Part shown: piece by piece, positions 1-34,898 of the stretch
How the letters are laid out: each line of letters starts with the position of its first letter
Position numbering within the stretch: the first letter of the stretch is position 1
Origin: an uncultured Pelagibacteraceae bacterium
GTDB taxonomy: Bacteria; Pseudomonadota; Alphaproteobacteria; Pelagibacterales; Pelagibacteraceae
Length of the DNA stretch: 34,898 bases
Direction of reading: 5' to 3'
NCBI GenBank assembly: GCA_902571095.1
Contig: CACGAV010000011.1
Location: forward strand, 1 to 34,898
Position numbers and translations under genes: made by a program
Notes under the pieces: generated by a model
Database searches by the model: none
The model's input: only the letters and a program-made list of their open reading frames with translations
What the model was told of the DNA's origin: nothing

Positions 1-1
1 A

Positions 2-265
2 TGCGCTAAATACGCTACTTTTGGTACTAGAAATTTATCTAAAAATATTTTGTCCGCACTAAAAAATAGATATGCTTGCTTAATATCAAATCATGGACAG
101 ATAGCTTTTGGAAAAAATTTAGATAGTGCTTTTGAACTTGCCCAAGAAGTAGAAAATATTTGCCAACAATATATAAATGCAATAAGAATAGGAATTCCTA
201 AAATTCTCTCAAAAAGAGAAATGAAAATTGTTTTAGGAAAAATGAAAAATTATAAAAGAAAGTAA
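2..265 (+). CDS. Class II aldolase/adducin family protein (FucA/AraD-like), C-terminal part
   Basis: The reading frame is open from the left edge of the window, so only the last 87 residues or so are present; the start lies outside. The segment YATFGTRNLS...SNHGQIAFGK matches the C-terminal half of the zinc-dependent class II aldolase family (L-fuculose-phosphate aldolase, ribulose-5-phosphate 4-epimerase, methylthioribulose-phosphate dehydratase). The His in SNHG is the third zinc ligand in this family. Members cleave or epimerise sugar phosphates; the substrate cannot be decided from this fragment. The stop is six bases before the speD-speE fusion start, so the two are probably co-transcribed. 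A TTG codon at 50 lies within the conserved domain and is not the real start. Confidence 0.8.
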   Translation, partial: CAKYATFGTRNLSKNILSALKNRYACLISNHGQIAFGKNLDSAFELAQEVENICQQYINAIRIGIPKILSKREMKIVLGKMKNYKRK

Positions 266-271
266 TTTTTT

Positions 272-1315
272 ATGAATAAAGTTGGTGAACACGTAACGAT
301 AGATTTTTTAGGTGTAAAAAAGGATTACACTCCTGATTTTTACAATAAAGTAATTTATAAAATTGCAAAAAAAGCCAAAATAGAAGTTTTAAATATTTCA
401 GAGAAAGTATTTAAGCCACAAGGATATACTTGTTTAGCACTTTTAGCAGAAAGTCATATGAGTTTTCATACTTTTCCAGAAAAAGGAATTATTAGCTTTG
501 ATTTTTTTACTTGCGGGAAGATTTCTCCCACTGCAGCTTTGGATGTTTTAAGGAACGAGATTAAACATAAAAGAGCAGTTGTTAGAAGTTTTGATCGAAG
601 TAACAAAGGTATTTACGAAGACATTTATAGCACTCCTGGTCATAAGAAATACTATGTTGTAACTGATGCAATAGAAAATTTTGTATCAAAAGTTGGACAG
701 CACATTGAAATTTTAAAACTTGAGGAATTTGGAAATTCTCTTTTTATCGATAGTGAATTACAGGTAGCTGAAAAGGATGAGAAAAGATATAGTACACAAT
801 TTGTGAATTCAGCTTTAAATTTGTCGAAGGATAATTCAAGCGCTGCAATTATTGGTGGCGGAGATGGCGGGGTTGCAAGAGAATTGATATCTAAAGGTTT
901 TGACTTAATCGATTGGTTTGAACTTGATCCAGAAGTAGTTAAAGTATGCCAAAAACATCTCCCAAAAATATTTGGAGAAGCAACCGCAAATAATAAAGTT
1001 AAGACTTATTGGGGGGATGCGTTTGAAAGCATTAAGAAAATTAAAGATCAAAAATATGATAAAGTTTTTGTTGATCTAAATGATGATGAATTTTGTATAA
1101 ATCTCGCATCAAAAAATATGAAAAGTTTAAAAAGAATTCTAAAACCTGGCGGCATTTTAACAGCTCAAGTTGGTTGCCAATCAAAAAAACCTAAACAAGT
1201 TAAAAATTGGATGGATTTACTCCAAACTAATTTTGGAAATGTCGTGCTTTCTGAAACTTATATACCAAGTTTTGATTGTAAATGGAATTTTGCTACTTCT
1301 CAAAGCCAAGAGTAA
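272..1315 (+). CDS. Fused S-adenosylmethionine decarboxylase / spermidine synthase-like protein
   Basis: A 347-residue protein carrying two consecutive polyamine enzymes. Residues 1 to about 120 are a prokaryotic AdoMet decarboxylase (SpeD/SpeH). The self-cleavage motif AESH has the pyruvoyl-forming Ser61, and His66 and Cys81 (in FFTCG) follow at the spacing seen in the Thermotoga enzyme (63, 68, 83). Residues about 127-347 are a spermidine-synthase-type aminopropyltransferase with the nucleotide-binding IIGGGDGGVARE motif at 193-204 and acidic FELDPEV at 216-222. Together they would make decarboxylated AdoMet and transfer its aminopropyl group to a diamine. Two synthase motifs are unusual: the usual DxxDPxGP reads DLNDDE (268-273), and the usual DEFxYHE reads DEKRYST (169-175). 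Both Asp of DxxD are kept. The acceptor amine may therefore differ from putrescine (inference). No Shine-Dalgarno sequence is visible. Confidence 0.88.
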   Translation: MNKVGEHVTIDFLGVKKDYTPDFYNKVIYKIAKKAKIEVLNISEKVFKPQGYTCLALLAESHMSFHTFPEKGIISFDFFTCGKISPTAALDVLRNEIKHKRAVVRSFDRSNKGIYEDIYSTPGHKKYYVVTDAIENFVSKVGQHIEILKLEEFGNSLFIDSELQVAEKDEKRYSTQFVNSALNLSKDNSSAAIIGGGDGGVARELISKGFDLIDWFELDPEVVKVCQKHLPKIFGEATANNKVKTYWGDAFESIKKIKDQKYDKVFVDLNDDEFCINLASKNMKSLKRILKPGGILTAQVGCQSKKPKQVKNWMDLLQTNFGNVVLSETYIPSFDCKWNFATSQSQE

Positions 1316-1321
1316 ATATAT

Positions 1322-1708
1322 TTAATATTTTGTATACTCTTTCACTTCTCCAATATTCGAACCAGAAATTTTATTAATATTTAATTTTACTATTGCTCTT
1401 TTATCATTCATAAAGTGCACATCTCTTGACAGTTTTATAAATTTTTCACCAAAGTTTTTTTCTTTTTCGCAACCTCTTTTTTCATTTTCAATATCCCATA
1501 ATTTTAGATTTATTTTTTTTAATTCTTTATAAAATTTTTCAAATTTTTCAATACCCAAGGTCTCTTTATATATTTTTTCTAAAATTTTATATTCTTTTTC
1601 AATTAGCTTTAGAGACTCATTTCGTGTTATTTTTTCTCTTTTGATCTCTAAAATACTTAATTTATCAAGTAATTCGCCAAAAGATATTTCAATTAAAATT
1701 TTTTTCAT
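1322..1708 (-). CDS. DUF6165-like coiled-coil protein of unknown function
   Basis: A 128-residue soluble protein rich in Lys and Glu, predicted almost wholly helical with heptad-like patterns (residues about 10-80), so probably a coiled coil. The beginning IEISFGELLDKLSILEIK and the end segment FIKLSRDVHFMNDKRAIVKLNIN resemble the family I know as DUF6165, which often sits beside glycosyltransferases. I assign this from memory of the motif, not from a search. The function is unknown. It is divergent from the GT9 gene with only 34 bases between the starts, and its stop lies six bases past the end of the speD-speE fusion on the other strand. The glycosyltransferase neighbours suggest a role in envelope polysaccharide synthesis, which is inference only. 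Confidence 0.6.
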   Translation of the reverse strand: MKKILIEISFGELLDKLSILEIKREKITRNESLKLIEKEYKILEKIYKETLGIEKFEKFYKELKKINLKLWDIENEKRGCEKEKNFGEKFIKLSRDVHFMNDKRAIVKLNINKISGSNIGEVKEYTKY

Positions 1709-1742
1709 TTAATATTTATAAATTATGTTAATTTAAGTTTTG

Positions 1743-2678
1743 ATGTCAAACATATTGATTATAAAACATGGATCTTTAGGAGATATTATCCAAGCGAATG
1801 GAGCAATCAAGGATATAAAGCAGAACTTTCCGAATTATAAAGTTATGCTTTTAACAACAACTCCTTATGCAAATTTTATGTCATCTTGCCCATATATAGA
1901 TGGAGTATTAATAGACAAAAGACTTCCAAGATGGAATTTGTTTTATTTAAAAAAATTAAGTGACATGTTAAAAAGATTTTCTTTTGAAAAAGTTTTTGAT
2001 CTACAAAACTCATCTAGAACTAAATTTTATAAAAAATTTCTTTTTAAAAAAAATATTTTTTGGTCTGACAGTGAATCTTTCTCTGACCAAGATACAATAT
2101 TAAATGAAAAAAACTTACCCGTATTAGACAGGATGAAGTCACAGTTAGTTAGGGCTGGAATCAATAAAACTGAATTTACAAAAAAACCTGATTTTGAATG
2201 GACTTTTAAAAATATTAAAAATTTAGTAAACCAATATTTTGAAGGCGAATATATTCTTATTTTCCCTTTCTGTTCTCCAAAACTTAAAAAGAAAAAATGG
2301 CCTTATTATTCTAAATTAATTGACCTGATAAAAACAAACTATGGTTCAAAATATAGTATTGCTATTGCACCTGGTCCTAGAGAGATAATAGAATCAAAAA
2401 GTTATAATGCCAATATAATTCTTAATGACGGAAATTCATTAAGTATTATTGAGCTAATTAATTTGATAAAAAATTCAAGTTTTATTATTTCAAATGATAC
2501 AGGGCCAGCTCACATATCTGCTCATTTAAATAAAAAAGGCTTAGTTTTATTTGGAAGTCATACAACGCCTGATAAAGTAAGCATGTACTCAGAAAATTTT
2601 AGAGTAATCGAAGAAAAAAAATTAGAAAACCTATCAGCAGAAAAAGTATTTGCTAAGGTAAAGGAAAGATTAGGTTAG
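1743..2678 (+). CDS. Glycosyltransferase family 9 (ADP-heptose:LPS heptosyltransferase-like)
   Basis: A 311-residue GT-B glycosyltransferase. The N-terminal KHGSLGDIIQANGAIKDIK is the GT9 acceptor-domain loop, and IISNDTGPAHISAHL near residue 255 is the nucleotide-sugar site typical of WaaF/WaaC heptosyltransferases, followed by LFGSHTTPDK. GT9 enzymes add heptose or related sugars to lipopolysaccharide core on the cytoplasmic face of the inner membrane. The sugar actually used cannot be read from the sequence. I place the start at ATG 1743; a TTG at 1740 directly upstream would add one residue. The 3' end overlaps the convergent GT4 gene by nine bases. Confidence 0.85.
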   Translation: MSNILIIKHGSLGDIIQANGAIKDIKQNFPNYKVMLLTTTPYANFMSSCPYIDGVLIDKRLPRWNLFYLKKLSDMLKRFSFEKVFDLQNSSRTKFYKKFLFKKNIFWSDSESFSDQDTILNEKNLPVLDRMKSQLVRAGINKTEFTKKPDFEWTFKNIKNLVNQYFEGEYILIFPFCSPKLKKKKWPYYSKLIDLIKTNYGSKYSIAIAPGPREIIESKSYNANIILNDGNSLSIIELINLIKNSSFIISNDTGPAHISAHLNKKGLVLFGSHTTPDKVSMYSENFRVIEEKKLENLSAEKVFAKVKERLG

Positions 2679-3764
2679 TTTCAAATAATTTTTAATAACT
2701 TTATTCCATTGAAAATTTTTGGAAAATTCTAATGCATTCATTCCATATTTTTTATAATTATCATTTTCAAAAAATTTAATAATATTTTCATAAATAGAGT
2801 TTATGTTCTGCCCATCACATATTAATCCTGTTTCACAATTTTTGATAGCATCAGACTCGCCGCCATCTTTTCCACCGATTGATCCAATTCCGTAACTTGC
2901 AGCTTCAATAAATGATATACCAAAACCTTCAACTGAATTTTTAAAAACAATTGATGGCATTAAAAATAAATTAGAATTTTTTATAAGTGCAATTTTAAGG
3001 TTGTTATCAATTTTGTTTACAAAAGCAACTTCTTTTTCAATTTTTAATTCTTTAGTTAAAGATATTAGTCTCTTTCTTTCATCTCCATCTCCTACACTAA
3101 TATATTTAATTTTTGGAAATATTTCTTTAAGATTTCTTATGCACATTAAAATATTTTGATGATTTTTTCTCCTTTCTAACCTTGCTACAGTAAGAATTTT
3201 TGGAAAAGCATCTTTATAGAGGTTTTCAGCTTCTATACTAAATTTTTCATTTATACTAATTGGATTATCGCAACCTGGATGAATGATGTGAACTTTTTCA
3301 CTTGGAATACCAATTTTCAAGGCTAAATTTTTTGTAAAATTTGAATTTGCTATAACGAATTTAACTTTACTGATAGAATTTAGTATTCTTCTATTAAAGC
3401 TTGTCCCTTTTTTGTGGTTAATTTCTTTTGAGTGTATCAAGCAAAAAGATGAAAAATTATTTAAAAAATTAGAATTAATTTTTTCTAAACTTTTCCAATG
3501 ATCAAAAAAAACTGATCTTATATTTTGATTACTTTTTATATATTCAACTAGTCTGTTTGCTTTTCTATATTTTCTTAATAATTTAATTCCACCAAATCTC
3601 TCTATGTTTACTTTCGAAGTACTATCGTATTCTTCATAACTTTCAGATTTATCAGCAAAAACTTTAACAGGCCCATGGTTTACTAATGCATTAGCCAATC
3701 CACCCATTAAATTTTGCATACCCCCAACTTCAGGAGGAAAATTTCTTGTTGAAATTACAAACAT
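2670..3764 (-). CDS. Glycosyltransferase family 4 (GT-B)
   Basis: A 364-residue protein with the two Rossmann-like domains of GT4 enzymes. The start ISTRNFPPEVGGMQNLMGGL is the glycine-rich acceptor loop with the usual FPPxxGG pattern. ILTVARLERRKNHQNIL near residue 190 opens the donor domain, and SVEGFGISFIEAASYG near 280 holds the two-glutamate (E-x7-E) motif that contacts the nucleotide sugar. It likely adds a sugar to an envelope polysaccharide or glycolipid; donor and acceptor are not determined. Its ATG overlaps the stop of the upstream thioredoxin-fold gene by one base (TAATG), implying coupled translation. Its 3' end runs nine bases into the convergent GT9 gene. Confidence 0.85.
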   Translation of the reverse strand: MFVISTRNFPPEVGGMQNLMGGLANALVNHGPVKVFADKSESYEEYDSTSKVNIERFGGIKLLRKYRKANRLVEYIKSNQNIRSVFFDHWKSLEKINSNFLNNFSSFCLIHSKEINHKKGTSFNRRILNSISKVKFVIANSNFTKNLALKIGIPSEKVHIIHPGCDNPISINEKFSIEAENLYKDAFPKILTVARLERRKNHQNILMCIRNLKEIFPKIKYISVGDGDERKRLISLTKELKIEKEVAFVNKIDNNLKIALIKNSNLFLMPSIVFKNSVEGFGISFIEAASYGIGSIGGKDGGESDAIKNCETGLICDGQNINSIYENIIKFFENDNYKKYGMNALEFSKNFQWNKVIKNYLKLT

Positions 3765-4318
3765 TACTTAACCCACTTAATATTACAGCCCATACTTGGT
3801 ATTTGGTTTTTAGGCCCTTTTCCTGTTTTTATTATTAAACGCATAGCTTTCAATAAATCACTTTCACCTGACATAATTGGTTTTAAGTTTTTTAGTTCTC
3901 TAAATCTACCCCTGTACTGTAATTCAAGGTTGCTATTATAACCAAAGAAATCTGGCGTACATACGGCACCATAATTTTTGGCAACCATCTGAGTTTCGTC
4001 AAGAATATAGGGGAAAGAAAATTGAAAATTTTTACTAAAAGCTTTCATATTTTCGAATGAATCCTCTGGATACTTAATACTGTCATTTGACATAATAGCT
4101 AAAGAATTTATCCCATCATTTTTTAAATTTTTACAATCTTCAACAATATTTCGTATTACAGCTTTAACGTAAGGGCAATGATTACATATAAACATTATTA
4201 ACAAGCCGTTCTTTCCAATGTTTTCTTCAAGTTTATGAATTTTGCCATCAACCCCTTTGAGCTCAAAAGGTTTAGCTTTTTCACCAAAATTGCATATAGG
4301 TGTTTTAGTTAAAACCAT
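3764..4318 (-). CDS. Thioredoxin-fold protein, peroxiredoxin/TlpA-like (CNHC motif)
   Basis: A 184-residue protein of the AhpC/TSA-Redoxin superfamily. The core reads LIMFICNHCPYVKAV with a C45-x-x-C48 pair in place of the usual WCxxC, and further GAVCTPDFFGY places another Cys in the segment before the cis-proline region. This CNHCPY subfamily is widespread and usually annotated only as thioredoxin family or peroxiredoxin-like. The substrate is unknown. No signal peptide or membrane anchor is visible, so a cytoplasmic location is likely, unlike periplasmic TlpA/ResA. It is first in a two-gene unit with the GT4 gene (one-base overlap). Only 20 bases separate its start from that of the divergent carbonic-anhydrase-like gene. 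Confidence 0.82.
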   Translation of the reverse strand: MVLTKTPICNFGEKAKPFELKGVDGKIHKLEENIGKNGLLIMFICNHCPYVKAVIRNIVEDCKNLKNDGINSLAIMSNDSIKYPEDSFENMKAFSKNFQFSFPYILDETQMVAKNYGAVCTPDFFGYNSNLELQYRGRFRELKNLKPIMSGESDLLKAMRLIIKTGKGPKNQIPSMGCNIKWVK

Positions 4319-4338
4319 AATGTATTATACATAAAAAT

Positions 4339-4842
4339 ATGATTTATGACTTCGAAAAAAATATACCAGAAGTTCATCCAGATGCTTGGGTTGCACCTAA
4401 CGCAACTTTAATAGGAAAAGTAAAACTAGAAAAAAATTCCAGTATTTGGTTTAATGCAGTTTTAAGGGGAGATATTGAATTAATTTCTATTGGAGAAAAT
4501 TCTAATATCCAAGATGGAAGTGTACTTCATACTGATCCAGGATATAAATTAAATGTTGGAAACGGTGTTACCGTAGGACATATGGTAATGCTTCATGGTT
4601 GTCAAATAGCTAATAACACACTAATTGGCATTGGAAGCATAATATTAAACAACTCTAAAATTGGAAAAAATTGTATAATTGGTGCCAATACTTTGATTAC
4701 TGAAAATAAGGTAATACCTGATAACTCATTAGTAGTTGGAAGTCCTGGCAGAGTTCTTAGAAAAGTTACAGATGATGAAATTAAGTCCATACATGAAAAT
4801 GCCAAGCATTATGTTGATGGTTCAAAAAAATATAAAAAATAA
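4339..4842 (+). CDS. Gamma-carbonic anhydrase-like hexapeptide protein (YrdA/PaaY family)
   Basis: A 167-residue left-handed beta-helix protein with repeated hexapeptides (for example VAPNATLIGKVKL and GIGSIILNNSKIGKNCIIG). The three histidines expected to bind metal in gamma-class carbonic anhydrases are present: His64 (SVLHTD), His81 (TVGHMV) and His86 (MLHG). The loop carrying the extra catalytic Glu of Methanosarcina Cam is absent, as in most bacterial YrdA-type members, so activity as a carbonic anhydrase is not assured. The enzyme would be a cytoplasmic trimer. Its stop codon directly abuts the stop of the convergent PNPOx-like gene with no intervening base. Confidence 0.85.
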   Translation: MIYDFEKNIPEVHPDAWVAPNATLIGKVKLEKNSSIWFNAVLRGDIELISIGENSNIQDGSVLHTDPGYKLNVGNGVTVGHMVMLHGCQIANNTLIGIGSIILNNSKIGKNCIIGANTLITENKVIPDNSLVVGSPGRVLRKVTDDEIKSIHENAKHYVDGSKKYKK

Positions 4843-5451
4843 TTAAGGAATTAACCAAGTAAACTTTTTTGGTATGCCCATATCAATCAATGCTCTTCGA
4901 TGCCCTTTGGCAGCTAAATAAAGCCACTCTATACTTTTAATTTCACACTTGATAACACTAAAGTTTTTATAACCTTTTTCGCTTTGCTCTTTAGTAAAAT
5001 CAAAATTATCAAATTTAGTATTTAAACCCGATGTAGGTATGTTAGATTCTGTTCCTGGGCCTTTGGTCACCAAATAACATTTTCTGCTGATATGTCCTGT
5101 TTTTTCCCAAGACTCCTTTGTAACCTGGTTATTATAATTTACCTCACAATTCACCTTAATTCTAAGCTGAATTTTTTCTTCTTTTCCATAAAATAATATT
5201 GAGCAATTTGAGTTTTTTTTTATTTTTTCAATTTTTGTTGATCTTATGTCACTATGATATTGAATAAAATTGTTTTTTTGATCTGCCTTTCTTAAAACAA
5301 CTACTCTTCCGTCAAAATCTTTTTCATTACCACAAATAAAAATAGGAGTTCTAAAATCAGACGATCTATCCTTCACAGCATTAGTTAAAAGACTCCAAAT
5401 TTTTTTTTCTATCTCTTTAGGATTTTCGTAATAACTTTCTGTTTTCGTCAC
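4843..5451 (-). CDS. Pyridoxamine 5'-phosphate oxidase-like FMN-binding protein
   Basis: A 202-residue split-barrel flavoprotein. The segment DGRVVVLRKAD at residues 48-58, followed by IQYHSDIRSTKIEKIKKN, is the FMN-binding part shared by PNPOx enzymes and the related Alr4036-type group, and SILFYGKEEKIQLRI is the next barrel strand. The C-terminal end lacks a clear PdxH signature (the R-x-H substrate motif near the end is not evident), so I call the family and not pdxH. Possible roles are vitamin B6 salvage or another FMN-dependent oxidation. It follows the HIBADH-like gene by three bases on the same strand and is probably co-transcribed with it. Confidence 0.78.
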   Translation of the reverse strand: MTKTESYYENPKEIEKKIWSLLTNAVKDRSSDFRTPIFICGNEKDFDGRVVVLRKADQKNNFIQYHSDIRSTKIEKIKKNSNCSILFYGKEEKIQLRIKVNCEVNYNNQVTKESWEKTGHISRKCYLVTKGPGTESNIPTSGLNTKFDNFDFTKEQSEKGYKNFSVIKCEIKSIEWLYLAAKGHRRALIDMGIPKKFTWLIP

Positions 5452-5454
5452 GAT

Positions 5455-6321
5455 CTATTTTCTAAATCTTTTTATTAGACTTGAAGTATCCCATCGTTGT
5501 CCACCCATCTTCTGAACTTCAGCATAATATTCATCAATTATTTTTGTAACAGGTAGTGGTGAATTATTTTTTTTCGCCTCATCCATTGCTATTTTTAAAT
5601 CTTTTCTCATCCAATCAACTGCAAATCCATAATCAAATTTATCTTCAATCATAGTCTTGTGCCTATTTTCCATCTGCCAAGACTGAGCAGCCCCCTTTGA
5701 AATAACTTCAATTACGTCAATCATGTTTAACCCAGCATTCATTCCAAAATTGATAGCTTCAGACAAACCTTGAACAACTCCTGCTATACAAATTTGGTTA
5801 ACCATTTTTGTTAATTGACCGCTTCCAGAGGGTCCAAGTAATTTAATTTTTTTACTATAACAATCAATAATTGGTTCAGCTTTTTTATAAGGGGTTTCAT
5901 CGCCACCAACCATTACTGTTAATGTTCCACCTTCGGCTCCAGCTTGGCCCCCAGATATTGGTGCATCCAAAAAATAGAATTCCCTAACTTTTGCATGTTT
6001 ATAAAGTTCTCTAGCTATATTTGCGGATGCAGTTGTATTGTCGATATAAACAGAACCTTTTTTTGCAGTCTTAAATAATCCTTTGTCCCCAAGAGTTACC
6101 TCCTTGAGATCATTATCATTGCCAACGCATGTAAAGATAAAGTCACAATCTTTAGCCGCATCCATGGGTGTATCAGCTATGTTACCTTTATATTCTTTAA
6201 CCCACTTTTCAGCTTTAGATTTTGTTCTGTTATAAACAGTTACATCGTGACCAGCTTTTGATATATATCCAGCCATGGGAAAACCCATTACACCTAAACC
6301 TATAAACGATACTTTGCTCAT
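5455..6321 (-). CDS. 3-hydroxyisobutyrate dehydrogenase / tartronate semialdehyde reductase family (beta-hydroxyacid dehydrogenase)
   Basis: A 288-residue NAD(P)-dependent beta-hydroxyacid dehydrogenase. The Rossmann motif GLGVMGFPMA is at residues 8-17. The substrate-binding DAPISGGQAGAEGGTLTVMVGG region starts at 119 and includes Ser123. The catalytic lysine is Lys172 in GSGQLTKMVNQ, with Asn176-type helix contacts next to it. The all-helical C-terminal domain is complete and the length is normal for the family. The substrate could be 3-hydroxyisobutyrate (valine breakdown), tartronate semialdehyde or another small hydroxyacid; the sequence does not decide. It is followed by the PNPOx-like gene. 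Its start codon is only two bases from that of the divergent MFS gene, so its promoter must lie inside the MFS coding region. Confidence 0.88.
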   Translation of the reverse strand: MSKVSFIGLGVMGFPMAGYISKAGHDVTVYNRTKSKAEKWVKEYKGNIADTPMDAAKDCDFIFTCVGNDNDLKEVTLGDKGLFKTAKKGSVYIDNTTASANIARELYKHAKVREFYFLDAPISGGQAGAEGGTLTVMVGGDETPYKKAEPIIDCYSKKIKLLGPSGSGQLTKMVNQICIAGVVQGLSEAINFGMNAGLNMIDVIEVISKGAAQSWQMENRHKTMIEDKFDYGFAVDWMRKDLKIAMDEAKKNNSPLPVTKIIDEYYAEVQKMGGQRWDTSSLIKRFRK

Positions 6322-6323
6322 AA

Positions 6324-7553
6324 ATGATTAACCTCAGTTTAAATAAAAAAATTCTAATTTTCGGTTTTATATTTACATTTTTTTCGAGTTTTGGACAGAG
6401 TTTTTTTCTCGGTTTATTTAATCCAAGTATTAGAAATGAATTAAATATAACTCATGGACAATTTGGCACAATTTATGCTGCAGCGACAATTGCATCTAGT
6501 TTGGTGTTAGTTTGGTTTGGAAAAAAAATAGATGAGATTAAACTTTTTAATTATTCATTATTAGTAATTGGAATTCTATTTATTTCATCGATATTTTTTT
6601 CACAAATATTTAATATTTATCTTTTAATTATAGGTATATTTTTAATGAGATTTTCTGGACAGGGCTTGATGTCTCATACCTCCTCAACAGCAATATCCAG
6701 ATACTTTAACAGAAAGAGAGGAAAAGCGTTGAGTACTATATGGTTTGGACTTTCATCAGCAGAATTTATTTTGCCTATTTTAATTGTATTTTTACTTAAT
6801 ATTTTTCATTGGAGAACAATTTGGTACTTTGTATCTTTATTAATTTTAATAATATTACCTATAATAGTTTTTTATACAATTAAAAATATAACTTTTGACT
6901 CCAGAGAGACCTCAAATATTGAAAATAATAAAAAAAATCTTCAAGATATAAAAAGTTGGAAACGAACAGAAGTTTTAAAAGATTTAAGATTTTATATTAT
7001 CTCATTGAACATGTTAGCTATGCCATGGATTGTGACTGGTGTTTTTATTTATCAATCTTTTATCGCCGAATCTAAATTTTGGAGTCCATACGTCATACCC
7101 CAATCATTTATGATTTATTCAATAATTTCGATAATTACTTTAGTTTTATCGGGTTTTCTCATAGATAAATTCAATAGTCGTAAAATTTTACCATTTTTAA
7201 ATATTCCATTATTACTTGGTTTAACAATTTTATTTTTCTACGATTTAAAGTTATCAGCATATTTATTTTTTGGTTTATTGGGTATTTCAAATGGATTGGC
7301 TAATGTTTTAGGGGCATCAACTTGGGCTGAAATTTATGGCGTGAGATATTTGGGTAGTATTAGAGCTTTAACAACTGCTTTTATGGTTTTCTCGACTGCA
7401 TTTGGTACTGCTGTATTTGGATTTTTAATTGACAAAGGTTACACTATTGAGTTTATAGCCCTAGTAAGCATTATTTATATAAGTTTTTCCTTGATATCTT
7501 TATTATTGATAAAAAACAGACTAGAGCCAGTTGTTTTGAGAAAAAAAACTTGA
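6324..7553 (+). CDS. Major facilitator superfamily transporter
   Basis: A 409-residue integral membrane protein with about 12 hydrophobic helices in two halves separated by a charged loop (around residues 185-220). MFS hallmarks are visible: a motif-A-like loop after helix 2 (WFGKKIDEIK) and the YFNRKRGKALS loop in the first half, and a matching GFLIDKFNSRK loop in the second half. The substrate is unknown; the pattern is reminiscent of monocarboxylate/oxalate-formate type transporters but this is weak. The ATG at 6324 is needed to include helix 1 and is two bases from the divergent dehydrogenase start, so the pair may form a regulon for uptake and oxidation of one compound (inference). Confidence 0.82.
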   Translation: MINLSLNKKILIFGFIFTFFSSFGQSFFLGLFNPSIRNELNITHGQFGTIYAAATIASSLVLVWFGKKIDEIKLFNYSLLVIGILFISSIFFSQIFNIYLLIIGIFLMRFSGQGLMSHTSSTAISRYFNRKRGKALSTIWFGLSSAEFILPILIVFLLNIFHWRTIWYFVSLLILIILPIIVFYTIKNITFDSRETSNIENNKKNLQDIKSWKRTEVLKDLRFYIISLNMLAMPWIVTGVFIYQSFIAESKFWSPYVIPQSFMIYSIISIITLVLSGFLIDKFNSRKILPFLNIPLLLGLTILFFYDLKLSAYLFFGLLGISNGLANVLGASTWAEIYGVRYLGSIRALTTAFMVFSTAFGTAVFGFLIDKGYTIEFIALVSIIYISFSLISLLLIKNRLEPVVLRKKT

Positions 7554-7589
7554 TTTTATCATAGCTTTTCATTAATTATTCAAATTCTT

Positions 7590-8042
7590 ATGGCTCGTAT
7601 CACTGTAGAAGATTGCTTGGATAAAGTTGAAAATCAATACGATTTAGTTCTATTGGCTAAGGAAAGAACTTCACAGTTAAATTCTGGATCTGAAATGTTA
7701 GTTGATGAGGACAACGATAAAAGAACTGTAGTTGCACTAAGGGAGATTGCTACAGGTAAGCTAGATGTAAATGACCTCAAAAAAAAAGCTATTTTAAGGT
7801 TAAGGAAAGAGCCAGACGAAACTTTTGAAGAAGAAGAAGCAGAAGAAGTAATTAGTGATGAATTTGAGAAATTATATAAAGGTGAAGTTTCTAAGACAGG
7901 AGTAGCAATATTGCCTTCTAAGAGAATGAGAAAAATGCCATCTCAAATGCAAACTGAAACCCATAAAGAGGAAAAAGAGGAAAAAAAAGAAGAGACTAAC
8001 TCACCCCTAAAGCTAACCGAAGAAGTAGAAGAAAAAAAATAA
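7590..8042 (+). CDS. rpoZ: DNA-directed RNA polymerase omega subunit with long charged tail
   Basis: The N-terminal 60 residues are a typical omega subunit: [29 protein letters not shown], and the conserved [17 protein letters not shown] helix that packs on beta-prime. Omega assists beta-prime folding and RNA polymerase assembly. At 150 residues it is longer than the roughly 90-residue E. coli protein. The remainder is a low-complexity tail rich in Glu and Lys (EEEEAEE around residue 91, EEKEEKKEE around 128), likely disordered. The stop codon TAA is followed without any gap by the TTG start of dusA in the same frame. The 36 bases before the gene hold no convincing promoter, so it may be transcribed from within or upstream of the MFS gene. 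Confidence 0.92.
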
Positions 8043-9035
8043 TTGAAAATAAATAGAAAAATTTCTGTTGCTCCTATGATGGATTGTACGGATCGACATG
8101 AGAGATATTTTCTAAGATTAATTAGTAAAAATGTTATGCTATATACAGAGATGGTTGCTACGAAATCAGCCATTCATGGAGATAGAAATAAAATTTTAGG
8201 TTTTAGCAAAATAGAAAAGCCTTTAGCGTTACAGGTAGGTGGTTCCGATAAAAATGAGCTTTCAGAAGTCTGCAAGATAGCCGAAGACATGGGCTATGAT
8301 GAAATAAATTTAAATCTTGGATGCCCTAGTAAAAAAGTTCAAAAGAATAAATTTGGTGCCTGTTTAATAAAAGAGCCAGATTTAGTAGCTGAGTGCTTAA
8401 ATAAAATGATATCTTCGTGCAAAATTCCAATTACGGCTAAAACACGAATAGGTTTTGATGATATAGAAAGTTTCGATTATTTAAATTCATTTATAAAAAA
8501 AATTTCAGATGCAGGTTGCAAAACAATAATTCTGCATGCTCGAAAAGCTATTCTTAAAGGTCTCACGCCAAAAGAAAATTTAAGAATACCAAAACTTAAC
8601 TATCCTCTGGTCTATGAAATAAAAAAAGCAAACAGAAATTTAGAAATTATAATTAATGGCGGCATTGTAAATTCTCAAGAAATTATAAATCACCTAAAAA
8701 AATGTGACGGCGTAATGATTGGTAGAGCAGTTTATCAAAACCCTTATTTTTTAGCAGATATAGAAAATAAAATTTTTATGAATAAAAATGTTCCCTCAAG
8801 ATCTGAAATTACTGAAAAATTAGTAGAATATGTAAAAGATGAAATTAAAAAAGGAACAAGAATTAATCAAATTATGAGACATACTGTTGGATTGTATCAC
8901 GGGCAAAGTGGAGCCAATAAATGGAAAAGATATTTAAGTGACAACATGATGGCAAGAGACTCAGATTTTCAAAAGGTTAATCACATAATGACAATTGCCC
9001 AGAACAATGAAAAAGCTAACCGATCGACACAATGA
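8043..9035 (+). CDS. dusA: tRNA-dihydrouridine synthase A
   Basis: A 330-residue flavoenzyme that reduces uridine to dihydrouridine in the tRNA D-loop (positions 20/20a in the DusA group). The start SVAPMMDCTDRHERYF, the catalytic-loop NLGCPSKKVQKNKFGACL with active-site Cys107, the LHARKAILKGLTPKENL segment and the C-terminal GQSGANKWKRYLS all fit DusA better than DusB or DusC. The start must be TTG at 8043: the preceding in-frame codon is the rpoZ stop, the first ATG in frame falls inside the conserved MMD motif, and the residues encoded before it are conserved. Translation probably begins by reinitiation after rpoZ. The last four bases overlap the next gene (ATGA). Confidence 0.93.
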   Translation: MKINRKISVAPMMDCTDRHERYFLRLISKNVMLYTEMVATKSAIHGDRNKILGFSKIEKPLALQVGGSDKNELSEVCKIAEDMGYDEINLNLGCPSKKVQKNKFGACLIKEPDLVAECLNKMISSCKIPITAKTRIGFDDIESFDYLNSFIKKISDAGCKTIILHARKAILKGLTPKENLRIPKLNYPLVYEIKKANRNLEIIINGGIVNSQEIINHLKKCDGVMIGRAVYQNPYFLADIENKIFMNKNVPSRSEITEKLVEYVKDEIKKGTRINQIMRHTVGLYHGQSGANKWKRYLSDNMMARDSDFQKVNHIMTIAQNNEKANRSTQ

Positions 9036-9862
9036 TTGAAAATTTCGCATCTGATCAAATTTTACTTTTTTTAATTATAATGGCTTTAACAGCATCGTTA
9101 GCAGGATTCTTTGCAGGTTTCTTTGGAATTGGTGGAGGAATAATTACAGTACCATGTCTTTTTTATATTTTTGGCGCAAATGAGATAGACAAATCTTTTT
9201 TAATGCATTTAGCTGTTGGAACTTCTTTTGCTATCATGGTCCCCACAGCAATAATGTCAGTTTTTACTCACTACAAGCATAAAGCTGTTGATTTCAGCGT
9301 TTTGAAAACTTATGGAATTTTTGTAGTTCTTGGTGTTATCATTGGTTCTTTCTTTGCTGCATACTTAAATACTAAGGCTCTAATACTTTTTTTTAGTTTA
9401 GCATTATATATTCTAGCTATTAATCTTATTTTTTTAAAAGATAAAACTAAATTAAAATTGAAATTTAATTTATTTCAAAGAACTACTCTTGGTTTCATAG
9501 TCGGATTTATCTCATCATTGATGGGAATTGGCGGAGCTATAATGAATGTACCTATATTAAAGTTTGTAGGTTATACGATTAATAGGGCAATAGGTACTGC
9601 AGCCTCAATAGGTTTTTTAATATCTGTATTTGGTTGCTTAGGTTTTGTGATATCTGGTCTGTTTATTGAAAAAACTTTGCCACTGAGTTTTGGTTTTATC
9701 AATATTCCAGCTTTTTTGATTTTTATACCTATTACTATATATATGGCAAAAATAGGTGCTACTACAGTCCACAAAATTAATAGAAAAAAAATAGCGAAAT
9801 TTTTTGGATTATTTTTAATAATTATTGCAAGTAGATTTTTGTATGATTATTTCAATTTTTAA
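9032..9862 (+). CDS. TauE/SafE family membrane permease
   Basis: A 276-residue protein with about eight hydrophobic helices, arranged as two repeats. Each repeat carries the glycine-rich signature of the TauE/SafE (DUF81) family: AGFFAGFFGIGGGIITVPCL near residue 25 and GFISSLMGIGGAIMNVPIL near 160. Characterised relatives export sulfite, sulfoacetate or other organosulfur anions, but the family is broad and the substrate here is unknown. It begins with an ATGA overlap on dusA, so it belongs to the rpoZ-dusA transcript. Its 3' end overlaps the convergent phosphohexomutase by four bases. Confidence 0.86.
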   Translation: MIENFASDQILLFLIIMALTASLAGFFAGFFGIGGGIITVPCLFYIFGANEIDKSFLMHLAVGTSFAIMVPTAIMSVFTHYKHKAVDFSVLKTYGIFVVLGVIIGSFFAAYLNTKALILFFSLALYILAINLIFLKDKTKLKLKFNLFQRTTLGFIVGFISSLMGIGGAIMNVPILKFVGYTINRAIGTAASIGFLISVFGCLGFVISGLFIEKTLPLSFGFINIPAFLIFIPITIYMAKIGATTVHKINRKKIAKFFGLFLIIIASRFLYDYFNF

Positions 9863-11301
9863 ATTTTTTGATCATAATCACCAATTTTTCCAGTTTTTTG
9901 GAGTAAATCATCAATAAAATCGAAAATATTTTTTTTCCTTTCATTTGAAGTTGGGCTTTCTACCACAATAACAAGCGATGGTTTGTTGGATGACGCTCTT
10001 ACTAATCCCCAGGATCCATCAGCTAAAGTAAATCTTATACCATTCACAGTTAATATTTTAGATATATTTTGATTATCGATTTTCACATTATCATTTTTCA
10101 GTTTATTTATTTTTTTAACAATTTCATTTACAACTTGATATTTTTCACTGTCCTTGCAAAACGGTGCCATAGTAGGTGATTGAAAAGTATTAGGTAATTC
10201 TTTTATCATTTCATTAACTTTCATATTTTTATCATTTATTAAATGACAAAATTTAATTGCAGAATTTATTCCATCATCATAACCGTAACCTAATGGCAGA
10301 TTAAAAAAGAAATGTCCGCTTTTTTCGAATCCAGCTAAAGCTTTTTCTAAACGGACTTTTCTTTTTATGTGGGAATGACCAGTTTTCCAATAAATAGTTT
10401 TACATTTGTTTTCCAAAAGTATCTTGTCTATAGAGTATAATCCTGTAGACTTTACATCTACTACGAACTTTGAATTTTTATGTTTTGTTGCTAAACTTCT
10501 AGCAATTAACAATCCTACTTTATCTGAAAAAATTTCATTACCATTATTATCAATAACACCACATCTATCGCCGTCTCCATCAAAACCAAAACCAACATCC
10601 GCATCATTATCTTTTACAACTTTGGCAATCGCTTGAAGCATATTTAAGTCTTCTGGATTTGGGTTATACTTCGGAAATGACCAATCTAGATTACAATCTA
10701 ACTCTATTACCTCACATCCAATGCCTTTCAAAATTTGAGGAGCAAAAATACTCGCAGTACCATTACCACATGCAACGACAGCTTTTATTTTTTTTGAAAT
10801 TTTATTTTTATTTATTAAATCGTTAATATAAACCTTTTTAAAATTTTCGATTTTTTTAATTTTACCTTCTCCAGACGTGAATTCTTTATTTAGAGTTATA
10901 TTTTTCAATTCTAACATTTCTTCCGGAGTATGGGTTAATCCTTTTTTAATACCCATTTTTACACCAGTCCATCCATTTTCATTATGACTAGCCGTAACCA
11001 TTGCTATAGCATCGGATTTTAAATTAAATTGCGCGTAGTAAACCATTGGAGATAAAGATAGCCCTATGTCCTCAACATAACATCCTGTTGAAATTAACCC
11101 CTTAATTAAGGCTTGTTTAATTTTTTCACTATATGATCGATAGTCGTGGCCAACTATTATTCTTGGGTTTGTTTTTTTAGTATTTTTAATTACTTGAGAT
11201 CCTAATCCTTTTCCTAGATCGTTGATCCCATCAATATCAATTTCTTTTTCAAATAACCACCTAGCGTCGTATTCTCTAAAACCATTAGGACTAATTTTCA
11301 T
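9859..11301 (-). CDS. Phosphomannomutase/phosphoglucomutase
   Basis: A 480-residue alpha-D-phosphohexomutase with all four domains. The phosphoserine loop is TASHNENGWTG with the catalytic Ser105. The magnesium site is DGDGDR at 241-246. The sugar-binding loop reads GFEKSGHFFF, with Glu and Ser as in bifunctional PMM/PGM enzymes such as AlgC, and the C-terminal phosphate-binding part ends in VVESPTS. It interconverts mannose-1-P/mannose-6-P and probably glucose phosphates, supplying GDP-mannose or UDP-glucose for surface glycans. The symbol manB or algC would fit but the substrate preference is not certain. It is a single-gene unit: the upstream gene nrdA is divergent and TauE/SafE is convergent. 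Confidence 0.88.
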   Translation of the reverse strand: MKISPNGFREYDARWLFEKEIDIDGINDLGKGLGSQVIKNTKKTNPRIIVGHDYRSYSEKIKQALIKGLISTGCYVEDIGLSLSPMVYYAQFNLKSDAIAMVTASHNENGWTGVKMGIKKGLTHTPEEMLELKNITLNKEFTSGEGKIKKIENFKKVYINDLINKNKISKKIKAVVACGNGTASIFAPQILKGIGCEVIELDCNLDWSFPKYNPNPEDLNMLQAIAKVVKDNDADVGFGFDGDGDRCGVIDNNGNEIFSDKVGLLIARSLATKHKNSKFVVDVKSTGLYSIDKILLENKCKTIYWKTGHSHIKRKVRLEKALAGFEKSGHFFFNLPLGYGYDDGINSAIKFCHLINDKNMKVNEMIKELPNTFQSPTMAPFCKDSEKYQVVNEIVKKINKLKNDNVKIDNQNISKILTVNGIRFTLADGSWGLVRASSNKPSLVIVVESPTSNERKKNIFDFIDDLLQKTGKIGDYDQKI

Positions 11302-11362
11302 TAATTATAAATACTATTGAATTAGGGCTTTTTTTATAAAATTTTATTAACAAATTTTACAC

Positions 11363-11391
11363 TTGCAAAATAAATCAAATGTTCTTATAAT
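11363..11391 (+). promoter_or_regulatory. Sigma70-type promoter for nrdA-nrdB
   Basis: TTGCAA at 11363-11368 (four of six consensus bases) and a perfect TATAAT at 11386-11391 are separated by exactly 17 bases. Transcription would start near 11398, giving a leader of almost 90 bases before the nrdA ATG, long for this genome. The assignment is from consensus matching only. Confidence 0.6.
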
Positions 11392-11405
11392 GTTCTATTG
11401 ATTTT

Positions 11406-11452
11406 ACTCCTATATGGTGTACTAACATATTAGTAACACAACATGTAGTTGT
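11406..11452 (+). promoter_or_regulatory. Paired inverted repeats upstream of nrdA, NrdR-box-like
   Basis: Two 15-base imperfect to perfect palindromes share one layout. ACTCCTATATGGTGT (11406-11420) has arms ACTCC/GGTGT, and ACAACATGTAGTTGT (11438-11452) has perfect arms ACAAC/GTTGT. Their centres are 32 bases apart, about three helical turns, which is the known arrangement of NrdR boxes in front of ribonucleotide reductase genes. The NrdR consensus (ACAC-core-GTGT, 16 bp) is matched only loosely. Between them lies a third repeat, TACTAA-CATA-TTAGTA (11420-11435). They sit downstream of the predicted start of transcription. Confidence 0.45.
11417..11439 (+). other. Possible RNA hairpin in the nrdA leader
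   Basis: GTG-TACTAA at 11417-11425 can pair with TTAGTA-A-CAC at 11430-11439 around a four-base CATA loop, leaving one bulged A. It gives nine base pairs if transcribed. It overlaps the first of the two candidate operator palindromes, so DNA-level and RNA-level roles are alternatives. Confidence 0.35.
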
Positions 11453-11485
11453 TTTACTTAAAAAGTCAATTTAATAGATAGTATT

Positions 11486-13435
11486 ATGAATAAAAACGTA
11501 TCTTTGGCAATAAAACAGGCTGTCTCTAACCTAAACAGAATGGAGACTAATGATTTAAAAGATTTAAATGACAAGAAACCAGATTTATTTTCTCTTAATC
11601 GACAAACGGAGCTTTTTCAGAATGATAAGGGAATAACTATAAAAATTGACAGATCTAGAGATGACAATCTTACAGATTTTGGAAGAGCCACTTTAAGCGA
11701 TAGATATTTAGGTCACAATGAAACTTTCCAAGATTTATTTGCCAGAGTTGCAAGCACATATGCAGATAATAACATTCATGCACAAAGACTTTATAACTAT
11801 ATAAGTAATCTTTGGTTTATGCCAGCCACTCCTGTTTTATCAAATGGAGGTACAGAAAGAGGCTTACCAATATCTTGTTTCCTAAATGAAGCTGGAGACA
11901 GCTTAGAAGGCATTTTAGGTTTGTGGAGTGAAAATGTGTGGTTAGCAGCTAGAGGAGGCGGAATAGGAAGTTATTGGGGTAATCTAAGATCTATCGGTGA
12001 AAAAATTGGAAAAGTTGGCAAAACTTCAGGGATAATACCTTTTATAAAAGTGATGGACTCCCTTACTCTTGCAATCAGTCAAGGTTCGTTAAGACGTGGT
12101 TCAGCTGCTTGCTATCTTCCAATTGACCACCCAGAAATTGAAGAATTTATAGAGATGAGAAGACCAACAGGTGGAGATACAAATAGAAGATCACTAAACT
12201 TGCATCATGGCGTTTTAGTTTCAGATGCTTTCATGAGAGCAGTCGAAACAGATGGACAATGGGCACTTAGAAGTCCAAAAGACAGATCTGTTCAAGGAAC
12301 TTTATCTGCAAGAAATTTATGGATAAGATTATTAACTGCAAGAGTAGAAACAGGAGAGCCGTACATAATATACATAGATACAGTTAATAGACAAATACCA
12401 CAGCATCATAAATTAGCCGGATTGACAGTTAAAACATCAAATCTTTGTAGCGAAATAACACTACCAACAGGAAAAGACAGAGAGGGCAATGAAAGAACAG
12501 CCGTATGTTGTCTATCGTCTTTAAATATCGAAAAATACGAAGAATGGAAAGATAATGAGCAATTCATCGAAGATGTGATGAGGTTTTTAGATAATGTTTT
12601 AACGGATTTTATTAATAAAGCACCTGAGAGCTTCGCTAATGCCAAATATGCAGCAGCAAAAGAGAGAAGCGTTGGTCTCGGCGTGATGGGTTTGCATTCT
12701 TTTTTTCAACAAAAGAATATTCCTTTTGGTTCAGTAATGAGTAAAGTTTGGAATAAAAAAATATTTGAGAATATACAAAAAAAAGTTGATAAAGCTTCAA
12801 AAGATCTTGCAGAAGAAAGAGGGCCATGCCCGGATGCAGAAGAATTTGGAATTAAAGAAAGGTTTTCGAACAAGACAGCAATCGCACCTACAGCTTCAAT
12901 TTCTATTATCTGCGGAGGAGCATCTCCAGGTATAGAACCTATTGCTGCTAATAGTTATACTCATAAAACACTTTCAGGTTCGTATAATGTTAGAAACAAA
13001 TATTTGATAAAAGTTCTTAAAAAATATGAAAAAAACACAGATGAAATTTGGTCTAGTATTACCACAAATCAAGGCTCGGTTTCACATTTAGATTTTTTGA
13101 GTAAAGAAGAAAAAGAAACTTTCAAAACCGCTTTTGAAATTGATCAAAGATGGATAGTAGAACTTGGTGCAGATAGAACACCACATATTTCACAAGCACA
13201 ATCTGTTAATGTTTTTGTTCCGGCTGATGTCCATAAAAAAGACCTTCACCAGCTACATTTCCAAGCTTGGAAAAAAGGACTTAAAAGTTTGTATTATTGC
13301 AGGTCTAAATCAATACAAAGAGCTGAAAATATTAATTCAGGTTCATCAACAGATGTGACAAAGAATGTTTATTCAAACAAAAAAGAATCAAGTAATGAAG
13401 ATAACAAATATGAGGAGTGTTTATCATGTCAGTAA
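11486..13435 (+). CDS. nrdA: Ribonucleoside-diphosphate reductase alpha subunit (class I)
   Basis: A 649-residue catalytic subunit that reduces ribonucleotides to deoxyribonucleotides. The redox pair is Cys131 (PISCFLNE) and Cys342 or its neighbour Cys341 (AVCCLSSLN). The thiyl-radical site is N319-L-C321-S-E323. The radical-transfer tyrosine pair is in KSLYYCRSKS near the C-terminus, and the mobile C-terminal thiols are CLSC at 645-648. The large subunit is shorter than E. coli NrdA (761) and has no ATP-cone at the N-terminus: the first 65 residues lack its VxKRDG-type signature. Overall activity control by dATP is therefore probably absent. It overlaps nrdB by ten bases. Confidence 0.94.
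   Translation: MNKNVSLAIKQAVSNLNRMETNDLKDLNDKKPDLFSLNRQTELFQNDKGITIKIDRSRDDNLTDFGRATLSDRYLGHNETFQDLFARVASTYADNNIHAQRLYNYISNLWFMPATPVLSNGGTERGLPISCFLNEAGDSLEGILGLWSENVWLAARGGGIGSYWGNLRSIGEKIGKVGKTSGIIPFIKVMDSLTLAISQGSLRRGSAACYLPIDHPEIEEFIEMRRPTGGDTNRRSLNLHHGVLVSDAFMRAVETDGQWALRSPKDRSVQGTLSARNLWIRLLTARVETGEPYIIYIDTVNRQIPQHHKLAGLTVKTSNLCSEITLPTGKDREGNERTAVCCLSSLNIEKYEEWKDNEQFIEDVMRFLDNVLTDFINKAPESFANAKYAAAKERSVGLGVMGLHSFFQQKNIPFGSVMSKVWNKKIFENIQKKVDKASKDLAEERGPCPDAEEFGIKERFSNKTAIAPTASISIICGGASPGIEPIAANSYTHKTLSGSYNVRNKYLIKVLKKYEKNTDEIWSSITTNQGSVSHLDFLSKEEKETFKTAFEIDQRWIVELGADRTPHISQAQSVNVFVPADVHKKDLHQLHFQAWKKGLKSLYYCRSKSIQRAENINSGSSTDVTKNVYSNKKESSNEDNKYEECLSCQ
13412..13417 (+). promoter_or_regulatory. 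Shine-Dalgarno sequence for nrdB
   Basis: GAGGAG inside the end of nrdA lies eight bases before ATG 13426. It fixes the nrdB start there and argues against the in-frame GTG at 13417, which would overlap the motif. Such clear ribosome-binding sites are rare in this window. Confidence 0.65.
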
Positions 13436-14427
13436 TTAAACTTAAAAAAGATCAAGAAGTTTTCAAAGGAGGATTATTAGTTGAAAATCCAGTTTATAAA
13501 CCATTTAGATATCCATGGTGTTATGATGCATGGCTTACACAACAAAGAATACATTGGCTGCCAGAAGAGGTTCCACTAGGTGATGATGTTAGGGACTGGC
13601 AAAAAAATTTATCACAAGAAGAAAAAAACTTACTAACCCAAATTTTTAGATTCTTTACTCAAGCCGACGTAGAAGTAAATAATTGCTATCTGAGACATTA
13701 CACAACTGTATTCAAACCAACAGAGGTTTTAATGATGATGACAGCTTTTGCAGCTATGGAGACAGTACATATAGCGGCTTATTCTCATTTATTAGATACA
13801 ATTGGAATGCCTGAGTCAGAGTATTCAGCATTTATGAAATATAAAGAGATGAAAGACAAATATGATTATATGCAAGGTTTTAATGTAAATTCAAAGGCTG
13901 ATATAGCCAAAACAGTTGCTGTGTTCAGTGCTTTCACTGAGGGTCTTCAGCTTTTTGCAAGTTTTGCGATCCTTTTAAATTTTCCAAGACACAATAAAAT
14001 GAAAGGGATGGGCCAAATCGTTACTTGGTCAGTTAGAGATGAAACTCTTCACTGCAATTCTATGATTAGATTATTTAGAGCTTTCATTAAAGAGAACCCT
14101 GAAATTTGGACTGAAAAATTACAGAATGAGCTTTACGACGCTTGTAAAACTATTATTGCACACGAGGATGCTTTTATAGATCTAGCTTTCAAGATGGGAC
14201 CAATACAAGGTTTGACGGCTGATCAAGTTAAAAAATATATTAGATGGATAGGGGACAGAAGGCTTATACAGCTTGGTTTACAACCAATCTACAAAGTTAA
14301 AGAAAACCCGCTTACTTGGTTAGACACGATGCTTAACGCTGTTGAACACATGAACTTCTTTGAAGGTAGAGCAACGGAATATTCTAAAGCATCCACAAAA
14401 GGCTCTTGGGCTGAAGCTTTTTCTTAA
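13426..14427 (+). CDS. nrdB: Ribonucleoside-diphosphate reductase beta subunit (class I, tyrosyl-radical type)
   Basis: A 333-residue ferritin-like radical subunit. The di-metal ligands can be placed: Asp81 (ADVEVNN), Glu112 and His115 (METVHIAAY), Glu172 (FTEGLQLF), and Glu206 and His209 (RDETLHC). Tyr119, four residues after His115, is the position of the radical tyrosine in E. coli NrdB (Tyr122), so this is a Tyr-radical class I protein, not a Phe-containing class Ic one. The metal (Fe or Mn) is not readable. No ATP-cone is fused at the N-terminus. It is translated from within the end of nrdA. The stop is one base from the end of the convergent prpC. Confidence 0.94.
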   Translation: MSVIKLKKDQEVFKGGLLVENPVYKPFRYPWCYDAWLTQQRIHWLPEEVPLGDDVRDWQKNLSQEEKNLLTQIFRFFTQADVEVNNCYLRHYTTVFKPTEVLMMMTAFAAMETVHIAAYSHLLDTIGMPESEYSAFMKYKEMKDKYDYMQGFNVNSKADIAKTVAVFSAFTEGLQLFASFAILLNFPRHNKMKGMGQIVTWSVRDETLHCNSMIRLFRAFIKENPEIWTEKLQNELYDACKTIIAHEDAFIDLAFKMGPIQGLTADQVKKYIRWIGDRRLIQLGLQPIYKVKENPLTWLDTMLNAVEHMNFFEGRATEYSKASTKGSWAEAFS

Positions 14428-14428
14428 T

Positions 14429-15553
14429 CTATCTAATATTAAGAGATAATACTTCTCTATGTTCACTTCCTTTATATTTAGATAAAGGCCTGATAAGTTT
14501 GTTTGCAGCGTGCTGTTCAATAATATGAGCTGACCAACCAGTAATTCTAGCCATAACAAATATTGGTGTGAAAAAGTCTGTATCAATACCCATTAAATGA
14601 TAAGTTGGACCACAAGGATAGTCTACATTTGGATGTATATTTTTTCTTTGTAGCATAATTTTTTCCAAAATCTTATACATTTTAGGATAAGCAGTGTTTT
14701 TTTTCAATTCAGCAACTCTTAAAAAATATTTTTTCATTGTTGGCACTCTTGAATCTCCACTTCTATAAACTCTATGACCAAATCCCATAACAACTTTCTT
14801 TTTATCTAAAGCATTATTTATCCATTTTTCTGCTTTCTCAGGTTTTTTAATTTGTTTAAACATATACATAACAGCCTCATTAGCCCCTCCATGTAATGGA
14901 CCTTTTAAACTTGCTATAGCACCTGTTATTGCTCCATGAATATCAGATAAACTGCTTGTAATCGTTCTTGCTGTAAAAGTTGAAACATTAAAGCTATGCT
15001 CAGCATATAATATCATAGAAACGTCAAAGGCTTTTACTATTTCTTTATTAGGTACCTTTCCAAACATCATATTAAAAAAATTTTCTGAATACGATAATTT
15101 TTTATTTGGTTGAATAAATTTTTTCCCTTTACGGGCTCTAAAGTACGCCGCAACTGCTGTTGGTGTTTGTGCAAAAATTCTCATAGCCTTTTTCATATTT
15201 GCTTTTGGCGAATTATTTTTCGTATCTTTATCTTCTAAGCCCATTAAACTAACCGCAGTTCTTACCACATCCATTGGATGAGCCTTTTTTGGCATATTTT
15301 TAATGTCACTTAAAATTTGTTTGGAAAGTCCTCTATTTTTTCTCTCTTCAGTAATAAATTTTTTTAACTCTTTAGATTTGGGGAGTTCTCCATTTAAAAC
15401 TAAATAAGCAACTTCTTCAAAACTACATTTTTCACAGAGATCTTGTACTTTGTACCCTCTGTATGTTAAAGAATTTATTTCAGGCATAACTTGAGATATT
15501 GTTGTTTCATCTACAACAATTCCCATTAAACCTTTTTTAACTTCTTCACTCAT
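14429..15553 (-). CDS. prpC: 2-methylcitrate synthase (citrate synthase family)
   Basis: A 374-residue citrate-synthase-fold enzyme. Active-site segments are present: SLKGPLHGGANEAVM (first His), GFGHRVYRSGDSR (second His and substrate Arg), NVDYPCGPTYHLMGI (catalytic Asp), and WSAHIIEQHAANKLIRP near the C-terminus. The short bacterial type with MDVVRTAVSLMG near residue 95 fits the PrpC group. The tight pairing with prpB, two bases upstream, makes 2-methylcitrate synthase the best call: propionyl-CoA plus oxaloacetate give 2-methylcitrate. Members of this group often also accept acetyl-CoA, so a contribution to citrate synthesis cannot be excluded from sequence. Confidence 0.87.
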   Translation of the reverse strand: MSEEVKKGLMGIVVDETTISQVMPEINSLTYRGYKVQDLCEKCSFEEVAYLVLNGELPKSKELKKFITEERKNRGLSKQILSDIKNMPKKAHPMDVVRTAVSLMGLEDKDTKNNSPKANMKKAMRIFAQTPTAVAAYFRARKGKKFIQPNKKLSYSENFFNMMFGKVPNKEIVKAFDVSMILYAEHSFNVSTFTARTITSSLSDIHGAITGAIASLKGPLHGGANEAVMYMFKQIKKPEKAEKWINNALDKKKVVMGFGHRVYRSGDSRVPTMKKYFLRVAELKKNTAYPKMYKILEKIMLQRKNIHPNVDYPCGPTYHLMGIDTDFFTPIFVMARITGWSAHIIEQHAANKLIRPLSKYKGSEHREVLSLNIR

Positions 15554-15555
15554 TT

Positions 15556-16452
15556 TTATTCATGTCCCTCTGTCTTAAAATCTGTAATTTTTTTGTCTGG
15601 TGTATTATATTTTTCATATTCTACAAGTTCATATAATCTTTTTCGAGTTTGCATTTTATCTACAATATTATTTTGATGTCCATCCTTAAAAATAGACCTC
15701 AATCCATCCTCAACACTTTTCATTGCTAATCTTTGTGTAGTTACCGGATAAATAACTATATTATATCCCAAATTTTCTAATTGTTTTGAAGTTAATAGCT
15801 TTGATTTTCCAAATTCAGTCATATTTGCAAGTAAATAAACCTTCGAATTTTTCCTTATATCTTCGAATTCCTTTTCATCTTTCATTGACTCTGGAAATAT
15901 TATATCTGCGCCAGCTGACTCATAAGCTTTTATCCTTTCTATAGTTTTCTCTAGACCTTCTACTAGGTTTGCATCTGTTCTAACAACTATTAAAAAGTTT
16001 CTATCTTTTTTAGCTTTAACCGATTCTTTAATTTTTCTCACCATTTCACTGGTAGAAATAAGCTCCTTGTTTTCTAAATGGCCACATCTTTTTTCTGCTA
16101 TTTGATCTTCGATGTGACAACCAGCAAGTCCTGAATTTTCAAAAGTTTCAATAGTATTTTTGCAATCTGAAAAACCTGTGTCAGCATCGACAATTGAAGG
16201 CAAATCAGTAACTTTAGCTATTTGGTTTGCTCTATAGTTTACATGCTTAAGTGTTGTAAGTCCTATATCTGGAATTCCGAGGTCATTTGACATTACACCT
16301 CCTGAAATATAAACACCTTCAAAGCCAATTTCAGTAATCAATTTTGCACATAAAGGATTATAAGCGCCAGGAAATCTAAGTAATTTTTTTTCTCTAAGAT
16401 TATCTACTAAATCTTTTCTTTTCTCCCCAGCATTTTTTTTTGTAAAATGCAT
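15556..16452 (-). CDS. prpB: 2-methylisocitrate lyase
   Basis: A 298-residue isocitrate lyase/PEP mutase superfamily barrel. The catalytic loop EDQIAEKRCGHLENK has KRCGH at 121-125 with active-site Cys123, the same number as in E. coli PrpB. The magnesium-binding DADTGF is at 89-94 and substrate contacts SGGVMSN at 50-56. It cleaves 2-methylisocitrate to pyruvate and succinate, the last step of the methylcitrate cycle. It is first in the prpB-prpC unit. No prpD (methylcitrate dehydratase) or acnD/prpF is in the window, so the middle steps must be encoded elsewhere or done by another aconitase. A related oxaloacetate or phosphonopyruvate activity is a less likely alternative. Confidence 0.88.
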   Translation of the reverse strand: MHFTKKNAGEKRKDLVDNLREKKLLRFPGAYNPLCAKLITEIGFEGVYISGGVMSNDLGIPDIGLTTLKHVNYRANQIAKVTDLPSIVDADTGFSDCKNTIETFENSGLAGCHIEDQIAEKRCGHLENKELISTSEMVRKIKESVKAKKDRNFLIVVRTDANLVEGLEKTIERIKAYESAGADIIFPESMKDEKEFEDIRKNSKVYLLANMTEFGKSKLLTSKQLENLGYNIVIYPVTTQRLAMKSVEDGLRSIFKDGHQNNIVDKMQTRKRLYELVEYEKYNTPDKKITDFKTEGHE

Positions 16453-16474
16453 TAAGTTTTTATATTAAATCAAA

Positions 16475-16480
16475 ATTATA
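16475..16480 (-). promoter_or_regulatory. Possible -10 element of the prpB-prpC promoter
   Basis: Read on the minus strand, 16480 to 16475 is a perfect TATAAT about 22 bases before the prpB ATG, giving a leader of some 15 bases. No recognisable -35 element lies 16-18 bases upstream, so in this AT-rich sequence a chance match is possible. Confidence 0.3.
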
Positions 16481-16490
16481 AAATCAAAGA

Positions 16491-17093
16491 TTATTTTAAA
16501 AGTATTGTAATAGCAGTTAAAACTAACAATATAGCTAAGATATATTCAGTAATTTTTTTAGATTTTTCATTTTTAATAAAAATCCGCAAGCTATTTCCAA
16601 ATATAGCCCAAATACAAATTGATGGAAAACAGACTACAGCAGCTGTAATTGTTATAAACATTGTAGCTACTAAAAAATTTTCCTCTGATGGAAAAAAACC
16701 CGACGCTACAGTTATAGCCACAGTCCATGCTTTTGGATTAACAAATTGAAATAAGGATGCCTCATAAAATTTTAAAGGTCTACCTTTACTATCCTTTTCA
16801 ACTAAATTAAAAGAACCTATTATTTTCCAACCAAGATAAAGCAAATAAACAAAACATATGATTTTCAGGTAAAATTGTAATTGAGGAAAAATTAAAAACA
16901 AGTTTCCTAAACCGAAGCAAACCATCCCTATTTGAAAAATGTGACCAAGTGGTATGCCAATTAAATGCGGAAGAGTTCTAATAAACCCAAATTTTAATCC
17001 AGATGCTGTTAACATTGCATTATTTGGCCCCGGGGTAGCAAACATTATGAAATAGTAAGTTACCAAAGCACCAAACAGCTGAAGATCAATCAT
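16491..17093 (-). CDS. LysE/RhtB family amino-acid exporter
   Basis: A 200-residue membrane protein with about six hydrophobic helices. The N-terminal FATPGPNNAMLTASGLKFGF is the RhtB/LysE signature (PGPN), and FQFVNPKAWTVAI in the middle (residues about 115-127) is the second conserved motif (NPKxW). Relatives export amino acids such as threonine, homoserine, leucine or lysine across the inner membrane; the substrate here is unknown. It overlaps the upstream phosphatase gene by four bases (ATGA on the minus strand), so the two form one transcript. Confidence 0.87.
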   Translation of the reverse strand: MIDLQLFGALVTYYFIMFATPGPNNAMLTASGLKFGFIRTLPHLIGIPLGHIFQIGMVCFGLGNLFLIFPQLQFYLKIICFVYLLYLGWKIIGSFNLVEKDSKGRPLKFYEASLFQFVNPKAWTVAITVASGFFPSEENFLVATMFITITAAVVCFPSICIWAIFGNSLRIFIKNEKSKKITEYILAILLVLTAITILLK

Positions 17094-17752
17094 AAATATT
17101 TTTCGATGATTTTTTCAAAGTTGGAAAAATCTTTAATTAAAATTTTATGGGGAATTTCATTAATATTTTTTTCTGTATAACCTTCTTCAACCAATATAAA
17201 CGGAATTTTAGCATTATATGCAGACAGTGAATCTACTTCACTGTCACCTATCATAATACTTTTCTTTATATCACCACCAATAATTTCAATAACATTTGTT
17301 AAGTGTCGAGGGTCGGGTTTGTTAAAATCAAATGTATCGCAACCAGCTATATATTCGAAATATTGTTCTAGATTGATTTTTCTAAGCAAATCAACCGCAA
17401 GTCTTTCTTGTTTATTTGTACAAACTCCCATTAAAATTTGATTTGATTTTGCCCACTTAAGAAAATTAACAACACCGTTAACTGGTTTGCTTCCCTTATC
17501 AATATTTTTTGCATAGAAATCAATAAATTCCTTAACCATCTCTTTTTTTAATTTTTCATCTTTGATTTCATCTCTAAATGTTCTTTGCATCATAATCCAG
17601 GCACCTCTGCCAGCTATATGCTTAATATCCTCAAGACTTTTTTGAGGATAACCAAATTTTTTCATAACGTGATTGTGCGCGCCCATTAAGTCTGGCGCTG
17701 TATCGACCAACGTTCCATCTAAATCGAATAATATTGTTAATTTTTGATTCAT
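17090..17752 (-). CDS. HAD-family phosphatase, phosphoglycolate phosphatase-like
   Basis: A 220-residue haloacid-dehalogenase hydrolase. Motif I is LFDLDGTLVDTAPDL with nucleophile Asp10 and general acid Asp12. Motif II is the CTNKQ segment near residue 116. Motif III/IV are the lysine in FNKPDPRHL and MIGDSEVDSLSA. The helical C1 cap and overall length fit Gph (2-phosphoglycolate phosphatase), which salvages phosphoglycolate from DNA repair or other sources. Close homologues such as PpaX or PhnX-like phosphatases are possible. The gene precedes and overlaps the LysE/RhtB gene, and is divergent from glmU with 71 bases between. Confidence 0.8.
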   Translation of the reverse strand: MNQKLTILFDLDGTLVDTAPDLMGAHNHVMKKFGYPQKSLEDIKHIAGRGAWIMMQRTFRDEIKDEKLKKEMVKEFIDFYAKNIDKGSKPVNGVVNFLKWAKSNQILMGVCTNKQERLAVDLLRKINLEQYFEYIAGCDTFDFNKPDPRHLTNVIEIIGGDIKKSIMIGDSEVDSLSAYNAKIPFILVEEGYTEKNINEIPHKILIKDFSNFEKIIEKYL

Positions 17753-17823
17753 TTTAATAAGTATTATAAAGAAATATTTTGTGAGTTATTACCATATTAA
17801 ATCTAATGTAAATACAAATTTTA

Positions 17824-18465
17824 ATGAAAACAAATTCAAATCTTAGAAAAATTGAAAAGCATAGATTAAAACAAGATTTGCTCAGAAAAAAAGCAATTAA
17901 ATCTGGAGTAAATTTAATAGCACCAGAAACTATCTTTTTATCAAATGATACTAAATTCGGAAAAAATGTAACTATAAATCCTTATGTAGTAATTGGAAAA
18001 AAAGTAAGAATTGGTAATGATGTTGAAATTTTACCTTTTAGCCATATAGAGGGAGCAAAAATAGAAAACAAAGTTAAGATTGGACCGTACGCAAGATTAA
18101 GAGAAGGGACGCATCTAATGTCTGGTGTTAAAATTGGAAATTTTGTGGAGACAAAAAAATCAACAATAAAAAAAAATTCTAAAGTCAATCATTTGTCATA
18201 TATTGGAGATACCAAGGTTGGAAAGAATTCTAATATTGGTGCTGGTACAATAACTTGCAACTATGATGGAATTAAAAAAAATCAAACAATAATTTCTGAT
18301 AATGTTTTTATAGGATCAAATAGCTCACTTGTAGCACCAATTAAAATAAGAAAAAATGCTGTGGTTGGCGCGGGATCAGTAATTACAAAAGATGTTAAAG
18401 AAAATTCTTTAGCAATAGAGAGATCAGAACAAGAAGAAATAGAAAACTACAAAAGAAAAAAATAA
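17824..18465 (+). CDS. glmU: Stand-alone glucosamine-1-phosphate N-acetyltransferase (GlmU C-terminal domain only)
   Basis: A 213-residue left-handed beta-helix protein matching only the second half of GlmU. The start RKIEKHRLKQDLLRKKAIKS corresponds to the linker helix, and the first residue aligns near E. coli residue 241. Acetyltransferase residues are kept: Arg91 (YARLREGTHL), the GNFVETKKS lysines, catalytic His123 (VNHLSYIGD) and the NIGAGTITCNYDG segment. It should acetylate glucosamine-1-phosphate to GlcNAc-1-phosphate. The pyrophosphorylase domain (E. coli 1-227) is absent; upstream there are only 71 bases and then a gene on the other strand. UDP-GlcNAc formation thus needs a separate uridylyltransferase. 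It overlaps glmS by one base. Confidence 0.85.
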   Translation: MKTNSNLRKIEKHRLKQDLLRKKAIKSGVNLIAPETIFLSNDTKFGKNVTINPYVVIGKKVRIGNDVEILPFSHIEGAKIENKVKIGPYARLREGTHLMSGVKIGNFVETKKSTIKKNSKVNHLSYIGDTKVGKNSNIGAGTITCNYDGIKKNQTIISDNVFIGSNSSLVAPIKIRKNAVVGAGSVITKDVKENSLAIERSEQEEIENYKRKK

Positions 18466-20282
18466 TGTGTGGAATAATAGGTATTGCTAGTAATAAATCT
18501 GTTTCTGTAAATATAATAAATGCTCTAAAAAAATTAGAGTATAGAGGATATGATTCAGCTGGATTAGCAACTATCAATCAAGGGAGAATTGATGAAAAAA
18601 AATGTCCCGGAAGAGTTGAAAAACTTGAAAGGATTTTATTTCAAAATCCTAGTGAAGGAAATCTGGGTATAGGCCACGTAAGATGGGCTACACACGGTGT
18701 CCCCAACGAGGCAAATGCTCACCCACACTCAACAGATATAGTTTCAGTTGTGCATAATGGAATTATTGAAAATTCAAATGAATTAAAAAAAATCTTGGAA
18801 AAAGAGGGAAAGATATTTAAATCCCAAACAGATACTGAAGTAATAACAGTTTTACTCACAGAAAAACTAAAAAATAACAAACCATTAGAAGCGGTATTTA
18901 AAACCTTAAGTCTCTTGAGAGGAAGTTTTGCATTAGGAATAATTTTTAAAAACTTCAAAGATTTCGTAATTGGCGCAAGAAGAGGGAGCCCTTTAGCTGT
19001 TGGCTATTCAAATGATGAGAATTATCTAGGTTCCGACTCATATGCATTAAAATCTATGACAAATAAAATTTCTTATTTAGATGATGGAGATATTTGTCTT
19101 TTATCTAAAGATCAAGTTAAATTTTACAATTCAAAAAAAGAAAAAATTAATAAAGAAATTTTTACACTGTCTGAGAACAAGTTTGAAGTCAGCAAGGGGA
19201 ACTATAAAAACTTTATGATCAAAGAAATTTTTGAGCAACCAAATACAATAAAAACTTGTTTAAAAGAATACATTGATAAAATTAGAGAAGAAATTAATTT
19301 CTACAATCTTCCAATTGATCCAAAAAGATTAAAAAAAATAGTTCTTATAGGTTGTGGGACTGCCTACCACTCTTGTCTAGTTACTAAATATTGGTTGGAA
19401 GATTTTACAAATTTGGATATCGAAACAGATATTGCCTCTGAATTTAGATATAGAAATAATAGGTTTGAAAAAAATAATCTTTATATTTTTGTTTCTCAGT
19501 CAGGCGAAACAGCGGACACTTTTGCTGCATTAGATCTATGTAAAAAGCAAAAATTAAAAACTTGCTCAGTAGTAAATGTTGTAGAAAGTTCAATTGCTAG
19601 ACAATCAGATTGTGTATTACCAATACATGCAGGACCTGAAATTGGTGTTGCTTCCACAAAAGCATTTTTAGGTCAAATGCTTGTTCTATATTTATTATCT
19701 TTGAAGATTGGAGAGTTGAGAGGAGATTTAGACAATAATCAGTATAAGAAATTAATAAAGGAGTTAAAAGATTTACCTAAACTAATAAACGAGACATTAA
19801 AAGAGGAAGAAAAAATTCAACTTATAGCAAAAGATATTTTTGAATCGAAAGGATCAATGTTTTTAGGCAGAGGTTCATCTTATCCAATAGCAATGGAGGG
19901 GGCATTAAAGTTAAAAGAACTATCATACCTACACGCAGAAGGATATCCGGCTGGTGAGATGAAACATGGACCTTTAGCTTTAATAGAGGATGGATTACCA
20001 GTAGTTGTTATTGCCCCAAAAGATAAATATTTTGAAAAAACACTATCAAACATGCAAGAAGTAATTGCTAGAGGAGGAAAGGTTTTACTCCTTACAAATT
20101 CGGAAAATAAAGTTATAAGTGAAAATATCAGATTTCAAATTGATTTACCTATATCAGGTCTAACTCTTACACCTTTTCTTTTTACTATTCCTCTTCAACT
20201 ACTTTCTTATCATGTTGCCATGTTTAAAAAATGTGATATTGATAAACCCAGAAATTTAGCTAAATCAGTTACGGTTGAATAA
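18465..20282 (+). CDS. glmS: Glutamine--fructose-6-phosphate aminotransferase (isomerising)
   Basis: A 605-residue complete GlmS, which makes glucosamine-6-phosphate from fructose-6-phosphate and glutamine, the entry to UDP-GlcNAc. The N-terminal glutaminase domain starts MCGIIGIA with nucleophile Cys2, and shows LEYRGYDSAGLA, HVRWATHGVP and HNGIIEN. Two SIS domains follow (from about 285 and 455), with GCGTAYHSC, SQSGETADT and ELSYLHAEGYPAGEMKHGP. The C-terminal DKPRNLAKSVTVE is the usual end. TAATG overlap with the glmU domain shows coupled expression. There is no glmS ribozyme; the upstream sequence is coding. The two genes upstream and here form a compact amino-sugar unit. Confidence 0.96.
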   Translation: MCGIIGIASNKSVSVNIINALKKLEYRGYDSAGLATINQGRIDEKKCPGRVEKLERILFQNPSEGNLGIGHVRWATHGVPNEANAHPHSTDIVSVVHNGIIENSNELKKILEKEGKIFKSQTDTEVITVLLTEKLKNNKPLEAVFKTLSLLRGSFALGIIFKNFKDFVIGARRGSPLAVGYSNDENYLGSDSYALKSMTNKISYLDDGDICLLSKDQVKFYNSKKEKINKEIFTLSENKFEVSKGNYKNFMIKEIFEQPNTIKTCLKEYIDKIREEINFYNLPIDPKRLKKIVLIGCGTAYHSCLVTKYWLEDFTNLDIETDIASEFRYRNNRFEKNNLYIFVSQSGETADTFAALDLCKKQKLKTCSVVNVVESSIARQSDCVLPIHAGPEIGVASTKAFLGQMLVLYLLSLKIGELRGDLDNNQYKKLIKELKDLPKLINETLKEEEKIQLIAKDIFESKGSMFLGRGSSYPIAMEGALKLKELSYLHAEGYPAGEMKHGPLALIEDGLPVVVIAPKDKYFEKTLSNMQEVIARGGKVLLLTNSENKVISENIRFQIDLPISGLTLTPFLFTIPLQLLSYHVAMFKKCDIDKPRNLAKSVTVE

Positions 20283-20292
20283 GTTTTTTCAT

Positions 20293-21297
20293 ATGAATTT
20301 GAAAAAAATTTTTCTATTTAATTTTATTACTTTGTTTATTTTTTTTTCTTTGTTTGAAATTTTCATAAGATTTTTCAATTTAGCAGATTTAACCGGAGTA
20401 AGTAAAAATTTGATAGTTCAAAAAAAAGGAATTCATTATAATGCTCCTAACATTACAGGAAAAGCTTTTGGAAAAACTGTTTACACAGATAATTTTGGAT
20501 TTAGAGTTCCAGAAAATAATTATACTTATAAAGATAAAAAATTATCAATATTAATACTTGGTGACAGTGTGAGTTTTGGCGTTGGAGTTGACGAAGAAAA
20601 AACATTTGTTGGTATGTTGAGAGATGAGTTTAATAATATAAATTTATTTAATAGTTCTGTTTCGGGCTACAGCTTAAAAGAGTTTCCAAAAATAATTAAA
20701 CTTAATAAAAACATTGAAAATTTAAATGAAGTTATTCTATTTTATACTTTAAATGACATCTCTTTTGAACAAACATTGCTAAATGTTGATGAGGAATTTC
20801 AAAAATCTAAAACCGATAAGAAATTAAGTTTTTATGATAAATTAAAAAAAAATTATTATTTAATTAAAATTAATGCATTTTTGAGGAATAAATCTGCATC
20901 TTATATGTGGTTAAGAGGGAATTTAACAAATCCATCAGACAGACACTTTTTTTATACATTTCCTATTTATAAAAACAAAAATGCAGTCAAAAATTTAAAT
21001 TTGCAATTTAAAAAATTGAATGAAGTTTTAGTGGAAGAAAATTTTAACTTTACCGTTGTAATTTTACCTTATGAATTTCAGTCAAGAAAACAAAATTGTA
21101 ATGAAGATTACTTAATCCCCCAAAACGAAGTAAAGAAAATTTTAAATAATATTAATATAAATTTTTTAGATTATAGTAAAATTTTTTGCAATCACTATAA
21201 TCCTAAAAAACTTTTTTTAAAATATGATCCTGTGCATTTATCCGAAGAAGGGCATAATTTAGTTTTTTTAAATTTAAAAAAAGATCTAAATTTTTAA
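20293..21297 (+). CDS. Membrane-anchored SGNH/GDSL-hydrolase-like protein
   Basis: A 334-residue protein with one N-terminal hydrophobic helix (residues about 5-28) and the rest probably on the periplasmic side. SGNH signatures can be followed: block I ILGDSVSFG with Ser92, Gly125 in SSVSGYS, Asn154 in TLNDIS, and the C-terminal DPVH (Asp312, His315) catalytic pair. Such proteins include esterases, lipases and polysaccharide acetyl-esterases or acetyltransferase partners; the substrate is unknown. I choose ATG 20293, ten bases after the glmS stop, over an in-frame TTG at 20275 inside glmS. Location after glmS suggests action on an amino-sugar-containing envelope glycan (inference). Confidence 0.75.
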   Translation: MNLKKIFLFNFITLFIFFSLFEIFIRFFNLADLTGVSKNLIVQKKGIHYNAPNITGKAFGKTVYTDNFGFRVPENNYTYKDKKLSILILGDSVSFGVGVDEEKTFVGMLRDEFNNINLFNSSVSGYSLKEFPKIIKLNKNIENLNEVILFYTLNDISFEQTLLNVDEEFQKSKTDKKLSFYDKLKKNYYLIKINAFLRNKSASYMWLRGNLTNPSDRHFFYTFPIYKNKNAVKNLNLQFKKLNEVLVEENFNFTVVILPYEFQSRKQNCNEDYLIPQNEVKKILNNININFLDYSKIFCNHYNPKKLFLKYDPVHLSEEGHNLVFLNLKKDLNF

Positions 21298-21307
21298 TTA
21301 AATTAAT

Positions 21308-21976
21308 TTAGTATATGCAATAAATCTTTACTTTTTTCTTTTGCAAAAAATCTACAGGCAGAATTCTTTTTTTTTGATTTTTAATTTTATAAAATATTTC
21401 CGTTTTTTTTTTAGTATTTAACCATAGAAATATTGACTTAGATTTGTTAATAATTTTTAAATTAATAGTTATTCTTTTAAAGTCTTTTCTAGTAACTGAT
21501 CTAACAATTTTATTTGAGTTTTTATGTAGGTCATATTTAAAAATCGAAGCTATATGACCATCGTCACCCATACCAAGTAAAAAAATATCAAATATAATTT
21601 TTTTTTTAAAATATTTTCTTATTTTTTTTCCATATAGTTTTACAGCTTTTTTTAAATTTATATTTTCAGTATTTATTGAATATATTTGATTTTTATTAAT
21701 TTGAATAAATTTAAAAAAATTATTTTTCACTAAATAAAAATTTGAATAGGGAGATTTTTTCGGCACAAATCTCTCATCCCCCCAAAAAAAATCAATATTA
21801 TTCCAATTGACTTTTGCTTTAGACAATTTTTTGTATAATCGTTTTGGGCTATTGCCTCCTGCTAAAACAAAACTTAACCTTTGTTTTGAACGTTCTTTAT
21901 CTCTAGCTATCTTTTCAAATTCATTGACAAATGTCTCTATTAGCTTTTTTTCCCCTTTTTTTCTTACAAATTTCAT
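21308..21976 (-). CDS. pgl: 6-phosphogluconolactonase
   Basis: A 222-residue DevB/SOL-type lactonase that hydrolyses 6-phosphogluconolactone to 6-phosphogluconate. Motifs seen: LAGGNSPKRLYKKL near residue 38, NIDFFWGDERFVP with SNF shortly after, and LLGMGDDGHIASIF near 136, all characteristic of Pgl. The protein is unusually rich in Lys and Ile even for this window. Neither glucose-6-phosphate dehydrogenase (zwf) nor 6-phosphogluconate dehydratase (edd) is beside it, although pgl is commonly linked to them. It is a single-gene unit, convergent with the SGNH gene and divergent from aroG. Confidence 0.87.
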   Translation of the reverse strand: MKFVRKKGEKKLIETFVNEFEKIARDKERSKQRLSFVLAGGNSPKRLYKKLSKAKVNWNNIDFFWGDERFVPKKSPYSNFYLVKNNFFKFIQINKNQIYSINTENINLKKAVKLYGKKIRKYFKKKIIFDIFLLGMGDDGHIASIFKYDLHKNSNKIVRSVTRKDFKRITINLKIINKSKSIFLWLNTKKKTEIFYKIKNQKKRILPVDFLQKKKVKIYCIY

Positions 21977-22004
21977 AATTTAAAGAATAGCAAATAAAAC
22001 CACC

Positions 22005-22033
22005 TTGGAAATTTCCAAAGAGCATTATATATA
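22005..22033 (+). promoter_or_regulatory. Probable aroG promoter with a perfect 14-bp palindrome over the -35
   Basis: TTGGAAATTTCCAA at 22005-22018 is a perfect 14-base palindrome. Its first six bases (TTGGAA) can act as a -35 element, followed 17 bases later by TATATA at 22028-22033. Transcription would start near 22040, about nine bases before the aroG ATG. A dimeric regulator bound to the palindrome would block RNA polymerase. The palindrome may equally serve the divergent pgl gene. Confidence 0.45.
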
Positions 22034-22048
22034 TAGCACAGGTTAAAT

Positions 22049-23425
22049 ATGAAAAAATGGAAATTAGATAGTTGGAAAAAATATCCTGCTAAACATATAC
22101 CCGAATATCAAGATACTAAGGAACTTGATCTGGTTTTAGGCAAGGTAAAAAAATACCCTCCTTTAGTATTTGCAGGTGAGTCTCGTTCTTTGAAAAAAGC
22201 ACTAGGCAATGTAGTTGATGGAAAAGCTTTTTTATTACAAGGAGGAGATTGTGCTGAAAGTTTTGCTGAATTTCATCCAGACAATATAAGAGACACTTTT
22301 AAAGTTCTTTTACAAATGTCTTTAGTTTTGACTGCCTCTGCTTCAGTTCCGGTTGTAAAAATTGGAAGAATTGCTGGACAATTTTCAAAACCTAGAAGTT
22401 TACCAACTGAAAAAAAAGATGGAAAAGAATTACCAAGTTATTTAGGTGATAACATCAATGGTATGGAATTTTCAGAAAAAGCTAGACAACCAGATGCTAA
22501 AAGATTGTTTAGAGCATATTCACAATCTGCATCAACATTAAATTTATTAAGAGCCTTTTCGCAAGGAGGTTTTGCAGATCTAAGGCAAGTACATTTGTGG
22601 AATTTAGGTTTTATAAAAGATAAAACTAAGGGCAAGTACAAAGAGATAGAAGATAAAATAAGTGATGCATTAGCTTTTATGGAAGCTTGCGGAATAAATT
22701 CTGACAACAATAGAAGACTTAGAACCGTAAATATCTATACTTCTCATGAGGCTTTACTATTACCGTTTGAAGAGGCGATGACAAGAGTAGACTCAACCAC
22801 AGGCGAATACCACGATACCTCAGCACACTTTGTCTGGATTGGAGATAGAACAAGACAATTAGATGGTGCGCATGTTGAATTTTGTAGAGGTATAAAAAAT
22901 CCAATAGGCCTTAAGTGTGGACCTACTTTAAAAGCTGATGAACTGATAAAGCTTTGTAATAGATTAAATCCAGAAAACGAACCTGGTAGAATGACTCTAA
23001 TCTCAAGGTTTGGTGCTAATAACGTTGAAAAATTTTTACCAAAGTTAATAAAGGCAGTTAGAAAAGAAGGTCTTAAAGTTGTTTGGTCATGCGATCCGAT
23101 GCATGGAAATACTATTAAAGCAGCTACAGGTTTTAAGACCAGAACTTTTGATAGCGTTGTGAAGGAGGTTAAAAACTTTTTTGCTATTAGTCAGGCTGAA
23201 GGAAGTTATGCGGGAGGTTTACACATAGAGATGACAGGTCAAGACGTGACAGAATGTACTGGTGGAGCACAAAAAATATCTGAACATGATTTGTCAAATA
23301 GATATAGAACTCATTGTGATCCAAGGCTTAATGCTGATCAGGCTTTAGAATTAGCTTTTTTAATTTCTGAAGAAATTAAGAAAAATTCAAAAATTTCAAA
23401 TAAAATTATTCAAGCCGCGTCTTAA
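22049..23425 (+). CDS. aroG: 3-deoxy-7-phosphoheptulonate synthase, class II (plant-type DAHP synthase)
   Basis: A 458-residue class II DAHP synthase, the first enzyme of the shikimate pathway (phosphoenolpyruvate plus erythrose-4-phosphate). Characteristic segments: LLQGGDCAESF with metal-ligand Cys68, KIGRIAGQFSKPRS, SCDPMHGNT with a His ligand, HIEMTGQDVTECTGG with the Glu ligand, and THCDPRLNADQALELAF with the Asp ligand. Class II enzymes are unrelated at sequence level to E. coli AroF/G/H; some labs use aroH or aroA for this gene, so the symbol is a convention. Its length matches the family. The stop codon is embedded in a 13-bp hairpin that precedes nadE. Confidence 0.94.
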   Translation: MKKWKLDSWKKYPAKHIPEYQDTKELDLVLGKVKKYPPLVFAGESRSLKKALGNVVDGKAFLLQGGDCAESFAEFHPDNIRDTFKVLLQMSLVLTASASVPVVKIGRIAGQFSKPRSLPTEKKDGKELPSYLGDNINGMEFSEKARQPDAKRLFRAYSQSASTLNLLRAFSQGGFADLRQVHLWNLGFIKDKTKGKYKEIEDKISDALAFMEACGINSDNNRRLRTVNIYTSHEALLLPFEEAMTRVDSTTGEYHDTSAHFVWIGDRTRQLDGAHVEFCRGIKNPIGLKCGPTLKADELIKLCNRLNPENEPGRMTLISRFGANNVEKFLPKLIKAVRKEGLKVVWSCDPMHGNTIKAATGFKTRTFDSVVKEVKNFFAISQAEGSYAGGLHIEMTGQDVTECTGGAQKISEHDLSNRYRTHCDPRLNADQALELAFLISEEIKKNSKISNKIIQAAS

Positions 23426-23470
23426 TAATTATTGTAATTATTAAGACCTGACCTTAAAAGAGAGGTAGGT
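23419..23470 (+). promoter_or_regulatory. Tandem hairpins in the aroG-nadE spacer, the second covering the nadE ribosome-binding region
   Basis: Hairpin A is a perfect 13-bp inverted repeat, left arm GTCTTAATAATTA (23419-23431), loop TTG, right arm 23435-23447; it includes the aroG stop codon. Hairpin B pairs ACCTGACCT (23446-23454, the G bulged) with AGGTAGGT (23463-23470) around an eight-base loop. Its 3' arm is the Shine-Dalgarno-like stretch eight bases before the nadE ATG. The two hairpins share bases 23446-23447. No run of T follows either, so they are not intrinsic terminators. A translational control element for nadE is possible. Confidence 0.5.
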
Positions 23471-23477
23471 ACTAATT

Positions 23478-24221
23478 ATGGATGTAAAAAAAAGAGCAGA
23501 TATAATAACGAAATGGATTAATAATTATTGTGATGAGTCGTCTTATAAACCAAAAGCACTAGTTATTGGTATTTCAGGGGGTATCGACTCTTCCGTAGTT
23601 AGTACTTTATGTGCAAGTACTGGACGTAAAACTATTGTGTTAACAATGCCAATTAAACAAATAAAGTCTCAGCACGACCTAAGCCTAACACATGCCAAAT
23701 GGTTAAAAGACAAATATAAAAATAATGTAGAACACCATTTGATAGAAATGGATAAAATTTTCAATTCTTTCTCACAGGTTTTGAACAATTTTGATAATGA
23801 GCATGGTTATGCAAATTCAAGAGCAAGGTTGAGAATGGCAACTTTATATCAAGTAGCTGCAGCTAATTCGGGATTAGTTGTGGGTACAGGTAATAAAGTC
23901 GAAGATTTTGGTGTTGGCTTCTATACTAAATATGGTGATGGTGGAGTAGATATTTCTCCAATTGCTGATTGTACTAAAACTCAAGTGTGGGAACTCGGAA
24001 AATTCCTTGGTGTATCTGAAAAAATTATTAACTCAGAACCAACAGATGGACTATGGAATGATGGTAGAAATGATGTACAACAACTTGGCATGACTTATGA
24101 GCAGCTTGAAAAAGCAATGATCAATAAAAATGACCAAAATTATAAAAAATATTTAGAAATAAGAAAGAAAAATTTACATAAAATGAATCCAATACCGGTA
24201 TGTACATTTAATGAAGAATAA
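23478..24221 (+). CDS. nadE: NAD synthetase, ammonia-dependent type
   Basis: A 247-residue N-type ATP pyrophosphatase that converts nicotinate adenine dinucleotide to NAD. The PP-loop GISGGIDSS is at 31-39. The NaAD/ATP-binding region shows GTGNKVEDFGVGFYTKYGDGGVDISPIADCTKTQVW, the acidic metal and substrate part of the family (quoted positions about 136-171). There is no N-terminal nitrilase-like glutaminase domain, so ammonia is the likely direct nitrogen donor. A SD-like GAGGTAGG precedes the ATG. It follows aroG by 52 bases that can fold into two hairpins and overlaps cysS by 11 bases. Confidence 0.93.
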   Translation: MDVKKRADIITKWINNYCDESSYKPKALVIGISGGIDSSVVSTLCASTGRKTIVLTMPIKQIKSQHDLSLTHAKWLKDKYKNNVEHHLIEMDKIFNSFSQVLNNFDNEHGYANSRARLRMATLYQVAAANSGLVVGTGNKVEDFGVGFYTKYGDGGVDISPIADCTKTQVWELGKFLGVSEKIINSEPTDGLWNDGRNDVQQLGMTYEQLEKAMINKNDQNYKKYLEIRKKNLHKMNPIPVCTFNEE

Positions 24222-25572
24222 TCAACTTAACTTATCAAATACTATAACTGGCAAAAGAGAAACGTTTGTACCAATTAATCCAAAAAAAATTGGGATGTAT
24301 GTTTGTGGTCCAACTGTTTATGATTTACCACATATTGGAAATGCTAGACCTTTAGTAGTGTTTGACGTTCTATTTAGAGTATTGTCAAAAATTTTTGGAA
24401 AAAACAACGTGACTTACGTAAGAAATATAACTGATATAGATGATAAAATTATAGAAAGTTCAAAAAATAAAAAAATTTCTATAAGTGAACTAACTTCAAA
24501 AATCACTAAAAGCTTTCATGAGGATTGTAAATATTTGAATTGTTTAAAACCAAGTTATGAACCAAAAGCAACAGAACATATCAAAGGTATGATAACTATG
24601 ACTGAAAATTTATTGAAGCATAATTATGCTTATGAGAAAGATAAACATATATATTTTTCTATTAACTCTTTTAAAAATTATGGAAAGTTATCAAAAAAAA
24701 ATCCAGAAGAATTAGTTGCAGGAGCAAGAGTAGAGGTTTCAAAGTTAAAAAAACACCCTCTTGATTTTGTTCTTTGGAAACCATCATCAACAGAAGATCC
24801 TGGATGGGTATCCCCATGGGGACGGGGAAGACCTGGCTGGCATTTAGAATGCTCTGTCATGAGCGAAAAATTTCTTGGAAAAAATTTTGATATTCATGGA
24901 GGAGGTTTAGATCTAATTTTCCCCCATCATGAAAATGAAATTGCACAATCATGTTGTGCTAATCAACTAGAAAAGTTTGCAAATTATTGGCTACACAACG
25001 GCTATGTAACTTTTAATAGTGAAAAAATGTCAAAATCTTTAGGGAACATCGTAACAATTGAAAAAATGCGAAAAAAAATTAATGGACAGGTTATTAGACT
25101 TGCCCTATTAAGCTCACATTACAAACAACCTTTGGATTGGAATGAAAATTTAATTGAGGAAAGTCAAAGTACCCTCGATAAGTGGTATACTCAATTTGAT
25201 GATAATAAAGAGGGTGTGTTGAACCAAGATTTATTAAGACCACTTTTGGAGGATTTGAATACCCCAGGTTATATAGCAAATCTTCATTCACTTTATGATA
25301 AAGCATCAAAGGGAGATAGCTCTTCAAAAAAACTTTTCCTTTCAGGATGTAAACTTATAGGATTATTAGAGGAAGACTTAAATGAATGGATTAAATTTAA
25401 AAAAATAAGATCTAAAATAGACGAAAAGACTATCGAAAATAAAATAAAAGATAGGGATCAAGCTAGAAAAAAAGGGGATTTTAAATTAGCAGATAATATT
25501 AGAAAAGAACTAGAGAGTAGCGGAGTAATTATTGAAGACAAAGGAAACAAAACAATTTGGAAATACAAATGA
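24211..25572 (+). CDS. cysS: Cysteinyl-tRNA synthetase
   Basis: A 453-residue class I aminoacyl-tRNA synthetase. The N-terminal MYVCGPTVYDLPHIGNARP holds zinc ligand Cys32 and the HIGN version of the HIGH motif (41-44). Other zinc ligands are Cys214 (HLECSVM), His239 and Glu243 (FPHHENE), with the same spacing as in E. coli CysS. KMSKS is at 272-276. The anticodon-binding helical end (IENKIKDRDQARKKGDFKLADNIR) is complete. It starts inside the end of nadE and ends with an ATGA overlap on cimA, so expression of the three is linked. Confidence 0.97.
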   Translation: MKNNQLNLSNTITGKRETFVPINPKKIGMYVCGPTVYDLPHIGNARPLVVFDVLFRVLSKIFGKNNVTYVRNITDIDDKIIESSKNKKISISELTSKITKSFHEDCKYLNCLKPSYEPKATEHIKGMITMTENLLKHNYAYEKDKHIYFSINSFKNYGKLSKKNPEELVAGARVEVSKLKKHPLDFVLWKPSSTEDPGWVSPWGRGRPGWHLECSVMSEKFLGKNFDIHGGGLDLIFPHHENEIAQSCCANQLEKFANYWLHNGYVTFNSEKMSKSLGNIVTIEKMRKKINGQVIRLALLSSHYKQPLDWNENLIEESQSTLDKWYTQFDDNKEGVLNQDLLRPLLEDLNTPGYIANLHSLYDKASKGDSSSKKLFLSGCKLIGLLEEDLNEWIKFKKIRSKIDEKTIENKIKDRDQARKKGDFKLADNIRKELESSGVIIEDKGNKTIWKYK

Positions 25573-27170
25573 AAAAAGAAAAAATATATATTTTTGACAC
25601 CACATTAAGAGACGGAGCTCAAACAGAGGGTGTTAATTTCTCTATTGACGATAAAAACAAAATAGCAAAGGCACTAGCGGATCTTGGTGTTGACTATTTA
25701 GAGGGTGGATGGCCAGGAGCAAATACTTTGGATACGACTTTTTTTAACAAAGCTCCTGATTTAGGTAAAACAGTTCTTACAGCATTTGGCATGACAAAAA
25801 GAAGTGGCCGGAGCGCTCAAAATGATCCTGGGTTATCATCAATCTTAAACTCAAATACCTCGGCAGTTTGTTTAGTGGGAAAGTCATGGGATTTTCATGT
25901 TGATAAAGCATTGGGTATTTCCAAAGAGGAAAACTTGAAAAATATCAAAGAGTCAGCAAAATTGTTTATAAAAAATAAAAAAGAATTTATGTTTGATGCG
26001 GAACACTTTTTTGATGGATATAAAGATAACTCTCAATATGCTTTAAACTGTATAAAAGCTGCGTATGAAGAAGGAGCGAGATGGATTATACTCTGTGATA
26101 CTAATGGTGGAACCCTACCCAATGAAGTTGGAGAAATTGTTTCTAAAGTAGCAAAGATCATACCTGGCAAAAATCTGGGAATTCATGCACATAATGATAC
26201 AGAAAATGCTGTAGCTAATTCTCTAATTGCCGTTTTATCCGGCGTTCGTCAAGTTCAGGGTACAATTAATGGATTGGGAGAAAGATGTGGTAATGCAAAT
26301 TTAATGTCTGTAATTCCATCTTTAGTATTAAAAGAAAGTTTTTGTAAAAAATATGAGATAGGAATTACTAAAGATAAAATGAAAACATTAACAGATTGCT
26401 CTAGACTTTTGGATGAAATATTGAATAGAAAATCAAATAGACACTCAGCATATGTAGGAGCATCAGCTTTCGCACACAAAGGAGGGCTTCATGTATCAGC
26501 AGTGACCAAAGATCCAAAAACTTACGAACATGTAAATCCAAATTTAATTGGTAACTACAGAAATATAGTAGTGTCAGATCAATCAGGAAAATCAAATATA
26601 ATGTCTAGATTGGAAAAGTATGGAATTAAAATTGACAGAAATGACCCAAAAGTTCAAAGCTTGCTCAACGAAGTTAAAGACAGAGAGTTTGCTGGTTACT
26701 CATATGATGGTGCCGATGCATCTTTCGAGCTATTAGCAAGACGTCTTTTAGGTGAGATACCAAAGTACTTAACAATTTCAAAATATGATGTTTCTGTCAA
26801 AAGAGATTCTAAAAACAAAATAAATTCTTTGGCAAAAGCACACATCTTAGTTGATGGAAAAGAAATTATTTGTGAAGGATCAGGAAATGGCCCGGTAAAT
26901 GCTTTAGATAACGCCATCAGATCAAATGTCGATAAGGTTGGAAAATACTCAAAATATTTAAAAGATTTAAAATTAGTTGATTACAAAGTAAGAATTTTAA
27001 ATACAGGAACTAATGCAACTACAAGAGTTTCAATAGAAAGTACCGACAAAGATGGTAAAAACTGGTTCACTATCGGGGTTTCTCCGAACATAATAGATGC
27101 TTCATTCAAAGCTTTAATAGATAGTTTAGATTACAAACTATATAAAGAAAAAGCACCAGCTAATGATTAA
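25569..27170 (+). CDS. cimA: (R)-citramalate synthase
   Basis: A 533-residue member of the isopropylmalate/citramalate synthase family. DTTLRDGAQTEGVNFS at 10-25 is the metal and catalytic motif, GGWPGANTLDTTFF near 45 is the version typical of CimA (LeuA and NifV differ here), HAHNDTENAVANSL supplies the two metal histidines, and NGLGERCGNANL follows. The C-terminal about 130 residues are the LeuA-type regulatory domain where isoleucine is expected to bind. It condenses pyruvate and acetyl-CoA to citramalate, a threonine-independent route to isoleucine. I choose ATG 25569, overlapping the cysS stop as ATGA, not the TTG at 25557. It overlaps trmJ by eight bases. Confidence 0.9.
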   Translation: MKKEKIYIFDTTLRDGAQTEGVNFSIDDKNKIAKALADLGVDYLEGGWPGANTLDTTFFNKAPDLGKTVLTAFGMTKRSGRSAQNDPGLSSILNSNTSAVCLVGKSWDFHVDKALGISKEENLKNIKESAKLFIKNKKEFMFDAEHFFDGYKDNSQYALNCIKAAYEEGARWIILCDTNGGTLPNEVGEIVSKVAKIIPGKNLGIHAHNDTENAVANSLIAVLSGVRQVQGTINGLGERCGNANLMSVIPSLVLKESFCKKYEIGITKDKMKTLTDCSRLLDEILNRKSNRHSAYVGASAFAHKGGLHVSAVTKDPKTYEHVNPNLIGNYRNIVVSDQSGKSNIMSRLEKYGIKIDRNDPKVQSLLNEVKDREFAGYSYDGADASFELLARRLLGEIPKYLTISKYDVSVKRDSKNKINSLAKAHILVDGKEIICEGSGNGPVNALDNAIRSNVDKVGKYSKYLKDLKLVDYKVRILNTGTNATTRVSIESTDKDGKNWFTIGVSPNIIDASFKALIDSLDYKLYKEKAPAND

Positions 27171-27867
27171 TAAAATCGGCTTTGTTTTAGTAAAACCTCA
27201 ATTACCAGAAAATATAGGATTTTGTGCCAGAGCACTAAAGAACTTTGGTTTTAAAAGCTTAGATCTCGTAAATCCTAAAAAGGAATGGCCAAATCAAAAA
27301 GCAATAGCGACATCTGTTGGTGCAAAAGATATTATTAATAAAACAAGAGTTTACTCACATATTAAAGATGCAATTAATAAATATGATGTTGTTTATGCTT
27401 CATCAGCAAGAAAAAGGGATATAAATAAAAAACATTTATCTTTTGATCAATTTATTAAAAGTATTAAAATAAATAGCAGTAAGAAAATCGGACTTATTTT
27501 TGGACCTGAGGCTTCAGGCTTATCCAATGAAGACATTGCTTATTCCAATTATGTTTTTAAAATACCAGTAAATAAAAATTTTGAGTCTATAAATCTTTCT
27601 CATAGTGTAATTTTAATTTGTTTTGAAATATTTAAAAATTTTAAAAAAAATTATCCTAAAAACAAAAAAAAACTCAATGATACAATTAGTAAAAAAAGTC
27701 TTAACACATTGGTCAACTATTTGGAGAACCGTTTAGAAAAAAAGGGTTTTTTCTCCCCCAATGAAAAGAAAAAAATAATGCTTATAAATCTCAGAAATAT
27801 TTTTGGTAGATTGGAGTTAAGTCATAAGGAATTAAGGATATTATCAAGCATTTTCAGTAAATTTTAA
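27163..27867 (+). CDS. trmJ: TrmH/SpoU-type RNA 2'-O-methyltransferase, TrmJ-like
   Basis: A 234-residue knotted (SPOUT) methyltransferase. Motif 1 is LVKPQLPENIGFCARALKNFG, in which the Asn and Arg are the catalytic-type residues; motif 2 is GLIFGPEASGLSNEDIA; motif 3 is INLSHSVILICFE. These fit the TrmJ/LasT group that methylates the ribose at position 32 of tRNA; target choice within the group is not certain. A Lys-rich C-terminal helical extension is present, as in TrmJ. It begins within the cimA end and is the last gene before the separate rpsD promoter. Confidence 0.85.
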   Translation: MINKIGFVLVKPQLPENIGFCARALKNFGFKSLDLVNPKKEWPNQKAIATSVGAKDIINKTRVYSHIKDAINKYDVVYASSARKRDINKKHLSFDQFIKSIKINSSKKIGLIFGPEASGLSNEDIAYSNYVFKIPVNKNFESINLSHSVILICFEIFKNFKKNYPKNKKKLNDTISKKSLNTLVNYLENRLEKKGFFSPNEKKKIMLINLRNIFGRLELSHKELRILSSIFSKF

Positions 27868-27873
27868 GAACAA

Positions 27874-27901
27874 TTGACAATCTTGGGATAAGGATTATAA
27901 A
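27874..27901 (+). promoter_or_regulatory. Strong sigma70-type promoter for rpsD
   Basis: TTGACA at 27874-27879 is a perfect -35 and TATAAA at 27896-27901 is a close -10, separated by 16 bases. The predicted start of transcription, near 27908, is only three to five bases before the rpsD ATG at 27912, so the mRNA would be leaderless or nearly so, without room for a Shine-Dalgarno sequence. Confidence 0.65.
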
Positions 27902-27911
27902 CGTTTTTTTT

Positions 27912-28529
27912 ATGACAAAAAGATTAAGTGCTAAACACAAGGTAGACAGACGTTTAAGGGTTAACTTATGGGGAAAGCCAAAAAGTCCATTTAATACTCG
28001 TAACTATCCCCCTGGTCAGCACGGACAAAGCAAAAAAGGCAAGCCAACAGATTATGGTGTTCAGTTGAATGCAAAACAAAAGTTAAAGTCATATTATGGA
28101 AACATTAATGAAAGACAATTTCGCAATGTATATAGAAAAGCTATTAAGAAAAAAGGCAATACAACAGAAAACCTTGTAGGAATACTAGAAAGAAGACTCG
28201 ATACAGTTATTTACAGGGCAAAATTTGCACCAACAGTTTTTTCAGCAAGACAACTTATCAATCACGGACATTTTAAAGTGAATAAAAAAAAGGTCAATGT
28301 TTCAAGTTATTTAGTAAAAGAGGAAGATTTAATTGAGATTAAAGAAAAATCAAAAGGCCTAACTATTATTGACACTTCTCTTAGTAATAAAGACAGAGAC
28401 GTACCTGAGTATATACAGTTAGATTCAAAAAATAAAACAGCCAAATTTGTTAGGGTCCCAAAGTTTTCAGAGATACCTTACCCAACTGTGATGGAACCTA
28501 AATTAGTTATAGAATATTACTCAAGATAA
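27912..28529 (+). CDS. rpsD: 30S ribosomal protein S4
   Basis: A 205-residue S4, the 16S rRNA-binding protein that nucleates assembly of the small-subunit body. The S4 domain is seen in VGILERRLDTVIYRAKFAPTVFSARQLINHGHF and VNKKKVNV (residues about 95-130). The N-terminal zinc-binding cysteines found in some bacterial S4 proteins are missing, consistent with alphaproteobacteria. It stands alone, away from the large ribosomal protein operon, with its own promoter, an arrangement common in alphaproteobacteria. Its 3' end overlaps the convergent grxD by nine bases. Confidence 0.97.
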   Translation: MTKRLSAKHKVDRRLRVNLWGKPKSPFNTRNYPPGQHGQSKKGKPTDYGVQLNAKQKLKSYYGNINERQFRNVYRKAIKKKGNTTENLVGILERRLDTVIYRAKFAPTVFSARQLINHGHFKVNKKKVNVSSYLVKEEDLIEIKEKSKGLTIIDTSLSNKDRDVPEYIQLDSKNKTAKFVRVPKFSEIPYPTVMEPKLVIEYYSR

Positions 28530-28844
28530 GAGAGATTTACTTTCAAAAAGTTTTTTTAATTCACCCTTTTCAAACATTTCTTTAATAATATCGCATCCTC
28601 CTACAAATTCTCCTTTAACATATAATTGAGGTATTGTAGGCCAATCAGTAAAATCTTTTATACCTTGTCTTAACTCGTTACTCACCAAAACATTTACGCC
28701 CTCAAATTTAACTTTTAAATGTTTCAAAATATTTGAAACTGTCATTGAGAAGCCACATTCAGGTGCGTCTGGAGTTCCTTTCATAAAAAGCACAATATCA
28801 TTGGAGGATATAATATCTTTTATTTTTTGATTTATTTCAGTCAT
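28521..28844 (-). CDS. grxD: Monothiol glutaredoxin, Grx4 type
   Basis: A 107-residue glutaredoxin with the CGFS active site at 30-33, the Lys of FMKGTPDAPEC, and the DWPTIPQLYVKGEFVGGCDII glutathione-binding part. CGFS glutaredoxins bind a bridging [2Fe-2S] cluster with glutathione and pass it to targets, and they form a heterodimer with BolA proteins. The gene overlaps the upstream bolA by eight bases, so the partners are encoded together. It is the last gene of the purine-bolA-grxD series. Confidence 0.95.
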   Translation of the reverse strand: MTEINQKIKDIISSNDIVLFMKGTPDAPECGFSMTVSNILKHLKVKFEGVNVLVSNELRQGIKDFTDWPTIPQLYVKGEFVGGCDIIKEMFEKGELKKLFESKSLLS

Positions 28845-29073
28845 TTTTCTCCTCAGTGACTAAAGCTAGGGCATGTAGTTCATTACCCATTTTACCTTTA
28901 AGAGCTTTATATACCATTTTATGCTGGTTAACTCTAGATTTACCTTTAAAGGCTTTTGAAACTATTTTCGCAGAAAAATGGTTATTATCACCAGCAGTAT
29001 CTTTTAATTCCAATGTAGCATCTGGAAAAGCTCTCATAATCATTTTTGAAATTTCGTCTTTAGTTAACGGCAT
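28837..29073 (-). CDS. BolA family protein (IbaG/BolA-like)
   Basis: With ATG at 29073 the product [12 protein letters not shown]... has 78 residues, the usual size for this family. The class fold motifs are present: [25 protein letters not shown] and the helix-turn with [16 protein letters not shown]. His in the HKMVY segment is the conserved cluster-ligand position for the BolA-Grx complex. An in-frame ATG at 29106 would add 11 residues and increase the overlap with purL, so I reject it. The gene lies between purL (14-base overlap) and grxD (eight-base overlap). The product likely assists iron-sulfur trafficking with GrxD. Confidence 0.92.
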
Positions 29074-31252
29074 TAAAATTTTTAAACCATTTGTTGCTAT
29101 AATCAAAAAGTTCTTTAGTTTTTATACTAAAAGTTTTATCAACCTCAAATATGTCATTTTGTACCTCAGCTATAATTTCAAAAAAAATATTGTTTTTTTT
29201 TAAAATATCTTCAATTTTTTTAAGATTATTTCTTTCAATTTCTAACAAATATCTACCCTGGTCTTCTGCATAAAAATACTCATTAAGATCTTTAAATTTT
29301 TTAGGCTTTACTATTTTTAAACCCAACATTGAAGCCATAGACATTTCCGCAAGAGCAACTATTATTCCACCTGAGGAAACATCATGACATGAAGAAACTA
29401 AATTATCATTTATTAATTTTGAAACAGCTAGCCCATTATTTTTTTCATTTACAAGATTGACCTCAGGCGGACAACCCTCATTTATTGAATATATATCTCT
29501 CATAAAAGTAGTTTGCTCCATATGGCCTAATGTTTTTCCAATTATAATAATAAGATTTCCAACTTTTTTGGATTTCATATTAATAATTTTTTTTAAATTT
29601 TCAAATATTCCTATACCGCCAATTACAGGTGTAGGAAAAATACTCTTCGAATTAGTTTCGTTATAAAAAGATACATTTCCAGAAACAACTGGAAAATTTA
29701 AAAATTCACAAGCTTCTTTCATTCCCTCTATGCATTCAACAAACTCTCCCATAACCTCGGGTTTTTCTGGACTACCAAAATTAAGACAATTCGTTATTGC
29801 GAGAGGTTTTGATCCAACAGAAATCAAATTTCTCCAGTTTTCACAAATAATTTGTTTTCCTCCAATCTTAGCATCTGCATTACAATAATTCGCAGAAGAA
29901 TCGACAGAAACTGATATTGCTTTCTCTTTTTTATGAATTCTTATCACAGCAGCATCTCCACCAGACTTTTGTATTGTGTCACACATTACAGATTGATCAA
30001 ATTGGTTTGTAATCCAACTTTTATTTGAATGATCTGGAGAAGACAATATCCTTAGAAGAGCCTCTTCAATTTTAATCTTTTTCAGACTTTTTAGCTTTAA
30101 TTCTTTTTTTTTATTTTTAGATGTTGTCCACTTTCTATTATATTGAGGAGCTTCATCTGCCAATGCAGTAATTGGAATATCTGCAACTTTTTTATCATCA
30201 AAATTTAATATTAAACGTTTGCTGTCAGTAGTTTTACCAATTACTACAAAGTCAAGATCCCACTTATCAAATATTTTTTTTGCTTCATTTTCTTTATTGT
30301 CATCAAGAATAATCAACATTCTTTCCTGACTTTCTGACAGCATCATTTCATAAGGTGTCATATTATTTTCTCTACATGGAACTTTATTTAGATTTAGTTC
30401 AATACCTACGTTACCTTTTGAAGCCATTTCAATACTTGATGATGTCAATCCTGCTGCACCCATATCTTGAATTGATATAATAGAATTTTTTTTCATTAAT
30501 TCTAAGCAAGCCTCTAATAATAGTTTTTCTGTAAAAGGGTCTCCTACTTGAACTGTCGGTTTCTTTTCCTCAGAATTTTCATCAAATTCTGCAGATGCCA
30601 TGGTAGCACCGTGAATTCCATCTCTTCCAGTTTTTGAACCAACATAAACAACTGGTTTGTTAATACCTTTGGCTTTAGAATAAAAAATCTTATTTTTATT
30701 TACATGGCCTACTGCCATTGCATTAACTAAAATATTTTCATTATAAGTCCTATTAAACTTTGTTTCACCACCAACAGTAGGAATACCAACTGAGTTTCCA
30801 TAACCACCAATTCCGGAAACAACACCATTTAATAAGTTTTGAGTTTTCTTATTTTCTGGAGAGCCAAAATGAATTGAATTCATTAACGCAATTGGTCTAG
30901 CCCCCATTGTAAATACATCTCTCAATATTCCACCAACCCCTGTAGCTGCACCCTGATAGGGCTCTATAAATGATGGATGATTATGACTTTCAATCTTAAA
31001 AACTATTGCATCATCGTCTCCTATATCTATTACACCCGCATTTTCACCCGGACCTTGAATTACAATATTATTTTTTGTTGGCAATTTTTTAAGATGAATT
31101 TTAGAGGATTTATATGAGCAATGCTCATTCCACATTGCAGAAAAAATTCCTAGTTCTAGCAAATTTGAATCTCTACCTAAAAGTTCTTTAATTTTTTTGT
31201 ACTCTTCTAGCTTTAAACCATGTTTTTCTATTTGCTCATTTTTTATAGTCAT
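29060..31252 (-). CDS. purL: Phosphoribosylformylglycinamidine synthase, small PurL subunit
   Basis: A 730-residue small-type PurL, the ATP-dependent amidotransferase subunit that works with PurQ (glutaminase) and PurS. Motifs: [12 protein letters not shown] with the conserved His, [49 protein letters not shown], and [13 protein letters not shown], then the second AIRS-like half with GGDAAVIRI. The N-terminal PurS-like and C-terminal PurQ-like parts of the large E. coli enzyme are absent, as expected, since separate purS and purQ genes are upstream. The gap to purQ is one base. Confidence 0.96.
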
Positions 31253-31253
31253 A

Positions 31254-31931
31254 TTAATTCATCAAACTTAAAAAAAGTGGTAGACCCTTCTGATCAGAAT
31301 TTATTTTATCCGCCATCCTTTCAGGGTGGGGCATCATACCTAGTATATTTTTATTTTTATTTAAAATTCCTGCAATATTATTCAAGGAGCCATTAGGATT
31401 AGATTCAGAAATAATACTTCCTTTTTCGTTACAATACTTTATTGGTATTAACTCTTTTTCTTCAAGTTCAATTAAATGTTTTTGGTTGGTAAAAAAATTT
31501 CCTTCATTGTGTGCAATATTTAATTTTAATACTTCACCATTTTTATACTTATTAAAAAATTTATTTTTGTTGGTTTGAACCCTTACAAAGATATCTTTGG
31601 ATACAAATTTTAAACCAGAGTTCCTTAATAATGCGCCTTGAAGAAGGCCGCACTCAATTAATATTTGAAAACCATTACAAATACCAATTATCAAGCACCC
31701 ATTCTTGCCAGCTTTTATTACCTCATTAAGTATGTTCGACTTAGCTGCTATTGCACCAGATCTTAAATAATCCCCATATGAGAAACCCCCAGGCAAAATT
31801 ATTAAATCTGACTTAGGCAATGTGGTTTCTTTATGCCAAACCATTGAATTTTTGAATTGCAGTTTTTCTAGAACTACAGCAATATCTCTATCACAATTTG
31901 ATCCGGGAAAAACAATAACTGACGATCTCAT
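31254..31931 (-). CDS. purQ: Phosphoribosylformylglycinamidine synthase, PurQ glutaminase subunit
   Basis: A 225-residue class I glutamine amidotransferase. [10 protein letters not shown] is the PurQ N-terminus, [15 protein letters not shown] is the oxyanion region, the nucleophile is Cys85 in GICNGFQIL, and the His/Glu of the triad are in MMPHPERM near the C-terminus. It supplies ammonia to PurL. It overlaps purS by four bases (ATGA on the minus strand), so the PurSQL subunits are translated in order. Confidence 0.96.
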
Positions 31932-32170
31932 TCTGCTTTATTAATTTTAAAATCTTCAATAATCTGATTTGCCAACAGTTTTTCACACATTTCTTTTACT
32001 TTATCATGACCTTTGGAAGTATCATTTTCATCTAAATCAATTTCAAAAAATTTTCCTTGTCTTACTTGATTTAAATTTTCAACACCCATATTTTTTAAAG
32101 TTTGGCTAACCACTTTTCCTTGGGGGTCAAGTACATCTTTTTTCAAAGTGACTGTAACTGAAAATTTCAA
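31928..32170 (-). CDS. purS: Phosphoribosylformylglycinamidine synthase, PurS subunit
   Basis: An 80-residue protein of normal PurS size. Its pattern VTVTLKKDVLDPQGKVVSQTLKNMG, VRQGKFFEIDL and the C-terminal CEKLLANQIIEDFKI match the family. PurS bridges PurL and PurQ in the FGAM synthase complex. It begins one base after the purC stop and overlaps purQ by four bases. Confidence 0.95.
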   Translation of the reverse strand: MKFSVTVTLKKDVLDPQGKVVSQTLKNMGVENLNQVRQGKFFEIDLDENDTSKGHDKVKEMCEKLLANQIIEDFKINKAE

Positions 32171-32171
32171 T

Positions 32172-32957
32172 TTACTTTTTTTTTATACTAATTGACGTAG
32201 GTTTTTTAAAATTAACTTCACTTATATTCGTAGTTTCTGGAACAATACCTAATCTTCTAGCAACCTCTTGATATGCCTGTATAATATTACCAAGGTCTTT
32301 TCTAAATCTATCTTTATCTAATTTTTTTTCACTTTTTACGTCCCAAAGTCTACATGTGTCAGGACTAATTTCGTCTGCAAGGATGATTTCTTTATTATCA
32401 CCATCCCAAAAACGTCCAAATTCTAACTTAAAGTCTACAAGCTTAATTCCTACTCCTCTAAACATTCCTGACATAAAATCATTTATTCTAAATGTCATCT
32501 CCTCGATAGATTTTATTTCATCTGGTGTTGCCCAATTAAATGCAAATATATGTTCTTTTGCTATTAGCGGATCATCTAATTCGTCTTTTTTATAGCAGAA
32601 TTCCAATAATGGTTTTTCTAAAATTGTCCCATCAGTCACACCAAGTCTTTTGGTTAAAGAACCCGTTGCTATATTTCTAACTATGACTTCAATAGGTATT
32701 ATTTCAACAAGTTTAATTAACTGTTCTCTCATATTTAGTCTTTTTACCAAATGAGTTCTAATACCAACTTGATTTAAGTTATTTAAAATATGTTCTGAAA
32801 TTCTATTATTAAGAACTCCTTTGCCTTCGACAGTAGCCTTTTTCTTGTTGTTGAAAGCAGTAGCGTCATCTTTAAAATGCTGTATTGCCAAACCCTTTTC
32901 TTTAGTCTCGTATATTATTTTGGCTTTTCCTTCGTAAAGTTTTTTTCCTTTATTCAT
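32172..32957 (-). CDS. purC: Phosphoribosylaminoimidazole-succinocarboxamide synthase
   Basis: A 261-residue SAICAR synthetase that joins aspartate to CAIR. The ATP-binding start [30 protein letters not shown], the [18 protein letters not shown] sheet and [29 protein letters not shown] with the family's SAICAR signature (residues about 185-215) are all present. The short Ser/Lys-rich end after residue 245 is slightly variable among members. It overlaps purB by eight bases and is followed after one base by purS. Confidence 0.96.
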
Positions 32958-34251
32958 TTTTAGTTAACACCCTAGAGAAAATTACATTAATTTTTCTCGT
33001 GTGATAACTAAAATCAAATAATTTTTTTAAAATATTAACAGGTATTTTGTCCATTATTGATCTATCTTTTAGTAAACTATCGTAGAACGGGATATTTTTT
33101 TGCATGGATTGAATCGCACAACTTTGAACTAGTCTGTAGGCTTTATCTCTTCGAACCCCCTTGGATGTTAATTCAAGCAAAACTCTTTGTGAGAAAAATA
33201 TTCCTTTAGTTAAATCTAGATTTTTTTTCATTTTGTCTTTATTTACTTTCATTGATTTGACCACGTTATTTAGCCTATTCAATGCAAAGTCTAATGTGAT
33301 AGTTGCATCAGGACCAATATTTCTTTCAACACTTGAGTGAGATATATCTCTTTCATGCCAAAGTGCTACGTTCTCTAAAGCAGGTATCACAGACGCTCTA
33401 ACAAGTCTTGCTAGACCAGTAAGATTTTCAGTCAGAACTGGATTTTTTTTATGCGGCATAGCTGATGATCCCATCTGTTTTTTATTAAAAAATTCTTCGA
33501 CCTCAGATATCTCAGTTCTTTGCAAGTGTCTTATTTCAACCGCAAATCTTTCTATTGAGCTCGCTATAACACCAAGTACAGAAAAAAAATAAGCATGTCT
33601 ATCTCTTGGTATTATCTGTGTAGATATTGGTTCAATAAATAAATTTAATTTTCTTGCTACATATTTTTCAACTTTAGGATCTACGTTGGCAAATGTTCCA
33701 ACGGCACCAGATATTGCACAAGTTGAAATTTCTTTTATTGCGTTATTTAATCTTTTTTGATTTCTTGAAAATTCTTTATAAAAAGTTAGAAGTTTTAAAC
33801 CGAATGTTGTGGGCTCCGCATGTATTCCGTGGCTTCTTCCTATACACAAAGTGTATTTATGTTTTATTGCTTGTTTTTTTATAGACTTTAATAAAATTTC
33901 GATTTCTTTTGATATAATTAATCCCGAGTCTCTTAATTGAATATTAAAGCATGTGTCTAAAACATCAGATGAAGTCATCCCTTTATGCAAAAAACTAGCT
34001 TCATTACCGACTTTTTCAATAAGAGTTGTTAAAAAAGCAATTACATCGTGTCTTACTTTACCTTCTACTTTTAATATTTTTTCAACATCAATTTTTGACT
34101 TAGCTTTAACTTTTCTTACTATACCTTTCGGAATTATTTTATACTTTTCCATTGCCTCAGCCGCAGCAATTTCAATTTTAAGCCAAAGAGCATATCTATT
34201 TTTATCTAACCAGATATTTTTTATTTCTTCTCTTGAATATCTTTCAATCAT
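32950..34251 (-). CDS. purB: Adenylosuccinate lyase
   Basis: A 433-residue aspartase/fumarase superfamily enzyme of the 430-residue (Bacillus-like) PurB type. It splits SAICAR and adenylosuccinate, serving both IMP and AMP synthesis. Signatures: [14 protein letters not shown], the catalytic His in RSHGIHAEP (141 and 144), and the fumarase-type signature [11 protein letters not shown] at 261-271, whose flexible loop carries the catalytic Ser (Ser262 or Ser263). It starts in a TAATG overlap with the map stop and overlaps purC by eight bases. Confidence 0.96.
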
Positions 34252-34898
34252 TATATGTAAGGAGGAAAATCATAACCTTTTTTTGAAGCTGTAAATATTT
34301 CATAACCTTTATCTGTTATACCAACAGTGTGTTCAAATTGTGCAGACAGTTTTTTATCTTTAGTTACGGCTGTCCAACCATCATTTAATATTTTTGTTTC
34401 ATATTGCCCTTCATTAATCATTGGCTCAATAGTAAAAATCATTCCAGTTTTAAGCTGCTCACCTGTTTTTGGTTTTCCATAATGCAAAATATTAGGAGGT
34501 TCATGAAAATTTTTTCCTACCCCGTGTCCACAAAAATCTCTAACTACAGAAAAACCTAGTTTTTCAACATGACTTTGAATTTCATAACCTATATCTCCAA
34601 CCATAACGCCATTTTTTAATATCTTTATGGATTTAATCATGGAGTCGTATGCTGCCTTAACTAATTTTTTTGCCTTAGTTGAAACTTCTCCTGCAAAATA
34701 CATTCTACTAGTATCACCATGCCAACCATCTTTCAAAACTGTTACATCCACATTTAATATATCTCCTTCTTTTAAAATTTTATCTTTTGGAATTCCGTGA
34801 CAAACAATATGATTGGTAGATGTACAACAGGTTTTTGGAAAACCTCTATAAAATAACGGAGCCGATAACGCCTTATGATCATTAATAAACTCAAAGCA
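34251..34898 (-). CDS. map: Methionine aminopeptidase, type I (N-terminal part beyond the window)
   Basis: The frame stays open to the right edge of the window, so the N-terminus is missing and 215 residues are visible. They read on from CFEFINDH with APLFYRGFPKTCCTSTNHIV and VCHGIPKDKILKEGDIL, the MetAP substrate region including the catalytic His of VCHG. The metal ligands follow: Asp pair in NVDVTVLKDGWHGD, the His in GHGVGKNFHEPP, Glu in IFTIEPMI and Glu in QFEHTVG. It removes initiator methionine from nascent proteins. A GTG at 34751 is the Val codon of the NVDVT motif and not a start. It overlaps purB by one base (TAATG). Confidence 0.94.
   Translation of the reverse strand, partial: CFEFINDHKALSAPLFYRGFPKTCCTSTNHIVCHGIPKDKILKEGDILNVDVTVLKDGWHGDTSRMYFAGEVSTKAKKLVKAAYDSMIKSIKILKNGVMVGDIGYEIQSHVEKLGFSVVRDFCGHGVGKNFHEPPNILHYGKPKTGEQLKTGMIFTIEPMINEGQYETKILNDGWTAVTKDKKLSAQFEHTVGITDKGYEIFTASKKGYDFPPYI

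Follow-up and report, generated by a model that had tools for sequence, protein, structure and literature searches.

A SAR11 AdoMet decarboxylase-aminopropyltransferase fusion of predicted relaxed specificity and its probable repeated capture by T4-like pelagiphages

The DNA analysed here, which we will henceforth refer to as the window, is a stretch of 34,898 nucleotides from an uncultured member of the Pelagibacteraceae (SAR11), whose assembly comprises 901,930 bases and is 80% complete. Near its left end lies a gene encoding an AdoMet decarboxylase (AdoMetDC; SpeD) fused to an aminopropyltransferase (SpeE), preceded by the end of a class II aldolase gene (Table 1); a Pfam scan for further genes in the window gave housekeeping genes only. 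The fusion gene starts with ATG and runs uninterrupted for 347 codons. Pfam AdoMet_dc covers residues 7-109 at 84.7 bits against a cut-off of 25, and Spermine_synth covers residues 170-346 at 89.2 bits against 22.9, both far above chance; TIGR03330 scored 90.3 bits against a curated cut-off of 75.65, as expected of a class 1b AdoMetDC. In an AlphaFold model built from 15 SAR11 sequences (mean pLDDT 85.7, pTM 0.66), residues 112-347 aligned with Pyrobaculum SpeE (7xif) at a VIA-align Z of 29.9. A sequence-only reading of this DNA had proposed a SpeD-SpeE fusion in one polypeptide, with Ser61, His66 and Cys81 in register with the Thermotoga enzyme. Both proposals were borne out, the former by the domain matches and the single intact frame (such fusions being already published for SAR11), the latter by alignment to S63, H68 and C83 of 1TLU at a constant offset of 2; the roles of these residues in T. 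maritima are described in the available part of PMC10407285.

Table 1. Features of the window and of the phage contigs carrying the fusion (positions with a locus prefix refer to phage contigs, all others to the window).
Feature	Position	Strand	Remarks
Class II aldolase gene, C-terminal end	2..265	+	Cut by contig end; Pfam Aldolase_II
speD-speE fusion gene, 347 aa proenzyme	272..1315	+	AdoMet decarboxylase + aminopropyltransferase; orthologues known
Class 1b AdoMet decarboxylase domain, residues 7-109	290..598	+	Pfam, TIGR03330, matches to 2iii/1tlu
Ser61 codon, predicted self-cleavage site and pyruvoyl source	452..454	+	Aligns to S63 of 1TLU
His66 codon, processing/catalysis	467..469	+	Aligns to H68 of 1TLU
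Cys81 codon, catalysis	512..514	+	Aligns to C83 of 1TLU
Aminopropyltransferase region, residues 111-347	602..1312	+	VIA-align to 7xif; Pfam Spermine_synth 170-346
DEKRYST, residues 169-175	776..796	+	Sample norm DEFxYHE or DEFxYQE
GGGDGG, residues 195-200, dcAdoMet-binding motif 2 of published scheme, SpmSyn form	854..871	+	
DLNDDE, residues 268-273	1073..1090	+	PxGP absent after retained DxxD; loop shortened by two residues in the alignment
Truncated C-terminus, IPSFDCKWNF + 7 residues + stop	1262..1315	+	Alignment to other transferases
Phage fusion copies, beside nrdB	L151:2807-3850, L152:4758-5801, L153:563-1603, L154:463-1497, L155:1780-2814, L162:6773-7813, L163:2-955		
Second-type phage fusion copy, near PAAR and baseplate wedge genes	L158:1-915		Cut by contig end

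The transferase part shows the fold and the catalytic DxxD pair (D268 and D271) by which the aminopropyltransferase superfamily is recognised, and it falls short of canonical SpeE: the window protein scored below the cut-offs of TIGR00417 (98.9 vs. 249.55) and PRK00811 (122.8 vs. 260 bits), and its DLND is not followed by the PxGP of the canonical DxxDPxGP loop. The motif letters DLNDDE and DEKRYST are present as the sequence-only reading had quoted them. Their supposed departure from DxxDPxGP and DEFxYHE is nonetheless partial, since in the alignment PxGP is gone while D268, D271 and Y173 are retained. We compared the SAR11 proteins with 25 non-SAR11 proteins (two of them nearly identical) from a sample of the best-scoring proteobacterial transferases: DxxDP was found in all 25, and all 25 extended 42-60 residues past the point at which the SAR11 rows end. 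The window protein accordingly lacks the C-terminal tail of about 45 residues that follows the IPTY/F strand in ordinary spermidine synthases. Within a SAR11 alignment of 117 rows (97 distinct), S61, H66, C81, E170, Y173, S174, D198, E217, D249, D268, L269, N270 and D271 were identical in every row, and within the quoted motifs T175 varied among T, S and G and E273 among E, D and Q. The departures from the spermidine synthase norm are thus fixed throughout SAR11, and human spermine synthase has some of them too. The protein also matches the GGGD(G/C)G plus motif-3 Glu pattern given for bacterial spermine synthases in the accessible text of PMC11107197 (D198, G200 and E217, the last of which would be the motif 3 Glu of that scheme). 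However, the scheme predicts spermine only and SAR11 fusions make both tetraamines (see below), meaning that the motifs do not settle specificity.

Human spermine synthase (3c6k and 3c6m) gave the best Foldseek matches to the window model, at 19% identity and an rmsd of about 8; it tops the list because the match covers both domains, whose relative orientation probably differs between the model and the human enzyme. Using a 200-residue human segment confirmed against 3c6k, we found that the two proteins share an AdoMetDC-like N-terminal domain, the absence of DPxGP (DLTAVP in the human enzyme) and an early C-terminus at the same end point, and that YHE is replaced by YT in the human enzyme and by YS in the SAR11 fusion. 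By contrast, the human N-terminal domain has no decarboxylase function according to the available part of PMC12803844, whereas the window SpeD domain keeps its catalytic residues. The same source derives animal spermine synthase from bacterial AdoMetDC-SpmSyn fusions. In our transferase tree the human and SAR11 sequences grouped together with 94/82 support on very long branches (5.8 and 4.1); the shared features are real, and given long branches on both sides we do not claim a sister relationship. Other proteobacterial SpeD-SpeE fusions (L127, L145 and L129) likewise have SpeD followed by SpeE in one open reading frame, here of about 450 codons, but they retain DLTDP, YHE and the C-terminal tail, and their transferase is only about 26-30% identical to that of SAR11. 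These and the SAR11 proteins are probably products of separate fusion events; Green et al. reportedly argued for a separate event in the other proteobacterial fusions.

The nearest named records to the window fusion are uncultured Pelagibacteraceae single-cell genomes (83-88% identity), and orthologues span 61-88%; both identity and the tree group the protein with Pelagibacteraceae copies. The possibility that the gene is split by sequencing error in relatives, or that the frame arose by chance, was ruled out: all 115 SAR11 loci fetched (96 distinct proteins) carry one frame of 346-350 aa. Pairwise dN/dS with three relatives was 0.04-0.06, pointing to purifying selection, with dS near saturation. 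Matches to the fusion were found in 29 of 61 genomes (the source genome included), all of them among the 37 from the same family, whereas the 24 from the order's other family had none. One same-family member with a 99% complete, one-contig genome (G034) lacks SpeD altogether, fused or otherwise; the gene is therefore widespread in the family without being present in every member. Two genomes of the sister family contain a stand-alone SpeD in 130-codon frames and no fusion (G039:C19:1471-1776 and G050:C3:141975-142289). Under one genus label (L002-L027), two versions of the fusion (84-88% vs. 63-66% identical to the window protein) occupy the same syntenic place and fall in different clades, which may reflect either replacement at the locus or a polyphyletic genus.

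The aldolase fragment in the window corresponds to the last gene of a methylthioadenosine (MTA) salvage operon seen in relatives. In L033 (87% identical) and in Ca. Pelagibacter ubique (L092), the fusion is preceded by apt (on the opposite strand), mtnP, mtnA and the class II aldolase gene, the gap between the last of these and the fusion being 6 bases in L033 and likewise short in L092; apt, mtnP and mtnA of L092 all exceed their NCBIfam cut-offs. We surveyed the 73 of 80 named loci with at least 3.7 kb of upstream sequence. In 50 of them apt, mtnP, mtnA and the aldolase gene lie directly before the fusion, so that the set associated with the DHAP shunt (mtnP, mtnA and class II aldolase; pathway described in the accessible part of PMC6302742) is present together there, while the window shows the aldolase end only. 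The aldolase gene is missing from 21 loci (apt, mtnP and mtnA in 18; mtnP and mtnA in 3), one locus has mtnA and the aldolase, and one the aldolase alone. We did not find mtnA elsewhere in the source genome, which is 80% complete and whose contig begins inside the aldolase gene. Aminopropyl transfer releases MTA as its by-product, so it makes sense for the fusion to share an operon with MTA phosphorylase, an isomerase and an aldolase; family membership and gene order suggest that the aldolase would make the operon a DHAP shunt. On the other side of the fusion, before a DUF6165 gene, lies a variable cargo slot, which is empty in the window (1316-1321) and holds an amino-acid ABC transporter in L033 and L039 (2.3 kb) and a nitrilase-family amidase in L092 (0.8 kb).

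A polyamine cluster lies elsewhere in the source genome, on contig C2 (L165:1370-5516), with AguA-like, AguB-like, DHS-like and ODC/ADC-like frames. The first two match agmatine deiminase and N-carbamoylputrescine amidase over their full length and under the cut-offs. The DHS homologue exceeds the cut-off for 1,9-bis(guanidino)-5-aza-nonane synthase (579 vs. 500 bits), which suggests guanidino-homospermidine as a candidate further SAR11 polyamine. The fourth is an ODC/DAPDC-fold protein of a kind that acts as arginine decarboxylase in P. ubique and Fonsibacter, according to the accessible portion of PMC9992855. We had considered arginase/agmatinase as a supplier of putrescine, but PF00491 matched nothing in the source genome (although it did in 29 of 61 relatives), and we turned instead to the AguA/AguB-like genes next to the ODC homologue.

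Enzymes of this type have been assayed. In the available passages of Li et al. 2024 (PMC11107197), the fusions of Ca. Pelagibacter ubique HTCC1062 (WP_011282223) and of HTCC7211 (WP_008544956) were expressed in E. coli. Both restored spermidine in a delta-speD strain, meaning that the decarboxylase is functional; from putrescine both made spermidine and then spermine and thermospermine in similar amounts, and from diaminopropane norspermidine. SAR11 culture work by Noell et al. 2021 proposes, in the part seen of PMC8437039, that SpeE is multifunctional and even reversible, and credits Green et al. 2011 for the SAR11 fusion and its broad substrates. The window protein shares about 66% identity with L092, the P. 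ubique copy, which stands in for the assayed HTCC1062 and HTCC7211 sequences; its catalytic residues are identical to those of L092, while it belongs to a different SAR11 lineage from the assayed strains, with which it shares domain order, a single frame and bacterial group, and is known from sequence only. By orthology, we infer that the window copy behaves like them. The suggestion of a different acceptor or a tuned activity therefore holds in so far as acceptor use is broad and fails in so far as putrescine use is not lost. The two quoted motifs are at most candidate causes of this breadth, given that the second half of each differs between SAR11 copies and that the catalytic residues are normal. 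By the same token, ordinary use of putrescine, which would speak for a plain spermidine synthase, is half of what was reported, the orthologues also making tetraamines and norspermidine.

We consider it very likely that the window gene encodes the SAR11 AdoMetDC-aminopropyltransferase fusion, self-cleaving and with a relaxed transferase that makes spermidine, spermine and thermospermine, and that the MTA released is recycled. By analogy with Thermotoga, the proenzyme would cleave itself before Ser61 and generate the pyruvoyl group; the transferase would then stay on the alpha chain, so that the mature enzyme would not be one chain. Channelling of decarboxylated AdoMet between the two parts, which the sequence-only reading had put forward, may occur. 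The SpeD part would decarboxylate AdoMet, and the C-terminal part would transfer the aminopropyl group to putrescine, giving spermidine, and then to either end of spermidine, giving spermine and thermospermine. Putrescine would come from arginine via the ADC-type ODC homologue and the AguA/AguB-like genes, judging from their presumed substrates, and the MtnP-MtnA-aldolase operon, of which the fusion is the last gene in relatives, would recycle MTA, judging from the families of its members.

Other explanations can be put forward. One is that a spermidine synthase of the ordinary kind has been joined to AdoMetDC and that its motifs changed by neutral drift, the genome being streamlined and AT-rich. 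The intact DxxD, Y173 and dcAdoMet site, the putrescine pathway in the genome and the spermidine produced by the orthologues (PMC11107197, as available) are all compatible with this, but drift fits poorly with changes shared by every SAR11 row and nearly every phage row, and the two orthologues' spermine, thermospermine and norspermidine argue against an ordinary synthase, which we thus regard as unlikely. That the main acceptor in the cell is agmatine, homospermidine or diaminopropane rather than putrescine, as the sequence-only reading had suggested, seems similarly doubtful. Although the ADC-type ODC and DHS homologues mean that agmatine derivatives may be present, and norspermidine is made from diaminopropane, the AguA- and AguB-like genes of the same cluster would convert agmatine to putrescine; moreover, in the accessible text of PMC11107197 aminopropylagmatine came from the Thermus thermospermine synthase alone among those tested (SAR11 fusions being unnamed there), and the homospermidine table does not include SAR11 fusions.

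A change of the SpeD domain itself into an arginine or ornithine decarboxylase has precedents, as some phage SpeD homologues have switched substrate, including that of pelagiphage HTVC201P (PMC9992855, portion available). For the window protein we consider such a shift highly improbable, given the complementation of delta-speD E. coli by SAR11 fusions (PMC11107197, likewise) and a TIGR03330 score above the cut-off. The HTFPE proline, which may be the one marked in the published figure, is also invariant in our alignment.

Related copies of the fusion were also found in viral DNA. While a scan of IMG/VR with the window protein alone returned no viral copy, a scan with the SAR11 family alignment matched nine contigs. 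Eight, from T4-like phages, encode the fusion (L151-L158; L162, L163 and L169 are further labels for contigs of this set), and the ninth (L159) holds a SpeD-like stretch only. Among 50,697 cultured-phage records, 128 matched and none covered 80% of the query, the 30 matches listed being SpeD-only; nine plasmid records matched, the best of which (Microvirga) has separate speD and speE. Six of the eight phage copies are complete (345-347 aa), with L157/L163 and L158 cut at contig ends, and all eight retain S61, H66, C81, D198, E217, D268 and D271. Pairwise dN/dS among four of them was 0.11-0.29 (Nei-Gojobori), and a model of the L151 protein (pLDDT 82.9) places helices and strands in a similar order. 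The activities of the phage proteins may differ from those of the SAR11 enzymes, since the substrate of some phage SpeD homologues has changed (PMC9992855).

In seven of the eight contigs the fusion adjoins nrdB, the gene for the ribonucleotide reductase small subunit. Specifically, it lies between nrdA and nrdB in L151, L152, L154, L155 and L156/L162, precedes nrdB in L163 (where the contig starts inside the fusion) and is flanked in L153 by a dehydrogenase-like frame and nrdB, with no NrdA before it. The contigs are 4.7-9.6 kb long, and their hosts are inferred from phage kinship: L151 encodes an NrdA and an NrdB with 88.5% and 89.6% identity to those of Pelagibacter phage Mosig EXVC030M, the nearest cultured phage, and the baseplate wedge protein of L158 is 59% identical to that of Mosig. 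The same nrd slot holds other genes in Mosig and HTVC008M. All seven nrd-type copies fall in a single clade (100/100; 83-100% identity) whose nearest SAR11 relative is L017 (67-69%), whereas L158 joins SAR11 L029 and L122 (100/100) and is 71% identical to L029. A single clade of all eight was rejected (AU p 2.25e-17); the L158 copy was thus acquired separately. Furthermore, the L153 and L151 fusions are 94% identical and their NrdB proteins only 68%, which suggests that the fusion has been transferred from one phage backbone to another.

Phage-borne polyamine genes as such have been described, as phage SpeD, phage or virus SpeD and SpeE pairs (PMC9992855) and ocean-virus speE (PMC11360552). 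As far as the accessible text of these sources goes, they are separate genes, whereas the IMG/VR contigs carry the SAR11-type fusion: the former, in which the word "fusion" does not occur, describes one phage whose AdoMetDC and SpdSyn are encoded separately, and the latter lists speE among ocean virus genes without the words "fusion", "SAR11" or "Pelagibacter", so that some of its speE may be the SAR11-type fusion. Spermidine is unmentioned in PMC9599517 and PMC7029224. A phage-borne speD-speE fusion was thus not seen in the literature covered and seems undescribed. T4-like pelagiphages probably took the host's spermidine/spermine/thermospermine-making fusion at least twice, one lineage carrying it beside the ribonucleotide reductase genes and moving it between backbones; an infected cell would then make tri- and tetraamines from host putrescine with one gene. 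No AdoMetDC-aminopropyltransferase fusion would have been known from a phage before.

The enzyme in the window is of a known type with a known broad specificity, tested in close relatives, and adds a lineage to a characterised family. Our analysis accounts for its odd motifs as a SAR11-wide, fixed feature partly shared with human spermine synthase, and links the fusion to the salvage of its by-product within one operon. The phage copies matter more than the window gene itself: with a single gene, phages of a bacterium that ranks among the most abundant in the ocean may control polyamine synthesis.
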